Shown here: one piece after another, positions 1 through 64,000 of the stretch
Layout of the letters: each line of letters starts with the position of its first letter
Numbering within the stretch: position 1 is the stretch's first letter
Source of the DNA: Sulfurimonas aquatica
GTDB lineage: Bacteria; Campylobacterota; Campylobacteria; Campylobacterales; Sulfurimonadaceae
NCBI RefSeq assembly: GCF_017357825.1
Contig: NZ_CP046072.1
Span: 2,046,001-2,110,000, forward strand
Direction of reading: 5' to 3'
Length of the DNA: 64,000 bases
Program-made: the position numbers and the translations under genes
Notes under the pieces: generated by a model
What the model saw: the letters and a program-made list of their open reading frames with translations, nothing else
What the model was told of the DNA's origin: nothing
The model's database searches: none

Positions 1-1
1 T

Positions 2-637
2 ATTACATGGGGTACTGAAGCAGTAGGTTCAATCATTAAAAAAATTGGTATGATTTCTAAAAAGAACTTACTCTCATCATCTTTTGTACAATCTTTAAGT
101 ATTCTCGCAAGGTTTGGTTTTTTCTTACAATTACTAGTTGTTTCTTGGATTGTTGACGAAAAATTATATTTAGAATCTAGAGGGTCTCTTGCTTTAGGAT
201 ATACAGTTATGGTCTTATTATCTATTATGATAGTACAAAAGATTGGTCCAAAATCACTTTTTTATCTATTTAACTTGATTATGAATAAGTTTAATTTTGA
301 AACCCATGATAATGCAAATACAGGTGATGTACATATAAGCTTAGTTGCACCTACAATAACTCAAGTATCAGGATATTTATTATTATATACAGGGGGTATG
401 CTACCATTATTAATTCAACTTGCTTTTCCTGAATTTTCTGCAAGAGGTCTTGCCATTGCAGGTGTAGTTAATGGTTTGTCAACGATATTATTAATTGCGA
501 TTAATGATACAAAAATGTCCATGCAGATTCATAAAAATGGTTTTAGTAAAATACCAGATCAGCTATATGTTGCAAGATATATAGCTATTTCTATACTTAT
601 TATAGTATTAATTGTGTTTAATTTAATTTTTAATTAA
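2..637 (+). CDS. Amj/DUF2837-like membrane protein, 5' end outside window
   Basis: The frame is open to the first base of the window, so the ATG at 50 is probably internal and the N-terminus is missing. What is visible is a hydrophobic protein of about 210 residues with four or so membrane segments. The C-terminal block (GVVNGLSTILL, followed by a short polar loop and a last membrane helix) resembles the end of Amj/DUF2837 proteins, a family that includes an alternative lipid II flippase. It lies 4 bases upstream of a polymerase-like gene in a glycan locus, so moving a lipid-linked precursor across the membrane is a reasonable guess. The family match rests on a short stretch and is uncertain; a Wzx-type flippase fragment is an alternative. 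Confidence 0.5.
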   Translation: MTWGTEAVGSIIKKIGMISKKNLLSSSFVQSLSILARFGFFLQLLVVSWIVDEKLYLESRGSLALGYTVMVLLSIMIVQKIGPKSLFYLFNLIMNKFNFETHDNANTGDVHISLVAPTITQVSGYLLLYTGGMLPLLIQLAFPEFSARGLAIAGVVNGLSTILLIAINDTKMSMQIHKNGFSKIPDQLYVARYIAISILIIVLIVFNLIFN

Positions 638-641
638 TATA

Positions 642-1916
642 ATGAAATTTAATTCTTCAAAGATTTTTCTAGAATCTCTAAGTTCTGAAAAAATGATATT
701 ATTTATTAACAAATTCATATTTATATTATTTTCATATTTAATATTTTTTCCGTCAGTTACTTTTTCTTTAATTAGTGCAGAAATATTTCCTTGGGCAATA
801 CTATTTACTTTAATATATATCAAAAGAATAAACAAATTTTTTATATCTATAATTATATTGTTATTATTATCTACAGTGTATGGATACTATTTAAGTGATG
901 GTACGAGTTTATTTGAATCTATTCGTTCTTTTAGCGCATATATGAATACTTTACTAATATTTACATTTTTATTAAATGTTGATTATACTTTTATTAAAAA
1001 AATACTTCCTATAGTGCCAAAAGTCTTTTATTTTTTAACAGTTTTAGGATTATTTCAATATTTTAGTTTAATTGATTTTTTAGATCCTTTTTTTAAGTTT
1101 TTGGCTCCACGTGCAAGTGCAGAATCACTTGCATATATGGGTAATAGAGGTGTAACCTTGTTAGCCTCTGAACCATCAAGGGCTTCCTATGAGTTTCTAT
1201 TTATTTATATTGCATATAGAACTATATTTTTAAATCAAAAATTTTATTTATTATCTGACTTATTTTTGATTATATATATGATGTTTATTATCAAATCTGG
1301 GGTCGGTCTTATTCTTTCAATTATTTTTTTAATTATTTTTTATAGATTAAAGTTTATATTGTTAGGTGCTGCATTGGTGTTAACAGCATTACCTTTTATG
1401 GATGAACTTGGAGGTAGATCATTTGACTTACTGATTAATATTTTGACGATAAATAGTATAGACTCATTATTCGAGATGCTTTTAAATGCTTCAGGCTTCC
1501 GATTAATATCAATAATAGCATCATTTAATTATGGGATTATGGAACTTATTGGTGGTGGTATAGGTAATTGGGAACAAAGCTCTATAGTAGCACTTGGTTT
1601 AACGGGTTTAGATCCAATGAATATTTCATATTTTAAATGGTTTGGGGGTGGGAATTGGATTAGCATTCGACCTACTTCATATTTTTTTGCATTTATGTTA
1701 GACACAGGTATTGTGGGGATTGGCATACTAAGTATATATTTGTATAGAAATTTAATAAATTATTTTAAAATAAACAAAACGAGTCGTAATATTATTGTTT
1801 TTTTTGTATTATATTTTTTTATTATAGGCTCTGTTGGAAATCCTATACCATTTGTTTGCCTTGTGGTTACATTAAGGTTTTTAAAAAAAAAGAGATTAAA
1901 ATATGATTATTATTAG
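642..1916 (+). CDS. Wzy-like O-antigen/polysaccharide polymerase
   Basis: A 424-residue, very hydrophobic protein with about ten predicted membrane helices and one long, less hydrophobic loop around residues 270-350 containing Gly-rich GGGIGNWEQ and an Arg-bearing SIRPTSYF segment. This topology is typical of Wzy polymerases, which join repeat units on the periplasmic face; sequence conservation in the family is poor, so the call rests on topology and on the neighbours. The start lies 4 bases after the preceding stop, suggesting translational coupling. The 3' end overlaps a 27-codon GT11 relic. Base composition is more AT-rich than the housekeeping genes further along, as is usual for glycan loci that move between strains. 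Confidence 0.65.
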   Translation: MKFNSSKIFLESLSSEKMILFINKFIFILFSYLIFFPSVTFSLISAEIFPWAILFTLIYIKRINKFFISIIILLLLSTVYGYYLSDGTSLFESIRSFSAYMNTLLIFTFLLNVDYTFIKKILPIVPKVFYFLTVLGLFQYFSLIDFLDPFFKFLAPRASAESLAYMGNRGVTLLASEPSRASYEFLFIYIAYRTIFLNQKFYLLSDLFLIIYMMFIIKSGVGLILSIIFLIIFYRLKFILLGAALVLTALPFMDELGGRSFDLLINILTINSIDSLFEMLLNASGFRLISIIASFNYGIMELIGGGIGNWEQSSIVALGLTGLDPMNISYFKWFGGGNWISIRPTSYFFAFMLDTGIVGIGILSIYLYRNLINYFKINKTSRNIIVFFVLYFFIIGSVGNPIPFVCLVVTLRFLKKKRLKYDYY

Positions 1917-1986
1917 ATTAGCTAATGTTTTAATAAACCAAATATTTGAACTTGCTCTAGCCCAAAAAAATGAAATAAGGATATAA
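1903..1986 (+). pseudogene. 27-codon relic of a GT11 fucosyltransferase-like gene
   Basis: The short frame reads MIIIRLANVLINQIFELA followed by nine more residues and a stop. It lines up without gaps with the first residues of the intact GT11 gene at 2775 (MIIVRLAGGLGNQIFQLGAA): identical at MII, RLA, NQIF and L, but it has lost the conserved GGLGN glycines. It overlaps the end of the polymerase gene and stops just before the GT2 start. It looks like the degraded 5' end of a second copy left by a recombination event. A functional leader peptide is possible but less likely. Confidence 0.6.
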
Positions 1987-1988
1987 GC

Positions 1989-2735
1989 ATGAAAGCTTTA
2001 ATTTCAATAATCACACCTTCATATAATTCTTCAAGGTTCATTGCTCAGACTATTGAATCAGTATTAGCACAAACTTATAAAAATTGGGAAATGATAATCG
2101 TAGATGATGTTTCAGCTGATGGCTCAAATGAGATAATAGAAGAATATTGTAAAAAAGACAATCGTATTAAACTAATCAAACTTGAAAAAAATAGTGGTCC
2201 AGCAGAAGCAAGAAATAGAGCTATTCAAGAGGCTCAAGGACGATATATTACTTTTTTAGATGCAGATGATTTATGGATATCAGAAAAATTGGAAAAGCAG
2301 ATAAAGTTCATGAATGAGAATAACTTGCCTTTTACATATAGTTCTTATTACTTAATAGATGAAGATAATAATAATTTAGGTAAGTTTATTACCAAAGGTG
2401 AAATATCTTATAGTAGTATGTTAAAAACCTGTAGTGTCGGATGTTTAACAGCTATCTATGATACTCAGAAACTCGGAAAAGTTTATATGCCGTTAATTCG
2501 AAAAAGACAAGATTATGGGTTATGGTTGAAAATCCTTAAAGATATAAAAACTTCAAAAGGTATGTTAGAGCCATTAGCCACGTATAGAATACTTGAAAAT
2601 TCCGTATCTTCAAATAAGATAAAAGCTGCACAGTATCAATGGAAAATATACAGAGAAATTGAAAAGATAAGTTTGCTTAAAAGCATATATTATTTTATTC
2701 AATATTCCTATAATGGTATTATAAAATACAAGTAA
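1989..2735 (+). CDS. Family 2 glycosyltransferase
   Basis: A 248-residue GT-A fold transferase that would add one sugar to a lipid-linked glycan at the inner face of the membrane. The N-terminus has the family signature SIITPSYN (residues 6-13), the nucleotide-binding VDD at 38-40 and the metal-binding DADDLW at 91-96. The C-terminal part contains the RKRQDYGLW segment common in GT2 enzymes, where the acid can act as catalytic base. There is no membrane helix. It sits between a Wzy-like polymerase and a fucosyltransferase-like gene in the same direction. The sugar donor cannot be told from the sequence. Confidence 0.85.
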   Translation: MKALISIITPSYNSSRFIAQTIESVLAQTYKNWEMIIVDDVSADGSNEIIEEYCKKDNRIKLIKLEKNSGPAEARNRAIQEAQGRYITFLDADDLWISEKLEKQIKFMNENNLPFTYSSYYLIDEDNNNLGKFITKGEISYSSMLKTCSVGCLTAIYDTQKLGKVYMPLIRKRQDYGLWLKILKDIKTSKGMLEPLATYRILENSVSSNKIKAAQYQWKIYREIEKISLLKSIYYFIQYSYNGIIKYK

Positions 2736-2774
2736 ATTTAATAAAAGAGAAAAATTAATGCAAGGATTAAGAAT

Positions 2775-3596
2775 ATGATAATAGTAAGATTGGCTGGTGG
2801 ATTAGGTAATCAGATATTCCAACTGGGGGCTGCCCTTTTAATGGCAAATGTGACAAAAATAAAAAAAATTAAAATTGACGACAGGGCCTTAGGAAGTTAT
2901 GAGGCGAAACATAAAAATGAATTATTTGATTTTTTTGATTTGAATAAGATTGACTTAAGTTTTGATGTTGGTTCTAGTTTATTAACAAAGATTAGGATAG
3001 CAAAAGTTTTTCCATTTAAAGTTTATAAGTATCCTTTTGTGAGTGATTCAAACTTTTCATTAGCTCTTAAAAGACCGAATAAATCATTTATTTTATTAGA
3101 TGGTTATTTTCAAAAATCCTTAAAACAAGAAGATTTTAATAGAGAAGTTAGTCTCTTAAAAAAGATTATTATACCTAATAATATGAAGCAAAAAGATGAG
3201 TGTGTAGTACATATTAGAGGGGGGGATTTTGTAAAACTAGGATGGAATAGTGTAACACCAATTGGATATTATATAGAAGCAATTAAAAAAATGATTAATG
3301 ATTATGGCATAAATAAATTCAATATTGTAACTGACGACAGAGATTATGCGAACAGTATCTTAAATGAATTGAATGATTTGAATTTTAGTTATTCTTATAT
3401 AGGTGGTAGCTTAAAAGAAGATTTTAATTTGATTGGTAGCTTTAATTATAGAATACTTTCATCTAGTACATTTGCACTTTGGGCAAGTGCATTCGGTGCA
3501 AATGATGAGAGTACTGTAATTGCTCCTGAATATTGGTTACCAAACAAAAAAAGAGAAATTTATTTACCAAATGAAATTAGAGTAAGCTATAAATAA
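2775..3596 (+). CDS. Alpha-1,2-fucosyltransferase-like, glycosyltransferase family 11
   Basis: A 273-residue protein with the GT11 N-terminal signature LAGGLGNQIFQL (residues 6-17), which binds the nucleotide sugar, and the H-x-R-x-G-D motif HIRGGD at 146-151. The C-terminal part has SSSTFALWASAFG, also typical of the family. GT11 enzymes usually transfer fucose from GDP-fucose in alpha-1,2 linkage to a terminal galactose; the real donor and acceptor here are inferred from family only. It is the last glycosyltransferase of the local group, and a relic of a second copy lies at 1903-1986. Confidence 0.85.
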   Translation: MIIVRLAGGLGNQIFQLGAALLMANVTKIKKIKIDDRALGSYEAKHKNELFDFFDLNKIDLSFDVGSSLLTKIRIAKVFPFKVYKYPFVSDSNFSLALKRPNKSFILLDGYFQKSLKQEDFNREVSLLKKIIIPNNMKQKDECVVHIRGGDFVKLGWNSVTPIGYYIEAIKKMINDYGINKFNIVTDDRDYANSILNELNDLNFSYSYIGGSLKEDFNLIGSFNYRILSSSTFALWASAFGANDESTVIAPEYWLPNKKREIYLPNEIRVSYK

Positions 3597-3630
3597 TTTT
3601 TTTATTATTACTCCATCATATAATATATAG

Positions 3631-3652
3631 TAAAACTATTAATACAGTTTTA
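3631..3652 (+). terminator. Stem-loop after the GT11 gene
   Basis: TAAAACT at 3631-3637 pairs perfectly with AGTTTTA at 3646-3652 across an 8-base loop, 35 bases past the GT11 stop. The stem is AT-rich and there is no long T-run, so termination may be partial. It separates the glycosyltransferase group from the acyltransferase pair. Confidence 0.35.
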
Positions 3653-3729
3653 TTGTAAACATAAATCAATTTAAATTCGATGATAGTTGATGGGATAAAT
3701 AGGAATTTTTAATTATAAAGGATTTTAAA

Positions 3730-5196
3730 ATATTATTCAATAGCTACGAATTCATATTTGCTTTTTTACCAATAACATTTTTTCTATACTTCTATCTAAA
3801 TCATAATAGACTTACAGAAGCCAGTAAAGCTTTTTTAGTCTTTAGCAGTTTGTTCTTTTATAGTTGGTGGAATATTGCTTATCTTCCTATTATATTATCA
3901 TCAATGCTTTTTAATTATATTATTGGGACAGCTCTTAATAAAGATAATGAGGAGCGACTTCATAGATTCTCTAAAAAAACACTCTTAACTTTTGGTATAG
4001 TCTCAAATTTAGCACTACTTGGATACTTCAAGTATATGGATTTCTTTATAGAGAATATTAACTTACTAAGTGCTGCTTATATACCTTTACTTCATTTAGC
4101 TCTACCATTAGCAATTTCATTTTTTACATTTCAACAGATAGCCTATCTAGTAGATAGTTATAGACAAGAAACTGCGGAGTATGACTTCTTAAACTACTCA
4201 CTATTCGTAACATTTTTTCCTCAACTTATAGCAGGTCCAATTGTTCATCATAGTGAGATGATGCCACAGTTTGCTAAAACAAAAAACAAAGTAAAGAATT
4301 ACAGAAATATAGCAATGGGAGTGTTTATCTTTTCACTAGGCCTATTTAAAAAAGTTGTTATCGCTGATACTTTTGCCGTATGGGCTACACAAGGTTTTGA
4401 TGTGGCTACAACTCTTAATTTGTTTGAGGCATGGGCTACATCTCTTTCTTATACTTTTCAGCTCTACTTTGATTTTAGTGGCTATACAGATATGGCTATT
4501 GGTATTGCATTGCTTTTTAACATAAAACTACCTATTAACTTCAACAGCCCCTATAAAGCTACAAGCATACAAGACTTCTGGAGAAGATGGCATATAACAC
4601 TTAGTAGATTTCTAAGAGATTATATTTACATACCTCTTGGTGGATATAGAAAAGGGGAGTTTAGAACTTACACTAACTTAATGGCTACTTTTATACTAGG
4701 TGGTATTTGGCACGGTGCTGGTTGGACTTTTATGTTTTGGGGATTTCTTCACGGTATAGCATTGGTTATAAACAGAGCTTGGAGTAAATTAGGTTTTAAA
4801 CTTTGGATTTGGTTGGCTTGGTTGATTACGTTTAACTTTGTGAATATTGCCTGGGTGTTCTTTAGAGCAAAAGAGTGGGAGGATGCTGTTAAGGTTTTGA
4901 GCTCGATGCTTAGTTTGGATGATATTATATTACCAGGATTTATGTCATCGAAGTTTTATTTTTTATTTCAGTATGGTTTTCAATTTGGTGGATTTGTTGA
5001 TAATATTAAAGGTGGGAAAGACACTTTTGCTTACTTGTTTATAGCTTTTGTATTAGTTCTATTATTTAAGAACTCAACATTTCATATGAATAAAATAAAA
5101 TTTAATTATTTAACGATATTATTTGTAAGTCTTTGCTTGTCAATTAGTATTCTATCACTAAATCAAGTGTCTGAATTTGTATATTTTAATTTTTAG
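3730..5196 (+). CDS. MBOAT-family O-acyltransferase (AlgI-like), apparent ATA start
   Basis: A membrane-bound O-acyltransferase of 488 residues if read from 3730, with about ten membrane helices. The family histidine lies in GGIWHGAGW (about residue 328) and is followed by the WGFLHG block; FWRRWHITLS is also typical. Such enzymes move acetyl or similar groups across the membrane to decorate exported polysaccharide. The start is odd. The usual family N-terminus MLFNSYEFIF appears here as ILFNSYEFIF, with ATA at 3730-3732 where ATG is expected, and a good AAAGGA ribosome site 7 bases upstream. The frame is open back to a TAG at 3700. The next usable start is TTG at 3850, which would remove 40 residues including the first helix. 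The downstream SGNH-like gene is its likely partner. Confidence 0.85.
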   Translation: MLFNSYEFIFAFLPITFFLYFYLNHNRLTEASKAFLVFSSLFFYSWWNIAYLPIILSSMLFNYIIGTALNKDNEERLHRFSKKTLLTFGIVSNLALLGYFKYMDFFIENINLLSAAYIPLLHLALPLAISFFTFQQIAYLVDSYRQETAEYDFLNYSLFVTFFPQLIAGPIVHHSEMMPQFAKTKNKVKNYRNIAMGVFIFSLGLFKKVVIADTFAVWATQGFDVATTLNLFEAWATSLSYTFQLYFDFSGYTDMAIGIALLFNIKLPINFNSPYKATSIQDFWRRWHITLSRFLRDYIYIPLGGYRKGEFRTYTNLMATFILGGIWHGAGWTFMFWGFLHGIALVINRAWSKLGFKLWIWLAWLITFNFVNIAWVFFRAKEWEDAVKVLSSMLSLDDIILPGFMSSKFYFLFQYGFQFGGFVDNIKGGKDTFAYLFIAFVLVLLFKNSTFHMNKIKFNYLTILFVSLCLSISILSLNQVSEFVYFNF

Positions 5197-5203
5197 GAAT
5201 AAC

Positions 5204-6358
5204 ATGAACATAAAAAAATGGGTGCAATTAACTTTACTGTCGTCAATTATTATGATATTCTTAATGGGAATGACTAATTATATTGTTGACCCGTATAATA
5301 TATACAATCATGAATATTTTAAGTTTAAAAAATCGTGTCAAGACAACAAGTTAAGATTGGTTAAAATAATTAAAACCGAGGAAATAAAACCCAAAAGTAT
5401 TTGTTTAGGAACTTCGAGGGCATTAACTGGATTAAATCCAAAACATTCATATTTTATACAGCCTTCATATAATTTAGCTACATCAGGAAGCTCCATGTAT
5501 GAAAATAAACTCTACTTAATGCATGTAATAAAACAAGGTAATTTAAAAAGAGTACTCTTATCATTAGACTATATAATGTTTAACACTGATAAACAAGCCA
5601 AGTATCTTGATTTTGAATCTTACTTTGAAAAAAATAAATTTAGTCTTATTTTTAGTATAGATACCTTGTTAGATAGTGTAAATACTGTTATAGCTATGCA
5701 AGATTCCGGTATTTTATATTTAGAAAATGGTCAAAGAACACACGATTGTTTTCAAAAAAGGGTAGATTCATTAAATGGTCATTTGGGATTAATGAAAAAA
5801 GATGAATCTATATATTATAAAAATTACTCAACAGACTATATATACCAAGATACAAAGAGAAATTCTTTTTTAGATTTAGAAGATATAGTTAAGTTATGCT
5901 ATGAAAATAAAATAGATTTAGACATAATATTTAATCCATCACACATTAGGCAGTGGGAAGCCTTAGACTATTATTTAAGTTATGATAAATGGTTACAGTG
6001 GAAAAAGGATGTAGTGATAACAGTGAACAAAATCGCAAAAAATTATAACAAGAGTCCATTTAGAATAGTTGATTTTGCAATATATCATCAATTTACTGCT
6101 GAAGTTATACCAAATAATAATTCTAAAATGCAATATTATTGGGAGTCTAGTCACTATAAAAATGCATTGGGTAATATTGTTTTAGATGTGCTAGAAAAAA
6201 ATGGTAGTGATAAATATAAAGGTTTTGGAGTAGGACTATACTTATCTAATATAGACCAACATATAAATGAGCAAAAAGTACAAAGAAATCAATTTATTGA
6301 TGCGGATAATTTTAAATATAATAATAAAGAGTATCTTAACCAAAAACAAGAGAAGTGA
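5204..6358 (+). CDS. SGNH-hydrolase-like partner of the MBOAT acyltransferase
   Basis: A 384-residue protein with an N-terminal membrane anchor (about residues 5-25) and a large, probably periplasmic domain. LGTSRA carries the putative nucleophile Ser71, matching the GTSR/GDSR box of SGNH-like proteins coded next to MBOAT genes, and a late SSHYKNALG block supplies a candidate His. Together with the MBOAT it would transfer acyl groups to polysaccharide. I chose the ATG at 5204 because AGGA lies 5 bases upstream; an in-frame start at 5177 would overlap the MBOAT gene by 20 bases. The C-terminus is rich in Asn, Lys and Gln. Family identity is by motif and context. Confidence 0.7.
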   Translation: MNIKKWVQLTLLSSIIMIFLMGMTNYIVDPYNIYNHEYFKFKKSCQDNKLRLVKIIKTEEIKPKSICLGTSRALTGLNPKHSYFIQPSYNLATSGSSMYENKLYLMHVIKQGNLKRVLLSLDYIMFNTDKQAKYLDFESYFEKNKFSLIFSIDTLLDSVNTVIAMQDSGILYLENGQRTHDCFQKRVDSLNGHLGLMKKDESIYYKNYSTDYIYQDTKRNSFLDLEDIVKLCYENKIDLDIIFNPSHIRQWEALDYYLSYDKWLQWKKDVVITVNKIAKNYNKSPFRIVDFAIYHQFTAEVIPNNNSKMQYYWESSHYKNALGNIVLDVLEKNGSDKYKGFGVGLYLSNIDQHINEQKVQRNQFIDADNFKYNNKEYLNQKQEK

Positions 6359-6497
6359 AAATGACTAATAGAAGCGGATAAAGTTTGTTTAAAATTTGAA
6401 CTATAAAGAAAAAAGTACTCTATTTGGTTCTTTTAAAAGAACAACAAAATAATCTGCTCTTGGATTATTTTATTTTTTAAATTATCATTTAAAAAAA
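6359..6497. other. Short AT-rich spacer before the repeat island
   Basis: No gene, promoter or strong stem-loop was seen here. It ends in a poly-A tract directly joined to the first 18-bp unit of the array. Confidence 0.4.
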
Positions 6498-7289
6498 ACG
6501 CCAGCAAAGATTCAAACGCCAGCAAAGATTCAAACGCCAGCAAAGATTCAAACGCCAGCAAAGATTCAAACGCCAGCAAAGATTCAAACGCCAGCAAAGA
6601 TTCAAACGCCAGCAAAGATTCAAACGCCAGCAAAGATTCAAACGCCAGCAAAGATTCAAACGCCAGCAAAGATTCAAACGCCAGCAAAGATTCAAACGCC
6701 AGCAAAGATTCAAACGCCAGCAAAGATTCAAACGCCAGCAAAGATTCAAACGCCAGCAAAGATTCAAACGCCAGCAAAGATTCAAACGCCAGCAAAGATT
6801 CAAACGCCAGCAAAGATTCAAACGCCAGCAAAGATTCAAACGCCAGCAAAGATTCAAACGCCAGCAAAGATTCAAACGCCAGCAAAGATTCAAACGCCAG
6901 CAAAGATTCAAACGCCAGCAAAGATTCAAACGCCAGCAAAGATTCAAACGCCAGCAAAGATTCAAACGCCAGCAAAGATTCAAACGCCAGCAAAGATTCA
7001 AACGCCAGCAAAGATTCAAACGCCAGCAAAGATTCAAACGCCAGCAAAGATTCAAACGCCAGCAAAGATTCAAACGCCAGCAAAGATTCAAACGCCAGCA
7101 AAGATTCAAACGCCAGCAAAGATTCAAACGCCAGCAAAGATTCAAACGCCAGCAAAGATTCAAACGCCAGCAAAGATTCAAACGCCAGCAAAGATTCAAA
7201 CGCCAACAAAGATTCAAACGCCAACAAAGATTCAAACGCCAACAAAGATTCAAACGCCAACAAAGATTCAAACGCCAACAAAGATTTTG
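6498..7289 (+). repeat. Array of 44 tandem 18-bp units
   Basis: The unit is ACGCCAGCAAAGATTCAA. By phase, units 1-39 (6498-7199) appear identical and the last five (7200-7289) carry a single G-to-A change giving GCCAAC; the final unit runs into the first 146-bp module. The period is a multiple of three and five of the six frames are free of stops, which explains the long SLLAFE- and NLCWRL-repeat reading frames on the minus strand. There are no variable spacers, so it is not a CRISPR array. The unit matches the junction between 146-bp modules (GCAAACGCCAGCAAAGATT), which suggests that the array grew by slippage from that junction. Confidence 0.97.
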
Positions 7290-8085
7290 CTATGCCCTTT
7301 GGGTACATCCCCCAAGGGGACTTCCTCGCTACGCTCACGGCGAACTCCAGCTCGACAACAAAAGCTTTTATGCAGTACAGTTCAAAGCAAAGATTTGTTT
7401 ACGCCCTTGTGGTGCAAACGCCAGCAAAGATTTTGCTATGCCCTTTGGGTACATCCCCCAAGGGGACTTCCTCGCTACGCTCACGGCGAACTCCAGCTCG
7501 ACAACAAAAGCTTTTATGCAGTACAGTTCAAAGCAAAGATTTGTTTACGCCCTTGTGGTGCAAACGCCAGCAAAGATTTTGCTATGCCCTTTGGGTACAT
7601 CCCCCAAGGGGACTTCCTCGCTACGCTCACGGCGAACTCCAGCATCGACAACAGTTTCTGCAAAGATTTTCCTATCCCCCTTGTGGGGATGTTGATGCCC
7701 TTGCGGTGCAAACGCCAGCAAAGATTCATCCCCCCAAGGGGACTTCCTCGCTACGCTCACGGCGAACTCCAGCTCGACAACAAAAGCTTTCACTCCACAC
7801 AGTTCAAAGCAAAGATTTGTTTACGCCCTTGTGGTGCAAACGCCAGCAAAGATTTTGCTATGCCCTTTGGGTACATCCCCCAAGGGGACTTCCTCGCTAC
7901 GCTCACGGCGAACTCCAGCTCGACAACAAAAGCTTTCACTCCACACAGTTCAAAGCAAAGATTTGTTTACGCCCTTGTGGTGCAAACGCCAGCAAAGATT
8001 TTGCTATGCCCTTTGGGTACATCCCCCAAGGGGACTTCCTCGCTACACTCACGGTGAACTCCAGCTCGACAACAAAGGTACAAAT
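7285..8085 (+). repeat. Tandem 146-bp hairpin modules
   Basis: Copies begin with TTTTGCTATGCCC at 7285, 7431, 7577, 7853 and 7999. The spacings 7285-7431, 7431-7577 and 7853-7999 are exactly 146 bases; the third copy is a mosaic of 276 bases containing a second, partial module from about 7728. Modules 1 and 2 look identical. Each has CCCTTTGGG-TACATCC-CCCAAGGGG (7295-7319 in copy 1), a 9-bp stem with one G-U pair, followed by GC-rich sequence (TCGC...GCGA) and a tail ending in the 18-bp motif. The G+C content is well above the surroundings. Several long frames cross it, but they repeat with the DNA and have no ribosome sites, so I do not call genes. Confidence 0.93.
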
Positions 8086-8096
8086 GTAATAGTAAC

Positions 8097-8197
8097 TAGA
8101 TTGCTTCGTTCCTCGCAATGACGGAGGAAGTTCCTCACTATAGTGGGAGAAGTCAAACATCGCTGTCATTGCGAGGAGCTTGCGACGAAGTAATCTA
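8097..8197. repeat. CATTGCGAGGA palindromic repeat, copy 1
   Basis: An imperfect inverted repeat. The left arm begins TAGATTGCTTCGTTCCTCGC and continues AATGAC; the right arm is its complement with a 7-base insertion (GCTTGCG). The middle is about 40 bases. A related half copy is at 8250-8280 and further copies are at 9067-9145 and 11046-11177. Similar TCATTGCGAGG elements occur as dispersed, mobile non-coding repeats in many bacterial genomes. Confidence 0.85.
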
Positions 8198-8249
8198 GGT
8201 GCTTAAGTCATTATCTCTCGAGTGCAGTAACAATAACAGTCGTAGCAAG

Positions 8250-8280
8250 TAGATTGCTTCGTTCCTCGTAATGACCGAGG
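8250..8280. repeat. Half copy of the CATTGCGAGGA palindrome
   Basis: Only the left arm (TAGATTGCTTCGTTCCTCG, then TAATGACCG) is present, with small changes from copy 1. No right arm follows, so it is a broken copy. Confidence 0.7.
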
Positions 8281-8320
8281 AAATTTGTTCTAATGATATG
8301 AGGAAGATTCTCTCAATGAT

Positions 8321-8425
8321 GAAGGGGACTTCCTCGCTTCGCTCATGGCGAACTCCATCATCGACATCAAGAGCTTTCATGCAGTACAGTTCAAAACAAA
8401 GATTTTCCTATCTCCCTTGTGTGAC
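8321..8425 (+). repeat. Diverged fragment of the 146-bp module
   Basis: It contains GAAGGGGACTTCCTCGCTTC, then the CGAACTCCA and ATCGACATCAAGAGCTTTCA blocks and a tail like the AAAGATTTTCCTATC seen in the mosaic third module. The first hairpin arm is missing. The reading frame over it is repeat-derived and not called as a gene. Confidence 0.75.
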
Positions 8426-8597
8426 AAACTGTGATGCCAAAAGGCGAGGCTGAAGCCACATATCCGAAGAGCGAGTTTTGGATTTACTACTTCAGCCACA
8501 GCTTAAGAGGTTGAAAAAGTTTGAGCTTTAGATGAGGCCGCAGATAAATTTAGATATAATTACCTAATATGAAAAAGTCATGGGAGAATCAAATAGT
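8426..8597. other. Leader region of the small-protein pair
   Basis: No reading frame of note. A TATAAT at 8555-8560 is a plausible -10 element for the short gene beginning at 8598, with GGGAGA 16-11 bases before its ATG. Confidence 0.35.
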
Positions 8598-8852
8598 ATG
8601 CCTAGAATAGATTTATTGAAAGAAGAATTAGCAGTCCTAAGAGAAGAATACAAAAATTTATTTTTATTTCTCTTGGCAACCTTAACAGGGACTGTGACTA
8701 GTTTTTATTAAGTTTTAGCTGGAAAAGTTGAAATGTATATTCTAATTGTATCTATTTTAGGTTTTGTGTCTTCTGGATTTATCATGATTCTAATTAAAAA
8801 GTTAAGATTAAAAATGGATCAAAATATAAAAGAATTAGGAGAAATAAAATGA
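8598..8852 (+). pseudogene. Small two-helix membrane protein with a premature TAA
   Basis: The ATG at 8598 starts MPRIDLLKEE and continues with a charged helix and a membrane helix, stopping at TAA 8709-8711 (codon 38). The same frame then reads on for 46 more codons, beginning VLAGKVEMYI and containing a second membrane helix and a Lys-rich tail ending ELGEIK, to TGA at 8850-8852. The composition and layout (cytoplasmic helix, two membrane helices, charged tail) fit one protein of about 84 residues, so a single C-to-T change at a CAA codon is the simplest explanation for the stop. The next short gene overlaps the end by ATGA, as in an intact pair. I know no function. Confidence 0.6.
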
Positions 8853-8932
8853 TGACAATAATAGCACTTGTTGGAAGTATAATGATTGCAGGTTTAATAA
8901 TGTATGCCGCCAAAGTTATGGTGAGTGTATAG
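8849..8932 (+). CDS. 27-residue single-helix membrane peptide
   Basis: The frame starts at an ATG overlapping the previous TGA (ATGA) with an AGGAGA ribosome site at 8837-8842. It encodes MMTIIALVGS and 17 further residues, almost all hydrophobic, that is one membrane helix with a short tail. Coupling to the upstream two-helix protein suggests they act together. It is too short for homology-based naming. No function is proposed. Confidence 0.45.
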   Translation: MMTIIALVGSIMIAGLIMYAAKVMVSV

Positions 8933-8960
8933 ATTTAAAGTTCTAAGTATATTTAATATT

Positions 8961-9050
8961 AGCAAAGATTTACTTACACCCTTGTGGTGCATCCCCAAGG
9001 GGACTTCCTCACTCCGCTCACCGAGAACTCCAACATCGAAAACAAAGGTA
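8961..9050 (+). repeat. Diverged 146-bp module fragment
   Basis: It carries AGCAAAGATTTACTTACACC, then TGTGGTGCATCCCCAAGGGGACTTCCTC with changes and the GAACTCCAACATCGA block. It joins directly to a CATTGCGAGGA palindrome through the same link (GGTACAA-TGTAATAGTAAC) as at 8078-8096, so module and palindrome have moved or been copied as a unit at least twice. Confidence 0.75.
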
Positions 9051-9066
9051 CAACTGTAATAGTAAC

Positions 9067-9184
9067 TAGATTGCTTCGTTCCTCGCAATGACGGAGGAAG
9101 TTAGATGTCGCTGTCATTGCGAGGAGCTTGTGACGAAGTAATCTACTTTCTTAGGCCTTTCGCTTTCTAGGTTTGCTTGCACCC
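9067..9184. repeat. CATTGCGAGGA palindromic repeat, copy 2, with conserved tail
   Basis: The palindrome occupies 9067-9145 with a shorter middle than copy 1. The following 39 bases (CTTTCTTAGGCCTTTCGCTT onward to 9184) recur after the copy at 11046-11177, so the repeat unit is longer than the palindrome. From here to 9271 there is only an AT-rich leader in which CGAAGTTAAT occurs twice; it may be the left end of the IS3 element. Confidence 0.8.
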
Positions 9185-9271
9185 TTTATAATGGCCTGAA
9201 TATTTAAGACATAAATTCAGCGAAGTTAATTTCTAAAATAGATAAAATATTACGAAGTTAATGGAGAAATT

Positions 9272-9739
9272 ATGAGTCGAAAAAAAGGTCAAACCTATAG
9301 TGCCGAGCAGAAGACGAAAATAGTGTTAGAGTTACTAAAAGAAGAAGAGACTATTGCACAGATAGCCGCTAGGTATAAAATCACTTCTCAATCCATTACA
9401 AAATGGAAAAAGCAATTCTTGGAAAATGCTTCACTTGCATTTGAACCAGCCAAAGCAGTACAAGAATTTAAAAATGAGATAAAAAATAAAGATGAAGAGA
9501 TAGAAGAGCTTCAAAAACAACTGGGTAAATCAGTTGTTGAAAAGGAATGGCTAGCAAAAAAGCTAGAGAGCTCGGTCTCATTTAAAGAGAGAAAAACTCT
9601 TATCGAGAACGGGCTTGAACTAACAAAGATTTTGCTATGCCCTTTGGGTACATCCCCCAAGGGGACTTCCTCGCTAGCGCTCACCGCGAACTCCAACATC
9701 GACATCAAGAGCTTTAACTCAGTTAAGTATAGTATTTAA
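9272..9739 (+). pseudogene. IS3-family transposase OrfA, truncated and fused to a repeat module
   Basis: The first 117 or so residues form an InsN/OrfA-type protein: a helix-turn-helix (residues about 10-50, with QIAARYKITSQSITKWKKQF) followed by a Lys/Glu-rich coiled coil (about 65-110). After NGLEL at about 9620 the frame enters a copy of the 146-bp module and the last 38 residues are repeat translation (the CPLGTSPKG block), as elsewhere in this island. No orfB integrase follows. The element is therefore defective. AATGGAGAAATT before the ATG provides a ribosome site. The module either inserted into orfA or joined it by deletion. Confidence 0.85.
9625..9722 (+). repeat. 146-bp module fragment inside the IS3 remnant
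   Basis: It begins with AAAGATTTTGCTATGCCC and keeps the full CCCTTTGGG/CCCAAGGGG hairpin at 9640-9664. It then follows the variant with ATCGACATCAAGAGCTTT also seen at 8321-8425. The C-terminal residues of the truncated OrfA come from it. Confidence 0.85.
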
Positions 9740-9778
9740 TCAACTTATGCTAAAATACCTAAAAACTCATAAGGAAAG

Positions 9779-10012
9779 ATGATGTTAACACTTAAAATTC
9801 AGAATCCAGAGATAGAAAAAATATTTTTAGAAGGTTTTAGCAGTAATAAAGAGATGTTTTTTGACTTTGTAAAAGAAAATTACAACAAAATGGTTCTTCT
9901 TAAAAGCTTAGAAAAATCTGCTCAACAAGCAAAACTGCAAAACTCACAGGAGTTAGATGAAACAACTTTAGATGATTTGATAGCTGATGTTAAAAATAGT
10001 TCCAACTCCTGA
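9779..10012 (+). CDS. Putative antitoxin of a RelE-type pair
   Basis: A 77-residue acidic protein immediately upstream of, and overlapping by 26 bases, a RelE-like toxin gene. Size, order and overlap fit a type II antitoxin; the sequence shows a helical N-terminal part (NPEIEKIFLEGF) and an acidic C-terminal tail (ELDETTLDDLIADV) that would wrap the toxin. It has no clear ribbon-helix-helix or HTH signature I can name. AAGGAAAG at 9770-9777 serves the tandem ATGs at 9779 and 9782. Type II antitoxins normally repress their own operon. Confidence 0.65.
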   Translation: MMLTLKIQNPEIEKIFLEGFSSNKEMFFDFVKENYNKMVLLKSLEKSAQQAKLQNSQELDETTLDDLIADVKNSSNS

Positions 10013-10313
10013 GTTTATAAAGCAAGTAAAAAAACTCGCAAAATCTTATAAAAAAATACCTGATGATTTAGAATCATTAAAAACACAATTAGTTCAAAAT
10101 CCTAGAGCAGGAACTGATCTAGGAAATAACTGCTTTAAAATAAGACTTAAAAACTCTTCAATTCCTGTTGGAAAAAGTGGTGGTTTTCGTGTAGTCACCT
10201 ACTATATTGACAGGGACAATACCATACGACTTCTTCTTATCTACACAAAAACTCAAAAAGACAACATAACAGATAAAGAGCTAAGCGAAGTACTTAATAA
10301 CAACAACTTATAG
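9987..10313 (+). CDS. RelE/ParE-superfamily toxin
   Basis: A basic 108-residue protein with the RelE/HigB-like core: an N-terminal helix pair (EFIKQVKKLAKSYKKIPDDL), then CFKIRLKNSS, the strand GGFRVVTYY and a last strand LLLIYTKTQK with a conserved aromatic/basic end. Such toxins cut mRNA on the ribosome and are held inactive by the upstream antitoxin. The start overlaps the antitoxin gene by 26 bases. The frame looks complete and undamaged, unlike several neighbours, so the pair may be working. Confidence 0.75.
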   Translation: MLKIVPTPEFIKQVKKLAKSYKKIPDDLESLKTQLVQNPRAGTDLGNNCFKIRLKNSSIPVGKSGGFRVVTYYIDRDNTIRLLLIYTKTQKDNITDKELSEVLNNNNL

Positions 10314-10361
10314 CCTTACCGGATGTTTCCATTCTTATGCTGTAAACGCCATCAAAGATTC

Positions 10362-10500
10362 AAACACCAACAAAGCCGTATAACCCCGAAGAACTTCGGG
10401 GTTCCTAAAGAAGCACCTTCTCTTCGCTCACCTCGAACTCCAGCTCGACAACAAAAGCTTTTACTCAGTACAGTTTATGCCCTTATGGTGTAACTTATAT
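10362..10500 (+). repeat. Hairpin A joined to a 146-bp module fragment
   Basis: AACCCCGAA-GAAC-TTCGGGGTT at 10382-10403 is a perfect 9-bp stem with a 4-base loop, the same hairpin A that flanks the RAYT gene 2 kb downstream. It is followed by a diverged module (CTCTTCGCTCACCTCGAACT, then CAGCTCGACAACAAAAGC) and preceded by two poor copies of the 18-bp unit. It fills most of the gap between two toxin-antitoxin loci. Confidence 0.8.
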
Positions 10501-10517
10501 TTGAAGTGAAGTTTAGA

Positions 10518-10523
10518 TATAAT
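10518..10523 (+). promoter_or_regulatory. Candidate -10 element
   Basis: TATAAT lies 28 bases before the GTG start at 10551, in an AT-rich stretch, with AGGAAGG as ribosome site at 10541-10547. No convincing -35 was found. Confidence 0.4.
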
Positions 10524-10550
10524 AATTAAAACCAAGAATTAGGAAGGCAT

Positions 10551-10865
10551 GTGCAGTTTATATATCGAGTTCATGCAGTTGAGAGAATGTTTCAAAGAGA
10601 TATTGAAGATGTAGATGTTGAGTATGTTATCAAAAATGGTAATGTTATTGAAAGCTATACTGATGACAAGCCTTATCCATCTTATTTATCTTTAGAAAAA
10701 AATGGGGCTACTCTTGTTTTTAAAAATGTTCCTGCTCTCGTTTGTGATAATTGTGGCGAAAAGTATCTAGCGGGAAAAACTTCAAAAGAACTCCTAGTAA
10801 AAGCTAAAGAAATTGCCAAAAGTGGTGTAGAAATAGATATTCGAGATTATCAAAAAGTTGCATAA
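10551..10865 (+). pseudogene. Chimeric ORF: DUF4258 N-terminus fused to YgiT-type antitoxin C-terminus
   Basis: Residues 1-46 match the start of DUF4258 proteins (YRVHAVERMFQRDI, then DDKPYPSYLSL). From residue 47 on (LEKNGATLVFKNVPALVCDNCGEKY, then EIDIRDYQK) the protein is the middle and end of a YgiT/MqsA-type antitoxin, with one CxxC pair; the antitoxin's first CxxC is missing. In intact loci these are two adjacent genes, toxin-like DUF4258 first. An in-frame deletion that removed the 3' half of one and the 5' end of the other would give exactly this. Missing DUF4258 and YgiT pieces are found at 10925-10974 and 11899-12063. It is translated from GTG with a good ribosome site, so a stable fusion product is possible. 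Confidence 0.7.
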
Positions 10866-10924
10866 ATAATCATCACACCAAAGATTTTGCTATCCCCTTT
10901 GAGGATCTTGATGCCCTTGTGCAG

Positions 10925-11032
10925 CAAATGTTCTTAAAAATAAACCACTACATGTGGTTGTTTCATATAAAGCAAAAATCAAGCACTCTATGGTGGAAAT
11001 ATCTGAATTTCCGTATCCTGATAAAAAAGTAA
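10925..11032 (+). pseudogene. Internal fragment of a DUF4258 gene
   Basis: Reading in the frame of 10927 gives NVLKNKPLHVVVSYKAKIK. The PLHVVV strand is the conserved core of DUF4258 proteins, the part missing from the chimeric ORF at 10551. It has no start and its upstream edge is module-like sequence (GATGCCCTTGTG). After about 10980 the similarity is unclear and the frame stops at 11030-11032. Confidence 0.5.
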
Positions 11033-11045
11033 GTTGATATGAGAG

Positions 11046-11216
11046 TAGATTGCCGCACTTCGTTCGCAATGACGGGGAAGAGAAAGTATGTTGCAATGAC
11101 GGGAGAGCTTACATTTGCAACAACAGAAGAAGTTAGACATCGCTGTCATTGCGAGGAGCTTACGACAAAGTAATCTACTTTCTTAGGCCTTTCGCTTTCT
11201 AGGTTTGCTTGCACCC
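11046..11216. repeat. CATTGCGAGGA palindromic repeat, copy 3, with conserved tail
   Basis: Left arm TAGATTGCCGCACTTCGTTC is altered; the right arm (GTCATTGCGAGGAGCTTACG) is close to the other copies and ends at 11177. The 39 bases after it match the tail of copy 2 at 9146-9184, and a short piece of the 146-bp module (CTCACCGCGAACTCCACC) follows to about 11260. Confidence 0.8.
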
Positions 11217-11335
11217 TTGTCCTCGCTACACTCACCGCGAACTCCACCATCGACAAACTTTTTTTATAATTAGAGCAATCTGTATTGACAAGGCATCTAC
11301 AAAAAAGATATACTAGTAGTCATAAAGGAAGATGT

Positions 11336-11605
11336 ATGAGTAAGCGGATTTTGTGGAATGAAGAGAAAAACCAACTTTTACAACTTCAAAGAGGTGTCTC
11401 TTTTGATGAGGTACTTAAGCAAATTGAGTATGGTAATATACTAGGAAGAAAAGTCCATCCTAGTGAACAATACCCAAATCAAGAGATTTTTATAATTAGA
11501 CTACGAGATTATGTTTACTATGTGCCATTTGTAGAAGATGATGAAAAAATCTTTTTAAAGACAATAATACCGAGTAGAAAACTCAATAAAATATATGGAG
11601 AATAG
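11336..11605 (+). CDS. BrnT-like (DUF497) toxin
   Basis: An 89-residue protein with the BrnT pattern: ILWNEEKNQ near the N-terminus, GVSFDEV, and a late IFLKTIIPSRK strand and tail. BrnT proteins have a RelE-like fold and are neutralised by a downstream ribbon-helix-helix antitoxin. I chose the ATG at 11336 with AAAGGA at 11324-11329; a longer frame exists from 11285 but starts inside repeat-derived sequence. The next gene starts 1 base after the stop. The frame is intact. Confidence 0.7.
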   Translation: MSKRILWNEEKNQLLQLQRGVSFDEVLKQIEYGNILGRKVHPSEQYPNQEIFIIRLRDYVYYVPFVEDDEKIFLKTIIPSRKLNKIYGE

Positions 11606-11606
11606 A

Positions 11607-11897
11607 ATGAAGAAAGATAAGATTGTTCTTGATAGTGATGAGATGGAGCTTTTAGAAGAACTGGAGAACGACATTTATATAGATAAGCCCTTAAGTGAGC
11701 AAGAGTTAAAAAGTTATCAACAAGATGCAAAGTATACAAAAGCACTACAAGAGAAAAAGCAGACCACTATTCGTTTTTCTGTACAGGATTTAGCTATTGT
11801 CAAATCTAAAGCAAAAGAGTTAGGAATAGGATATCAAAACCTTATACAAGCGCTTGTTCATAATTATGCAACTGGAAAAGTGGATCTTCATGTGTAA
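11607..11897 (+). CDS. BrnA/CopG-like antitoxin of the BrnT-like pair
   Basis: A 96-residue protein with an acidic N-terminal half (DSDEMELLEELEND) that should bind the toxin and a C-terminal ribbon-helix-helix (TTIRFSVQDLAIVKSKAKEL, then GYQNLIQALVHNY) for DNA binding and self-repression. BrnA antitoxins are coded downstream of the toxin, as here. GGAG lies 6 bases before the ATG at 11607; an in-frame ATG at 11595 overlaps the toxin gene. Typical in length and apparently complete. Confidence 0.7.
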   Translation: MKKDKIVLDSDEMELLEELENDIYIDKPLSEQELKSYQQDAKYTKALQEKKQTTIRFSVQDLAIVKSKAKELGIGYQNLIQALVHNYATGKVDLHV

Positions 11898-11898
11898 C

Positions 11899-12063
11899 TA
11901 AGTTTTGAAAATTGGAAAGTGATTTTAAAACCAGAGGGAGTCAAAAGTGAAATGTATAATCTGAAAAAATGGCGAGACCAAAGATGGTTTTACAACAATA
12001 ACATTAGAAAAAATGCTAAAAGGAGTATAGAAATAGATATTCGCGATTATCAAAAAGTTGCAC
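11899..12063 (+). pseudogene. DUF4258 tail plus degraded YgiT-type antitoxin
   Basis: Read in one frame, 11899-11948 gives a DUF4258-like C-terminal tail (KLESDFKTRGSQK then TGA, with another TGA upstream). Overlapping it, the frame from GTG 11947 gives VKCII-stop-KNGETKDGFTTITLEKN, the start of a YgiT antitoxin in which the second Cys codon of the first CxxC has become TGA (11962-11964). It then jumps to IEIDIRDYQKVA, the same end as the chimeric ORF at 10551, with the middle (second CxxC) deleted. After 12063 the sequence is module-like. The pieces here are almost exactly those missing from the 10551 fusion. Confidence 0.65.
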
Positions 12064-12205
12064 TCTCGTCCTCGCTTCTATCAGGGCGAACTCTACAATC
12101 GACCAGATGGACTTTTCGCTTGCTTCATTGGAACTTAATTTATGATAGTTAAAACTCTCATGCCATATCGATCTGAAAAACCTTTTTATTTCTGAGAGTT
12201 TGGAA

Positions 12206-12223
12206 TCTGGAACTTGTTCCAGA
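12206..12223. repeat. Hairpin B, copy 1
   Basis: TCTGGAAC-TT-GTTCCAGA is a perfect 8-bp stem with a 2-base loop. It belongs to a longer repeat (GGAATCTGGAACTTG onward to AAGAGTA, then TTTAATGCCGTG) found three times around the RAYT gene. Confidence 0.8.
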
Positions 12224-12247
12224 AGAGTATGCTTTAATGCCGTGCTG

Positions 12248-12265
12248 CCCCGAAGAACTTCGGGG
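12248..12265. repeat. Hairpin A, copy upstream of the RAYT gene
   Basis: CCCCGAA-GAAC-TTCGGGG, a perfect 7-bp GC-rich stem, 44 bases before the RAYT start and followed by GTTCCT as in the other copies. REP-type hairpins flanking a RAYT gene are the expected substrates of that enzyme. Confidence 0.85.
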
Positions 12266-12309
12266 TTCCTGAGAGGCTTTGAGAGTTTTTTATAAAAGTT
12301 TAGATAGCA

Positions 12310-12849
12310 TTGCTAACAAAAAAGATAAAAATGTACGAAAAACTTCCTCATATTAGCTTACATGATTATTATCAGTTTATTACGTTTAGAACATATGACA
12401 GCATGGATGCATTTATCTATAAAATCCAAGACAATCATAACCTCACTAGTAAAATGAAACAGTTTCACATTGATGCATATCTAGATGAGTCAAAAAATGG
12501 TGCATATCTATTTGGTGGGAACATCGCTATATTAAAAGATCATATATTATCAAAAAACAATATTTTATATGAAGTCGATACTCTTTGCATTATGCCAAAT
12601 CATGTGCATCTTCTCATTAAACAAAAAGATGATTTATCTAGGATTATGAAATATATAAAAGCAAAGAGTGCCATAGAATTAAATAAAAGTTTAGGCAAAA
12701 AAGGAAAGTTTTGGTTAAGTGGCTATTTTGACAGGCTTATTCGTAATCAAGAACATTATGATTTGGTATATCGCTATATTTTAGATAATCCTTTTAAAGT
12801 AAATCTTTTGGATGCTAAAGAGAGAGTTTACTCGAAGTATGAACTTTAG
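12310..12849 (+). CDS. REP-associated tyrosine transposase (RAYT), Y1/HUH family
   Basis: A 179-residue TnpA-type nuclease. The HUH motif is in IMPNHVHLLI (about residues 96-105) and the catalytic Tyr candidate is in GYFDRLIRNQEHYD (about 138-151), with YILDNPFKVN at the end as usual for RAYTs. These enzymes cut and rejoin single-stranded REP hairpins and are thought to spread them without moving themselves. The start at 12310 is GTG/TTG-type in the tracked frame with ATG at 12331 as an alternative; no strong ribosome site settles it. Hairpin A copies lie 44 bases upstream and directly after the stop codon, so the element is of the REP-RAYT-REP form. Confidence 0.88.
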   Translation: MLTKKIKMYEKLPHISLHDYYQFITFRTYDSMDAFIYKIQDNHNLTSKMKQFHIDAYLDESKNGAYLFGGNIAILKDHILSKNNILYEVDTLCIMPNHVHLLIKQKDDLSRIMKYIKAKSAIELNKSLGKKGKFWLSGYFDRLIRNQEHYDLVYRYILDNPFKVNLLDAKERVYSKYEL

Positions 12850-12867
12850 CCCCGAAGAACTTCGGGG
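12850..12867. repeat. Hairpin A, copy directly after the RAYT gene
   Basis: CCCCGAA-GAAC-TTCGGGG starts at the base after the RAYT stop codon and is identical to the upstream copy, in the same orientation (both followed by GTTCCT). It may also end RAYT transcription. Confidence 0.85.
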
Positions 12868-12886
12868 TTCCTATAAGATTTTGGAA

Positions 12887-12903
12887 TCTGGAACTTGTGC
12901 AGA
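12887..12903. repeat. Hairpin B, copy 2 (damaged)
   Basis: TCTGGAACTTGTGCAGA: the right arm has one changed and one lost base relative to copies 1 and 3, so the stem is weakened. The flanking AAGAGTATATTTTAATGCCGTG matches the repeat context of copy 1. Confidence 0.7.
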
Positions 12904-12927
12904 AGAGTATATTTTAATGCCGTGTTC

Positions 12928-12945
12928 TCCCGAAGAACTTCGGGA
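12928..12945. repeat. Hairpin A, copy with a compensated base pair
   Basis: TCCCGAA-GAAC-TTCGGGA: the outermost C-G pair of the other copies has become T-A, so both arms changed and pairing is kept. This supports a role for the folded form. Confidence 0.8.
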
Positions 12946-12964
12946 TTCCTGAAGAGTGTTGGAA

Positions 12965-12982
12965 TCTGGAACTTGTTCCAGA
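12965..12982. repeat. Hairpin B, copy 3
   Basis: TCTGGAAC-TT-GTTCCAGA, perfect 8-bp stem as in copy 1. It ends the B-A-RAYT-A-B-A-B series; the bases from here to 13096 hold only the leader of the next gene. Confidence 0.8.
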
Positions 12983-13096
12983 AGAGTACGCTTTGATGTT
13001 TAATGAAACATGCAATCTACAACTCCAAAAAGAAACTTAAAAGAATAATTTCTATATAATTCATCTAAACTAAAATGGTTAAATAAAGGTTTAAAC

Positions 13097-14146
13097 TTGT
13101 ATATACTTGAGCTGTTAGCGATACTCATTTTCTCATACTTTTCCGTCAAGCTGCTTATAAAATATGCCCATGCTTTAGATCTTGTCGACATTCCAAACGA
13201 ACGTAGTCATCACTGTGATATTATCCCTAGTGGTGCGGGTATAGGATTTATACTTACTTTTTTTGTCTCTATGGCTCTTTTTGAGTTTAACTTGTTTATA
13301 GAAAACGCTTGTACGTTTTTAGCTATTTTTCTTGTTTTCTTGATTGGTATAGTAGATGACCGTATAGAAGTCTCTGCGAAGCTCAAGTTTGTAGTGATAT
13401 TTTTAGCGGTGTTTGTTATGTCCTTTGATGATATGCTAATATTTTCACTGGGGACGTGGTATGGTTATGATCTTGTACTTCCTTGGTTTGGTGCCTTACT
13501 CTTTAGTATGTTCGCGCTAGCTGGATTTACAAACGCACTCAACCTTATAGATGGTATAGATGGGCTCTCTAGTAGTGTTTCCATCGTTATACTTCTCTTT
13601 TTTGCTTTTCTTGGAGTTGAGTATGACAACCATCTTATACTTACTATTTCTACTTTTACCATCGCCGTTATACTCGGTTTTTTATTTTTAAACTGGAACC
13701 CTGCTCATATATTTATGGGTGATAGCGGGAGTCTCTCTCTTGGTTTTATCATCAGTGTTTTAGCTGTTATGAGTCTTGAGCACATTCACCCTATCTCTGT
13801 TTTATACCTAGCAGCCATACCTCTACTAGATACTCTCATAGTAATGGTAAGAAGAATCAGACGAGGCAAGTCTCCTTTTTCTCCTGATAAAACGCATATA
13901 CACCATATAGTCGTGAAGTTTTTTGATATGAATGTAAAAAGAACGGTCTTTTTCTTAAGTCTACTTCAGGTTATCTTTAGTTCCATAGGTTATATGATAC
14001 TAGACTCCATAAACAAACATGGTTCACAAAATGTTCCCCTTTTTGCTCTTCTTGGCTTTATTCTTATGTTTGTGCTTTTTTATATGATATTTACCGGTAT
14101 GCAAAAACGCCAACTCAGACTCGATAAACAAAATAAATCCTCTTAA
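13097..14146 (+). CDS. WecA/MraY-family undecaprenyl-phosphate sugar-1-phosphate transferase
   Basis: A 349-residue polytopic enzyme that would start glycan synthesis by moving a HexNAc-1-phosphate from UDP-sugar to undecaprenyl phosphate in the inner membrane. Family motifs are present: VDIPNERSHH near residue 30, the acidic pair in GIVDDRIE, ALNLIDGIDGL, FMGDSGSL and the C-terminal THIHH histidine cluster typical of the WecA branch. About ten membrane helices. The start is TTG with AAAGG 7 bases upstream at 13085-13089. It is followed at short distance by YjbH-like, SLBB and Wzz-like genes, an apparent export operon cut off from the glycosyltransferases by the repeat island. Confidence 0.88.
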   Translation: MYILELLAILIFSYFSVKLLIKYAHALDLVDIPNERSHHCDIIPSGAGIGFILTFFVSMALFEFNLFIENACTFLAIFLVFLIGIVDDRIEVSAKLKFVVIFLAVFVMSFDDMLIFSLGTWYGYDLVLPWFGALLFSMFALAGFTNALNLIDGIDGLSSSVSIVILLFFAFLGVEYDNHLILTISTFTIAVILGFLFLNWNPAHIFMGDSGSLSLGFIISVLAVMSLEHIHPISVLYLAAIPLLDTLIVMVRRIRRGKSPFSPDKTHIHHIVVKFFDMNVKRTVFFLSLLQVIFSSIGYMILDSINKHGSQNVPLFALLGFILMFVLFYMIFTGMQKRQLRLDKQNKSS

Positions 14147-14158
14147 GGAAATCTACCC

Positions 14159-16288
14159 TTGAAACATACACTTCTCTACACTACCCTACTCTGTACTATT
14201 TTAAGTGCTTCCGAGCTTTCTCACACACTTTCAAACCAAGGTTTTACAGGAGTTATAAACACTCCAAACGCACAGGTAATGAAGCAGGGTGATTTGACTG
14301 TTCACTTTGACAACCAGTTTGACTATGTTTTGAGTCGTTATAACTATGATGCCATAAACCATACAAAACAAGACTATATCTTTGGTGCGGGACTTTTTCC
14401 CTACTTTGAAGTGCAGGGACGACTATCTGAGGCTAAAGGCTATCACAGAGACCTCTCGGCAAACCTAAAGTTTCAACTCCCATATAAACACAAGTACCTT
14501 CCAAATATAGCAGTAGGAGTACAAGACTTAGGAAGTGCTGCTAGTTATTATGGAAACAAGTACATAGTGATGGACAAGGAACTCTGGTTTGTAAGAGCTT
14601 CGCTTGGCTATGGAAAGTCCGATACATCTAGTTTAACTAGAGCTGATAGAGACTTGAAAAGAATGGATGGCATTTTTGGTACGCTAGAAGTAAAAACATT
14701 TGACTGGCTCTATCTACTTGCTGAGGATGCTGCACAAGAACGGTTCGCAGGACTTAGAGTTGAGATGCCTCGTTCATGGAGTCCACACTTTAAACTTAAC
14801 ACTCTCATCACTTCAAACCTCTCAGATAACAACAGTATGAGTGTTGGAGTAAACCTTACATTTCCTCTTTATGAGAACAAAGAGTCCTATAGTTCAAAAA
14901 CTACAAACTTATATAAACAAGAGGTACTCAAAGAGAGTGCTTCAGAAGAAACTATTGAAAGAGTAGAAAAAAAAGAGACTAAAGAGATAACAAAAGAAGA
15001 TCTAAGAGTCAACTTAACTCTTCAAGAGATAAAACAGAAGCTAGTCTCTTTTGACATAGAAAATGTTAGCATAGCTACTAAGGATGAGAGTGTTTATCTT
15101 GCATATGAAAACAGCGTCTTTTTACATAATGACCTCGATGCCATAGGAATCATACTCGGACTACTAAGTCAAACAGAGTATAAAAAGTTTATACTTGAGC
15201 AAAAACGAAGTAAGACCACCGTCATAACTTTAGAGGGGAGTTTAGAAAAAGCGAGAGAGTTCTTTCAAAACCCTACCCTAACAAACAAAGAGCTCTTTGC
15301 AAGTAGCATAAAAAAAGTTTCTCCTAAAAACTTAGATGGCTTCGAGATGGATAAAATTGTAGCTAATCCTTCTACTTTTAGACCAAAGATAACTCTTAAA
15401 CCATTTATGAAAACATTTATAGGAAATGAGTTTGGTCTTTTTAACTATATGCTATGGCTAAGAGCTCAGGCTCAGGTAAATATCTACAAAGGTATAGACC
15501 TTACTGCAGTAGCGGACATTCACATCCATGACTCTGAGATAGACGACCATCAATATGACGCATTTATGATGCTCTACTCTGATGGCTCTTATCTAAGTAG
15601 TGTGATGCTAAATAGCTCAAACAATATACTCGGAGCTATAAACACACTCAGTGTTGGTACTCTAGAGCAAAACTATGTTGGCGTTATGGATCAGCTTGTC
15701 TATAACAAAGGAAATCATACGCTTAAACTAAAAGCTGGCTATTTTGAGCAGTATAGAGATGGTGATGCATTTAAAGAGTACTGGCTTGGGAAGTTTATAA
15801 GCCGTAGAGTTCTTTTAGTAAAGTATAGCTATTTTGTCGACTCACTCGATACTCTTTTAGAGATAAAAGCAGGTCAATACTGGAACCAAGACCAAGGTTT
15901 TGAAGTAAGGTTTAAACGCTACTTCGGAGACACTGCCGTCTATTTAACATATGATCAGAGTAAGGCATACCAAAGAGATAGTTCATACTCTGAGCAGACT
16001 GATCGTTATGCTGGCATAGGAGTTGAGATACCACTTACGCTAAGACATACTCCCTCTTTTAAAGCTGTTCAGTTAAAAGGAACAAATGCGTTTAGCTATA
16101 AAGTAAAAACAACTATACTTAGAGAAGATGGAACAAACAACCTAGTTCCAGGTGGAAACTATGACCCATCTATGGTTATCTCTTCAGAAGAGTACTACCT
16201 TAATAGAAACAGACTGCAACTCTCATACATCAAGTCCCATCTATTTAAAATGAAAGAGGCTTTTGATGAGTATGTAGTGGGAGAATAA
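14159..16288 (+). CDS. YjbH-like outer-membrane polysaccharide protein
   Basis: A 709-residue secreted protein with a signal peptide (first about 17 residues) and the YjbH opening GFTGVINTPNAQVMKQGDL, where the mature protein begins. Alternating aromatic and polar strands through most of its length point to an outer-membrane beta barrel; residues about 230-400 form a more soluble, Glu/Lys-rich insert. YjbH proteins occur in exopolysaccharide loci with SLBB exporters and are thought to help glycan cross the outer membrane. The start is TTG with AAGGA 10 bases upstream, 12 bases after the previous stop. Confidence 0.8.
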   Translation: MKHTLLYTTLLCTILSASELSHTLSNQGFTGVINTPNAQVMKQGDLTVHFDNQFDYVLSRYNYDAINHTKQDYIFGAGLFPYFEVQGRLSEAKGYHRDLSANLKFQLPYKHKYLPNIAVGVQDLGSAASYYGNKYIVMDKELWFVRASLGYGKSDTSSLTRADRDLKRMDGIFGTLEVKTFDWLYLLAEDAAQERFAGLRVEMPRSWSPHFKLNTLITSNLSDNNSMSVGVNLTFPLYENKESYSSKTTNLYKQEVLKESASEETIERVEKKETKEITKEDLRVNLTLQEIKQKLVSFDIENVSIATKDESVYLAYENSVFLHNDLDAIGIILGLLSQTEYKKFILEQKRSKTTVITLEGSLEKAREFFQNPTLTNKELFASSIKKVSPKNLDGFEMDKIVANPSTFRPKITLKPFMKTFIGNEFGLFNYMLWLRAQAQVNIYKGIDLTAVADIHIHDSEIDDHQYDAFMMLYSDGSYLSSVMLNSSNNILGAINTLSVGTLEQNYVGVMDQLVYNKGNHTLKLKAGYFEQYRDGDAFKEYWLGKFISRRVLLVKYSYFVDSLDTLLEIKAGQYWNQDQGFEVRFKRYFGDTAVYLTYDQSKAYQRDSSYSEQTDRYAGIGVEIPLTLRHTPSFKAVQLKGTNAFSYKVKTTILREDGTNNLVPGGNYDPSMVISSEEYYLNRNRLQLSYIKSHLFKMKEAFDEYVVGE

Positions 16289-16361
16289 AAAATCTCTTTT
16301 AGCTATTTATAACAAAAAAAGGGGTAAAATACCCTAATTTTATTATAAAGGCATTTCACCT

Positions 16362-19300
16362 ATGTTCTATCGTTCACTCACATTTTTTACTCTTCTTTTA
16401 ACATCCCTTTATGCTCAGCCAAATATGGCACAGATACAACAAGCTGTCTCAGCAAATCCAGCTCTGCTTAATACTCCTCAGGCAAAAGCTGCAATGGCGG
16501 AGAAAGGAGTAACAGTGGAGCAAGTAAAGCAAAAGCTCTCTGAGACTGGAACAACTGTTTCTACTACTGAGGCAACAACTGAGAGTGCTCAAAATGAGAT
16601 AGATATGGCAGAGACTGAGCAGAAGATAGATGAAAATTCTGCAACAACTGATGAAGTAGTACCTAAAGAAAATATTTCACTTACTAAAAGAGTAAACCCT
16701 TTTGCTTATAAGACTAATGCCGACCTTAAAAATGAACTTGACACGAAACAGCAGTCTCTTATAACTACAAAACTTGCTCGCTACTCTACAAGCTTTTTTG
16801 CAAATAAAAACAACATAGACATATCATCACTCCCTACTCCAGAGAACTATCTTGTATCTACTGGTGACGTTATACGAGTTCATGTTTATGGTGATAGAAA
16901 TAAAGAGTATAGTTTAACAGTGAAAAATGATGCAACGGTTGAGATAGAGTTTATAGGACCGGTGAAAATAGGTGGTCTTACTTTTAAAGATGCGAAGAAG
17001 TCTCTGCAGAACAAGCTAAAAGCACACTTTAAAATGAGTAGCTTCAACATTAGCATGAGTAACTATAGCACCATACAAGTGACACTCATAGGTGACGTTA
17101 AATCTCCTGGTATCTACAATCTCTCTTCATTTTCTACAGTCAAAGATCTACTTATAGCTTCTCATGGTGTAGCACAGACTGGATCAGTCAGAGACATTAC
17201 TATACGAAGAGGATCAAAAGTCATAGCAAAAATGGACTTCTACGACCTATTATTTAAGGCAAAACAGTTTAGCACTACACTTCTAAAGCAAGGCGATGTC
17301 ATAAGCGTAGGCAAGGCAAAAAAATTAGTAAGTATAGATGGCTTTGTAAATCATGCCGCAATATTTGAGTTAAACAGAGATGAGACATTAAGTAAACTTA
17401 TAGAGTATGCTGGCGGTATGAAACCAAATGCGTCAAAGCACAACATCAAGATATCGCGTTACTCGCAGAACCTAAAAACTGAAGTACTGACGGTTAGCTA
17501 TCAAGAGTCAAAAAATATCAAAATGAAAGATGGAGATAGCATTTATATCTATCCACTAGACTTTACGGCAAAAAGCAGCATTAATATTTATGGAAATGTT
17601 ATAAGACCTGGTGCATATAGAATTGTAAATGGTGAAACTCTCAATAAGTTTTTAAGTAGATCTATAAAAGATGGGTACAAAAAGTTCTTTCTTCCGCATA
17701 CATATTTTGAGTATGGCGTTATAAAGAGTTACTCTAAGGACCTTACATACAAATCGAAATCTTTTAATCTTGCAAATGTTTTAAATGGAAGTGAAGAGGT
17801 AAACATTCAAGCTAATGATGAACTCTATATCTTCAACCAAAATGACATCTATACGTCATCATACGTTACTACGGTTGGATCTTTGCTCATAAAGAGTGGA
17901 AAACTTAACTTTTTAGAGGGTATGACCATAGAAGATGCAATCAATGCATCGGGAATAAATGGAGTAGTGGATGATAGAGTAAGAGTTACTACTTATAATA
18001 CTGACAACTTTATGCCAAAAACTACTTTTTACTCACTCAAAAATGAAGGCAACATGAAACTAAGTGCTTATGATGAAGTAGAAGTGTATGACTACTACTC
18101 TAAGCATATACTAGAGCCTGTAAGCATTAGTGGAGAAGTGGTAAAAAACAGTACTGTTTATCATGAGAAGGGTATGACTCTTCAAAATATTTTGGATATA
18201 GCTGGTGGATATACAAAAAAAGCGTATACAAAATCACTGAGCATAACAAGGTACTATGTTGACAAAACGCAAACAAGACAACAAAAAATCATCACTGTAA
18301 ACTTAGAAAACACGCAAGCCAAAGATGTCATCCTTGAGCCATACGATGAGATAACAGTCTCTCCTATCTTAGGATGGGGTGCACAGGACTATGAGACTGT
18401 TACTATCTCAGGTGAAGTGAACAATCCTATAACTGTGAAATATGGTAAAGGCATGAGACTAAATGATCTCTTAGTAATGGCTCAAGGTCTTACTAAAACC
18501 GCTTACACTAAAAAGCTTGAAATCATAAGATACCATATTGACAAAAACCAAACGAGACAAAGAGAAGTGATTGTAATTGAAGCGCCTATAAAAGAGTATG
18601 CAAACATTACACTTGATCCTTATGATGAAGTAAGAATATTTAAAATTCCTAAATGGGGCGAAAAGTGGAGCGTTACTCTTGGTGGTGAAGTAAAATTTCC
18701 TGGAACTTATACAATAGATAATGGAGAGAAACTCTCTAGCATTATAAAAAGAGCCGGTGGATACACAGACAATGCTTTCATAGAAGCGGCCGTCTTTACG
18801 AGAGAGAGTATACGTGCAAACCAAATACAACAGTACAACCAATCACTCTCAAGAATAAAAAGACAACTAGCGGTCTTTAACGCAATGCCCGCAAACTCAA
18901 AAGCGGCCGTTGGATCAGCTGCTACTATGGACTCACTCAATGAAGTTGTAAAAGAGGCTGAGAAGTACCAACCAATAGGGCGAATAAGCATAGAACTTGA
19001 TGCTAACTTAACGGAGTTTGAGCAGAGTCCATTTAACGTAACGCTCAAAGATAAAGACTCTATCTTCATCCCGGGCAATATCGATACCGTTACAGTCTTT
19101 GGAGAGGTGTTTAACCCTACTTCATTTGTATACAATGAAAATAAAGATAGCTATGACTACATAGAGATGGCGAGTGGGCTTGCTCGTGCTGCTGATGAGA
19201 GTAGAATCTATGTTATCCATGCAAATGGCACGAGTGAGCCTGCGACAAGTGGACTTTTTAGCTCAAGCATAGATATACAAAGAGGTGATACTGTCGTTGT

Positions 19301-19412
19301 CCCTATCTATGTCAAAGAGTACAATACACTTGAACTTTGGGATAGTGTAGCTAAAATCATGTCAAGTTTTGCTCTTACTGCAGCGGCTGTTAATAGTCTA
19401 GGAGTCATCTAA
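16362..19412 (+). CDS. SLBB-domain polysaccharide export protein (Wza-like)
   Basis: A 1016-residue periplasmic/outer-membrane protein with a signal peptide (cut after SLYA). Residues about 160-250 form the polysaccharide-export domain (VSTGDVIRVHVYG). At least six SLBB-like units follow, recognisable by repeated G-x-V-x-x-PG/NP and LxxAGG motifs (VKSPGIY, VIRPGAY, VVKNSTV, VNNPITV, VKFPGTY, VFNPTSF). A membrane segment near the C-terminus is possible. At over twice the length of E. coli Wza (about 380) it belongs to the long, multi-SLBB class seen next to YjbH-like genes. It would form the export channel with the adjacent Wzz-like protein. Its stop overlaps the next ATG by one base. Confidence 0.88.
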   Translation: MFYRSLTFFTLLLTSLYAQPNMAQIQQAVSANPALLNTPQAKAAMAEKGVTVEQVKQKLSETGTTVSTTEATTESAQNEIDMAETEQKIDENSATTDEVVPKENISLTKRVNPFAYKTNADLKNELDTKQQSLITTKLARYSTSFFANKNNIDISSLPTPENYLVSTGDVIRVHVYGDRNKEYSLTVKNDATVEIEFIGPVKIGGLTFKDAKKSLQNKLKAHFKMSSFNISMSNYSTIQVTLIGDVKSPGIYNLSSFSTVKDLLIASHGVAQTGSVRDITIRRGSKVIAKMDFYDLLFKAKQFSTTLLKQGDVISVGKAKKLVSIDGFVNHAAIFELNRDETLSKLIEYAGGMKPNASKHNIKISRYSQNLKTEVLTVSYQESKNIKMKDGDSIYIYPLDFTAKSSINIYGNVIRPGAYRIVNGETLNKFLSRSIKDGYKKFFLPHTYFEYGVIKSYSKDLTYKSKSFNLANVLNGSEEVNIQANDELYIFNQNDIYTSSYVTTVGSLLIKSGKLNFLEGMTIEDAINASGINGVVDDRVRVTTYNTDNFMPKTTFYSLKNEGNMKLSAYDEVEVYDYYSKHILEPVSISGEVVKNSTVYHEKGMTLQNILDIAGGYTKKAYTKSLSITRYYVDKTQTRQQKIITVNLENTQAKDVILEPYDEITVSPILGWGAQDYETVTISGEVNNPITVKYGKGMRLNDLLVMAQGLTKTAYTKKLEIIRYHIDKNQTRQREVIVIEAPIKEYANITLDPYDEVRIFKIPKWGEKWSVTLGGEVKFPGTYTIDNGEKLSSIIKRAGGYTDNAFIEAAVFTRESIRANQIQQYNQSLSRIKRQLAVFNAMPANSKAAVGSAATMDSLNEVVKEAEKYQPIGRISIELDANLTEFEQSPFNVTLKDKDSIFIPGNIDTVTVFGEVFNPTSFVYNENKDSYDYIEMASGLARAADESRIYVIHANGTSEPATSGLFSSSIDIQRGDTVVVPIYVKEYNTLELWDSVAKIMSSFALTAAAVNSLGVI

Positions 19413-20344
19413 TGTCTGATGTTGCAACAACAAATCAAGATTCTCACTATATAGAAGAAGATGAGATAGACCTTAGAGAGTTATGGCAAACTATACTGAA
19501 GGGTAAGAAGATTATAGCAATTGTTACGGTTGTAATAGTTGCGCTTACATTTGTTTACGCTCTAAAACAGCCAAATGTTTACAAGTCAGAGTCGATTTTA
19601 ATCCCTACAGAGAGTGCTAGTGGTGGTCTAGGGAGTCTTGGTGGCTTAGCCGCTATGGCAGGAGTAAGCGTTGGTGGTGGGAGCATGACCCCTGATGTTG
19701 CGTTTAACTCACTTTTAAACAACTACGAGTTTATGAAAAAGTTTGTTATAAAAAACAAAATCTATGAATACTACTCAAGAGATGAGTTTGATAAGAACTA
19801 TGTCTTTGCCTTGGGGTTTAGAGGTTTTTATGAGATGTTTAAGTCATCTAAAAATCCTGAAGATGAAATCGATTATGACTCAGAGATATTTGAACTTGTA
19901 AAATCTATAAAGTCAAATTTCTCAATCTCTAGTGATAAAAAGACAGCACTTATAACAGTCACATATAGTGACAGTGACAGAAGTTATCCACCAGTTATCA
20001 TCAACGCCTTTTTAAAAGACGCAAGTAAATACCTAGTGGATAACAATCTTAAAATCATAAATAGTAAACTGAGCTATTTTGAAAAAGAGCTTATTAAGGC
20101 TGATGGTTTTGAACTGCGTCAAAGTCTCTCACAGATGATTTCGGACATTCTTAAAGAGAAGGTGATGATACAGTCAAAAGTATATTATCAGTGTGATGTT
20201 TTAACACTTCCCTCCAAAGCTTACGTAAAAGACAAGAGTAAGCCTAAACGCGGACTTATTTTAGTTGTCTCGTTTGTTACAAGCATTATCCTTGGCATGT
20301 TCTTAGTTTTCTTTTTAGAGTTTATAAGAAAAGAGGAAGATTAA
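19412..20344 (+). CDS. Wzz-like chain-length/co-polymerase protein
   Basis: A 310-residue inner-membrane protein with the Wzz layout: a short acidic cytoplasmic start (DEIDLRELWQTILKGKK), first membrane helix at about 36-52, a periplasmic domain with a Gly-rich stretch (GGLGSLGGLAAMAG), and a second helix near 286-303 preceded by PSKAYVKDKSKPKRG, the Pro-rich signature of the family. No kinase domain is attached. It would set chain length and link synthesis to the SLBB exporter whose gene it overlaps. Its stop overlaps the end of the convergent selO by four bases. Confidence 0.88.
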   Translation: MSDVATTNQDSHYIEEDEIDLRELWQTILKGKKIIAIVTVVIVALTFVYALKQPNVYKSESILIPTESASGGLGSLGGLAAMAGVSVGGGSMTPDVAFNSLLNNYEFMKKFVIKNKIYEYYSRDEFDKNYVFALGFRGFYEMFKSSKNPEDEIDYDSEIFELVKSIKSNFSISSDKKTALITVTYSDSDRSYPPVIINAFLKDASKYLVDNNLKIINSKLSYFEKELIKADGFELRQSLSQMISDILKEKVMIQSKVYYQCDVLTLPSKAYVKDKSKPKRGLILVVSFVTSIILGMFLVFFLEFIRKEED

Positions 20345-21780
20345 GAGGAGCAGGAGAGCCCGATGTTTTTATGCTCTTCTGGTGTCTCCTGCGCAAAGTG
20401 TTCATACTCAGGTAGTTCATCATAAGGATGCTCAGCAATATGAAGCAATGTTTGCGCCATAGAAAAATCTCCCAACTCTGCATGAGTAATGGCCTCTTGA
20501 AGCATATAGTTTTTCAAAACATACTTAGGGTTACTCTTTAACATAGCTTTTTTACGTTCAGACTCACTAACTACTTCTTGCTCTAGTCTCTTATCATACA
20601 TCTTCAACCAGTTATCTATAGCTACAGGATTCATAGCGATATCATAGAGTGCAGATCTATCACCATCATAGTGGCTCAGTGTTCTAAAGAAAAGCGTATA
20701 GTCAACATAGCCATCTTGCAAGGCGACTAAAAGGTCCTCTATAAGTTCAAGATCATTATCTAACTTCAACTCTAACCCAAGTTTCTCTCTCATACTCTCT
20801 ATGTAAGCATTTGGATATAAAGACGAGCCAAACTCATCGAGTTTTTTCTGCATCCTCTCTTTTGAGATAAGTGGAACGAGAGTTTCTGAGAGTTTAGTAA
20901 GGTTCCAGTAGGAGATGTTTGGCTGTTCGGCATAGCTATAGCGGCCAATTTTATCTGTGTGGTTACAGATGTATCCATACTTAAAATCATCCATCATTGC
21001 AAAGGGGCCGTAGTCTATAGTTAGCCCTGCTATAGACATATTGTCAGTATTCACAACGCCATGGCAAAAGCCTATCGCTTGCCACTTAGCGATTAAACTT
21101 GCGGTGGATTCCACTACTTCGCAAAACATTTTGTAAAATCTATCTTCATCATTTTTAAGGTGAGGATAGGACTCTTCTATAACATGCTCACAAAGTGCTT
21201 TTAGTTTATCATGCTCTTTTCTGTAAAAAAAGTACTCAAAAGTACCAAAGCGAACCCAGCTCTTTGACATTCGCATTACCATCGCCGCTTTTTCCATCTG
21301 ATTTCGTATGATTTTTGTCTTCGAGCCAATGATGCCCAGAGCTCTTGTAGTAGGAATGCCTAGGTGATGCATCGCTTCACTCATAAGGTATTCGCGTATC
21401 GATGAACGTAGAGCCGTTCTACCATCTGCCATACGAGAGTACATAGTCTCTCCGCTCCCTTTTAGCTGTAAGTTCCAGCCATTTGTTCTACCTAAGTTAC
21501 TAGCTCTTCCATCACCTAACCATGGGTTATAGTGACCAAACTGATGTCCCGAGTAACACATAGCAAAAGGCTTTGCTCCTTTAGGAGTAAAACTACCATT
21601 TAATAGTGACACCAAAAGAGGATCATCTACACTTTTAGTATCTAAATCTATTAGCTTTGCAGCCTCTTTACTAAAACTAACAAGATAGGGCTCATCAAGA
21701 GGAATGGGATCACTCAAGTCGTAAAATTCACTATCAAGAGAGAGGTAAGGAGTTTCTAGGTTTATATTTTCTATATTCAT
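20341..21780 (-). CDS. selO: SelO (YdiU) protein adenylyltransferase
   Basis: A 479-residue pseudokinase-fold enzyme; members transfer AMP from ATP to Ser, Thr or Tyr of target proteins and are linked to redox stress. Family blocks are all visible: GDGRASNLGR, the basic QLKGSGETMYSR and DGRTALRSSIREYL, FCHGVVNTDNMS, and DYGPFAMMDDF with the metal-binding acid. The C-terminus ends SCSS, the Cys-containing tail that corresponds to the Sec tail in animal SELENOO. Length equals that of E. coli YdiU. The 3' end overlaps the convergent Wzz-like gene at the TTAA shared by both stops. Confidence 0.95.
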   Translation of the reverse strand: MNIENINLETPYLSLDSEFYDLSDPIPLDEPYLVSFSKEAAKLIDLDTKSVDDPLLVSLLNGSFTPKGAKPFAMCYSGHQFGHYNPWLGDGRASNLGRTNGWNLQLKGSGETMYSRMADGRTALRSSIREYLMSEAMHHLGIPTTRALGIIGSKTKIIRNQMEKAAMVMRMSKSWVRFGTFEYFFYRKEHDKLKALCEHVIEESYPHLKNDEDRFYKMFCEVVESTASLIAKWQAIGFCHGVVNTDNMSIAGLTIDYGPFAMMDDFKYGYICNHTDKIGRYSYAEQPNISYWNLTKLSETLVPLISKERMQKKLDEFGSSLYPNAYIESMREKLGLELKLDNDLELIEDLLVALQDGYVDYTLFFRTLSHYDGDRSALYDIAMNPVAIDNWLKMYDKRLEQEVVSESERKKAMLKSNPKYVLKNYMLQEAITHAELGDFSMAQTLLHIAEHPYDELPEYEHFAQETPEEHKNIGLSCSS

Positions 21781-21885
21781 AACCCGATTTTACATTTGTA
21801 GTTCTAAATAGTAGCTAGTGATAAAAAAATAATTTATATCTTAAGTTTAACTAGATAAAATCCATATTTATTAAAGGGGAGCAAA

Positions 21886-22347
21886 ATGTTTATAGGAATG
21901 ATATATCAGTTTAATGAAGTAGAAGGTTATGGTCTTATAATGCTCTCTAACGGGGAGACAAAAGAGTTCACTACAAATGAGTGGATAGATACAACTAACT
22001 CTCCATATGTAGGTTTAGAAGTCTTATATGATGAGAGTAGTAGTGGTATAAAAATTAAAGTGCCAAGTTCAGAAGAAAAAGATAAAACCCTTGCAACAAA
22101 AAAGGTAAACGATCAAGAAGAAAAACCAAGTAGAGAAGAAAACAAAACTGACTTCGAATCTCTTGACGAGTGCATTTTTTACTTTGAAGAGGATGGGTAT
22201 AAAATCGTAAAAAATATTAAAAATGATAACTTAGGTCAAATAACCCTACGTCGCTATGTAATGGACGAGCATAGTGAAATAACTATTGACAATAGTGGTG
22301 CAAAAATAACTATTACAAAAACCGTTAATGGCAAAGTAGTTAACTAA
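21886..22347 (+). CDS. Small acidic protein with cold-shock-like N-terminus
   Basis: A 153-residue protein. The first 60 residues (GMIYQFNEVEGYGLI, then TTNEWIDT) look like a diverged cold-shock/OB fold of the type that begins with a G-x-I-x-x-F-x-x-x-x-G-Y-G strand. A Lys/Glu-rich linker (about 65-95) leads to a C-terminal beta-rich domain (LGQITLRRYV, KITITKTVNG) that I cannot name. There is a GGGGAG ribosome site 7 bases before the ATG. No neighbour gives a hint of its role; RNA binding is only a guess from the N-terminal fold. Confidence 0.65.
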   Translation: MFIGMIYQFNEVEGYGLIMLSNGETKEFTTNEWIDTTNSPYVGLEVLYDESSSGIKIKVPSSEEKDKTLATKKVNDQEEKPSREENKTDFESLDECIFYFEEDGYKIVKNIKNDNLGQITLRRYVMDEHSEITIDNSGAKITITKTVNGKVVN

Positions 22348-22356
22348 AAAACTACT
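22335..22356. terminator. Shared stem-loop between convergent genes
   Basis: AGTAGTT at 22335-22341 pairs with AACTACT at 22350-22356 across an A-rich 8-base loop, over the stop of the plus-strand gene and just before the stop of the minus-strand gene. It could end transcription from both sides. Confidence 0.5.
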
Positions 22357-22357
22357 C

Positions 22358-22705
22358 TTATCTAATGCCTAGTTTTGTAAGAAGAAATATAACGCTGTAG
22401 TATGCAAAGATTGTCAATGCAACAGAGATAGCTAAACTCGGATAAAAACTTAATCCTCTTTTAATGAGAATCGGAAAAGAGATAAAGAGTGTCATAGATG
22501 GGGCTATCAACCAAACTATAGAGTTTGAGAACTCCACAGCGCTTTTACTCTCATTTGTATCTACGTACATCCATATCATAGCAAGTATGGAAACTAAAGG
22601 AATAGCCGCTAACATTGCACCTGCCAAAGAGTTTCTCTTTGCAATCTCTGAAATTAGAACTATTAAAAACGTTGTAATAAGTAATTTTATAACATAGTAA
22701 ACCAT
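22358..22705 (-). CDS. DUF3147-family small membrane protein
   Basis: A 115-residue protein with four predicted membrane helices and the family-like stretch ISEIAKRNSLAGAMLAAIPLVS, followed by YVDT. The family is widespread in Proteobacteria and has no assigned function. Its ATG overlaps the stop of the upstream ABC permease gene by one base, so the two are probably translated together; that could mean a functional link or only shared expression. Confidence 0.75.
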   Translation of the reverse strand: MVYYVIKLLITTFLIVLISEIAKRNSLAGAMLAAIPLVSILAMIWMYVDTNESKSAVEFSNSIVWLIAPSMTLFISFPILIKRGLSFYPSLAISVALTIFAYYSVIFLLTKLGIR

Positions 22706-23502
22706 TAATTTTGAACCTGTTTTTGATTTGTTATCTGCTGTAGATAGTTAGAGATGTTAATAAGTGAGAATGTCACTAAAAATATCATAAGACCTGGGAA
22801 AAAACTCACCCACCAAGCTATCTCTACTACGTCTTTTCCACCACTTAAAATTGTCCCCCAACTCATTTGTGGAGCGACAATCCCTAAACCTAAAAAACTA
22901 AGACCAGACTCTGCAAGTATCGCACCCCCTACTCCAAAAGTAAAGCTAACGAAGTATATCGGTGCGAGTATAGGTGCATAGTATTTAAAAAGTATTTTAG
23001 TTTTACTTACCTTAGCAATATCTAAGATTTTTATATAGGGCTGCGACTTTATCTTAAAACTCTCAGAACGTATAAGTCTCGCTGTTGTCATCCATCCTGT
23101 TATAGATATAATGACTATGAGAACCCATGTTGAAGCGTTTACGTAACTTACAAGTGCAAGTAGTAAGAAAAATGTAGGAAAAGTTAAAAAGAGATCAACT
23201 GCAACAACAAACGCCTTATCAACATTTCCTCGAAAATATCCTGCAGTAGAACCGAGTATAAGTCCTACTAAAGAAGCTATAAATGCACTTCCAACACCTA
23301 TGCTTAAAGAGACTTTTCCACCTTCCATAAGCCGTGCCAATATATCGCGACCTAGTCTATCTGTTCCTAGTAGGTTGTCTAGAGAGGGTGGAAGTAAAAT
23401 ACTACTACTGTTGAGGGTATATGCATCATGTATGTAAAAGTATCCACCAAAAAAAGAGAAAACAAATACAAAAAGAAGAACAGCTATGCTAAATTTTGGC
23501 AT
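22705..23502 (-). CDS. DppC/OppC-type ABC transporter permease
   Basis: A 265-residue inner-membrane permease of a peptide/nickel-type importer. It has an N-terminal helix and periplasmic segment with LLGTDRLGRDILAR, the usual hallmark of DppC proteins, five more helices, and the EAA-like loop (AKVSKTKILFKYYAPIL) that contacts the ATPase, then ESGLSFLGLG. The partner permease, ATPases and binding protein are not in the window, so it must work with subunits coded elsewhere or be an orphan. It is transcribed in the same direction as the flagellar genes and begins 5 bases after flgK ends. Confidence 0.88.
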   Translation of the reverse strand: MPKFSIAVLLFVFVFSFFGGYFYIHDAYTLNSSSILLPPSLDNLLGTDRLGRDILARLMEGGKVSLSIGVGSAFIASLVGLILGSTAGYFRGNVDKAFVVAVDLFLTFPTFFLLLALVSYVNASTWVLIVIISITGWMTTARLIRSESFKIKSQPYIKILDIAKVSKTKILFKYYAPILAPIYFVSFTFGVGGAILAESGLSFLGLGIVAPQMSWGTILSGGKDVVEIAWWVSFFPGLMIFLVTFSLINISNYLQQITNQKQVQN

Positions 23503-23507
23503 AGCTA

Positions 23508-25391
23508 TTACTGTTTTATTCCTAAGAGAGTCTGCATCATCTGATCTACAGTTGTTATGATTTTAGCTGCTGCACCATAAGATGTCTGGTACTTTATAAG
23601 ATTTGTCAACTCTTCATCTATGCTTACTTTTGATACTGACATATATTCTAATTCTGTCGCGTTATACTGAGTCGAGACAGTTTCAGACTTAGTGATTGCC
23701 GCGTTTGTAGAGACTCCTATATAGGTCGAAGTTATGTCAAACATGCCATAGATTGTGGAGTTATATGTCTCATTAGCTACTTGAAAGTCATATGATTCAA
23801 ACTGCTGTTGCACCATTGCTAATGCCATTTTATTATCACCCGCTAAGCCAGAAAATCCAGAAGATATTGATGTAGGGTTTGTCTCAAATTCAGAAGCGAG
23901 TCTTATATTTGTAGCACTATCACCATCTAAAAATTTTCCAAGTCCAATCGCTCCTGCAAAATTACTTCCTGATGCAAATGATGTATCTTCAAGTTGATCA
24001 GAAATTGCAAAAGTATAGCCTTGAGATTCAAAAAGATTGTCCATTGCGAGATCTAACTTAAGATCGCCATTCGCATTTGCCTTGTAACTGAAGTTTATAA
24101 AATCATCTATATTGTTGTTCGCGTTTCCATCACCATTATCATCACCATTTGCTAAAATCTGTCCCTCTATCGAGTTACTCCCAGAAGCTCCACTCATAGA
24201 CGTGTATACATCTATTTCTATACTTCTTCGTGCAACCTCATTCCCATCTATGTCATAAACGATCATGTCAAACGCACCCTCATTAATATTTAGGTTTGAG
24301 CTAAGAAGTGAGTCATTTGCATCTAACTCAATATAACTTGATTCCATTTTTGTGCGAGAACTCTGAGCATAAAGATTATTTGTAGATTCAACTAAACCTT
24401 TTGAAAAAGCATTTAACTGTGTTATAACATTTTGTATAGTTCCATCTACAGGCATACCACTCGTAGTGTCTATCGCTCCACCACGTAAAGAGAGAATTGC
24501 ACCGACTTTACCACCTTTTATGACATCAGACATTGGGAGCAGTGCACCATCTTGTCTCTCATAAGATATCTCATTAAACCCGAGAGGATTTTGATCATTG
24601 TTTATATGAATAGGGTGAAATGTACTTCCATCCACGATATTAAAACCACCAACATTGAGTGTATAACTTCCTGTTCTAGTATTTGCATTAGAATCAAAAC
24701 TAATATCAGATTGAAGTTGACCTTGAGAAACTTTTGAGCCTATAAGCTGAGAGAGACTTTTTTCTATAACATTTCTCTTATCACGTAGATCATTTGCAGC
24801 ATAGTTTCCTGCTACTTCTGCATTGTCTATAGACTTGTTTACTTCTGCGAGTTGCTTTGCTAAGTCATTTACTTGGTTTATAGTTGCGCTTAACTGATCA
24901 TCTAGCTGAGACTGAAGTTTCACAACTTGATCTTGTGTGTCATTTATATGTCTTGTAAGAGTCTGCGTTTGTTGTGAGAGTGCTACTTTTATTGAGTCAT
25001 TTCCAGGATTATCTGCAAAAGTTTGCCACATATTGTAGTACTCTGAGAGATCGTTTTTTATACCAACACCGTCTATCTCTGGAAAATAAGTCGAGAGTTG
25101 CTCTAGAGTTTGTTGCTCAAACTGACTATACTCTTTTTCAGCAGATACAGTTGAAAATCTATCAAATACAAAGTTATCAAAAACTCTTTTTATATCTTGA
25201 ACATCAGTACCATTACCAATATTACCAATTCGTGAGTTAATTGGAGTTGCTGCACTTGTTACGACTCTTTGTCTTGTATAGCCCTCTGTCTCAGCATTAG
25301 CAATATTATGTCCAGTAGTATTAATACCTACTTGAGCAGCGTTTAATCCGGTATAGCCTGTGTGAAGCGTGTTAAAAAGTGAGCCAGCCAT
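23508..25391 (-). CDS. flgK: Flagellar hook-associated protein 1
   Basis: A 627-residue axial protein that forms the first hook-filament junction zone. The N-terminal rod/hook motif (SLFNTLHTGYTGLNAAQVGINTTGHNIANAETEGYTRQRV) and the C-terminal coiled coil ending in LTNLIKYQTSYGAAAKIITT and VDQMMQTLLGIK are typical. The central domain is variable and contains a Asn/Asp/Gly-rich stretch (about residues 400-430). It follows the FlgN-like chaperone gene by one base, as in other flagellar operons. Confidence 0.96.
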   Translation of the reverse strand: MAGSLFNTLHTGYTGLNAAQVGINTTGHNIANAETEGYTRQRVVTSAATPINSRIGNIGNGTDVQDIKRVFDNFVFDRFSTVSAEKEYSQFEQQTLEQLSTYFPEIDGVGIKNDLSEYYNMWQTFADNPGNDSIKVALSQQTQTLTRHINDTQDQVVKLQSQLDDQLSATINQVNDLAKQLAEVNKSIDNAEVAGNYAANDLRDKRNVIEKSLSQLIGSKVSQGQLQSDISFDSNANTRTGSYTLNVGGFNIVDGSTFHPIHINNDQNPLGFNEISYERQDGALLPMSDVIKGGKVGAILSLRGGAIDTTSGMPVDGTIQNVITQLNAFSKGLVESTNNLYAQSSRTKMESSYIELDANDSLLSSNLNINEGAFDMIVYDIDGNEVARRSIEIDVYTSMSGASGSNSIEGQILANGDDNGDGNANNNIDDFINFSYKANANGDLKLDLAMDNLFESQGYTFAISDQLEDTSFASGSNFAGAIGLGKFLDGDSATNIRLASEFETNPTSISSGFSGLAGDNKMALAMVQQQFESYDFQVANETYNSTIYGMFDITSTYIGVSTNAAITKSETVSTQYNATELEYMSVSKVSIDEELTNLIKYQTSYGAAAKIITTVDQMMQTLLGIKQ

Positions 25392-25392
25392 C

Positions 25393-25821
25393 TTATGCTC
25401 TCACTTCCAAAATTGAAGAGTCTTTAGATGCTACTTTATTATATCCTTGCATCTCAGTTGGAACTAACCTTTCTAAAAATGTATTGTAAAGATTACTTAC
25501 AACTAGAACCAATTTTGCATAGTGCTTATTTACCTCTCTGAGTTTAGAGAGTTCAACCTTTAATTCATCTAGAAGTTTATGTTGTTCTGGATTTAAAAGG
25601 TTTGGAAGTTGTGTATCAGGGTTAGATGTCATCAGATTAGATATTTCATAGTCGATAATAGCTTTTTTTGCTTCAAAACTTTTTAATTTTTCTTCTTTTA
25701 AAGAGAGTCTGTCAAATTGAGTATCGTGACTTGCTTTTTTTATATCTTCGATATCTGATTCAGTTATTTTAATGATATCCCTTAAATCTTTTAAGGCATT
25801 TTGTAGATGATGAGACAACAT
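25393..25821 (-). CDS. FlgN-like flagellar export chaperone
   Basis: A 142-residue, nearly all-helical protein with long charged helices (residues 1-55 and 70-120), directly between flgM and flgK. FlgN proteins bind the hook-associated proteins FlgK and FlgL before export. Sequence conservation is low in this family, so the call rests on size, helix content and position; it would be difficult to place by sequence alone. Confidence 0.7.
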   Translation of the reverse strand: MLSHHLQNALKDLRDIIKITESDIEDIKKASHDTQFDRLSLKEEKLKSFEAKKAIIDYEISNLMTSNPDTQLPNLLNPEQHKLLDELKVELSKLREVNKHYAKLVLVVSNLYNTFLERLVPTEMQGYNKVASKDSSILEVRA

Positions 25822-25845
25822 ATCTAACTCCTGTTTCTTTAATTT

Positions 25846-26049
25846 TTAAAGTAAACTCTCTGCAATCTTTTTAGATAAAGCTTCTATATTTACTTTGTAC
25901 TCCCCAGAGTTTATTGACTCTCGAAGTTGTTCTACCTTGCTCATATCACCCTGTTTAGTGATATTTACACCCTGTTTTTGTTCTTTGGTTTCATTTGTTT
26001 TACTTGCATAAGCACCCTGTAAAACTGAACTATTTGTTTGTGAAATCAT
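25846..26049 (-). CDS. flgM: Anti-sigma-28 factor FlgM
   Basis: A 67-residue protein whose C-terminal half (MSKVEQLRESINSGEYKVNIEALSKKIAESLL) is the FliA-binding region of FlgM; the N-terminal half is polar and disordered as usual. It holds sigma-28 inactive until the hook is complete and it is exported. Campylobacterota versions are this short. A sigma-28-like -10 (CGATAT) lies upstream, giving the usual self-control. Confidence 0.88.
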   Translation of the reverse strand: MISQTNSSVLQGAYASKTNETKEQKQGVNITKQGDMSKVEQLRESINSGEYKVNIEALSKKIAESLL

Positions 26050-26094
26050 AATAAGTCCTTTAGTCTCTCATATTAGTTTATTAGTTATACAACT

Positions 26095-26100
26095 ATATCG
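26095..26100 (-). promoter_or_regulatory. Candidate sigma-28 (FliA) -10 element upstream of flgM
   Basis: On the minus strand the sequence TTTTTTAGTCGATATAG contains CGATAT, matching the CGATWT -10 core of Campylobacter FliA promoters, 46 bases before the flgM start. A T-rich stretch occupies the -35 region, as in many promoters of this group. Confidence 0.5.
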
Positions 26101-26133
26101 ACTAAAAAATAAAAACATAAAGACAAATTACGC

Positions 26134-26448
26134 CTAATTTAGAGAATTCTTTTGACTTAGATAATCATAAAGCATTTGCGAAAAACCAAACCCGCCAGCA
26201 CTAGCTTTACTGAGTTCGTCTCGGTACATTGATTTATATATTTTATCGCCTGGATCGTTTTGAGATGAGAAGAGATTTTTCTCATCTTTCATCGCGTTAT
26301 CCATAAGCATTTTTAGTATTACAGACTCAAACGCGTCGGTTTGCTCACGGAGTGATTTATCCTCTGCGTTTACGTCTATCTTTGGGATAGCATTTTGAGT
26401 GGCCATCATCTGCGCTTGCGTTCCAATAGCGTTCATACCGTAACTCAT
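26134..26448 (-). CDS. FlgJ-type rod-binding protein without muramidase domain
   Basis: A 104-residue protein that contains only the rod-binding domain (ALREQTDAFESVILKMLMDNAM-like core, then DKIYKSMYRDELSKASAGGFG and a C-terminal amphipathic end). In enteric bacteria FlgJ has an extra muramidase domain; Campylobacterota lack it and use a separate enzyme. It would help assemble the flagellar rod in the periplasm. The start overlaps the flgI stop by one base, so the two are coupled. Confidence 0.85.
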   Translation of the reverse strand: MSYGMNAIGTQAQMMATQNAIPKIDVNAEDKSLREQTDAFESVILKMLMDNAMKDEKNLFSSQNDPGDKIYKSMYRDELSKASAGGFGFSQMLYDYLSQKNSLN

Positions 26449-27491
26449 TATATTACCTTTAAGTCGGCAGATATGCTTCCTGCCGTTTTCATCGCCTCTA
26501 ATATAGAAATGATATCTTTAGGAGAAGCCCCTAACTTTTGTAAAGATCTTACAAGGTTTGCAACTGTCGTTGTCCCCTCTTTTGTATAGATCTGGTTTTC
26601 ATTAAGCCCTATAACCATGTTATCATCAACAGCCATTGAACCTTCAGGTTGTGATAGGTTTTCTTGTTCTACTATCTTGATAGTAATGTCGCCATGAGTG
26701 ATGACGACAGGCTTAAGCGTTATATTTACTCCTGCAACTATTGTTCCAGTTCTCTCGTTTATTATTATTTTGTTAGCAGTTGTGTAGTCCATATCTATCT
26801 CTTGAACCTCTGCTAAAAACTCTATCATTGAGCGATTTTGTGGACATTGGAGTCTTATGCTTCTAGAGTCTTTTGCTACGGCTACAGGCGTGCTGTAGAA
26901 CTTATTTATAGCATTTTGAACGCTAATGGCGTTTTTAAACCCTGACTCTTTTAGAGAAAGAGTTGCATACTCTTGGTTAAAAAGGTCTATATTTATCTCG
27001 CGTTCTATAAAACCGCCATCAAAGACCGTACCGGTAGTTGGATGGGACTCATTTGCGCCACCTGAGTTTTTTCCACCTATACTGATAGAGCCTTGCGCAA
27101 GCGCGTAAATCTTTCCATCGACCCCTTTAAGAGGTGTCATAAGCAGTGTTCCGCCCTCAAGTGATTTTGCATCACCTATGGAAGAGACGTTAACGCTAAA
27201 CTTATCACCCTGTCTTGCAAAAGGTTTCATTGTTGCAGTTACTACAACCGCTGCAACGTTTTTTGACTTAATGTCTATGGCGTTCATGTCAATGTTCATA
27301 GCTTTTAGCATGTTTGAGATTGATTGCAGAGTAAATTTTGAAGTTGTTCCATCACCAGTTTTTTTGAGACCTACTACAAGTGAGTAGCCTATAATCTGAT
27401 TTTCACGCACGCCTACGATGTTAGATACATCCTGTATCTTTGTTGCGTTTAATGAAGAGAGTAGTAATAAAGTGAGTAGTAAATATTTCAT
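26448..27491 (-). CDS. flgI: Flagellar P-ring protein
   Basis: A 347-residue periplasmic protein with a signal peptide (cut near SLNA), then the family start KIQDVSNIVGVRENQIIGYSLVVGL and the usual blocks GTTSKFTLQS, TPLKGVDGKIYALAQG and KLGASPKDIISILEAMK at the C-terminus. It forms the P ring around the rod. First gene of the flagellar run, with a sigma-54-like promoter just upstream. AAGGAAGAAC lies before the ATG. Confidence 0.96.
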   Translation of the reverse strand: MKYLLLTLLLLSSLNATKIQDVSNIVGVRENQIIGYSLVVGLKKTGDGTTSKFTLQSISNMLKAMNIDMNAIDIKSKNVAAVVVTATMKPFARQGDKFSVNVSSIGDAKSLEGGTLLMTPLKGVDGKIYALAQGSISIGGKNSGGANESHPTTGTVFDGGFIEREINIDLFNQEYATLSLKESGFKNAISVQNAINKFYSTPVAVAKDSRSIRLQCPQNRSMIEFLAEVQEIDMDYTTANKIIINERTGTIVAGVNITLKPVVITHGDITIKIVEQENLSQPEGSMAVDDNMVIGLNENQIYTKEGTTTVANLVRSLQKLGASPKDIISILEAMKTAGSISADLKVI

Positions 27492-27518
27492 TGTTCTTCC
27501 TTGAATTACTCAAGAAAT

Positions 27519-27534
27519 AGCAATTATTATTCCA
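27519..27534 (-). promoter_or_regulatory. Candidate sigma-54 promoter of flgI
   Basis: On the minus strand TGGAATAATAATTGCT has GG and GC separated by exactly 10 bases, the invariant -24/-12 arrangement, with TTGC at -12. It ends 28 bases before the flgI ATG, which leaves a short leader. flgI is RpoN-dependent in Campylobacter jejuni. Confidence 0.6.
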
Positions 27535-27544
27535 CTATTTCGCT

Positions 27545-28141
27545 TTACTCGCCACTTAGGTAAGTAAGCGTCGTGTTTCCAAACTTTTTTGATTTGCTAA
27601 CTTTAAATGGACCTAGTTCATCAGGAATTTCTAAGCCAGTCATATGTTCGACTATCACTAATCTACAATTTTGGACAGGTAGTTTTGCTATCAAATCCAT
27701 AGTTTTATCATAGATATCTTCCATTCCCTCACGAATGCTAAAAGGAGGATCAACGTAAAAATATGCCTCTTCATCACTCTTTTGTAGTTTTTTGACAATG
27801 GCGTTTATGTTTGAGAAACTATCGCCACCGAGTACTTCACAAGCGCTTGGGTCAGTTTGAGCTATATTATCTTTGAGAGTTTTGAGAGCGTCTCTATCTT
27901 GTTCCATAAAGTATATTTTTTTTGCTCCACGGCTTAGCGCTTCAAGACCTATAGAGCCACTTCCTGAGAAGACCTCAACAAAGTTCGCGTCAACTATGTC
28001 AAACTGCAGGGTATTAAAAAATGACTCTAAAACTATAGACTTTGAACTCCGCGTTGTAGCTTTAGAAGGAAGTTTTAGAACCTTTCCCCTAAACTTACCT
28101 GAGATGATTTTTTTACTAAGTTTATTCGAGTTATTTTTCAT
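27545..28141 (-). CDS. rsmD: 16S rRNA (guanine-966-N2)-methyltransferase
   Basis: A 198-residue Rossmann-fold methyltransferase. It starts with the RsmD signature ISGKFRGKVLKLP and TRSSKSIVLESFFN, has the SAM site FSGSGSIGLEALSRGA and the catalytic DPPF in FYVDPPFS. RsmD methylates G966 (E. coli numbering) in assembled 30S subunits. It is the last of five minus-strand genes that overlap one another by 4-20 bases, so it is probably translated as part of that string. Its start overlaps the gene before it by 11 bases. Confidence 0.93.
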   Translation of the reverse strand: MKNNSNKLSKKIISGKFRGKVLKLPSKATTRSSKSIVLESFFNTLQFDIVDANFVEVFSGSGSIGLEALSRGAKKIYFMEQDRDALKTLKDNIAQTDPSACEVLGGDSFSNINAIVKKLQKSDEEAYFYVDPPFSIREGMEDIYDKTMDLIAKLPVQNCRLVIVEHMTGLEIPDELGPFKVSKSKKFGNTTLTYLSGE

Positions 28142-28517
28142 AAAACGCTTTTACCGTTCTTAATATATTTTGTTTATACTCTTGCGTTAGTACTTCTATT
28201 CTCTGCTCTAATATGGAAAAATCCATAGACTCATAGAGTTCATCCTCTTCTTGAGCAACTTGTGGTTCGAGAAAGTCTTTATACAACTCTTTATACTTTT
28301 TTTCTAACTCAAGAATTAGCTGAGACTTTGAAAATGGCTTGATTAGGTCTGCGTTAGGCTCACTAGAGATATAAAAGCATCTCACGTCATTCAAGCACTC
28401 TTCATCACGAACGACTATGTCGCACTTTTTAGAACTACATAGATATTTTGATAAAAAAAGCTCTAAAGATTTTTGTAATAGTGGTGACTTACACTCAACA
28501 GCAACTCTCATAATCAT
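28131..28517 (-). CDS. Conserved-type hypothetical protein
   Basis: I do not recognise this 128-residue protein. The first half (about 1-55) alternates strands and helices and contains Cys residues at CSSKKCD and ECLNDVRC; the second half is helical and acidic. There is no signal peptide or membrane helix. It overlaps the exonuclease gene upstream by four bases (ATGA) and rsmD downstream by 11, so it is co-expressed with them. An alternative Met lies two codons in. It is placed where a nucleic-acid related role would be plausible, but nothing in the sequence shows it. Confidence 0.6.
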   Translation of the reverse strand: MIMRVAVECKSPLLQKSLELFLSKYLCSSKKCDIVVRDEECLNDVRCFYISSEPNADLIKPFSKSQLILELEKKYKELYKDFLEPQVAQEEDELYESMDFSILEQRIEVLTQEYKQNILRTVKAFYEK

Positions 28518-29224
28518 CCTTGTAAATAGTGGTTTATGCTATATTTTATATCTTCGTCTACGTCAGTAGCGCTTCTAAGCATCCACTCTAAGTAAGCTCT
28601 ATCACTCTGAGCCACCTCTTCAATATACTTGCCCTTATGTTTTCCAAAACTAAACTTCTGAAGTAAAACGTTTTTAAAGCTTAACTCTTTCATTTTGTCT
28701 ACGTCACATATATCTTCTAAGTATTCAAATAAAAGTAGATTTACTAAGGCGTCGCTTAGAGCGTTATGAGCGACTAAAGCATCTTTAATTCCATACTTTA
28801 CTTTACTTACCTCTTCAGCTTTATAAAGTTTTAATTCATAACGCAGAACTTGAAGGGAGAAGAGTTCACACTCGGGTATGAGATGTTTTGTTACTTTAAG
28901 AGTATCTATCACGTCGCCCTTCCAAAAAAAACCACTGCTAGAGAGTTTTTCTAAGTCAAAGTTTATATTGTGAGCTACAAGAGTATTGTCCTCTGTGTTA
29001 TGCTCTTGGAGGTACTTAAAGAGTTCACTCTTTATAAATGCGGGCTTCTCTTTTATCATCTCATTTGTAATATGATGTATGCTCGAAGCCTCTGGCGGTA
29101 TTTTTTTGCCTTCATTTACCAGTTCATACTTTATCTCTTTAGTCTCTTTATTTATAATTGCGACTGAGCATATCTTGTCGCTACTCTCTACTCCCGTAGT
29201 TTCCGTATCTATAAAAATCAACAT
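28514..29224 (-). CDS. DEDDh 3'-5' exonuclease (DnaQ/RNase T superfamily)
   Basis: A 236-residue protein. The catalytic acids are visible: D and E in FIDTETTG (residues 4-11), D in AHNINFD and H/D in AHNALSDA. The C-terminal 50 residues contain SFGKHKGKYIEEVAQSDRAY and LEWML, a small domain that often follows exonuclease domains in this phylum. It could be a proofreading-type or RNA-processing nuclease; it lacks anything to link it to DNA polymerase III specifically. It overlaps both neighbours in the five-gene string. Confidence 0.85.
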   Translation of the reverse strand: MLIFIDTETTGVESSDKICSVAIINKETKEIKYELVNEGKKIPPEASSIHHITNEMIKEKPAFIKSELFKYLQEHNTEDNTLVAHNINFDLEKLSSSGFFWKGDVIDTLKVTKHLIPECELFSLQVLRYELKLYKAEEVSKVKYGIKDALVAHNALSDALVNLLLFEYLEDICDVDKMKELSFKNVLLQKFSFGKHKGKYIEEVAQSDRAYLEWMLRSATDVDEDIKYSINHYLQG

Positions 29225-29778
29225 CGCTCTATTTTAACCTTTTTACAACGCATACTGAGTATCATAAAGGAGAAGTATCCCCCAACTAATACAAAACCAT
29301 AAAGAGTATAGATATTAAACCAATCAAAAATAGCGCTCCCAGACGTAAAAAGCTTTGTAAATGCAACCACTAAAATCATCTGTGCTCCCACTAGCCAGAT
29401 TATTAGCATGAACCACTTTCTCCATACTTTTACTAAGTCTCCATAGCCTATCTCTTTGATCTTCTCTTGTTTACCTTCACTTGGGCAACTAAGCAGAGTT
29501 AATCTATATCCGTTTATGCATCTGTTAAATATTGGTTTGAGTTCTCTAAAGAGTGAAAGCAAAAGGGTTAAACTCCAAGATAGAACAAACCAAAACTTAA
29601 AAACTAAAAAAAGAGCTTCATAAACACTTTGGTTTAACTCCAAAGAACCTTGGTTTACGTATATGCCCAATGTAATAAACGCAGATATAAGGCAAGCCAT
29701 TAAAATACTGTTTAGCGTTAATCTAAGAGACCAAAATAGCCAAAGAAGTATATAAAACCTACTCACCTTTTTTTCCAA
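29218..29778 (-). CDS. Membrane protein of unknown function
   Basis: A 186-residue protein with four predicted membrane helices (about 15-40, 50-75, 110-135, 150-175) and a Lys-rich C-terminus. The middle loop contains CINGYRLTLLSCPSEGKQEK. I do not recognise a family. It overlaps the upstream gene by 20 bases and the exonuclease gene by 7, so it is expressed with them. Confidence 0.6.
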   Translation of the reverse strand: MEKKVSRFYILLWLFWSLRLTLNSILMACLISAFITLGIYVNQGSLELNQSVYEALFLVFKFWFVLSWSLTLLLSLFRELKPIFNRCINGYRLTLLSCPSEGKQEKIKEIGYGDLVKVWRKWFMLIIWLVGAQMILVVAFTKLFTSGSAIFDWFNIYTLYGFVLVGGYFSFMILSMRCKKVKIERC

Positions 29779-30190
29779 ATCCCTCTAACATATCATGATA
29801 ATGTTCTAGCGTTATAAAACTTTTCTCAAACCTATAACGGATGATAAACTCAACCACCCTATCTTTAAACTCTGTCTCTACGTTTTCTACTCTGCCATAG
29901 TATGCTAAAGAACTATTTTTACTCTTAATAGACGCATTTTTATCATAACTAATAGCCAAGATTTGTAGATACTTCCCCTCTTTTATCTCCCCTAAAGTCT
30001 CACTCAACAGAGACGCTCCTGAGAGATTTATAGCCTTGTAAGCAAAGAGTTCTTCAAAGCTATCAACTTTTTTATCAATACCAATCTCTATAAATATTTT
30101 CCTTAACTCATTAAGATTATCTTTTCTAGCTACTTCATAACCAGATATCTTACTTGTTAAGTTTTTTAGCCTATCAAGTGCTGAACTCAT
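29759..30190 (-). CDS. Hypothetical soluble protein
   Basis: A 143-residue protein without signal peptide or membrane helix, mixed helix and strand, with no motif I can name. It is the first gene of the minus-strand string that ends with rsmD, AAGG lies near its ATG, and it diverges from murA across about 106 bases holding promoters for both. The overlap of 20 bases with the next gene implies coupling. Confidence 0.6.
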   Translation of the reverse strand: MSSALDRLKNLTSKISGYEVARKDNLNELRKIFIEIGIDKKVDSFEELFAYKAINLSGASLLSETLGEIKEGKYLQILAISYDKNASIKSKNSSLAYYGRVENVETEFKDRVVEFIIRYRFEKSFITLEHYHDMLEGFGKKGE

Positions 30191-30261
30191 AACAATTTCC
30201 TTTGCAAAAGTATATCAAAATACTCTTGAGCTTTTAGAGATAGAATAAAGCTTATTATTGA

Positions 30262-30267
30262 TATAAT
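30262..30267 (+). promoter_or_regulatory. Candidate -10 element of murA
   Basis: TATAAT 30 bases before the murA ATG, in the intergenic region shared with a divergent gene. No clear -35 is seen, which is usual for vegetative promoters in this phylum. Confidence 0.5.
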
Positions 30268-30296
30268 TGAAATATAGATATAAATAAAGAGAGTAT

Positions 30297-31559
30297 ATGG
30301 ATTACTTAAAAACACAAGCTGCGAAGTCTCTTCAAGGGACTATAAAAATCTCTGGCGCTAAAAACGCGTCTCTTCCACTTATTGCGATGACAATTCTTGC
30401 TAAAAACCGCGTTAGCATCAAGAACTTACCTCATGTTGCAGATATAAAGACTCTTTTAAAGCTTCTCTCGAACTTAGGCTCAAAGTGTGAGTTTTCAGAT
30501 GATGGCGTTTTAGTAGACACTTCATCTATTCATGAAACCAAAGCTACTTATGACATAGTAAAGACTATGAGAGCGTCCATCTTAGTTTTGGGTCCACTTT
30601 TAGCACGCTTTGGCCATTGTGAAGTTTCACTTCCTGGTGGCTGTGCGATAGGTCAACGCCCAATTGATTTACATCTAAAAGCTTTAGAGCAGATGGGTGC
30701 AAAGATAGATATCCGTGCGGGTTATATAGAAGCAAGTGCAAAAGATGGCCTTAAAGGGTGTGAAATAATTTTTGACAAGATAACTGTAACGGGTACGGCA
30801 AACATTGTAATGGCTGCAACACTTGCAAAAGGTATCACAACTATTACAAATGCAGCTCGTGAGCCTGAAGTTGTTCAACTTTGCGAAGTTTTAAACAGTA
30901 GTGGAGTAAAGATAGAAGGGATTGGTTCAGCTATTTTAACCATTCATGGAACTGCTGGAGAGCTAGTTGACATAAAAGAGTTTTCAATCATACCAGATCG
31001 TATAGAAGCGGGGACATACCTCTGTGCTGGTGCGATAACAAAGTCTGAGATTACTCTTACAAATGTTGAGCCTAAACACTTAGGTGCAGTGCTTGCAAAA
31101 CTAGAAGAGATGGGAAGTAGCTTTACGATAACCGATGACACTATCACTATACATCCGGGAGAAAATATCAAACCTGTTAAAATAGTTACACAGGAGTATC
31201 CTGCGTTTCCTACAGATATGCAAGCTCAATTTTTAGCTCTTGCAACTCAAGCGGATGGCGTTTCAATCATAGAAGAGAGACTTTTTGAGAATCGCTTCAT
31301 GCATGTGAGTGAACTCCAACGTATGGGTGCTGACATAAGTCTCAATGGTCACACAGCGACCGTAAGTGGTAAAAGTGAATTAAGTGGAACTGATGTTATG
31401 GCGACAGATTTGAGGGCTTCAAGTGCTTTAGTCTTAGCGGCACTCGTTGCAAGTGGCCAAACGAATATACACCGTATCTATCATCTTGATCGTGGATATG
31501 ACTCCCTAGAGAAGAAGCTTGAGGGTGTTGGAGCGAAAATCGAGCGTTTAAAAGAGTAG
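30297..31559 (+). CDS. murA: UDP-N-acetylglucosamine 1-carboxyvinyltransferase
   Basis: A 420-residue cytoplasmic enzyme that joins phosphoenolpyruvate to UDP-GlcNAc, the first committed step of peptidoglycan synthesis. [10 protein letters not shown] is at residues 19-28 and the catalytic loop [10 protein letters not shown] places the active Cys at residue 116, the fosfomycin target. [11 protein letters not shown] and the terminal [13 protein letters not shown] are also diagnostic. Length is normal. It converges on hspR with a shared stem-loop over both stop codons. Confidence 0.97.
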
Positions 31560-31571
31560 GAAATTACTCTT
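31552..31571. terminator. Bidirectional stem-loop between murA and hspR
   Basis: AAGAGTA at 31552-31558 pairs perfectly with TACTCTT at 31565-31571 across a 6-base loop. It covers the murA stop codon and the last codons of hspR, the two genes being only 4 bases apart. Confidence 0.6.
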
Positions 31572-31941
31572 CAAAAATTATCATCTCATAGATAGACCTA
31601 GTCGTTACAAGGGCCTTATCTGGTGAAACAGAGTGGGAGTTTTGCGCACGATTTACTTCATGGCGAAGCTCTGCCATCTCTTTTTCCATCGAGTCTACAT
31701 TCTCTTTTAAACGCAGGATTATATCTACGCCTGCGAGATTCACACCTAACTCCCTAGTTAAACGCAGTATGAGCTTTATCTTGTCTATATCGCGTTGAGA
31801 GTAGAGTCTTATACGACCATTTGAACGCGAAGGACATATTAAGTTTTCACGTTCATATTGACGGAGAGTTTGAGGGTGAATATCCAAAATCTTTGCTACT
31901 ATACTGATTAAATAAACGGGTTCGTCATACTGGTGTATCAT
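31564..31941 (-). CDS. hspR: Heat-shock repressor HspR (MerR family)
   Basis: A 125-residue DNA-binding protein. The MerR-type HTH is at the start (YLISIVAKILDIHPQTLRQYERENLICPSRSNGRIRLYS) with the wing that follows, then a short helical dimer region. It is coded directly after the cbpA-type co-chaperone, the usual pairing in Campylobacterota, where HspR represses chaperone operons by binding HAIR inverted repeats. Two HAIR-like sites occur in this window, at its own operon promoter (32902-32922) and upstream of grpE-dnaK (54459-54479). Confidence 0.92.
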   Translation of the reverse strand: MIHQYDEPVYLISIVAKILDIHPQTLRQYERENLICPSRSNGRIRLYSQRDIDKIKLILRLTRELGVNLAGVDIILRLKENVDSMEKEMAELRHEVNRAQNSHSVSPDKALVTTRSIYEMIIFEE

Positions 31942-31954
31942 CTCTTATCCTTTA

Positions 31955-32839
31955 TTATTTTGGTAGTTTCTCTTTCATCATCTCTACTAAATCTTCATCT
32001 AAATCATCAACGTTTGGAAGTATGATATTTGCTTGAAGATAAAGATTTCCTCTTGTTTTTGTTTTTCTGTTCATCGCGCCCATCTCTTTAACGCGAAAAC
32101 GTTGTCCGTTTTTAGTGTTTTCTGGAACTTTAAGTTTTATCTCTTTTTCTAAAGTCTGTATAGCAATTTTTTCGCCAAAAAGTGCTACAGATAGTGGTAC
32201 ATCAAAGTTTTTAACTAAGTCATCACCCTCGCGTTTATACTCAGGATTTGATGCTACGGTTATCTTTAAAAACAGATCTCCGGCACGACCATTTTGAGCA
32301 TGGCCTTTACCTTTAACTCTCATCTTCTCCCCAGAGTTTACGCCTGCTGGGATTTTGATATCAAATCTATCACCTTGGAGTGCCACAGAGTGAGAACCAC
32401 CTAAAATTGAGACAACAAAAGGGATAGTAACGCTTGTCTCTATATCAAGGTTTGGTTCTTGATGAAAGCCTCCGCCTCCACCAAAACCACCACCGCCAAA
32501 TGGATTACCACCAGCTCCGCCAAAGCCACCGCCACCTGAGAACATCTCACGGAGGATATCTTCCATATTTCCTGAACCTGCTCCTCGGTGACTACGTGAG
32601 AAGTCATGGAAATTTTGCCCACCAAACATAGAGTCACCATGCATGTCATACTGCTGTTTCTTCTCTTTATCACTTAGAATCTCATATGCAGAATTTATCT
32701 CTTTAAACTTCTCTTCTGCACTTGGATCTTTATTTACATCTGGATGGTACTGACGTGCTAACTTTCTGTATGCTTTTTTGATCTCTGATTCACTAGCATT
32801 CTCAGTTATTTCAAGTGTTTCATATAATGATTTTGCCAT
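31955..32839 (-). CDS. cbpA: DnaJ-family co-chaperone CbpA
   Basis: A 294-residue type II Hsp40. The J domain (residues 1-66) has the HPD triad in QYHPDVNK, needed to stimulate DnaK. A Gly/Phe-rich linker follows (about 78-120, mostly Gly), then two beta-barrel peptide-binding domains; the zinc-finger repeats of true DnaJ are absent, which marks it as CbpA. It is first in the operon with hspR. The promoter carries a predicted HspR site overlapping the -35 box, so it should be heat-inducible. Confidence 0.93.
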
Positions 32840-32887
32840 TTTTATTCCTTAAATTGTTAAATAGTTATTAATTTTTTATTAAGTCGG

Positions 32888-32922
32888 ATTATATCACAAG
32901 AGTTGAGTGGATGTCAATCAAG
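32888..32922 (-). promoter_or_regulatory. cbpA-hspR promoter with overlapping HspR (HAIR) operator
   Basis: On the minus strand: CTTGATT-GACATCC-ACTCAAC, a HAIR-like inverted repeat (consensus CTTGAGT-N7-ACTCAAG) at 32902-32922. The -35 box TTGACA (32912-32917) is inside it and a perfect TATAAT (32888-32893) follows after 18 bases. Binding of HspR would block RNA polymerase, giving self-repression. Confidence 0.8.
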
Positions 32923-33006
32923 GTTTAAAAAATAAATTCGAAATTAGAAAGAGTTATTCTACATAAAATTAAAAGAGTGATGTAGTTGCAAGAAGCATAG
33001 TGAGGA

Positions 33007-33055
33007 GGTGCACTCATGTGCCCGACGAGTGTAGCGACGCAGCAAATGCGTTGCT
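33007..33055 (-). other. Twin stem-loops downstream of purH
   Basis: On the minus strand, AGCAACGCA-TTTGC-TGCGTCGCT (33033-33055, 8 of 9 pairs) is followed by GGGCAC-ATGA-GTGCACC (33007-33023, one bulge). The first begins 10 bases after the purH stop and could terminate it, though no T-run follows. The stretch is much richer in G+C than its flanks and may be a repeat or a structured RNA. The rest of 32840-33065 holds only the cbpA promoter. Confidence 0.45.
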
Positions 33056-33065
33056 ATTTTGATTT

Positions 33066-34601
33066 TTAGTGAAGGAAGTGGCGAACTTCTGAGAAGTAAA
33101 GAGACATCCCAAACTCATTAGCAGCATCTACAATCTCCCCGTCACGAATAGATCCACCAGGCTCAATTACATTTTTAACGCCAGCTGCCGCTGCAGCGTC
33201 AATGCTATCGCGGAAAGGGAAGAACGCTTCAGACGCTAAAGCCGCGCCAGTTACGTCAAGACCCATGTCTTTTGCTTTTTTCAAAGCGCACTGAGCAGCG
33301 TCAACGCGAGACGTCATACCCATACCGACAGCTACCATAGCTGAGTTTTTAACATATACGACGCAGTTAGATTTTGTAAGAGACGCGACTTTGTACGCTA
33401 TCTCTAAATCTTTCATTTCTGACGCAGTCGCCGCGTTTTTAGAAACCAGCTTAGCGTTTTTAACTTCATTAGCTCCAACAACGTCAGCGTCTTGAAAAAC
33501 AAATCCACCATCGATGTGTTTAAAATCTTTTCTATCATTTGCAAGAACTAACTTATCAGCTCCCATCTCAAAAAGCTTGATACGTTTCTTAGCGGCAAAT
33601 ACTTCTTGAGCTTCAGGCGTAATACGTCCAGCGATAACTACTTCTAAAAAGATTTCATTCATCTTCTCAGCCAGCTCTTTTGTAACGGTACCATTTACCG
33701 CAACAACGCCACCAAACGCTGAAACTGGATCACATTTAAGTGCTTCAGTATAAGCTTCTAAAAGAGTATCTTTTATAGCAAAACCACAAGGGTTTCCATG
33801 TTTAGAGATACATACCGCGTTGTCATCACCAAAACCAGCGGCAATTTTCACAGCACCGTTAAGGTCGTTTAAGTTGTTAAAGCTCGCTTCGCCTTTTAGC
33901 GTTTTAAAGTTGTTTGAGAAGTGTTTGTCAAACTCATAAAGCGCGCCTTTTTGGTGTGGATTTTCTCCATAACGAGTATCCATTACTTTGTTTCCAACTA
34001 CGAACTGCTTTTCACCGAAACCTTCGTTAAAACGCTCATTCATGTAGTTAGCTATCATAGAGTCATAAGCCGCTGTATGCTCATATGCTTTTATCATGTA
34101 TCCACGACGGAAATCTTTTGTATTTTTTTCATTCTCTATCGCATCGATAACTTCTGAGTAATCTTCTACGTTTGTCACGATGATAACAGAGTCAAAGTTC
34201 TTTGCAGCAGAGCGAACCATTGCCGGTCCACCGATGTCGATGTTTTCAATGATGTCATCAAAGTCGTCAGTTCTCTCAATAGTCTCTTTAAATGGGTAAA
34301 GATTTACACATACTAAGTCAATTGACTCAACACCAAGCTCTTTAGCCTGGTCAAGGTGTGACTGTTTGTCACGACGGTGAAGAATCCCTCCATGAACATA
34401 AGGGTTTAAAGTTTTAACGCGCCCTTCAAAACACTCAGGAAATTTTGTAACCTCATCAATTTCAATAGCTGATATTCCAGCTTCAACTAGTTTTTTATAA
34501 GTTCCGCCAGTAGATATAATCTCATAACCATTTTTTACCAATGAGTTACAAAACTCAACTACACCTGCTTTATCACTAACGCTAACTAATGCTCTTTTCA
34601 C
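33066..34601 (-). CDS. purH: Bifunctional AICAR formyltransferase / IMP cyclohydrolase
   Basis: A 511-residue enzyme for the last two steps of IMP synthesis. The N-terminal cyclohydrolase domain (about 1-190) starts [15 protein letters not shown] and has STGGTYKKL and [16 protein letters not shown]. The C-terminal transformylase domain has the catalytic Lys-His in [10 protein letters not shown] and the closing [17 protein letters not shown], then EPGGSIRD. Length is normal. The gene diverges from pfkA. Its leader contains an 8-bp inverted repeat (GCAAAGCT/AGCTTTGC, 34621-34659). Confidence 0.97.
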
Positions 34602-34620
34602 TATATCTCCTTTTTTTGAA

Positions 34621-34659
34621 GCAAAGCTCCAAAAAAATTCCTACTCACTAAAGCTTTGC
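34621..34659 (-). promoter_or_regulatory. Inverted repeat in the purH leader
   Basis: GCAAAGCT (34621-34628) and AGCTTTGC (34652-34659) form a perfect 8-bp stem with a 23-base loop, about 20 bases upstream of the purH ATG. It could slow or stop transcription ahead of purH or be an operator. It does not show the conserved bases of the purine riboswitch. The remaining part of the intergenic region up to 34773 carries the pfkA leader (AAGGAG before ATG). Confidence 0.35.
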
Positions 34660-34773
34660 CTATCGACAAGAGAAGAAATCATCTATTTTATTATATTTGG
34701 AATTTTAACTAATTGTAGTTTAGATAATGGTAAACTATGTCAATTAATTACTTTTTTCTAAGGAGAAAATTTA

Positions 34774-35733
34774 ATGTCAAATATTGCAATTTTATGTTCT
34801 GGTGGGGATGTTTCCGGCATGAATCCGGCTATCAAACACTTTGTAGAGTACTCTTTAAAAAAAGACTTGACGCCTTTCTTTGTTTATAACGGCTATGAAG
34901 GCCTTATCGATAACGATATTCAAGAGGTAAGCTACAGAGATGTATCTGGAATAATTAATAGAGGCGGCACAAAAATAGGAAGCGCACGAAGCAAACGTTT
35001 TATGAATCCGGAGTACCGTCAAATTGCCAAAGACAACTTAGATGCGCTTAACATAAATATGCTTGTTGTTTTAGGCGGGGATGGTTCATTTAGAGGTTTA
35101 GACGCTTTTTATAAAGAGCACTCTATTAAGTCCTGTGGGATTCCATCTACCATTGACAACGATATTCATGGAACCGACTACTGTTTAGGTGTAGACAGCG
35201 CTTTAAACATCATTAGAACTTCCATAGACGCCATCCGAGACACTGCATCGTCTTTTAACAGAGCATTTATAATCGAGACGATGGGAAGGGACTGTGGCTA
35301 TTTAGCGCTTATATCGGCTCTGACATCAGGAGCGGAACTCTGTCTTATTCCAGAAAGAGAGCATAACATAAGCGATTATGAAGATAATTTTAAAACGCAA
35401 ATGGCACATGGAAGAAAATACTTTATAGCCATCGTCTCCGAAGGCATTAAACAAGACCCTCAAGAGATTGCAAAATGGTTTGAAGAGACCATAGGGATAG
35501 AGTCTAGAGTATCAATACTAGGTCATATCCAACGCGGCGGAAACCCAACTAGCTATGATAGACTTATGGCATATAAGTTTGTAAACTATGCAATAGATGG
35601 GCTTCTTGGCTCGCATACAAATAGCGTCATTTGTTATACCAAAGATGGATTTATTTACAAGAGTATAGATGAAGTCACTGGCTCTGCGTTTAAGTTGGAT
35701 CCCGATCTACTAAGGCTTCTAGAAGATGTATAA
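34774..35733 (+). CDS. pfkA: 6-phosphofructokinase
   Basis: A 319-residue ATP-dependent kinase for fructose 6-phosphate. Family motifs: CSGGDVSGMNPAI at the start, the nucleotide site GGDGSFRGLDAF, the catalytic loop PSTIDNDIHGTDYCLGVD with the base Asp, ETMGRDCGYLAL, and the substrate loop HIQRGGNPTSYDR. It acts in glycolysis; many Campylobacterota lack this enzyme, so it marks a strain able to run glycolysis or use it in glycogen turnover. AAGGAG 8 bases before the ATG. It overlaps the next gene by 8 bases. Confidence 0.94.
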   Translation: MSNIAILCSGGDVSGMNPAIKHFVEYSLKKDLTPFFVYNGYEGLIDNDIQEVSYRDVSGIINRGGTKIGSARSKRFMNPEYRQIAKDNLDALNINMLVVLGGDGSFRGLDAFYKEHSIKSCGIPSTIDNDIHGTDYCLGVDSALNIIRTSIDAIRDTASSFNRAFIIETMGRDCGYLALISALTSGAELCLIPEREHNISDYEDNFKTQMAHGRKYFIAIVSEGIKQDPQEIAKWFEETIGIESRVSILGHIQRGGNPTSYDRLMAYKFVNYAIDGLLGSHTNSVICYTKDGFIYKSIDEVTGSAFKLDPDLLRLLEDV

Positions 35734-36037
35734 ACTTAACTTTTACGTACCCTCACAAAATAAAGAAGAGGTAAAAAAAGCCCTCTTTAATATAGGTGTA
35801 GGAAAGTTTAACAACTATGACAAATGCTCTTTTGAAACACAGGGCATTGGACAATTCAGACCTATAAATGGAGCAAATCCATTTCTTGGTCAACTCGATA
35901 CGGTAGAGTTAGTTAAAGAGTATAAAATAGAGATGATATGTGAAGACTCACAGATAAGAGAAGCCGTAAAGGTTTTAAAAGAGTCCCACCCCTATGAAGA
36001 GGTGGCTTATGAAGTTTTTAAGATGGAAGAGTTTTAA
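35726..36037 (+). CDS. Stand-alone NIF3/YqfO-type insert domain protein
   Basis: A 103-residue protein with a ferredoxin-like fold: [49 protein letters not shown], and the C-terminal [16 protein letters not shown]. This is the CutA1-like domain inserted in some NIF3/YqfO proteins, here on its own; the role is unknown. Its start overlaps pfkA by 8 bases, so they are co-translated, and its end overlaps the convergent purL by four bases. Confidence 0.8.
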
Positions 36038-38250
36038 ATGTCTCTTTCAATCACTTTTTTGAATGTGTTATAGTAGTTATCTTGTAACTCGCTTATACTC
36101 ATAGTAACATCATTTACTCTAATGCTATCTCCACCAACAGTACCGATTTTCTCAACGCTCATACCCTCATCTAACATAGCTTCAAAAGCTTCTTGATTTT
36201 CAGGTTTTACTTCTATGATAGCACGACTCTGTGATTCAGCGAAAATATCTCTCTCATCTATAACACTTATCTCAACATCACAACCTAAACCAGAAGTAGC
36301 TGCCATCTTAGCAAGTGCAATAGCCACACCACCAGAAGATGCATCTTTTGCACACTCAAGTAAATGTTTTTTATTCCCTTCTATAACTAATTCCCATAGA
36401 GCAAGCTCAGCCTTATAGTCAATCTCTGGCATAACGCCAGCAACCGTATGACAAATCTCTTTCATATAAAGAGAACCACCAAATTCTGACTTTGACTCAC
36501 CTACTAGATAGAGTGCATTTCCCGCACCTTGAAATGAAGACATTAAAACATTATTTTGATCATCATTTACACCAACAGTTGCAATAGATGGCGTTGGAAA
36601 AACTGAAACACCATTAGTTTCATTATAGAGTGAAACATTTCCACCGATAACTGGAGTAGTAAGCTCGGCACATGCTTCTTTTATTCCTAAACAACCCTGA
36701 GCAAACTGCCACATAACTTCAGGGTTTTCAGGGTTACCATAGTTAAGACAATCTGTAATAGCCAAAGGACGAGCACCACTCATAGCAACATTACGACCAG
36801 CTTCTACAACTGCAGCAGCTCCACCATTTTTAGGGTCTATATAACAGTAGCGAACATTACAATCAGCACTCATTGCAAGCGCTTTTCCATTCTCTTTTAC
36901 ACGGATAACAGATGCGTCGAGCATACCGCCATTTTTGATAGTGTTTGTTTGTACCATTGAGTCATACTGTGTGTAGATCCAAGATTTATCTACAACTTCC
37001 ATAGACTTTGTCAGTGTTTCAAACGCTACTTGATTTGTCACTTTGTCAAAATCGTCAATAGTTACTGATGCTAGTTCAGATAAATATGCAGGTTTACTCA
37101 TTGGACGGTTAAGTTCAGGTGCCTCTTCACTCACAGGGTCTACTGGAACCTCAGCACACTTTTCTCCATGCCAGAAAAGTTCCATATTTCCAGTGTCAGT
37201 TACTTCACCAACAACGGCAGCGTCTAAGTCCCATTTTTCAAAAATATCTATAATTGCTTGTTCTGAACCTTTTTTAGCACATAAAAGCATTCTTTCTTGT
37301 GACTCACTAAGCATAAAGTCATAAGGAGTCATTCCCTCTTCACGAGCTGGAACTTTGTCAAGATGCATAATCATTCCTGAACCAGAACGTCCTGCCATCT
37401 CAAATGAAGATGAAGTAAGACCAGCAGCACCCATATCTTGAATACCAACAACATGGTCAGTTTTAAACAGCTCCATACAAGCTTCAAGAAGAAGCTTTTC
37501 CGTAAATGGATCACCAACTTGAACGGTAGGACGAAGAGATTTTGACTCTTCAGTAAAACTGTCTGAACTCATAACCGCTCCACCAAGACCATCTCTACCT
37601 GTTTTTGCGCCAACATACATTACAGGGTTACCAAGACCTTCAGCTAGACCTAGAAAAATCTCATCTGATTTTGCGATACCAAGATTAAACGCGTTTACAA
37701 GAATATTTCCATTATAACACTCATCAAAACTTACTTCACCACCAATAGTAGGAACACCCATACAGTTACCATAACCACCGATACCTTCAGTTACACCACG
37801 AACTAAGTAACGCTGGTGTTTTGAGATATCATCATCATTTAGGATATTACCAAAGCGAAGAGCATTTAGTGACGCTACAGGACGTGCACCCATAGTAAAA
37901 ACGTCACGCATAATTCCACCAACGCCAGTTGCAGCACCTTGATAAGGCTCTATGAAAGATGGGTGATTGTGTGACTCCATCTTAAATACTGCAGCATAGC
38001 CATCACCAATGTCGATAACACCAGCATTTTCACCAGGACCTTGTATAACCCAAGGAGCTTTAGTTGGGAAACCTTTTAAGTGCACTTTTGAAGATTTGTA
38101 TGAGCAGTGCTCACTCCACATAGCTGAGAAAATACCAAGTTCAACTAAGTTTGGCTCGCGTTTAAGTATCTCTTTAATGTGCGTATAATCATCTGCTGAA
38201 AGTTTATGGTTTGCTAATTGTGTCTCTATATCTGCTAATTGTTGGCTCAC
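36034..38250 (-). CDS. purL: Phosphoribosylformylglycinamidine synthase subunit PurL
   Basis: A 738-residue ATP-dependent enzyme of purine synthesis, of the small type that needs separate PurQ and PurS. Early motifs: [27 protein letters not shown], and [23 protein letters not shown] around the ATP site. Later [16 protein letters not shown] and the second AIRS-like half with GGNVSLYNE and [16 protein letters not shown]. Length is normal. It converges with the NIF3-domain gene and overlaps it by four bases. Confidence 0.97.
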
Positions 38251-38319
38251 ATGGAATCCTAAAAATTTAATTTTTGGTTTTTAAAGAGGGATTATATCTA
38301 AAAGGTGGTAAAAAATAAT

Positions 38320-38844
38320 TTAATGGAAAGTAAACTCTTTTTGTGTTCGAATATTTTTCTTCAAAGTAAATATATTTTTATACTCAATCTTGAGTATTTC
38401 ATACTCTTTTAAAGCATTGGGGAGCTTCACTTTAAACTCATCATCTACCTCTTTACCTATCATAGCTTTAGCTAAGGGTGAGTGTACAGATATAAGGCCA
38501 TGTTCAGGCTCACTCTCCAAAACACCACATATAATGTAAAGCTCTTCTTCGTCCGTATCTATATTTAGAACCCTAACGCTACTGCCAAAACTTACTTTTA
38601 GGTGTGAATGAAGGGAGGGATCAATAATTTGTGATTTTTGCATCATGGAGTTGAGATAAAAAAGTCTCTTATCTATAAAACGCAGCTTCTCTTTTGCAGC
38701 GTGATAGTCAGCGTTTTCACTTCTATCACCCTGTGCTGCTGCAACAAGTTTTTCTTGTGCAACCTTTGGTTTCTCTTTTTCTAAAAGAAACTTAAATTCC
38801 TTTACTAAAAGGTCATAACCTTCAATGCTTATAGGCTCTTTCAA
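38320..38844 (-). CDS. GreA/GreB-family transcription elongation factor
   Basis: A 174-residue protein. The N-terminal coiled coil (about 1-75) carries the acidic tip GDRSENADYHAAKEKLRFIDKRL, whose wording is nearer to GreB (GDRSENADY) than GreA (GDLSENAEY). The C-terminal FKBP-like domain ends in an extra basic tail (KKNIRTQKEF). Gre factors reach into the RNA polymerase secondary channel and trigger cleavage of backtracked RNA. It is followed by a small unknown gene upstream on the same strand, 3 bases apart. Confidence 0.85.
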   Translation of the reverse strand: MKEPISIEGYDLLVKEFKFLLEKEKPKVAQEKLVAAAQGDRSENADYHAAKEKLRFIDKRLFYLNSMMQKSQIIDPSLHSHLKVSFGSSVRVLNIDTDEEELYIICGVLESEPEHGLISVHSPLAKAMIGKEVDDEFKVKLPNALKEYEILKIEYKNIFTLKKNIRTQKEFTFH

Positions 38845-38847
38845 TAC

Positions 38848-39174
38848 TTAGTTTTTAAAACCAGATATATAATATGTCTCTTTATTATCAAGCTTTTTAA
38901 TATCTATTTTAAATTTTGAACTAAAGTGTTCTATTTTTTGATGTGCGTCTAATGCAAGTTCTGGACTAGGTGCTTCTACTTTTATTTTAAAACAGTCACA
39001 TGAGTTTGATAGTGCCACAAACGAACCATCAACTTTTAAGTGATCATGTAGATCCATAATGTGCTTTTGAATTTTTTCATATCCTGGTGTATTCATCTCT
39101 ATAGCTTCTAATTGTTTTTCTAAAGCATCATTTGGTGCATATCCGAGTTGTCTTAGCATTGCATTTCTTTGCAT
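38848..39174 (-). CDS. Hypothetical protein upstream of the Gre factor
   Basis: A 108-residue soluble protein I do not recognise. Helix in residues 5-45, then three or four strands (GSFVALSNSCDCFKI, IDIKKLDNKETYYISGF) around a helix, a layout like a small alpha/beta domain. It starts upstream of and is 3 bases from the Gre-factor gene, so they share a transcript. Divergent from the HDOD gene. Confidence 0.55.
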   Translation of the reverse strand: MQRNAMLRQLGYAPNDALEKQLEAIEMNTPGYEKIQKHIMDLHDHLKVDGSFVALSNSCDCFKIKVEAPSPELALDAHQKIEHFSSKFKIDIKKLDNKETYYISGFKN

Positions 39175-39254
39175 ACTCTTATTTCCTTGTTTAATATTTA
39201 AAAAAATAATATCAGTTTTTTGTAAATATTCAGTAGTTATTTATTAATTGATAC

Positions 39255-39260
39255 TATAAT
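39255..39260 (+). promoter_or_regulatory. Candidate -10 element of the HDOD gene
   Basis: TATAAT 34 bases before the ATG at 39294, with AAGAGAG as a ribosome site. No clear -35. Confidence 0.45.
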
Positions 39261-39293
39261 TGTATTAATTAAGTAAAAATAAGAGAGCATAAT

Positions 39294-40094
39294 ATGACTG
39301 ATGAAATATTAAAAAAAATCAAACAACTTCCACCACTTCCTGAATCTGCAATGCAGATAGAAGCTGTCTATCAAAATCCGGATAGTAGTTTTAATGATAT
39401 GGTTAAAATTCTTGAAAAAGATCCTCTTTTAACTGCAGACATTTTAAAAGCTGCAAATTCTCCACTTTATGGGTTTTCCCGTGAAATAAATGCTATCTCT
39501 CAAGCTGTTGGTCTATTTGGAATGGGTACTGTACGTGGTTTTGCTCTTGCAAGTATTGTCAAAAAGAGCTTTTCTCTTGATTTATCCCCCTATGGTATCA
39601 GTAATGAGATGTTCTCTGGACTCTCAAAGAAGCAACATGGTCTAATGACATCATGGTGTATTAGAAAAGAGAACAGACTGCTTGGAGTTTTATCTCCAGC
39701 TGCGTTTCTTGTTGAAATTGGAAAAGTGCTCATAGCACAACAGATCTTAGCAGATGGCTCAAAAGAAGCGTTTACTGCTGCCCTTGAAGAGTTAGGTGAT
39801 GTTGAAGCGGCTGAGAGAAAGATAGTTGGAGTTGATACACCAGAAGTAAGTGCAACTATTTTTGCTCAGTGGAAGTTTGAAGAGGGGCTTGTAGATGTAA
39901 TTAAAAATTGTTTAAACCCTCAAAACGCAGAAGCAGAGTACCAACGCCCTGCTCAAATCTTACATGTAGTACGTACTGCCGTTCCTATAAATGCAAATGT
40001 TACCGATGTAAGCATAGCTGCCGCCAAAGAGCTTATTGAGCAGTATGGGCTCGATATGGAAAGCTTCGACACAGCTATAGAAAACGCTAAATAG
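39294..40094 (+). CDS. HDOD-domain signalling protein
   Basis: A 266-residue protein made of one HDOD domain: KIKQLPPLPESAMQIEAV, EKDPLLTADILKAANSPLYGF, ISQAVGLFGMGTVRGFALAS. HDOD is an HD-related domain that has lost the metal site and acts in regulation of motility, stress or cell division. There is no receiver or EAL domain attached. It is 7 bases upstream of rnr in the same direction. Confidence 0.88.
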   Translation: MTDEILKKIKQLPPLPESAMQIEAVYQNPDSSFNDMVKILEKDPLLTADILKAANSPLYGFSREINAISQAVGLFGMGTVRGFALASIVKKSFSLDLSPYGISNEMFSGLSKKQHGLMTSWCIRKENRLLGVLSPAAFLVEIGKVLIAQQILADGSKEAFTAALEELGDVEAAERKIVGVDTPEVSATIFAQWKFEEGLVDVIKNCLNPQNAEAEYQRPAQILHVVRTAVPINANVTDVSIAAAKELIEQYGLDMESFDTAIENAK

Positions 40095-40101
40095 TTTTCC
40101 C

Positions 40102-42042
40102 TTGAAATCTCTACTTATTAGGCTTACTCTTGGTTTAAGTGAGCAAGATATCACAGTTGATGAAATGAAACATGTTCAAAACTGGATGGCTAAAAAATAC
40201 CTCACAAAAAAAGAAAATATCTATAAATTTAATTCCAAGTTTCGTGCAGGCACACTTGGTCTAGTTCAAAAAGATACAGCATACTTAAATGTTATAGGTG
40301 AAAATATCCGTGACCTTTTCATTGGTGAGGGAGATCTAGGCGAGGCAAAAGAGGGTGACCTCATCATTGCACAGCGCTTACTTGGAAAGCGGGGAACTCC
40401 ATCTGCTAAAATCGCTGAAATAGTTGGACGCGAGCAGAGTTATAGTATTGCCTACATTATTCAAAAAGATTCTCACCTCTCTTTAGTTGATCTAAAAACA
40501 GAGTATCCAATCGGTGCAGAACTGACACCTGATGAATTAAATTTTTACAATGTTGGAGATGTTTTTAAGATAGACAACCAAGAGAATAAAGTCTTAGAAA
40601 AACTAGGAAATATTAAAGACCCTAAAGTTGATGAAAAGATAGTTCTCGCACAATACAACAAGCATGATGAGTTTGATGAAGAGGTTTTAAAAATAGCAGA
40701 ATCATTCGAGCCAGTCAATGCAAGTAAATATCCTAAACGCAAGGACTTAAGAGAGCTTCACTTTTGTACTATTGACCCTGTTACTGCAAAAGATTATGAT
40801 GATGCAATATGCTGGGATGATAAAAACAGTACTCTTTATGTGGCTATAGCGGATGTAAGTGAGTATATAAAACCCTTTGGTGCACTTGATAATGAAGCCA
40901 TCTATAGAAGTTTTTCTATCTACCTTCCTCATCGTTCCATTCCAATGCTTCCTCGCCAACTAAGTGAGACACTTTGTTCTTTGCAGCCTCATGTAGATAG
41001 ACTCGCTTATGTTTTTGAGATGAAGCTCAACCTAGATACTCTTGAAGTAGCTTCCTCATCCGTTTATGAAGCTATAATCCACTCTAAACGCAGGTTTAAT
41101 TATGAGGAGATAGATAGCTTTTTTGAGGGTGATTTAAAGGCTCAAAATAGCGATGAAGAGATAATCTTTAATGCACTTACAAAACTACGAGTTGTAACTG
41201 ATGCACTAAAAGCTAAGCGTTTAAAAGTGGGTTATGACTTTAGGTCAACTGAGATTGATATGACAATAGATGAAGATTCAAACTTAGTCTCAACTCATGA
41301 GGCCCAAGAGACTCCATCGCATGCTCTTATAGAAGACTGTATGCTTTTAGCAAATAAAGAGGCAGCTTCTTCATTTGAGAGAGGAATATTTAGAATTCAC
41401 GAACCTCCAAGTCAGGCAAAACTACAAATACTTTACCAAGAACTCGCTGGAGTTGGTATGCAAATAGAGATTAAGAAGTCTATCAAAGAGACAATCTCTG
41501 ACATTCAGAGACAGGCTCGTGAGATGGATATAGAGTCTGAAGTAGATACTCTCATAATCCGCTCACAAATGCAGGCAAGATATGCGCCACTAAACTCTGG
41601 ACACTTTGGACTTGGGTTTGAGCAGTATACTCACTTTACTTCACCTATTAGGCGTTATTCTGACCTGATAGTACATAGACTTCTTAAAGCTATAAATGCA
41701 GGTGATACACAAGAAGGCTCTTATGTACTACGTAATATTGAAGCACTTAGTATGACCATCAGTGAAAAAGAGAGAGAAGCGAGCAGTATAGAAAATGAGT
41801 TTATGGCAAGGAAATACGCTCGTTGGGCAAATGAAAACATTGGCAATGAGTATAAAGCACGTATAACTGCAACAGAAGTAGAAATAAAAGCAGAACTTCA
41901 TGATGAGATTCAAGGGGCTCGCTTTTTGATAACTTCAAACAGTGATGTTGTTCTTTTTGAAGATGTCATAGTAAAAATAGAAAAAGTAGATATTGCTCGA
42001 GCAAAAATATATGCCATTGTAGTTGGGAAAGTGGATGTATAA
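40102..42042 (+). CDS. rnr: Ribonuclease R (RNB-family exoribonuclease)
   Basis: A 646-residue 3'-5' exoribonuclease. A cold-shock-like region lies in about residues 60-150, the RNB domain begins at DPVTAKDYDDAICWDD (about 226-241; three metal-binding acids) and ends with HFTSPIRRYSDLIVHR near 515-530, and a C-terminal S1-like region follows. At 646 residues it is shorter than the E. coli enzyme (813), as usual in this phylum, with a reduced N-terminus and no Lys-rich tail. TTG start. It overlaps holA by 20 bases. Confidence 0.92.
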   Translation: MKSLLIRLTLGLSEQDITVDEMKHVQNWMAKKYLTKKENIYKFNSKFRAGTLGLVQKDTAYLNVIGENIRDLFIGEGDLGEAKEGDLIIAQRLLGKRGTPSAKIAEIVGREQSYSIAYIIQKDSHLSLVDLKTEYPIGAELTPDELNFYNVGDVFKIDNQENKVLEKLGNIKDPKVDEKIVLAQYNKHDEFDEEVLKIAESFEPVNASKYPKRKDLRELHFCTIDPVTAKDYDDAICWDDKNSTLYVAIADVSEYIKPFGALDNEAIYRSFSIYLPHRSIPMLPRQLSETLCSLQPHVDRLAYVFEMKLNLDTLEVASSSVYEAIIHSKRRFNYEEIDSFFEGDLKAQNSDEEIIFNALTKLRVVTDALKAKRLKVGYDFRSTEIDMTIDEDSNLVSTHEAQETPSHALIEDCMLLANKEAASSFERGIFRIHEPPSQAKLQILYQELAGVGMQIEIKKSIKETISDIQRQAREMDIESEVDTLIIRSQMQARYAPLNSGHFGLGFEQYTHFTSPIRRYSDLIVHRLLKAINAGDTQEGSYVLRNIEALSMTISEKEREASSIENEFMARKYARWANENIGNEYKARITATEVEIKAELHDEIQGARFLITSNSDVVLFEDVIVKIEKVDIARAKIYAIVVGKVDV

Positions 42043-43003
42043 AAACGAGTTAGATACTCACATAAAAAATCAGTCAGTTTCAAATAGTTTTGTTTTTTTT
42101 GGGGAGTCTGTTTTTTTGATAGATATGTATACAAAAATGCTCACGAACATAGATGATGCGAATATTTTAAACTACTATCATGATGAGTATGACTTTAACT
42201 CTGCAAAGTCTCACCTCTCTCAAGGTTCTCTTTTTGGTGATAGAAACATACTCATCATAAAGAGTGAAAAAAAAGTCCCAAAAAAAGATCTCGATACCCT
42301 TTTAGAGTACTGCGATAAAAATCCCGATAATATTTTTGTATATGCATATTATGGAAGTGATCATAAAACTTACAACAACAAAAAGGCCTTTGCAAAAAGT
42401 AACGCCATGAGTGTGCGTTTTTTCCATCCAAAAGATTATGAAGCGCAAAACATCGTTTTAGAAGTCGCGCGAGCTAAAAACGTAAAGATTGACAAATACA
42501 CAGTCTCTCATCTTTTACAGATTCATAATGGAGATGTAGCACTAGCTTCAAACGAGATAGAAAAATTTCGTGTTTATGATAGAGAAATCACCACTAAAGA
42601 TGTAGACAGTCTCGTTTTTGGATTAGCCGAGGTTAATTTAGATGACTTCATTAAAAAAATACTTGCTAAAAAAGATTTTAGAGATGACCTGCTAAGTATC
42701 TTAGAACATGGAGAAGATGAGATACGTGTCATCACAGCTATAACTTCATACTTAACGCAACTCTATATGTTCAATATCTATATACGAGTAAATGGAGCAC
42801 CTAATGCACTAGAGATACTTGGCTACCCTGCTCCAAAATTTGTCGTCGATGAAAAAGCAGCCCTAAGCATAAAGATAAAACCCCTCATATATTCAAAACT
42901 GCATGAACTACTTCTACGTAGTGAGTTAAAAATGAAAAGCTCACATATAGATAAAACAGCTATTTTACTCTCCACACTTATACGAGTTCAAAAACTGCTT
43001 TAA
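42023..43003 (+). CDS. holA: DNA polymerase III delta subunit
   Basis: A 326-residue clamp-loader subunit that opens the beta clamp. It has the AAA+-like layout of HolA: GESVFLIDMYTKML in the start, then DRNILIIKSEKKV, a helical lid (about 140-205, with HNGDVALASNEIEKF) and the C-terminal collar (from 210, DEIRVITAITSYLTQLY, then LLRSELKMKSS). There is no functional Walker A, as expected. The gene overlaps rnr by 20 bases, so translation is probably coupled. Confidence 0.85.
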   Translation: MGKWMYKNELDTHIKNQSVSNSFVFFGESVFLIDMYTKMLTNIDDANILNYYHDEYDFNSAKSHLSQGSLFGDRNILIIKSEKKVPKKDLDTLLEYCDKNPDNIFVYAYYGSDHKTYNNKKAFAKSNAMSVRFFHPKDYEAQNIVLEVARAKNVKIDKYTVSHLLQIHNGDVALASNEIEKFRVYDREITTKDVDSLVFGLAEVNLDDFIKKILAKKDFRDDLLSILEHGEDEIRVITAITSYLTQLYMFNIYIRVNGAPNALEILGYPAPKFVVDEKAALSIKIKPLIYSKLHELLLRSELKMKSSHIDKTAILLSTLIRVQKLL

Positions 43004-43087
43004 ATCATATCGTTTTATATTTAAGAAGCTTTTTTTACTAGCTATGATAGTATACATCTTAATTTAAATTCCTTAAAGGCTTTATAT

Positions 43088-44800
43088 ATGAGTGAGGACT
43101 TACTATTATTTGAACCTGAAGATGATACTTCACCTCTAGGTGAACGCTCTTTTTGGAATATACTGATAGTAGATGATGATGCAGGGGTGCATACTTTTAC
43201 AAAGTTAGCACTGCATGATTTTTCATATGAATCAAAAGGGATAAACTTCATATCTGTTTACAGCGCGGCTGAAGCTCAAGAGTATATGGAGAAAAATAGC
43301 GATATTGCCGTAATACTTCTTGATGTTGTTATGGAGACAGACTCTTCTGGTTTAGACTTAGTTAATGTTATTAGACATAAACTTTTTAATAATTTAACTC
43401 GTATTATTATAAGAACTGGACAAGCAGGAAAAGCACCCGAACGCTATGTTATTGATCACTATGATATATCTGACTATAGAGAAAAAACGGAACTAACGGC
43501 AGATAAACTCTACACAACTATAAGAACTGCTCTATCGCAGTATCATCAACTTGCAGAATTACTAATCAAAAAAAATGAGATTTACAATACACTCATCACA
43601 GACAATTTAACACATACGGGAAATCGTACAAAACTCAACTTTGATCTAAATACAGAAAATTCTAAATCATTAGTACTTTTTAATATTGACTCATTTAGTA
43701 TGATAAATGATGTATATGGATTTGACGTTGGTGATCAGCTTCTTATGCAGTTTAAAAATCTACTCGTTAAAATTACAGACCCAAAATGGGAAGTTTATAG
43801 ACTCGAATCAGATATCTTTGCGATGCTATGCAGTAGTGATGAATCACTCCAACTCTTAGAAGAGATAAGCAGAGTCAAGGAGATTATTGCTAGTCACTAT
43901 TTTTTAATTTTTGATTCTGAATACAGAATTAACGTGACGGTATCCATAGTTCAAAATGAGACAATTAATCTCATTCAAAAGGCTGAGATCGCACTACATG
44001 AAGCAAGGAATTTAGGTAGAAACAGGATACAGGTCTACTCAGAAAATCTAAATATTCTTAAGCAGGTAGAAAAAAACACACAATGGACAAAATGGATTAA
44101 AGAAGCACTGGACAACAACAGAATAATCGCCTATTTTCAGCCAATAGTCGAGTGTAAAACTGATAAAGTTGTAAAATATGAGACTCTTGTTAGATTAGAA
44201 AAAGATGGTGTTGTCCATTCTCCTTGTGATTTTTTACCAACAGCAAGATACGCTGGTTTACTTTATCAAATCACAAAAGCTATGTTTCTACAAGCATGTA
44301 TACATTTTGAGAAAAATGAGCTCCGATTCTCTGTAAATATCACAGACCAAGATTTAGTTGAGAGTGATTTTATAAACTATATTGAAGATACAAGAGAAAA
44401 ATACTCGATATCACCAAGTAGAATATCTTTTGAGATACTTGAAGAGAGCAGCATACTAAATGACCCTACAGCCCAAAAGCACCTCCATAAACTTACAGAA
44501 CTAGGATATGGCTTAGCATTAGATGACTTTGGTGTTCAGTGTTCTAATTTTGCTCAAATAGGAGACCTTTCATTAGAGTCTATAAAAATAGATGGTATTT
44601 ATATCAAAGATATTATCGAAAACTCTTCTTCTCGAATAGTTACAGATACTATCCTCTACTTCACCAAAAAGATTGGAGTAACAACAATAGCAGAGTTTGT
44701 TCATAGTGAAGAGGTCTACAATACAATTAAAGAGATGGGAGTTGATTATGCTCAAGGATATTTTCTTGGAAAGCCTCAAGCACAATTACTTAATGAATAA
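43088..44800 (+). CDS. Response regulator with degenerate GGDEF and EAL domains
   Basis: A 570-residue cytoplasmic protein. Residues about 18-150 are a receiver domain (NILIVDDDAG with the acid pocket, ILLDVVMETDSSG with phospho-Asp, and Lys in REKTEL). A GGDEF domain follows (about 175-320) in which the signature is LESDIF, so it should not make cyclic di-GMP. The EAL domain (about 330-565) keeps ETLVR, NITDQD, EILEES, LDDFG, KIDG and QGYFLGKP, so it is predicted to cleave cyclic di-GMP. It is first of a cassette with YfiR, a histidine kinase and a TonB receptor, and overlaps the yfiR-like gene by one base. The kinase two genes later is its likely partner. Confidence 0.9.
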   Translation: MSEDLLLFEPEDDTSPLGERSFWNILIVDDDAGVHTFTKLALHDFSYESKGINFISVYSAAEAQEYMEKNSDIAVILLDVVMETDSSGLDLVNVIRHKLFNNLTRIIIRTGQAGKAPERYVIDHYDISDYREKTELTADKLYTTIRTALSQYHQLAELLIKKNEIYNTLITDNLTHTGNRTKLNFDLNTENSKSLVLFNIDSFSMINDVYGFDVGDQLLMQFKNLLVKITDPKWEVYRLESDIFAMLCSSDESLQLLEEISRVKEIIASHYFLIFDSEYRINVTVSIVQNETINLIQKAEIALHEARNLGRNRIQVYSENLNILKQVEKNTQWTKWIKEALDNNRIIAYFQPIVECKTDKVVKYETLVRLEKDGVVHSPCDFLPTARYAGLLYQITKAMFLQACIHFEKNELRFSVNITDQDLVESDFINYIEDTREKYSISPSRISFEILEESSILNDPTAQKHLHKLTELGYGLALDDFGVQCSNFAQIGDLSLESIKIDGIYIKDIIENSSSRIVTDTILYFTKKIGVTTIAEFVHSEEVYNTIKEMGVDYAQGYFLGKPQAQLLNE

Positions 44801-45312
44801 TGCTCCTTAAAGCTCTAATACTTCTAAGTTTTATCTCACTCCCTACATACCTCAATGCTATATCAGAGGATGAAATCAAACAGATATATTTAGAAAAATT
44901 CTCTATGTTTATTGAGTGGCCTCAAGACATAGAGAGATTTAATATTTGTATCTACAATGATAAAAAATTTGCCATCTCCCTGCAAGATAAGTATGAATCA
45001 AAAAAATTTAGTAACTACGACCTGAGAATTACTCCTCTCTCAATAGGTGAGCATAATATTGAATCTAAAGAGTGTAATATGCTTTATATAAGAAATACAA
45101 ACTATGCTCAAGAGATCACTTTTGTTAATAATATCTCATCAGAGAATATTTTAATCATTAGTGATAACTATGATGATATCTATCGCGGCTCTATGATTAG
45201 CTTTTATTTAAAAGATAACAAACTTAAATTTGTCATAAACAATGAAGTACTAAAAAAAGCGAGCCTTAAGGCAAGCTATAAACTCTTGAAGTTTGCTAAG
45301 GTAGTCCAATAA
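44800..45312 (+). CDS. YfiR-family (DUF4154) periplasmic protein
   Basis: A 170-residue protein with a signal peptide (cut near LNA, residue about 21), then the family pattern EDEIKQIYLEKFSMFIEWP, FNICIYNDKKF, ECNMLYIRN, ENILIISD and a closing SLKASYKLLKFAKV. YfiR binds the periplasmic sensor domain of YfiN and keeps it off; here the neighbouring protein with such a sensor is a histidine kinase. The gene overlaps the previous and the next gene by a single base each, so the three are tightly coupled. Confidence 0.88.
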   Translation: MLLKALILLSFISLPTYLNAISEDEIKQIYLEKFSMFIEWPQDIERFNICIYNDKKFAISLQDKYESKKFSNYDLRITPLSIGEHNIESKECNMLYIRNTNYAQEITFVNNISSENILIISDNYDDIYRGSMISFYLKDNKLKFVINNEVLKKASLKASYKLLKFAKVVQ

Positions 45313-46853
45313 TGCTAAAAAAACAATCAATAACTCTACAGATGCTTCTATCAGTCATGAGTATTACTATTATGATATCTATTTTCGGTATTATCTTTAA
45401 TGTTTTAAATAGTATAAACACACAAAAAAACTCCTTTATATACCAAAGTGAACTAGAAATAAAACTTATTGCAGACTTTGTTAGTGCTCCTCTCGCGTTT
45501 GGAGATACATTAGCAATTTCAGATGCATTTGCATCTCTTAAGCATAGAGAATCAATCAGATATGCCACTGTCTACTCACCAGATAAAAATGCTCTTGTAA
45601 CATTTAATCCTTACGACTATGAAGTACCTAAACAGATGCAAAAGATAGAGTCTCTTTTTATATCGGATAACCCACTAATTTTAGATTTTGGTCTTTATAA
45701 TCAAACTATACCCATAAAACAAGACGAGTCCCTTCTAGGTTATATACATATACAAAAAAAGACTCAGAGCATTACAGACTCCACTAAAGACCTTCTAGTA
45801 AAGAGTCTCATTTTTTTACTCTTAATTATTCTTCTGACCTACTTTATATCAAAATCTTTAAGTCGTAAAATACTCCACCCTATAATTCACTTAGCATCAG
45901 TAGCACATCGTGTTGCAAACTCTAAAGATTATTCAATCCGAGTAAAACATAATAAAGACAATGAGATTCAAACTCTCTACAATGCTTTTAATACTCTTTT
46001 AAAGGATACAGATTCACTCACATCGAACTTAGAGACACGCGTTCAGGAGAGAACACATGAACTTGAGCAGAGTATAGAAGCACTTAAAAGTGTACAAACC
46101 CAATTAATAGAATCAGAAAAAATGGCTTCACTTGGAAGCTTAGTGAGTGGTATAGCTCACGAAGTAAATACACCCTTGGGCAATGCTTTAACAGGGGGAT
46201 CAATCATAGTTCATGAGACGAAAGAGCTTACAAGGCAAATAAATGAAGGCACTATAAAAAAGTCTACAATGCTCAAAAGTTTAGATGTGCTTAATGAGAG
46301 TTCACAAGTACTTATGCTTAGCATAAAGAGAGCTGCAGACTTAATACGAAGTTTTAAAAAGATATCTATTGATCAAAGCGTAGAATCAAGACAGAAATTT
46401 AATCTTTACTCCTACTTAGAAGAAGTTCTATTAACCTTTCACAATAAACTAAAAAAAGTTCCTATAAAAGCAACTATAACTGGAGATAAAGAGCTAGTCG
46501 TCAACTCTTTTCCCGGAAGCTATGCTCAAATCTTTAGTAATCTCATCCAAAATACTCTTATTCATGCTTATAACAAAAATAAAAAGGATGCTAAAGTAAG
46601 TATATCTATTGTAAATAATGGAGACTCTTTCACTTTAATATATGAAGACAATGGTGATGGAATGGATGAGAGCATTATAAAAAATGCATTTGAGCCATTT
46701 AGTACAACAAGACGCAATATGGGAGGGACTGGCCTAGGTTTAAACATAGTCTATAACTTAACGACACAGAAACTTCATGGAAAAATAAAGCTAGATACAA
46801 GCCCTGATAATGGAACTAAATTTACATTTACCATACCTATATCAGAGAATTAA
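45312..46853 (+). CDS. Sensor histidine kinase with CHASE8-like periplasmic domain
   Basis: A 513-residue inner-membrane kinase. First helix at about 13-35; periplasmic domain (about 36-165) with SELEIKLIADFVSAPLAFGD, ASLKHRESIRYATVY, a pattern shared with YfiN-type CHASE8 sensors; second helix at about 166-186; HAMP (about 187-240); a short coiled coil; HisKA with His in SGIAHEVNTPLGN; HATPase with FSNLIQNTLIHAY, EDNGDGMD and GGTGLGLNIVY. All catalytic boxes are intact. With YfiR upstream, I infer that YfiR controls this kinase, which would phosphorylate the receiver-EAL protein. No DNA-binding regulator is nearby. Confidence 0.88.
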   Translation: MLKKQSITLQMLLSVMSITIMISIFGIIFNVLNSINTQKNSFIYQSELEIKLIADFVSAPLAFGDTLAISDAFASLKHRESIRYATVYSPDKNALVTFNPYDYEVPKQMQKIESLFISDNPLILDFGLYNQTIPIKQDESLLGYIHIQKKTQSITDSTKDLLVKSLIFLLLIILLTYFISKSLSRKILHPIIHLASVAHRVANSKDYSIRVKHNKDNEIQTLYNAFNTLLKDTDSLTSNLETRVQERTHELEQSIEALKSVQTQLIESEKMASLGSLVSGIAHEVNTPLGNALTGGSIIVHETKELTRQINEGTIKKSTMLKSLDVLNESSQVLMLSIKRAADLIRSFKKISIDQSVESRQKFNLYSYLEEVLLTFHNKLKKVPIKATITGDKELVVNSFPGSYAQIFSNLIQNTLIHAYNKNKKDAKVSISIVNNGDSFTLIYEDNGDGMDESIIKNAFEPFSTTRRNMGGTGLGLNIVYNLTTQKLHGKIKLDTSPDNGTKFTFTIPISEN

Positions 46854-46915
46854 TACTTATTTTATATAAGTTAAACTATTATTATATTTAATTATATACT
46901 TCTTAGGAATATTAA

Positions 46916-48895
46916 ATGAAAAAAAATCTACTTTTAACTCTATTAGCTTCCTCTGTCTTAGTAGCAAATCAACAAGATGATCTTGAGATGTTATCATTAG
47001 AAGAGTTAATGAATGTTCCTATCACAACGGTATCTAAACGCCAAGAGTCTCAACACTTAGCAGCGGGCGTAGTAACAATCATATCTGCAAGTGAAATAAA
47101 ACAGTTTGGAGCAAGACACCTTAGAGATGTTTTGGATAGAGTGGTAGGAGTGCAGGTACTAGGTTCACATCAAGATCCACATAGTAAAACATCTATGCGT
47201 GGCTTTAACTCTTCTCACCATGAAGGCCACACTCTCATCCTCTTAAATGGCCGTCCTGTTCGACAGGCTACTGATGGTGGGTTAAACAGTGACTTCTATC
47301 TCGGCTTTCCACTAAATGTCATTGATCATATAGAGGTAGTTCGTGGTCCAGGCTCTGTTATACATGGTACAAACGCAGTAGCCGGTGTTGTAAATATTAT
47401 CACTAAAAATGCTAAAGAAGCTATATCTGAAACAAGAGTTGACTTAGGTTATGGCAGCTTTAATAGAACTCAAGCTCAACTCTCTACACTTATAGGTGGA
47501 GAAGACTATAGTATTAACATAGGTGCAAACTACATAACGTCAGATGGAGATACCGTAAGTGGTATACAAGATGAGCTTGGGAATATTGGTGATTATAAAT
47601 CAGGACAGGAGAGTAAAAACATTCTAATAAGTGGTGAGTATAAACAACTCACATTTGACATAATGTATATGAGTAACCAACTCGAGAGTGCCTCTTCTGT
47701 TTTTCAACTGCCCTCAAAAGAGATAGATTTAAAACGCACCTATATTGACCTAGGTTATACGCAAAATCTATACTCTGGGTGGGACTTAGAAGTTCACTAT
47801 ACACATCAAAATGATTCTGCTGAGTGGACGATAATAGAAGCTCTAGGAGATAACCGCTCAGATGGCTCATCCCATTTAGTCGAAGCCATACTCAGAGGTA
47901 ATATATCTAGTAACTTAAACATTTTAATTGGGGCCCTGCATGCAGAGAACACTTCTGAATTTCAATTTAAGTTCCCTGGTGCTACAAAAACATCTCTACC
48001 AAAAACTACTATAACCAATACAGCCGCTTATGTACAAACTGACTATATGCTTTCATCTAAACAAAAAATCATAGCAGGGGTACAGGTAAACAAACCAAAT
48101 GATATTGAAGCAGATTTTTCATTTAGGGCTGGTTTTATTCAAGGCATAGGCGATGATACATGGCTTAAGCTTCTTTATAGTGAAGCCTATCGTTCACCAA
48201 CTATTGTAGAAACGTCTCTAAACGCTCCCGCTTTAATGGGTAATCCGCTGCTAGATCCAGAAAAAGTATATACATATGATTTACAACTTTTACACAATAC
48301 AGATAAAACATCACTAGCACTAACTCTCTACCACTCTCAACTTGAGAATCAAATAGTTAGATGGGACCATGATAATAATAGCACAACGCCATTGACTCAG
48401 AAGAATGAAGGCTACACAACTTTTAATGGAGTTGAATTTGAAGGAAGATATCAAGTCAGTAAAAAGTTAAACTTAACAGGAAACTTTAGTTACCAAGAGA
48501 ATGAAACAGATTCTGGTGTCAAACAATCTACATATGCACCTAACTATATGGCTAAAATTGGAGCGACATATAGTGGTATTAATGCAACAAACTTAAGTGT
48601 TTTTAATAGCCTAGTAGGCCCCTCTAGCAACTTAGGAGAAGTAATTGGAGATACAAGTATAAACATTAACCCTGAGGCCAAAGCTTATAATCTATTAACA
48701 GCAAATATTATGCTAGACACTGGAACTCTTTTATCTATAGGTAAACCTAAACAATCAACACTTTCTATCTACCTAGACAACCTATTAGATGAGAAAGTTT
48801 ATTCCGCTGATTTAAATTTTAGAAGTGCAAACAACACTATTCCTGCACACTGGGGTAGAGGTATTTATGCAAACTTTACATACAAGTTTCAATAA
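46916..48895 (+). CDS. TonB-dependent outer-membrane receptor
   Basis: A 659-residue protein with a signal peptide (cut after LVA). SLEELMNVPITTVSKR follows, a TonB-box-like region. The plug domain (about 50-160) has VVTIISASEIKQFGARHLRDVLDRVVGV, RGFNSSHHEGHTLILLNGRPV and IEVVRGPGSVIHGTNAVAGVVNIIT, and a 22-strand type barrel ends in an aromatic residue (YKFQ with F near the end). The substrate (metal chelate, vitamin or sugar) is unknown. It lies 62 bases after the kinase gene, same direction; co-regulation with the signalling cassette is inference. Confidence 0.9.
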   Translation: MKKNLLLTLLASSVLVANQQDDLEMLSLEELMNVPITTVSKRQESQHLAAGVVTIISASEIKQFGARHLRDVLDRVVGVQVLGSHQDPHSKTSMRGFNSSHHEGHTLILLNGRPVRQATDGGLNSDFYLGFPLNVIDHIEVVRGPGSVIHGTNAVAGVVNIITKNAKEAISETRVDLGYGSFNRTQAQLSTLIGGEDYSINIGANYITSDGDTVSGIQDELGNIGDYKSGQESKNILISGEYKQLTFDIMYMSNQLESASSVFQLPSKEIDLKRTYIDLGYTQNLYSGWDLEVHYTHQNDSAEWTIIEALGDNRSDGSSHLVEAILRGNISSNLNILIGALHAENTSEFQFKFPGATKTSLPKTTITNTAAYVQTDYMLSSKQKIIAGVQVNKPNDIEADFSFRAGFIQGIGDDTWLKLLYSEAYRSPTIVETSLNAPALMGNPLLDPEKVYTYDLQLLHNTDKTSLALTLYHSQLENQIVRWDHDNNSTTPLTQKNEGYTTFNGVEFEGRYQVSKKLNLTGNFSYQENETDSGVKQSTYAPNYMAKIGATYSGINATNLSVFNSLVGPSSNLGEVIGDTSININPEAKAYNLLTANIMLDTGTLLSIGKPKQSTLSIYLDNLLDEKVYSADLNFRSANNTIPAHWGRGIYANFTYKFQ

Positions 48896-48916
48896 TCTTC
48901 TCTTATGAGATTATTG
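48890..48916 (+). terminator. Stem-loop over the TonB-receptor stop
   Basis: CAATAATCT at 48890-48898 pairs perfectly with AGATTATTG at 48908-48916 across a 9-base loop; the TAA stop lies in the left arm. There is no T-run, so it may be weak. Confidence 0.45.
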
Positions 48917-48972
48917 CGTTACATATTTTAAAAACTATCTCAAATTTTAACATCCCCTCAGAACAATTCTTG

Positions 48973-48978
48973 TATAAT
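48973..48978 (+). promoter_or_regulatory. Candidate -10 element of prs
   Basis: TATAAT preceded by TTG (extended -10 like, TTGTATAAT), 32 bases before the prs ATG, with AAGGAA at 49000-49005 as ribosome site. Confidence 0.55.
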
Positions 48979-49010
48979 TTCTCCATATAATTTTCCCATA
49001 AGGAATACCA

Positions 49011-49937
49011 ATGCGTGGTTATAAGATTTTTGCTGGTTCTGCTAGTGTTGATTTTGCAAAAGAGATTTGTCAAGTTTTAGATGTTCCATTAGCTAAGGCT
49101 GATGTTAAAAAGTTTAGTGATGGTGAGATATCAGTTCAGATAGCTGAATCAGTACGTGGTCGCGATGTATTTATAGTACAGTCTACTGGTGCACCTTCAA
49201 ATGACAACCTTATGGAACTTCTTATCATGACAGATGCTCTTAAACGCTCATCTGCGAGTAGTATCACTGCCGTTGTTCCTTACTATGGATATGCTAGACA
49301 AGACCGTAAGGCGGCTCCACGTGTTCCTATTACAGCTAAGCTAGTAGCAAACCTTTATGAGACTGCTGGAATTGATAGAGTTGTAACTATAGATCTTCAT
49401 GCTGGACAGATTCAAGGTTTTTTTGATATCCCAGTTGACAACCTTTATGGTTCTGTAACATTTGAGACATACATCAAAAGCAAAAACCTTAAAAATCCTA
49501 TTATCGCATCTCCAGATATTGGTGGTGTTGCCCGTGCTAGATACTTTGCAAAACGCATGGGTCTAGAGATGGTTATCGTTGATAAACGCCGTGAAAAGGC
49601 TAATGAAAGTGAAGTAATGAATATCATCGGTAATGTTGAGGGTCATGATGTAATCATGATTGACGATATGGTTGATACTGCTGGCACTATGGTTAAAGCA
49701 GCCACTGCACTTAAAAACAAGGGTGCGAATTCAGTAATGGCTTGCGCAACGCATGGTGTTCTTAGTGGAAAAGCTTACGATAACCTAGAGAATGGTGAGC
49801 TTGATGAGCTAATCATTACAAATACGCTTGAGACGAAAGAACATTCAAAAGTAAAAGTTCTAACTGTCGCTCCACTTTTTGCTGAAGTAATCCGTCGCGT
49901 TTACCACAACGAAAGTGTAAACTCACTTTTTGCATAG
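49011..49937 (+). CDS. prs: Ribose-phosphate pyrophosphokinase
   Basis: A 308-residue enzyme that makes PRPP from ribose 5-phosphate and ATP. Present are KIFAGSASVDFAKEICQ at the start, FIVQSTGAPSNDNLMELLIM, PYYGYARQDRKAAPRVPI with the flexible ATP loop, DLHAGQIQGFFDIPVDNLY, KRREKANESE and the PRPP loop IDDMVDTAGTM. Length is normal. It supplies purine genes elsewhere in the window (purH, purL). Nine bases upstream of lepA. Confidence 0.97.
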   Translation: MRGYKIFAGSASVDFAKEICQVLDVPLAKADVKKFSDGEISVQIAESVRGRDVFIVQSTGAPSNDNLMELLIMTDALKRSSASSITAVVPYYGYARQDRKAAPRVPITAKLVANLYETAGIDRVVTIDLHAGQIQGFFDIPVDNLYGSVTFETYIKSKNLKNPIIASPDIGGVARARYFAKRMGLEMVIVDKRREKANESEVMNIIGNVEGHDVIMIDDMVDTAGTMVKAATALKNKGANSVMACATHGVLSGKAYDNLENGELDELIITNTLETKEHSKVKVLTVAPLFAEVIRRVYHNESVNSLFA

Positions 49938-49946
49938 AGGATAAAC

Positions 49947-51737
49947 TTGAAAAATATTAGAAACTTTTCTATTATAGCTCATATCGATCATGGTAAGAGT
50001 ACCTTAGCGGACCGTATCATACAAGAGTGTGGTTCTGTCACTGAACGTGAAATGGGTAAGCAGATGATGGACACAATGGACATCGAGCAAGAACGTGGTA
50101 TTACCATCAAAGCTCAATCTGTTAGACTAGACTATGTTAAAGATGGAGAGCACTATGTTCTCAATCTTATAGACACACCGGGTCATGTTGATTTTTCATA
50201 TGAAGTAAGTAAGTCTCTTGCTTCTTCTGATGGTGCACTTCTTATTGTTGATGCTGCACAAGGTGTTGAGGCTCAAACTATTGCAAACGTTTATCTTGCG
50301 TTAGATAATGACCTTGAACTTATTCCTGTTATAAACAAGATTGACCTACCTGCGGCTGAACCTGAACGCGTAGCTGAAGAGATAGAAGAAGCAATCGGCA
50401 TAGATGCAACAGACGCTTGTCTAGTATCTGCGAAGACTGGCGTTGGAATTCGTGAACTTATAGACGCCATCGTAGATAGAATCCCTGCTCCCGTTGGTGA
50501 TCCTGAAGCTACTACTAAAGCTATTATTTACGACTCATGGTTTGACTCGTATCTTGGAGCGCTTGCGTTAGTCCGCGTTTTTGATGGAGCAATTAAAAAG
50601 GGTCAAAACATTAAACTTATGAGTAGTGGCGAGGAGCATCAGGTCTTAGACTTAATGTACCCTCACCCTATGAAAAAGATTAAAACGCCAGCAATTCAGT
50701 CTGGTGAAATTGGCATAGTTGTTTTAGGTCTCAAAGAGGTAAGCGTTGTAAACGTTGGAGATACCATCACCGACGCAAAAAATCCAACGGCCGAACCTGT
50801 TGGAAAATATGAACCAGCAAAACCTTTTGTATTTGCCGGTATTTACCCTATAGATACGGACAAGTTTGAGGACCTTCGCGATGCTTTAGATAAGCTGCGT
50901 TTAAATGACTCTTCGCTCTCGTATGAGCCTGAGACATCTGTAGCGCTTGGATTTGGCTTTCGTGTAGGTTTTCTTGGTATGCTCCATATGGAAGTTATCA
51001 AAGAGCGTTTAGAACGCGAGTATGGACTTGACCTTATCGCTTCTGCTCCTTCGGTTATATATAAAGTTTACCTAACAAATGGAGATGAGATAGCTGTACA
51101 CAACCCATCTGAACTTCCTCAGGTGAATTTTATTGATAGAATTGAAGAGCCTTATGTAAGAGCGACAGTTATAACACCAGCTGAGTATCTTGGAAATATT
51201 ATTACTCTTCTTATAAATAAACGCGGGACACAGACAAAAATGACATATCTTAATGAAGATAGAGTTATGCTTGAGTATGAAGTACCAATGAATGAAATCG
51301 TTATGGACTTCTATGATACACTTAAATCTATCTCAAAAGGGTACGCGTCATTTGACTATGAGCCAATAGACTTTAAAGTTGGTGACCTTGTAAAACTAGA
51401 CATTAAAGTAGCAGGAGAAGCCGTAGATGCGCTTAGTATCGTAGTTCCTCGTAACCAAGCACTTCCTCGTGGTCGAGTTTTAGTTAAAAATATGAAAGAG
51501 CTTATTCCCCGTCAACTTTTTGAAGTTGCTGTTCAAGCTTCACTTGGTAGTCAAATCATCGCTCGTGAGACTGTAAAGTCTATGGGTAAAAACGTTACTG
51601 CAAAATGTTACGGTGGCGATATCACTCGTAAACGTAAACTTTTAGAAAAACAAAAAGCCGGTAAAAAACGTATGAAGTCTATCGGTAAGGTTCAACTTCC
51701 TCAAGAAGCCTTTATGTCTGTTTTAAAGATGGACTAA
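49947..51737 (+). CDS. lepA: Translation elongation factor 4
   Basis: A 596-residue GTPase that acts on stalled or initiating ribosomes. The G domain has [14 protein letters not shown] (G1), ERGITIKAQ (G2), [11 protein letters not shown] (G3) and NKIDLP (G4). Domains II and III follow, then the LepA-specific C-terminal domain ending [19 protein letters not shown] and [17 protein letters not shown] start ([13 protein letters not shown]) with AGAGGA upstream. Full length. Confidence 0.97.
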
Positions 51738-51746
51738 GAATCAACT

Positions 51747-52322
51747 ATGAAATGCTTAATGTGTGAGAGTTTTTCTTTCACACATATCTGCCACTCCTGT
51801 CAACAACTTTTCTTAACTCCCAAAATCTATAAACGCCGACTCTCAAACAATATAGAAGTAATCTCTTTTTACAAATATGGTGATATAAAAGATCTGCTCC
51901 ATACAAAACATACGGACTTAGGATTTTACATCTATGCTACTCTAGCAGAGCTCTCTTTTAAAAAGTTTGCTGATGAGTTTCATTTTAATGAGCCAGTCGT
52001 ATCGATTCCAATTGATGATAATATAACAAGCGGCTATTCACATACAGCTCTGATTAACAACTCTTTAAAATCTCAAAATATCAAACCGCTCTTTAACAAA
52101 CTAAGAGCTAAAAACTCCCTCTCCTACTCTGGAAAAAGCAGAGAGTTTAGGCTTCTTAATCCCAGAGATTTTGTACTAAATGATTTTAAAGAGGAGCTAG
52201 TTATTTTAGTTGATGACATTGTTACAACAGGAGCTACGCTTAGCGAAGCGGCAACAAAACTAAAGACGCAAAACAAAGAGATTCTATTTTGTCTTACGCT
52301 TTGTGACGTAAGTAAAAAGTAG
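51747..52322 (+). CDS. ComF-family phosphoribosyltransferase
   Basis: A 191-residue protein with an N-terminal Cys cluster (CLMCESFSFTHICHSC, likely zinc binding) and a C-terminal PRPP-binding loop VDDIVTTGATLSEAA. ComF proteins are linked to DNA uptake by natural transformation, though their reaction is not settled. SYSGKSREFRLLNP matches the flexible arm usual in ComF. The 3' end is 1 base from the convergent AsmA-like gene, with no obvious terminator between them. Confidence 0.83.
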   Translation: MKCLMCESFSFTHICHSCQQLFLTPKIYKRRLSNNIEVISFYKYGDIKDLLHTKHTDLGFYIYATLAELSFKKFADEFHFNEPVVSIPIDDNITSGYSHTALINNSLKSQNIKPLFNKLRAKNSLSYSGKSREFRLLNPRDFVLNDFKEELVILVDDIVTTGATLSEAATKLKTQNKEILFCLTLCDVSKK

Positions 52323-52323
52323 C

Positions 52324-54372
52324 TTAGAAAAAACCTTTTAAAAGCTTTTGTGCCTCTTTTTCAAGACCTGTTGTTCCTTTTTTCTCAAGAAATTTTTTCG
52401 CTTCACTCTCTATCGCCTTAGTTGCTTCTTTTTTTATCAACTCATTTGCATCCACATTTACCTTTGGAGATGATACATCGCCTGAGAGATATACTATAAA
52501 AGGATTTCCATTTGCGTTTATATCTATTTTAGAATCTATTATTTTACTTACAGAGTTTAGTTTTGTGTTTTGACTGACAATAGATGAACGATTGGACTTT
52601 AAATTGAGTGATGCTAGAATTTTCTCTTTATTTATATTTGCTTTTATGTCACCTTTAAAATTCTCTTTATACATATCAGTGTGAGCATACTCTTTAGCAA
52701 GATCAAGTACTTCATTTTTCGTGAACTTTCCATTTTTAACAACTCCTACAAACTCTCCCTTTGACTCTGCAAGATTATAATTTAGGTCACCATTTATAGA
52801 TGACTGAAATACTTTCGGGTAGATTAACATATCTAATATATCAATAGTTTGCATACTATATATCTTCGCCTTAAAGTCATCATTATGAAGATTTGCACTC
52901 AGTTTACCCCCTGCAACATCAGAGTTCATACTAAAGTCTAAATCTTTTGCTTTTTTAAACTCTCCATTTGCACTTATATTGCCTTTTAATTCTCTCTGCG
53001 TTATAAAAAAGAGCTTATTTAAATCATGTACATTCACTAGGTAGTCACTTTGTATGGAGTTATCCTTTAAATCTACAAGAGCGTTTTCAACATCCAAGTC
53101 TGCAAGATTTGAGTTAAAGTCAACTTTTGTATTGACTCTTTTTTTATTAAGAAGCGTTGTGGTAGTTGCGTTATATGTGGTTACTGGCATAGCAGACTCA
53201 AACTCATAAGCTTTACTTAGATATTTACTATCTAGGACACCCTTATATATTTTACTGTTTATAACGCCAGCTAGGTTATCAACATTTGCATCTTTTATGT
53301 CAACACTTAGATCAAACAAACCATCTGTATAGTGTGGTTGGTTTAGCATGTAAAGAGCAGTTTGAAGTTTCAGTCCTTTTACATTTGCTTTTACACTCTT
53401 AGGAGCAAAGTCTGAAAGTATCGCTTGAAATTGTGTGGCAGAAGAGGCTAAGTCTGTTTTTCCATTTACAACTAGCTTCTCTTTAACTCCTTTTATATCT
53501 CCATCTAACTTCAGTGCACCTCTAATATCAGCACCTGTGATTGGTTTAAGAAGTGCTAACTCTTTTATGTCTAATCCATATATCACATCCAAAGAGAGAG
53601 GCTCTGGGATTAAGTTACCACTTGAAGTGATTTTTGCTAAACTTGATTTGAGAAGATATGTATAGTCAATCTCATCACCGAGTAAAGTAGCATCAAGATT
53701 CATAGAAAATAGACTCTTTTTAGGAATGCTAACATTAAAATCTTTCTTAAAAACATCGCTATTGAGCTCTCCATTTTTTGTAATAAGCAGAATATTTCCA
53801 TCTAGTTCATGTGGTGTAATATTTTTAAAATTCAAATCAAGACTGACATCTGCTCTTGCATAAGCTTTTTGGTTGAGCATAAACAGAAGAGCTTTAAGAT
53901 CTAAATTTGCTACTTTAGTAATTATGGAAGTAGGATGAAAATCAGTAAGTTCAATGTTGTAAGTAGTTGCACTAGATGCAACATCGCTCTCTCCACTAAC
54001 TTTTATAAGTTTCATATCCCCAATAACAGTTCCGCTTGTATGAAATGAGCTTTGTAGCTGAGTTTTTGTTAATGGCTTTAATGTTTTAAGCTCCTCTAAA
54101 TTCACACTATATACTACATCAACTGATTGTGAAAAAATTGAGTAGTTCCCTTTTAGAGAAATTTTATTATTTTCATTTAATTCTAAAAGTATCTCAAAAT
54201 CACTGAGACTTAATGAAAAAATATCTAATTTACTCTCTAGTTGGGTCTCCTTACTTATTTGATTCTCTATCATTGGTTTTATGAGTTTATTTCCAAATGA
54301 TGTAAAAACAACAATATAAATTCCAACAACTAATAATGCTAATATTCCTACTAACCAAGCTAAATACTTCAT
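52324..54372 (-). CDS. AsmA/DUF748-type large envelope protein
   Basis: A 682-residue protein anchored by an N-terminal helix (about 5-25), the remainder periplasmic and beta-rich. The body contains at least two internal repeats, seen as LKTLKPLTKTQLQSSFHTSG / LALLKPITGADIRGALKLDG and VASSATTYNIELTDFHP / LASSATQFQAILSDFAP. A Lys/Glu-rich helix closes it. This layout fits the AsmA/TamB/DUF748 group of bridge-like envelope proteins that move or organise lipids; the assignment to a group member is uncertain. It diverges from grpE. Confidence 0.7.
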   Translation of the reverse strand: MKYLAWLVGILALLVVGIYIVVFTSFGNKLIKPMIENQISKETQLESKLDIFSLSLSDFEILLELNENNKISLKGNYSIFSQSVDVVYSVNLEELKTLKPLTKTQLQSSFHTSGTVIGDMKLIKVSGESDVASSATTYNIELTDFHPTSIITKVANLDLKALLFMLNQKAYARADVSLDLNFKNITPHELDGNILLITKNGELNSDVFKKDFNVSIPKKSLFSMNLDATLLGDEIDYTYLLKSSLAKITSSGNLIPEPLSLDVIYGLDIKELALLKPITGADIRGALKLDGDIKGVKEKLVVNGKTDLASSATQFQAILSDFAPKSVKANVKGLKLQTALYMLNQPHYTDGLFDLSVDIKDANVDNLAGVINSKIYKGVLDSKYLSKAYEFESAMPVTTYNATTTTLLNKKRVNTKVDFNSNLADLDVENALVDLKDNSIQSDYLVNVHDLNKLFFITQRELKGNISANGEFKKAKDLDFSMNSDVAGGKLSANLHNDDFKAKIYSMQTIDILDMLIYPKVFQSSINGDLNYNLAESKGEFVGVVKNGKFTKNEVLDLAKEYAHTDMYKENFKGDIKANINKEKILASLNLKSNRSSIVSQNTKLNSVSKIIDSKIDINANGNPFIVYLSGDVSSPKVNVDANELIKKEATKAIESEAKKFLEKKGTTGLEKEAQKLLKGFF

Positions 54373-54458
54373 TTTTTCTCCATAATTTTAATTTATTTAT
54401 AATACAAAAATAATCTTTAAACGCCATATATCAAGTGTTTTATTTCACTTATTTCATA

Positions 54459-54479
54459 CTTGATACAACTAGACTCAAC
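54459..54479 (+). promoter_or_regulatory. Predicted HspR (HAIR) operator upstream of grpE
   Basis: CTTGATA-CAACTAG-ACTCAAC: both half-sites match the HAIR consensus (CTTGAGT-N7-ACTCAAG) at 5 and 6 of 7 positions with the exact 7-base spacer, and the right half is identical to that of the cbpA-hspR operator. It lies 29 bases before the -35 box, an upstream position also described for HspR targets in relatives. Confidence 0.65.
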
Positions 54480-54508
54480 TTTATTATGTAAATAAACTAA
54501 AGAATTAC

Positions 54509-54537
54509 TTGACATTGTTACACTCAATCTGTATAAT
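54509..54537 (+). promoter_or_regulatory. Consensus sigma-70 promoter of grpE-dnaK
   Basis: TTGACA (54509-54514) and TATAAT (54532-54537) separated by exactly 17 bases: a perfect match to the vegetative consensus, fitting strong, repressible heat-shock expression. Confidence 0.8.
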
Positions 54538-54574
54538 ACTGATAACTTTTAAAAAAAGGAGTCATTTAACAATT

Positions 54575-55138
54575 ATGTCTAACGAAGAAATTAAAGAAGA
54601 AAATCTTCAAAATGAAGATGAAATAACACAAAATGAAGATGTAGTTCTTGATGAAGCAGAGGCAGAAGCTGAAGCAGTTGAGAATGAATTTGATCTTTTA
54701 CAGGCTGAGATGGCTGAGTTAAAAGACAAATATGCTCGTGTTCATGCTGATTTTGATAATATCAAAAAAAGACTTGAACGCGAAAAATACACTGCTGTTG
54801 AATACTCAAACGAGAAATTTGCAAAAGATATGATTCCAGTTTTGGATTCACTAGATGGAGCAATGAAATCAGCAGCAGGTGATGCAGATAAGGCAGAATT
54901 ATTTGATAAGTTAAAAGAGGGAATTGAGCTTACACACAAGCAGTTCATAACTTCTTTAGAAAAACATGGCGTTACTGTGGTAGCACATGATGAACCATTT
55001 GATCCAAATATTCACAATGCTGTTCAAGCAGTAGATAGTGAAGAAGTAGAATCAGGTCAGATAGTTCAAACTTTTCAAACAGGTTATAAATATAAAGAGA
55101 GACCACTGCGCGAAGCAATGGTTATCGTTGCTAACTAA
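54575..55138 (+). CDS. grpE: Nucleotide exchange factor GrpE
   Basis: A 187-residue partner of DnaK. A long acidic N-terminal tail (Glu/Asp-rich, about 1-50), the coiled coil (LLQAEMAELKDKYARVHADFDNIKKRLEREK) and the beta-wing domain ending in GYKYKERPLREAMVIVAN are typical. I chose the ATG at 54575 (AAAGGAGT upstream) over an in-frame start at 54509 that would begin in the -35 box. The usual hrcA gene is not upstream, so control probably falls to HspR (operator at 54459). Confidence 0.93.
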   Translation: MSNEEIKEENLQNEDEITQNEDVVLDEAEAEAEAVENEFDLLQAEMAELKDKYARVHADFDNIKKRLEREKYTAVEYSNEKFAKDMIPVLDSLDGAMKSAAGDADKAELFDKLKEGIELTHKQFITSLEKHGVTVVAHDEPFDPNIHNAVQAVDSEEVESGQIVQTFQTGYKYKERPLREAMVIVAN

Positions 55139-55150
55139 GAGATAGTTAGC

Positions 55151-55166
55151 TGCTACTTAAGTAGCA
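55151..55166 (+). other. Perfect palindrome between grpE and dnaK
   Basis: TGCTACTTAAGTAGCA reads the same on both strands and can fold as a 7-8 bp stem. It lies 13 bases after grpE and 79 before dnaK. It could slow transcription, act as a processing site or bind a dimeric regulator. The TAATATAATTA that follows near 55185-55195 might be a second -10 for dnaK. Confidence 0.4.
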
Positions 55167-55244
55167 CAACAAAATTGTAAAACATAATATAATTACGATG
55201 TTATACAAATAATACAATATATAATAAAATTTAAGGAAAATAAA

Positions 55245-57131
55245 ATGAGTAAAGTAATAGGAATAGATTTAGGAACAACAAATTCATGTGTAGCAGTATA
55301 TGAAGGTGGAGAAGCGAAAGTTATCCCAAATGCAGAAGGTAAAAACACAACTCCATCAGTTGTAGCGTTTACAGATAAAGGTGATGTTCTAGTTGGTGAT
55401 CCAGCTAAACGTCAAGCAATCACAAATCCTGAAAAAACAATCTCTTCTATTAAGAGAATTATGGGTCTTATGATGGATGAAGAGAATGCAAAACAAGCTC
55501 ACGATAAAGTAACTTACAACATCGTAAACAAAGATGGTGCTGCTTGTGTTGATGTAGCTGGTAAAATTTACACTCCACAAGAGATATCTGCAAAGATTCT
55601 TACAAAACTAAAAGAAGATGCTGAAGCTTACATCGGTTCTAAAGTAACTGATGCAGTTATTACAGTTCCAGCATACTTCAATGATGCACAACGTAAAGCA
55701 ACTAAAGATGCAGGTACAATCGCTGGTCTTAATGTTCTTCGTATTATCAATGAGCCAACTGCTTCTGCACTTGCTTATGGTTTAGAAAGTAAAGCTGAAG
55801 AAAACGTACTTGTTTATGACCTTGGTGGTGGAACATTTGATGTTACAGTGCTAGAGATTTCTGATGGTACTTTTGAAGTTCTCTCAACTGATGGTAATGC
55901 GTTCTTAGGTGGTGATGACTTTGATAACAAAATCGTTGACTTCTTAAACGCAGAGTTTAAAAACTCTCATGGTATTGAACTTAAAAATGACAAAATGGCA
56001 CTACAGCGTTTAAAAGATTCTGCTGAAACAGCTAAAAAAGAGCTTTCAAGTTCAACTGAAACTGAGATTAACTTACCGTTTATCACTATGACAGAAGCTG
56101 GGCCACAACACCTTGTTGTAAAACTTACTCGTGCTAAATTTGAAGGTATGATTGCTGATCTGATAAAAGAGACTATCGACCACATTAAAGTTGCTATGAA
56201 AGAGTCTGACTTAGACAACAATGAAATCAAAGAGATTATCATGGTTGGTGGTTCTACTCGTGTTCCTGCTGCTCAAGAAGCTGTATCTAAGTACTTCGAT
56301 GGAAAAGCACTTAACAAAAGTGTAAACCCTGATGAAGTTGTTGCTCTTGGTGCTGCTATTCAAGGTGGTGTTTTACGTGGTGATGTTAAAGATGTACTTC
56401 TTCTAGATGTTACACCTCTTTCACTAGGTATTGAGACTCTTGGTGGTGTTATGACTAAGATTATCGAAAAAGGAACTACAATTCCTGTTAAGAAATCTCA
56501 AGTTTTTTCAACAGCAGAAGACAACCAACCAGCTGTTTCTATCTCAGTAGGTCAAGGTGAAAGAGAATTTGCTAAAGATAACAAGTCACTTGGTCTTTTT
56601 GAGCTTGGAGATATTCCAGCAGCACCACGCGGTGTACCTCAAATCGAAGTTACATTTGACATCGATGCAAATGGTATATTAACAGTTTCTTCAACTGATA
56701 AAGGTACAGGTAAATCTCAGTCAATCACAATCTCTGGATCATCTGGACTAAGTGAAGAAGAGATTAACAAAATGGTTCAAGATGCAGAAGAAAACAAAGC
56801 TGCAGATACTGAAAGAAAAGAGTTAGTTGATCTTAAGAACCAAGCTGATGCACTAATCGTTCAAACTGAAAAATCAGTAGAAGAGATGGGTGATAAACTA
56901 GAAGCGGAAGAAAAAGCTAAAATCGAAGCTGCAGTTGTAGACTTAAAAGATACATTAAAAGATGAGTCTGCTACTAAAGAGCAAATCGAAGAGAAGGTAA
57001 AAACTCTAACAGAAGCTGCACATAAAATGGCAGAAGAGATGTACAAGAAAGAGCAAGACCCAGCTGCAGCAGAAGCTGATGCTAAGAAAAAGAAAGATGA
57101 CGAAGATGTTATCGATGCTGAGATAGAGTAA
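55245..57131 (+). CDS. dnaK: Chaperone DnaK (Hsp70)
   Basis: A 628-residue ATP-driven chaperone. It starts [20 protein letters not shown]; ATPase motifs [33 protein letters not shown] and [12 protein letters not shown] are all present. The substrate-binding domain contains [18 protein letters not shown], and the helical lid ends in a Lys/Asp-rich tail closing DVIDAEIE. Full length. Preceded by AAGGAAAAT; forms the grpE-dnaK operon under the predicted HspR site. Confidence 0.98.
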
Positions 57132-57141
57132 TACTCTATCT
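57121..57141 (+). terminator. Stem-loop over the dnaK stop codon
   Basis: AGATAGAG at 57121-57128 and CTCTATCT at 57134-57141 pair perfectly, with TAATA as loop; the TAA stop begins in the loop. A weak T-rich stretch follows. Likely end of the grpE-dnaK transcript. Confidence 0.55.
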
Positions 57142-57219
57142 TAGTACCGCAAAACTTTTCTAAAAACCTCCCAAACACCTCAAAATTTTATCCATTTATT
57201 ATCGTATTAGTGTTAAGCT

Positions 57220-57723
57220 ATGCTTATGATACAAAAAATAAAACACTATGCAAAAGAGATAATATATTTCACTATTTTCATTACTATTTTTGCGAATATA
57301 ATAAGTCTATACAAAAGTCAAAGCCTTAACTCTAGTCCACTAGAGATAAAAGAGTTTACACTACTTGACTCTTCTAAATATACTCCTCCAACTTCAAAGC
57401 CGATTCTCATTCATTTTTGGGCGACTTGGTGTCCAACATGTAAACTTGAAGCTTCAAATATTCAAACACTCTCAGAGCACTTTGAAGTTTTAACCGTAGC
57501 AGTAAATTCTGGTGAATCTTACGATATAAAACAATACATGGATGAGAATGAGTATAATTACAAAGTTGTCAATGACTCCACTACTATCCTCTCATCAAGT
57601 TTTAATATAGTCGGTCTTCCCACTACATTTATATATGATAAAGAGAAAAATTTACTCTTTAGTGAAGTTGGATATAGTTCAACACTTAGTCTCTATCTTA
57701 AAATGTTGTGGGCTGGAAAATAA
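57220..57723 (+). CDS. TlpA-like membrane-anchored thioredoxin
   Basis: A 167-residue protein with an N-terminal membrane anchor (about 15-32) and a periplasmic thioredoxin fold. The active site is in HFWATWCPTCKLE (CPTC) and the cis-Pro is in VGLPTTF. Such proteins reduce disulfides of periplasmic or cytochrome-maturation substrates. It ends at the base before the BatA-like gene, so it may keep thiols of that system or be co-expressed by chance. An in-frame Met two codons later is an alternative start. Confidence 0.85.
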   Translation: MLMIQKIKHYAKEIIYFTIFITIFANIISLYKSQSLNSSPLEIKEFTLLDSSKYTPPTSKPILIHFWATWCPTCKLEASNIQTLSEHFEVLTVAVNSGESYDIKQYMDENEYNYKVVNDSTTILSSSFNIVGLPTTFIYDKEKNLLFSEVGYSSTLSLYLKMLWAGK

Positions 57724-58635
57724 TTGAATCATTTCGAGTTTGAGTATCCATATCTATTTTTGGCACTATTACTTATTATATGTATATATAAGTGCCCAAA
57801 AAGTATTCAAGAGATTATATTTCCCCATACTCATCTCTTTTCTACTAAGACATCTATCTTACAACTTGAAAAACTACTCTACTCAGCCATAGTCGCATTG
57901 ATAGTAACTGCCCTAGCCTCTCCAATTAGTTACGATCAAAAATCATCCAACAAACGTAAAGGACGAGACTTAGTTTTCGCACTTGATACAAGTGGCTCTA
58001 TGGCTGAGAGAGGCTTTGATAAAGAAGATAGAGATAAAAAGAAGTTTGATATTTTAAACTCTCTACTCAAAGAGTTTATTGCCAAACGCCATGATGACAA
58101 TGTTGGCGTTAGCATATTTGGGAGTTATGCTTACTCTGCTGTGCCTCTCACTTATGATATGAGTAGTTTAGAATTTTTGCTAGACTTCTTTGAAGTAGGA
58201 ATAGCTGGAGACAGCACTGCTATAGGTGAAGGAATAGCTGCTGCTACAAGAGTTATAGAAGCGGGTGAAGCAAAAAAGAAAGTTATCATACTTGTGACTG
58301 ATGGCTATCAAAACAGTGGAGCTATCTCTATAAAAGCAGCGACCAAAAAAGCTAAAGAGCTCGATATAAAAATATATGCTATTGGTATAGGTAAAAAAAG
58401 TGATTATGATTTTAAACTACTCTCTTTAATCTCTAGTGAGACAAATGCTAAAGCATTTCAGGCTACAAGTGCTGAGATCTTAAAGGATGTATACATAGAG
58501 CTTGATTCTCTTGAGCCAAGTTCTATCCGTTCTGAGCACTATTTAAATAAACATGTTTTATATATGTTTCCACTAACGCTTGCCCTACTTTTAATGCTTT
58601 TTATTTTACTTCGTTTTAGAGGTCGCAGTATATGA
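57724..58635 (+). CDS. BatA-like VWA-domain protein
   Basis: A 303-residue protein with membrane segments at about 7-20 and 45-65, a von Willebrand A domain (about 78-265) and a C-terminal helix (about 277-298). The metal-ion site is complete: DTSGSM, Thr in the DSTAIGEG loop and VTDGYQNSG. Bat proteins (from Bacteroides aerotolerance) recur next to MoxR ATPases and aid stress tolerance or enzyme maturation; no moxR gene is in view. TTG start directly after the TlpA-like gene; it overlaps the next gene by four bases. Confidence 0.85.
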   Translation: MNHFEFEYPYLFLALLLIICIYKCPKSIQEIIFPHTHLFSTKTSILQLEKLLYSAIVALIVTALASPISYDQKSSNKRKGRDLVFALDTSGSMAERGFDKEDRDKKKFDILNSLLKEFIAKRHDDNVGVSIFGSYAYSAVPLTYDMSSLEFLLDFFEVGIAGDSTAIGEGIAAATRVIEAGEAKKKVIILVTDGYQNSGAISIKAATKKAKELDIKIYAIGIGKKSDYDFKLLSLISSETNAKAFQATSAEILKDVYIELDSLEPSSIRSEHYLNKHVLYMFPLTLALLLMLFILLRFRGRSI

Positions 58636-60221
58636 GTTTTTTATATCCTTGGCTTTTTATAACACTGCTACCACTATATCTTTTCTACAAGAGTCTCTCA
58701 AAAAGTGAAGAAAAATCTAAAAATAGAGAGGTTGCACTTCTCTTTATTAGTTGTTCTTTTATTATCCTCTCTCTGAGTAGACCTATACTTATAGACTCAA
58801 AAAGTAGTGAGAAGATAGACTCTCAAGAGTTTATTGTTGCCATAGACGCATCATACTCAATGCAGGCAGATGATTTGAAACCAACAAGATATGAAGTAGC
58901 AAAACTAGAGCTAAAAAAGATACTTACTAAGCTTCCTAAAAACAGATTTGCTATGTTCGCATTTACGTCAAACGCCATACTTATATCTCCACCAACTACA
59001 GATACTCAGATAAGCCTTAGCGCACTTGAATCACTCAAGCCGGAGTATATTTTAACAAAGGGAACATCGCTAATAGAGCTTCTTAGAAGCGTCTCTAAAG
59101 TATCAATAGAAGAGAAGAGTCTTATCATCTTTAGCGATGGTGGAGAAGAACACGATTTAAATACACTTGTTAATATTGCTAAGAAAAATAAAATCATTCC
59201 CTATATCGTTGCAACTGGTTCTGCTAATGGAGCAATACTTTCAAAAGAGTCCAAAAACTTAAAAGATGAAAATGATAATCTTGTCATTTCAAGAATAAAC
59301 CCAATACTTGAGGAGTTTGCAAATTTATCAGGAGGAAAATATTATACTTTAGACTCCAATAATAAATCAATAGCAGACTCTCTTATCTCAGATATCAATG
59401 CAAATAGTGATAAAAAAAGAGAGACTAAAGTAGATGTTTTAAGTCATATAGAACTCTTCTACTTTCCTCTTATGATTTCACTTATTGCATTTTTAATGGC
59501 AGTGACTAAAGTCCATCAATTATATGTTCTTATCCCACTTTTTTTACTCCCCAACCAAGCAGAATCATCTTTACTAGATTTTTATCATCTAAGAAACGCA
59601 AACTCTTTGTATCAACAAAAAGATTATCTTTCAAGTGCCAAAGAGTTTGAAAAGATAGAGCCAAGTGTTGAGTCTTATTATAATAAAGCAGTAAGCTACT
59701 ATAAAGCGGGCCACTACAGAACGGCCATTGAGATACTCTCTAAAATAAGAACAACGGACAAAAGCATAAAGCAAAAAACGCTCTACAGTATGGGTAACTG
59801 TGCCGTAAAAATGGGGCATTACAAACGAGCAAAGATTTACTATGCCAAAGCTCTAAACATCTCTAAAGATGAAGATGCTCTTTATAATCTAAAACTTCTC
59901 TATACTCTCAACCCTAAAGAGAAGACTGATGTTACCGACATGCTAAGAACTCAACAAAAAGATGAACAGACGCAAGCAAGCAAACAAGATAATAATGATA
60001 AAGACAAAGAGAAAGAGAAGGCTTCAAAGAACTCATCGAGTAGGTCAAGTCATAAAGCTTTAGAGAGTAAAAGTGGCTCTTCAAATCCAAAGAAAAAAAG
60101 CTCTAATGATGAGAAGAAAAAAACAAAAGATAGTGCTACAAGCAGTACTAAATATAAGATGGGTTATAAAGCATATGAACTCATAAATAAAGGATATACA
60201 AATGAACAACACCCTTGGTAG
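58632..60221 (+). CDS. BatB/BatC-like protein: VWA domain fused to TPR repeats
   Basis: A 529-residue protein. Membrane segments at about 5-20 and 36-52, a VWA domain (about 65-260) with DASYSMQ, LTKGTSL and FSDGGEEHD, a further helix pair (270-315), then a TPR region (about 325-425: ANSLYQQKDYLSSAKEFEKI and two more units) and a Lys/Ser/Asp-rich low-complexity tail. In other bacteria BatB (VWA) and BatC (TPR) are two proteins; here they are joined. It overlaps the BatA-like gene by four and the next gene by 20 bases, so all three form one translation unit. Confidence 0.85.
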   Translation: MSFLYPWLFITLLPLYLFYKSLSKSEEKSKNREVALLFISCSFIILSLSRPILIDSKSSEKIDSQEFIVAIDASYSMQADDLKPTRYEVAKLELKKILTKLPKNRFAMFAFTSNAILISPPTTDTQISLSALESLKPEYILTKGTSLIELLRSVSKVSIEEKSLIIFSDGGEEHDLNTLVNIAKKNKIIPYIVATGSANGAILSKESKNLKDENDNLVISRINPILEEFANLSGGKYYTLDSNNKSIADSLISDINANSDKKRETKVDVLSHIELFYFPLMISLIAFLMAVTKVHQLYVLIPLFLLPNQAESSLLDFYHLRNANSLYQQKDYLSSAKEFEKIEPSVESYYNKAVSYYKAGHYRTAIEILSKIRTTDKSIKQKTLYSMGNCAVKMGHYKRAKIYYAKALNISKDEDALYNLKLLYTLNPKEKTDVTDMLRTQQKDEQTQASKQDNNDKDKEKEKASKNSSSRSSHKALESKSGSSNPKKKSSNDEKKKTKDSATSSTKYKMGYKAYELINKGYTNEQHPW

Positions 60222-61344
60222 ATATATTATACTTTTTACACTCCTTTTTTTAACTTTAGATGCCAACAATAAGCTTGCAACATTTGATTTAATATCCAAT
60301 AAATACACTCCATATATAAAAGAAGCAGTAGAGATCAAACTTACAACACAGCAGGTTGATAGAGAGCTCAACATGTTCTATTTTTTAAAACCTAAAGAGT
60401 CTAGTGAGTACCATATAGTTCTTCTTAATAAAAAAGCTGAAGAGCCAGAGTACCATTATAAAAAAGCGGAGTATATATATTTACTTTTCCCCCTTAAAAG
60501 TGGAGAGATAAAAGTAGAGTTTGACTTTACTATAAAAGTAGCAAGCGATGAAGCAGTAGCTCAGGTTTTTCAAGGAAGCCGAGATAATGTTAAATGGATA
60601 GAGACTATAGATACAAAAGTAAACCTTACTCCAATTACACTCCATGTAAAAGAGTTAAAAAAAGAGGTAGACCTAGTAGGAGACTTCACAATCACTTCAG
60701 AGCTTAAAAACAGTTCTATTCACTCCTATGAGAGTGCAAATATAGTTTACACCCTAAACGGAGTTGGATACCATAACTTCTCTACCACTCCTATAAATAG
60801 CATAGAAAACGTAGAACTCTTCTCAGATATAACGAAACACTACGATAAGGCAACCTCGCAAGGATACGATATACATAGAGACTTCAACTATGCCCTAGTA
60901 TCTGCTAATAGTTTTATAGTGCCTAGTCAAAAAATCGAGTGCTACTCTCCTAAAAAAGATACCTACTATACTCTTTCAACACAGGAGTATAAAGTAGATG
61001 TTAAACAGATGGGTATAAGTACTCTTGTTGATGAAGTTGATCATCCTAAAAATAGTAATGACTATAGATATCTCCTAGATTATCTCATCTATATTTCTAT
61101 ATTTATTGCCGGCTTCATAAGTGCAAAACTAATTCCATCCAACTTTACCTATTATAACGATGAGTTTAAAGATATAAAGGATAGTAAGAATGCGAAAGAG
61201 TTACTCTACTTACTACTCCACAAGTACTATAAACAGGAGTTTAAAGATCAGTATGAGATATTAAATGATATTGTCTATAATAAGAAAAATAAGAGTGAGT
61301 ATAAAAAAGTTAAACAAGAAGTGTTGAAAAGGTTAAAGAAGTAA
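60202..61344 (+). CDS. BatD-like periplasmic protein
   Basis: A 380-residue protein with a signal peptide (cut near LDAN), a beta-rich periplasmic part (about 22-280), one membrane helix near 290-308 (LLDYLIYISIFIAGFISA) and a Lys-rich cytoplasmic tail. This is the BatD layout, and the position after BatA and BatB/C-like genes supports it; the sequence itself is diverged. It overlaps the previous gene by 20 bases. Confidence 0.65.
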   Translation: MNNTLGRYIILFTLLFLTLDANNKLATFDLISNKYTPYIKEAVEIKLTTQQVDRELNMFYFLKPKESSEYHIVLLNKKAEEPEYHYKKAEYIYLLFPLKSGEIKVEFDFTIKVASDEAVAQVFQGSRDNVKWIETIDTKVNLTPITLHVKELKKEVDLVGDFTITSELKNSSIHSYESANIVYTLNGVGYHNFSTTPINSIENVELFSDITKHYDKATSQGYDIHRDFNYALVSANSFIVPSQKIECYSPKKDTYYTLSTQEYKVDVKQMGISTLVDEVDHPKNSNDYRYLLDYLIYISIFIAGFISAKLIPSNFTYYNDEFKDIKDSKNAKELLYLLLHKYYKQEFKDQYEILNDIVYNKKNKSEYKKVKQEVLKRLKK

Positions 61345-61345
61345 A

Positions 61346-61370
61346 ACAGAGTCTATGTAAAAAACTCTGT
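61346..61370. terminator. Shared stem-loop between convergent genes
   Basis: ACAGAGT at 61346-61352 pairs with ACTCTGT at 61364-61370 across an A-rich 11-base loop, just past the stop of the BatD-like gene and inside the end of the minus-strand gene. A likely terminator for both. Confidence 0.5.
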
Positions 61371-61817
61371 ATATACTTTATCAAGATAGCGTTTAGCAGA
61401 ATCCGCTTTTTTGATTTTAACGTCAAATATCTCTTTAGATGATGGATACTTTTCAGAATATTCTCTGTACATATTACATTTAGCGTCAATGTTATTATTA
61501 AACTGACCTATAAGTAGTTGCATATCTTCAGGCGTAGCAACCCACTGCATAAACTTTTTAAACATTCTCTCTCTTACATCAAGAGCAAAAGATTCATCAA
61601 GCTCAGAAGCCATTGCTTTTAAATCCCATCTAGAGAAGTAGATACCACTTTTGTTTGGAGGCATTATTTCTGTATATATTGCAGCTAGATAATCAGGGTA
61701 ATCTTCTCTTCCCTCATCTTCACTAACACAAGAGTCATCAAGGCAGTTGTTTTGCATATTATTTTTTTGTAACTGCTCAAACTCACCTCTTAGTTCATTT
61801 AAATCTTTAATGTCCAT
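61353..61817 (-). CDS. Unknown protein coupled to a TorD-type chaperone
   Basis: A 154-residue, mostly helical, acidic protein without a signal peptide. A pair of Cys residues sits in NNCLDDSCVSEDEG (about residues 23-36). I do not recognise a family. The ATG overlaps the stop of the TorD-type gene by one base and both follow a molybdoenzyme gene, so a role in its maturation or electron transfer is likely from context alone. Confidence 0.6.
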   Translation of the reverse strand: MDIKDLNELRGEFEQLQKNNMQNNCLDDSCVSEDEGREDYPDYLAAIYTEIMPPNKSGIYFSRWDLKAMASELDESFALDVRERMFKKFMQWVATPEDMQLLIGQFNNNIDAKCNMYREYSEKYPSSKEIFDVKIKKADSAKRYLDKVYTEFFT

Positions 61818-62482
61818 TATTTATCCCCTGATAATGCTTTATAATTGTATGTACTATTTTTCAGTTGTGTTACATACTCAAAATCACTCAATATAAACTC
61901 TAATGCGAATTCTGCTGCATCAAAGTAAAAAGCTGTACCAGCTTCTGATTTTAGATTTAATAGATACATAGGAGCCCATTCAACAATATGATCTTTCAAA
62001 AAGTCATATTGAATTTCAGCTATCTCAGCAGCAGCACTGAAATCATCCTCTTGCAGAGCTTTATATTCAGCTTCACAGAGTTTATACATGAACTCTAACT
62101 CAACTCCTATATGATCTCCTGCCATTACTCTAGCTTGATCAAGTTCAACTCTAAATTCATATTTATTGTATAAAACTTGAATAGGGTTTTCACCACCAGT
62201 TTCCATCTGTTGATCATCTCTTCTATAAAAAGACTCATAAGGAACCAAGTGAAGTAAGAAAAGGTTAGTAAAATCAACATTTAGATACTGTTCAATCAAG
62301 TCTTTATTACTCATATTCTTTCTTTTATCCCACTTTTGAAACTCAGGGAAAAATGATAAAATATTTTCATCTTCTAAAATTAACTTTAATAGCGTTTCAT
62401 CTACTTCATTCATTAATATTCTAGAAATTAATGCATATATGTTTATACGAGCTAATTGCTCATTTTTTAGATCTTCGTGCAT
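61817..62482 (-). CDS. TorD/DmsD-family molybdoenzyme chaperone
   Basis: A 221-residue all-helical protein with the TorD pattern: RINIYALISRILMNEVDETL in the start, LVPYESFYRRDD in the centre (the E-S-F/Y-P region of the family), DHIGVELEFMYKLCEAE and a C-terminal helix region. Such chaperones bind the Tat signal of a molybdoenzyme and help cofactor insertion. It follows the molybdoenzyme gene by 78 bases and is coupled to the unknown downstream gene. Confidence 0.8.
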   Translation of the reverse strand: MHEDLKNEQLARINIYALISRILMNEVDETLLKLILEDENILSFFPEFQKWDKRKNMSNKDLIEQYLNVDFTNLFLLHLVPYESFYRRDDQQMETGGENPIQVLYNKYEFRVELDQARVMAGDHIGVELEFMYKLCEAEYKALQEDDFSAAAEIAEIQYDFLKDHIVEWAPMYLLNLKSEAGTAFYFDAAEFALEFILSDFEYVTQLKNSTYNYKALSGDK

Positions 62483-62560
62483 GAAGAGTGTACCTTTTGA
62501 AAAAAATTTATTGGAAGTATATTAAAGCACCACTTATTGTGGGCTTTAATAAAAAATGTG

Positions 62561-64000
62561 TTAAGCGTCTTTAATCTCAACAGCATATGCTTTATTAGAT
62601 AAAGGCACAGCTGGACGCTTAATGTGTTGTGGACGACGTAATTTGTCACCAGTCTGAAGTGGACGAGTTAACGTATCTCTCCATGATTGGAAAACTTTCA
62701 TATTGTTTTCATAGTTAACAACGATGTCACCAATCTTATCATCAGCTTTCGCTTTTTCGATGATAACTTTTTGGTGCCATGCATGGTTACCTGCAATTGG
62801 ATCTGGATGTGAAGGAGCTACAGCATTTTGCCATGAACCACTAAGACCATCCCACCAGATATTGTCAAGATCTTTATTGTACTCTTTAAACTGCCATACA
62901 TCATGACGAGGTGTAATTCCACCAGCTGGCTTAAGTGTACCAACCTTACCATCATTTGTCATGTCATATAGAGGTGAACCAACACCCATGATACCAAGAG
63001 CATGCTCAAACCCTGGAACATTAACAGAATTTTTAAGTTTCCAACGACCAGCATGGTGTGAACAAGCAAGAACACCAGGACGAGTACCTTCAGTAGGTAC
63101 AGCCATAGCTACAAAGTAACCACTCTCTAGTCCAGAAACAGTATCTGTAATTCTTACTCTAATAGCATCACCACGTTTAAGACCTAACTTCTCAGCATCT
63201 TTAGTGTAAATCCAAACTGGATTATGATTCTGTGAAATCTCCATAAGGTGTTTAGAGTTAACAGAACGAGTATGAATATTATACGGTAATCTAAATACTG
63301 TGTTTAGTGCAAACTCATTCTCTGCATGCATCATACTATGGTGAACATGAGTTACGATATGCTCCATTTTCTTGTACTCGCTCGGATTACGAGGATAAAT
63401 AGGAATAGCATACTCTGGCCATTTCCATTCAGAGAACCACTCAGAGAAAAACTCTAGTTTTTTACTTAAAGTATGGAAACCTGCAAGTACTTTATCATCT
63501 TTAACAAGACCAATAGAGTGCTTACGTCCATCATGTTCTACCCATAATGCACCAAACTCATCTTTTTTAACATGATGTCTATCATATTTTTTACCATGAG
63601 CATATACATAATCACGATCAACTTTTAACTCATCTTCTTGAGGTTTGTAAACATTTTCCTCTTCAGTCCAAGATCCAAAGTCTCTCATGTAGCTATAAAC
63701 TGGGAATTCTTCATCTTTATAAATTTCATTAGCTTTAGCAGTAAGTTTAGGTAAAAGGCTAAACGCCGCATCAAAATACTCAGGTACAGTAAATGCACGT
63801 GAAGGATCTTTTTTAGATGCCCAGTACTTACGAATACCTAAGCTACCATCAGGATCAATGTGATGAACCATAATATTTGCCCAGAATTCAGTCTCTTCCC
63901 AGATTTCTCCAAGACCATATTTCATGTGTGCTTCTAGTGTAGCACGAGTTGGATCTTTAGCTTTCCATCCCATTTTCTCAGCTGCAACTCTAAGAACCGC
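62561..64000 (-). CDS. DMSO-reductase-family molybdopterin oxidoreductase, C-terminal part
   Basis: The frame stays open to the last base of the window, so only the C-terminal 480 or so residues are seen. They include HPDP and HPSxx-type loops near the cofactor and the molybdopterin-dinucleotide domain (about the last 230 residues: MEISQNHNPVWIYTKDAEKLGL, GDAIRVRITDTVSGLESG, CSHHAGRW). The tail (RPAVPLSNKAYAVEIKDA) is short. The 4Fe-4S and Tat regions would be outside the window. The substrate cannot be told; sulfur-compound or nitrogen-oxide enzymes of this superfamily are possible. The TorD-type chaperone gene follows. Confidence 0.85.
   Translation of the reverse strand, partial: AVLRVAAEKMGWKAKDPTRATLEAHMKYGLGEIWEETEFWANIMVHHIDPDGSLGIRKYWASKKDPSRAFTVPEYFDAAFSLLPKLTAKANEIYKDEEFPVYSYMRDFGSWTEEENVYKPQEDELKVDRDYVYAHGKKYDRHHVKKDEFGALWVEHDGRKHSIGLVKDDKVLAGFHTLSKKLEFFSEWFSEWKWPEYAIPIYPRNPSEYKKMEHIVTHVHHSMMHAENEFALNTVFRLPYNIHTRSVNSKHLMEISQNHNPVWIYTKDAEKLGLKRGDAIRVRITDTVSGLESGYFVAMAVPTEGTRPGVLACSHHAGRWKLKNSVNVPGFEHALGIMGVGSPLYDMTNDGKVGTLKPAGGITPRHDVWQFKEYNKDLDNIWWDGLSGSWQNAVAPSHPDPIAGNHAWHQKVIIEKAKADDKIGDIVVNYENNMKVFQSWRDTLTRPLQTGDKLRRPQHIKRPAVPLSNKAYAVEIKDA

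Follow-up and report, generated by a model that had tools for sequence, protein, structure and literature searches.

Four adjacent genes of Sulfurimonas aquatica appear, judging from their sequences, to resemble a relay that would run from an outer-membrane uptake receptor through periplasmic YfiR to a membrane kinase and an enzyme of cyclic di-GMP (c-di-GMP) breakdown. We put at about even the probability that the locus is a YfiR-gated two-component system in which release of YfiR lowers c-di-GMP. The genes lie in a window of 64,000 nucleotides (contig NZ_CP046072.1, positions 2,046,001 to 2,110,000), and the positions given here are those of the window. Coordinates and Pfam matches bear out the four genes and the domain assignments proposed in the initial annotation:

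43088..44800, + strand: receiver-GGDEF-EAL response regulator, 570 amino acids, first of the four genes
44800..45312, + strand: YfiR/HmsC-like periplasmic protein, 170 amino acids, second gene
45312..46853, + strand: membrane histidine kinase with CHASE8, HAMP, H-box HEVNTP and HATPase_c, 513 amino acids, third gene
45486..45500, + strand: coding bases of residues 59-63 of the CHASE8 sensor, APLAF, which align with AAVVF, the motif at which YfiN/DgcN docks YfiR
46916..48895, + strand: TonB-dependent receptor with Plug and barrel, 659 amino acids, fourth gene

As had been described, one-base overlaps join regulator to YfiR (at 44800) and YfiR to kinase (at 45312), and the receptor gene follows after a gap of 62 bases. 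The case for an operon comes from these overlaps and their conservation. Promoters contribute nothing to it, with 26 promoter-like sites around the locus and a shuffle mean of 28.5, which is no excess. We find the core of regulator, YfiR and kinase in 21 genomes of the family Sulfurimonadaceae, three of which have a kinase gene truncated by a contig end; the core genes are spaced by -71 to +60 bases, and in most cases by -4 to +9. Conservation of the gene order, proposed as a check for all four genes, thus holds for the core, but an intact receptor is present at just 11 of the 21 loci. Five loci have none beside the kinase, two have a fragment, and three loci are cut off. With seven of 21 loci having none or a fragment, the receptor is not required everywhere. 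PADLOC at 1e-6 gave zero matches for four large window proteins lying outside this locus.

The regulator is a predicted c-di-GMP phosphodiesterase with intact EAL residues. It matches EAL (6.4e-56), GGDEF (2.5e-16) and Response_reg (2.3e-6) in Pfam, and the PvrR family NF052596 at 2.9e-25 with 88.7 of 580 bits. Nine EAL positions, which we take to be the catalytic ones, are kept, and the GGDEF signature position has the degenerate sequence RLESDIF. The EAL catalytic and receiver residues are found in all 21 core loci and a GGDEF or GGEEF signature in none, in agreement with the earlier reading of an intact EAL and a dead GGDEF. The parts of a two-component system are all present: the H-box and ATPase domain of the kinase, and D79, T110 and K133 of the receiver, which at 28.2 bits scores slightly below the Pfam cut-off of 30.2.

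The sensor of the kinase, first proposed to be CHASE8-like, is CHASE8 by profile, with a match of 8e-11 and 42.5 bits against a cut-off of 27. HAMP and HATPase_c are also matched; the HisKA match is weak (0.17), but the H-box HEVNTPL is nonetheless present. The APLAF site aligns with AAVVF of E. coli DgcN, and Malone 2012 (PMC3375315) reports mapping the YfiR site of YfiN to the AAVVF stretch. The phenylalanine of this motif, F63, is kept in 21 of 21 core loci. Seven CHASE8-like proteins in the same alignment have no YfiR recognised within 2.6 kb. Three of these lack the phenylalanine (L037_05, L065_01 and L066_01, the last two reading identically there), three do not span the position, and L108_05 alone has it, from a locus with a weak match to YfiR. 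The structure model of the kinase is poor overall (pLDDT 65) and too weak outside the sensor.

The window YfiR matches DUF4154 (YfiR/HmsC-like, PF13689) at 2e-28, and the best 15 PDB matches of its predicted fold in Foldseek consist entirely of YfiR chains, some of them together with YfiB. Natural fusions join YfiR to GGDEF (cyclase), to kinase and to SpoIIE, showing YfiR in the role of an input domain. The fusions to kinase and cyclase, together with the invariant docking phenylalanine, support control of the kinase by YfiR. A scan of a viral collection with YfiR gave seven pattern matches and zero relatives.

A single case suggests that the locus consists of an input module and an output module. 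In L062, a genome of the Sulfuricurvum group, the regulator shares 80% identity with its L047 counterpart, and identity is 88-92% for the next three genes past the regulator. YfiR, kinase and receptor, in contrast, have diverged as a block, with identities of 32-33% for YfiR, 34% for the sensor of the kinase and 28-29% for the receptor. This points to a joint change of the input side, and the catalytic part of the kinase has also changed (58% identity).

In the mechanism that we propose, YfiR would dock through the APLAF loop to the kinase's periplasmic CHASE8 domain and lock the kinase in one state of signalling. An event at the outer membrane would draw YfiR off or alter it, the simplest trigger being ligand occupancy of the neighbouring TonB receptor at loci having one. 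The balance of autophosphorylation and phosphatase activity towards the partner receiver would then shift, and with it c-di-GMP hydrolysis by EAL. With YfiR bound the kinase would be off; with YfiR released it would be on, the receiver phosphorylated, EAL more active and c-di-GMP lower. The initial annotation likewise put forward, as possibilities, a logic reversed with respect to Pseudomonas YfiN and a response to the cargo of the receptor. Binding of YfiR to CHASE8, phosphotransfer from kinase to receiver (suggested by adjacency at the 21 loci) and the role of the receptor are steps that we infer, and the sign of YfiR control over c-di-GMP is a guess, either direction being about equally probable.

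The outcome for the cell could equally be unreversed, since sister loci of the same family set CHASE8-GGDEF or CHASE8-GGDEF-EAL beside YfiR and a TonB receptor. Release of YfiR would then raise c-di-GMP as in YfiBNR, either because the active kinase restrains the phosphodiesterase or because YfiR keeps the kinase on. Were the input to retain its ecological logic, the sign would have to be retained as well. However, Rec-EAL proteins of either sign exist, and we regard this outcome as a real possibility that falls somewhat short of even.

Alternatively, YfiR itself may be the sensor through the redox state of C50-C92, the TonB receptor being a user of the output or an unrelated neighbour. Both cysteines are present in 21 of 21 core loci, and pairwise alignment places them on two P. 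aeruginosa YfiR cysteines that lie 39 residues from each other, as do Cys71 and Cys110, whose bond is reported to open in reducing conditions (PMC4655355). P. aeruginosa YfiR has a second, structural pair, Cys145-Cys152, that the window YfiR lacks in the same alignment, and the five core loci with no receptor beside the kinase also fit a sensing YfiR. However, 63 of 76 surveyed YfiR genes have a TonB receptor within 2.6 kb on the same strand (merely a piece in three), receptor and YfiR diverged jointly in L062, and C50 and C92 may be purely structural. Redox sensing by YfiR seems rather unlikely. Less probable still is a YfiR that acts as a small substrate-binding protein, binding a molecule imported by the receptor and setting the kinase as a complex. 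NspS-MbaA is an analogue of such an arrangement. The neighbouring TonB receptor is consistent with this role, as are the Foldseek matches that follow the YfiR entries: Rhodothermus marinus substrate-binding proteins (8wgl, 5.4e-6) and, more weakly, 3lkv (a conserved domain protein of Vibrio cholerae, 1.0e-3) and 3lft (an ABC-type binding domain, 6.4e-3). The likeness in fold is general, however. An origin of the arrangement by chance or artefact is rejected in view of the recurrence of order and residues in 21 genomes.

The receptor has Pfam matches to Plug and barrel, and an N-terminal LSLEELM segment precedes the plug; a signalling (STN) domain of the FecA type is absent from its matches at E <= 1. 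A pattern for the N-terminal segment, picked by eye after inspecting sequences, occurs in 42 of the 50 receptors that lie within 2.5 kb of YfiR and in 3 of 58 others, in a scan of residues 16-85 for the former and 16-75 for the latter. With residues 16-75 for both sets the counts are 41 of 50 and 3 of 58. Held fixed, the pattern was found in 9 of 12 new full-length adjacent receptors and 0 of 32 further non-adjacent ones. One of the latter, L220, has a weak YfiR some 2 kb away. In a FastTree phylogeny of 147 receptors, adjacency to YfiR switches only five times; the link between motif and adjacency thus largely reflects a few lineages, and an independent-pairs test of the two gave two supported pairs. 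The tree was built after leaving out L161, L203 and L220, loci L111-L120, pieces shorter than 500 amino acids, and eleven receptors of fetched loci, among them four adjacent ones, of which L105_10, L106_02 and L107_06 lack the motif and L034_05 bears it. The motif was rejected as proof of YfiR docking, as it follows ancestry and gives no independent evidence.

Tentatively, and with a probability below even, YfiR may serve as a periplasmic shuttle of general use, linking a specialised set of TonB receptors to inner-membrane CHASE8 enzymes. The N-terminal segment of the receptor (LSLEELM and variants) would compete with the APLAF loop for YfiR, and occupancy would be reported to a kinase and phosphodiesterase at this locus and, at others, to kinases, cyclases or SpoIIE-type phosphatases. 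If true, this would be an outer-membrane signalling route separate from the FecA/anti-sigma route. The signals that activate YfiR systems are described as an open question by Malone 2012 (PMC3375315), and the recurring receptor partner provides a concrete, testable input. The kinase-phosphodiesterase output allows the sign of YfiR control to be measured apart from a cyclase. Together with L062, the range of outputs (cyclase, cyclase-EAL, kinase, SpoIIE and direct fusion) makes this bacterial family a natural experiment in which one periplasmic input is wired to varied outputs.

The window locus shares two features with YfiBNR (AwsXRO, TpbB) of Pseudomonas and Enterobacteria: the fold of YfiR, and a sensor of the CHASE8 type (periplasmic, PAS-like) in which the docking phenylalanine is present. 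In contrast to the cyclase output of YfiBNR, the output here is a histidine kinase and a separate phosphodiesterase: the sensor carries a kinase in place of an active GGDEF cyclase, and the GGDEF of the partner is degenerate. The TonB receptor occupies the place that YfiB would have. No domain of YfiB, an OmpA/Pal-like outer-membrane lipoprotein, was found in the four genes at Pfam E <= 1 or in seven flanking genes at E <= 1e-6, three of which have no Pfam match at all. YfiR paired with a kinase is already in print, and the locus is of a known kind. Malone 2012 (PMC3375315) describes divergent YfiR-YfiN pairs whose output is a sensor kinase, HPT, GGDEF-EAL or MCP, and those with a sensor kinase replacing the cyclase mostly lack YfiB, as do the four genes here. 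The term TonB has a count of zero in the main text of that paper; its supplementary operon table may list a receptor. In the literature searched, mainly openly accessible, nothing was found on a TonB receptor as a stand-in for YfiB or on a dedicated phosphodiesterase, and no study of the assembly of regulator, YfiR, kinase and TonB receptor.

Three protein kinds of the locus are also represented in NCBIfam, as NF053591 (TOL_0243 YfiR-like), NF053592 ('YfiR-like protein-associated' kinase) and NF053590 (TOL_0244 TonB receptor). We read the names and consecutive locus numbers as implying that their members are genomic neighbours. The window proteins score below the cut-offs (77 of 125, 99.8 of 194 and 133.7 of 645 bits, respectively), and unlike at this locus no phosphodiesterase is named alongside. 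Rec-EAL regulators such as PvrR and RocR resemble the window regulator in having a receiver and an EAL output and in being fed by a kinase. The window system differs from them in the degenerate GGDEF between receiver and EAL and in the YfiR-type input of its kinase.

The conserved unit at this locus is three genes, for a receiver-GGDEF-EAL regulator, YfiR, and a CHASE8-HAMP histidine kinase, and the TonB-dependent receptor is a frequent, non-obligatory fourth. The four genes of the window are as follows.

43088-44800, + strand: regulator; Pfam receiver (2.3e-6, slightly short of the cut-off), GGDEF, and EAL
44800-45312, + strand: YfiR; Pfam DUF4154 (YfiR/HmsC-like), 2e-28
45312-46853, + strand: kinase; Pfam CHASE8 (8e-11, above the cut-off), HAMP, and HATPase_c
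46916-48895, + strand: TonB receptor; Pfam Plug and barrel

The CHASE8-like sensor that the initial annotation placed on a histidine kinase is thus confirmed by Pfam. The one-base overlaps that it described are found at both junctions among the regulator, YfiR, and kinase genes, while the receptor gene begins 62 bases beyond the kinase gene. A Pfam search (E <= 1) for a signalling domain at the N-terminus of the window receptor found none.

Of 121 same-family genomes, 50 have PF13689; in a phylum sample, the figure is 34 of 397. A cassette-YfiR profile matched 47 of 228 same-family genomes, and loci (L numbers) were read from 44 of these, leaving out G054, G558, and G569, where the matches are partial or broken. 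Counting the window's own, 21 genomes have the order regulator-YfiR-CHASE8 kinase. In 11 of these, the kinase gene is followed by an intact receptor gene in the same orientation (the window, L040, L041, L042, L044, L045, L047, L049, L053, L062, and L310). Three are truncated within the kinase gene by a contig end (L055, L307, and L311, the kinase gene of the last being also broken into two frames), and no receptor lies next to the kinase in L058, L070, L305, L306, and L308, although a receptor piece is present in L308 on the opposite strand, at a distance of 6.5 kb. L304 retains a C-terminal receptor fragment (9965-10735) and L309 an N-terminal one of 93 amino acids on the other strand (4402-4683). 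Both loci have an otherwise complete core, a pattern that looks like decay of the receptor with the other three genes kept. Since the receptor is intact in 11 of 21 loci, fragmentary in two, and absent beside the kinase in five, gene order is conserved for three genes and only frequently for all four. Outside this set, L060 has only YfiR and the kinase, with neither regulator nor receptor, and L054 has YfiR, kinase, and receptor, with a receiver-kinase-receiver protein, cut by the contig end, in the regulator's place.

To judge by its position, the core moves about within a single chromosomal neighbourhood. The window's four genes are flanked by RNase R upstream and by ribose-phosphate pyrophosphokinase and LepA downstream. 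They occupy the gap between the pyrophosphokinase gene and a gene for a 326-aa protein, which has no Pfam match and which we take to be holA-like. A search of the genus for the pyrophosphokinase gene had matches in 39 of 41 genomes, from which 30 loci were obtained. A relative of the 326-aa gene lies directly upstream of the pyrophosphokinase gene in 14 of the 29 non-window loci, the two being 62 to 549 bases apart; in the other 15 it was not seen within the stretch available per locus. In L305, L306, and L308, all of the same genus, a receptor-less core adjoins relatives of the window genes at 52324-54372 and 51747-52322. In the last two loci, where the best segments of these relatives are 57-64% identical, lepA and the pyrophosphokinase gene come next, so that the core lies on the opposite side of lepA from the window's. 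The holA-like gene still adjoins the pyrophosphokinase gene in L306.

The nine EAL catalytic positions and receiver residues D30, D31, D79, T110, and K133 are retained in all 21 regulators. A GGDEF or GGEEF signature was found in none of the 21; the degenerate forms are E/D-S/A-D in 18 and G-I/V-DEF in three (L055, L058, and L070). The intact EAL catalytic residues and degenerate GGDEF of the window regulator therefore recur in every core regulator. HEVNTPL is present in all 18 kinases long enough to cover the H-box. Malone 2012 (PMC3375315) mapped the YfiR-binding site to the AAVVF stretch of the YfiN sensor, and AAVVF of E. coli DgcN aligns exactly on APLAF, residues 59-63 of the window kinase. 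The phenylalanine of this motif is retained in all 21 core kinases. In a small control set (seven aligned proteins assigned as CHASE8-like by a purpose-built profile, with no YfiR recognised within 2.6 kb), it is missing in three (L037_05, L065_01, and L066_01, the last two alike there), three do not reach the position, and L108_05 has it, in a locus with a weak Pfam YfiR match missed by the YfiR profile used here.

The predicted YfiR structure has a pLDDT of 83, and all 15 of its top PDB matches are chains of YfiR, by itself or together with YfiB. Confidence in the kinase model is low overall (pLDDT 65), while ten-residue blocks in residues 11-180 average 75 to 89; this region is modelled as a small sheet between two long helices, as expected for a CHASE8/Cache-type sensor.

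Known YfiBNR biology and the conserved contacts make it likely that this kinase is under YfiR control, and the operon structure makes phosphotransfer to the adjacent receiver likely. Release of YfiR would then switch the kinase on, and the active kinase would raise phosphodiesterase activity. This sign is only weakly favoured over its rival, in which release would have the opposite effect. Other rival explanations are a ligand bound by YfiR and a redox switch within YfiR, whose C50 and C92 are retained in all 21 core loci.

YfiR is combined with diverse outputs. Same-strand neighbours were surveyed for 76 YfiR genes, from loci mostly picked by strong matches rather than at random. Within 2.6 kb of 63 of them lies a TonB receptor, represented in three cases by a piece only. 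Adjoining outputs include CHASE8-GGDEF, CHASE8-GGDEF-EAL, CHASE8-kinase, and CHASE8-SpoIIE (L051 and L313), and YfiR is fused directly to GGDEF (L064-L068, L104, and L105), kinase (L069), and SpoIIE (L097). Coordinates of some arrangements are listed here.

L051:4133-5665 and L313:3935-5479: CHASE8-SpoIIE-type phosphatase beside YfiR and a TonB receptor
L097:6122-8035: direct YfiR-SpoIIE fusion
L101:6084-7274: receiver-SpoIIE regulator adjoining a CHASE8 kinase
L064:6083-7627, L069:5807-8335, and L071:5857-8409: YfiR as the N-terminal part of single proteins, adjacent to TonB receptors

The single proteins consist of YfiR, a long coiled-coil-like stretch, and a membrane helix (both assigned by eye), then GGDEF or a hybrid kinase. 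The window's genome holds two more YfiR loci (L033:5630-9717 and L034:5583-11046), with TonB receptor-YfiR-CHASE8 kinase and with a divergent YfiR-like protein accompanied by a kinase and a GGDEF protein opposite a receptor. The regulator of L062 shares 80% identity with its L047 counterpart, and the three genes beyond it reach 88-92%, yet identity drops to 58% in the catalytic part of the kinase, 34% in its sensor, 32-33% in YfiR, and 28-29% in the receptor. On the simplest reading of this single case, the genes for YfiR, kinase, and receptor were exchanged jointly, in place.

YfiR is tied to a few receptor lineages. Between signal peptide and plug, YfiR-adjacent receptors carry an acidic-hydrophobic stretch (SLEEL and variants). 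In the set where the pattern was noticed (residues 16-75), it occurs in 41 of 50 adjacent and 3 of 58 non-adjacent receptors; once fixed, it was found in 9 of 12 new full-length adjacent receptors and 0 of 32 non-adjacent ones. On a receptor tree of 147 rows, built with N-terminal residues excluded, YfiR adjacency changes five times with only two supported independent pairs, and the motif is thus inseparable from ancestry.

The locus resembles known Yfi systems in part. In the portion of Malone 2012 (PMC3375315) available, divergent Yfi operons, mostly without YfiB, have GGDEF-EAL pairs, HPT domains, sensor kinases, or MCP domains in place of the cyclase; SpoIIE is not among the outputs named there. 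Families from such loci in NCBIfam include a YfiR-like protein, a kinase named as YfiR-associated, and a TonB receptor, and the window proteins are relatives scoring below threshold, as are the scanned members of L033 and L042 and the L062 receptor. In a literature search of incomplete coverage, no paper came up that connects YfiR with a TonB receptor or a dedicated Rec-EAL partner. The combination of YfiR and a sensor kinase was described before.
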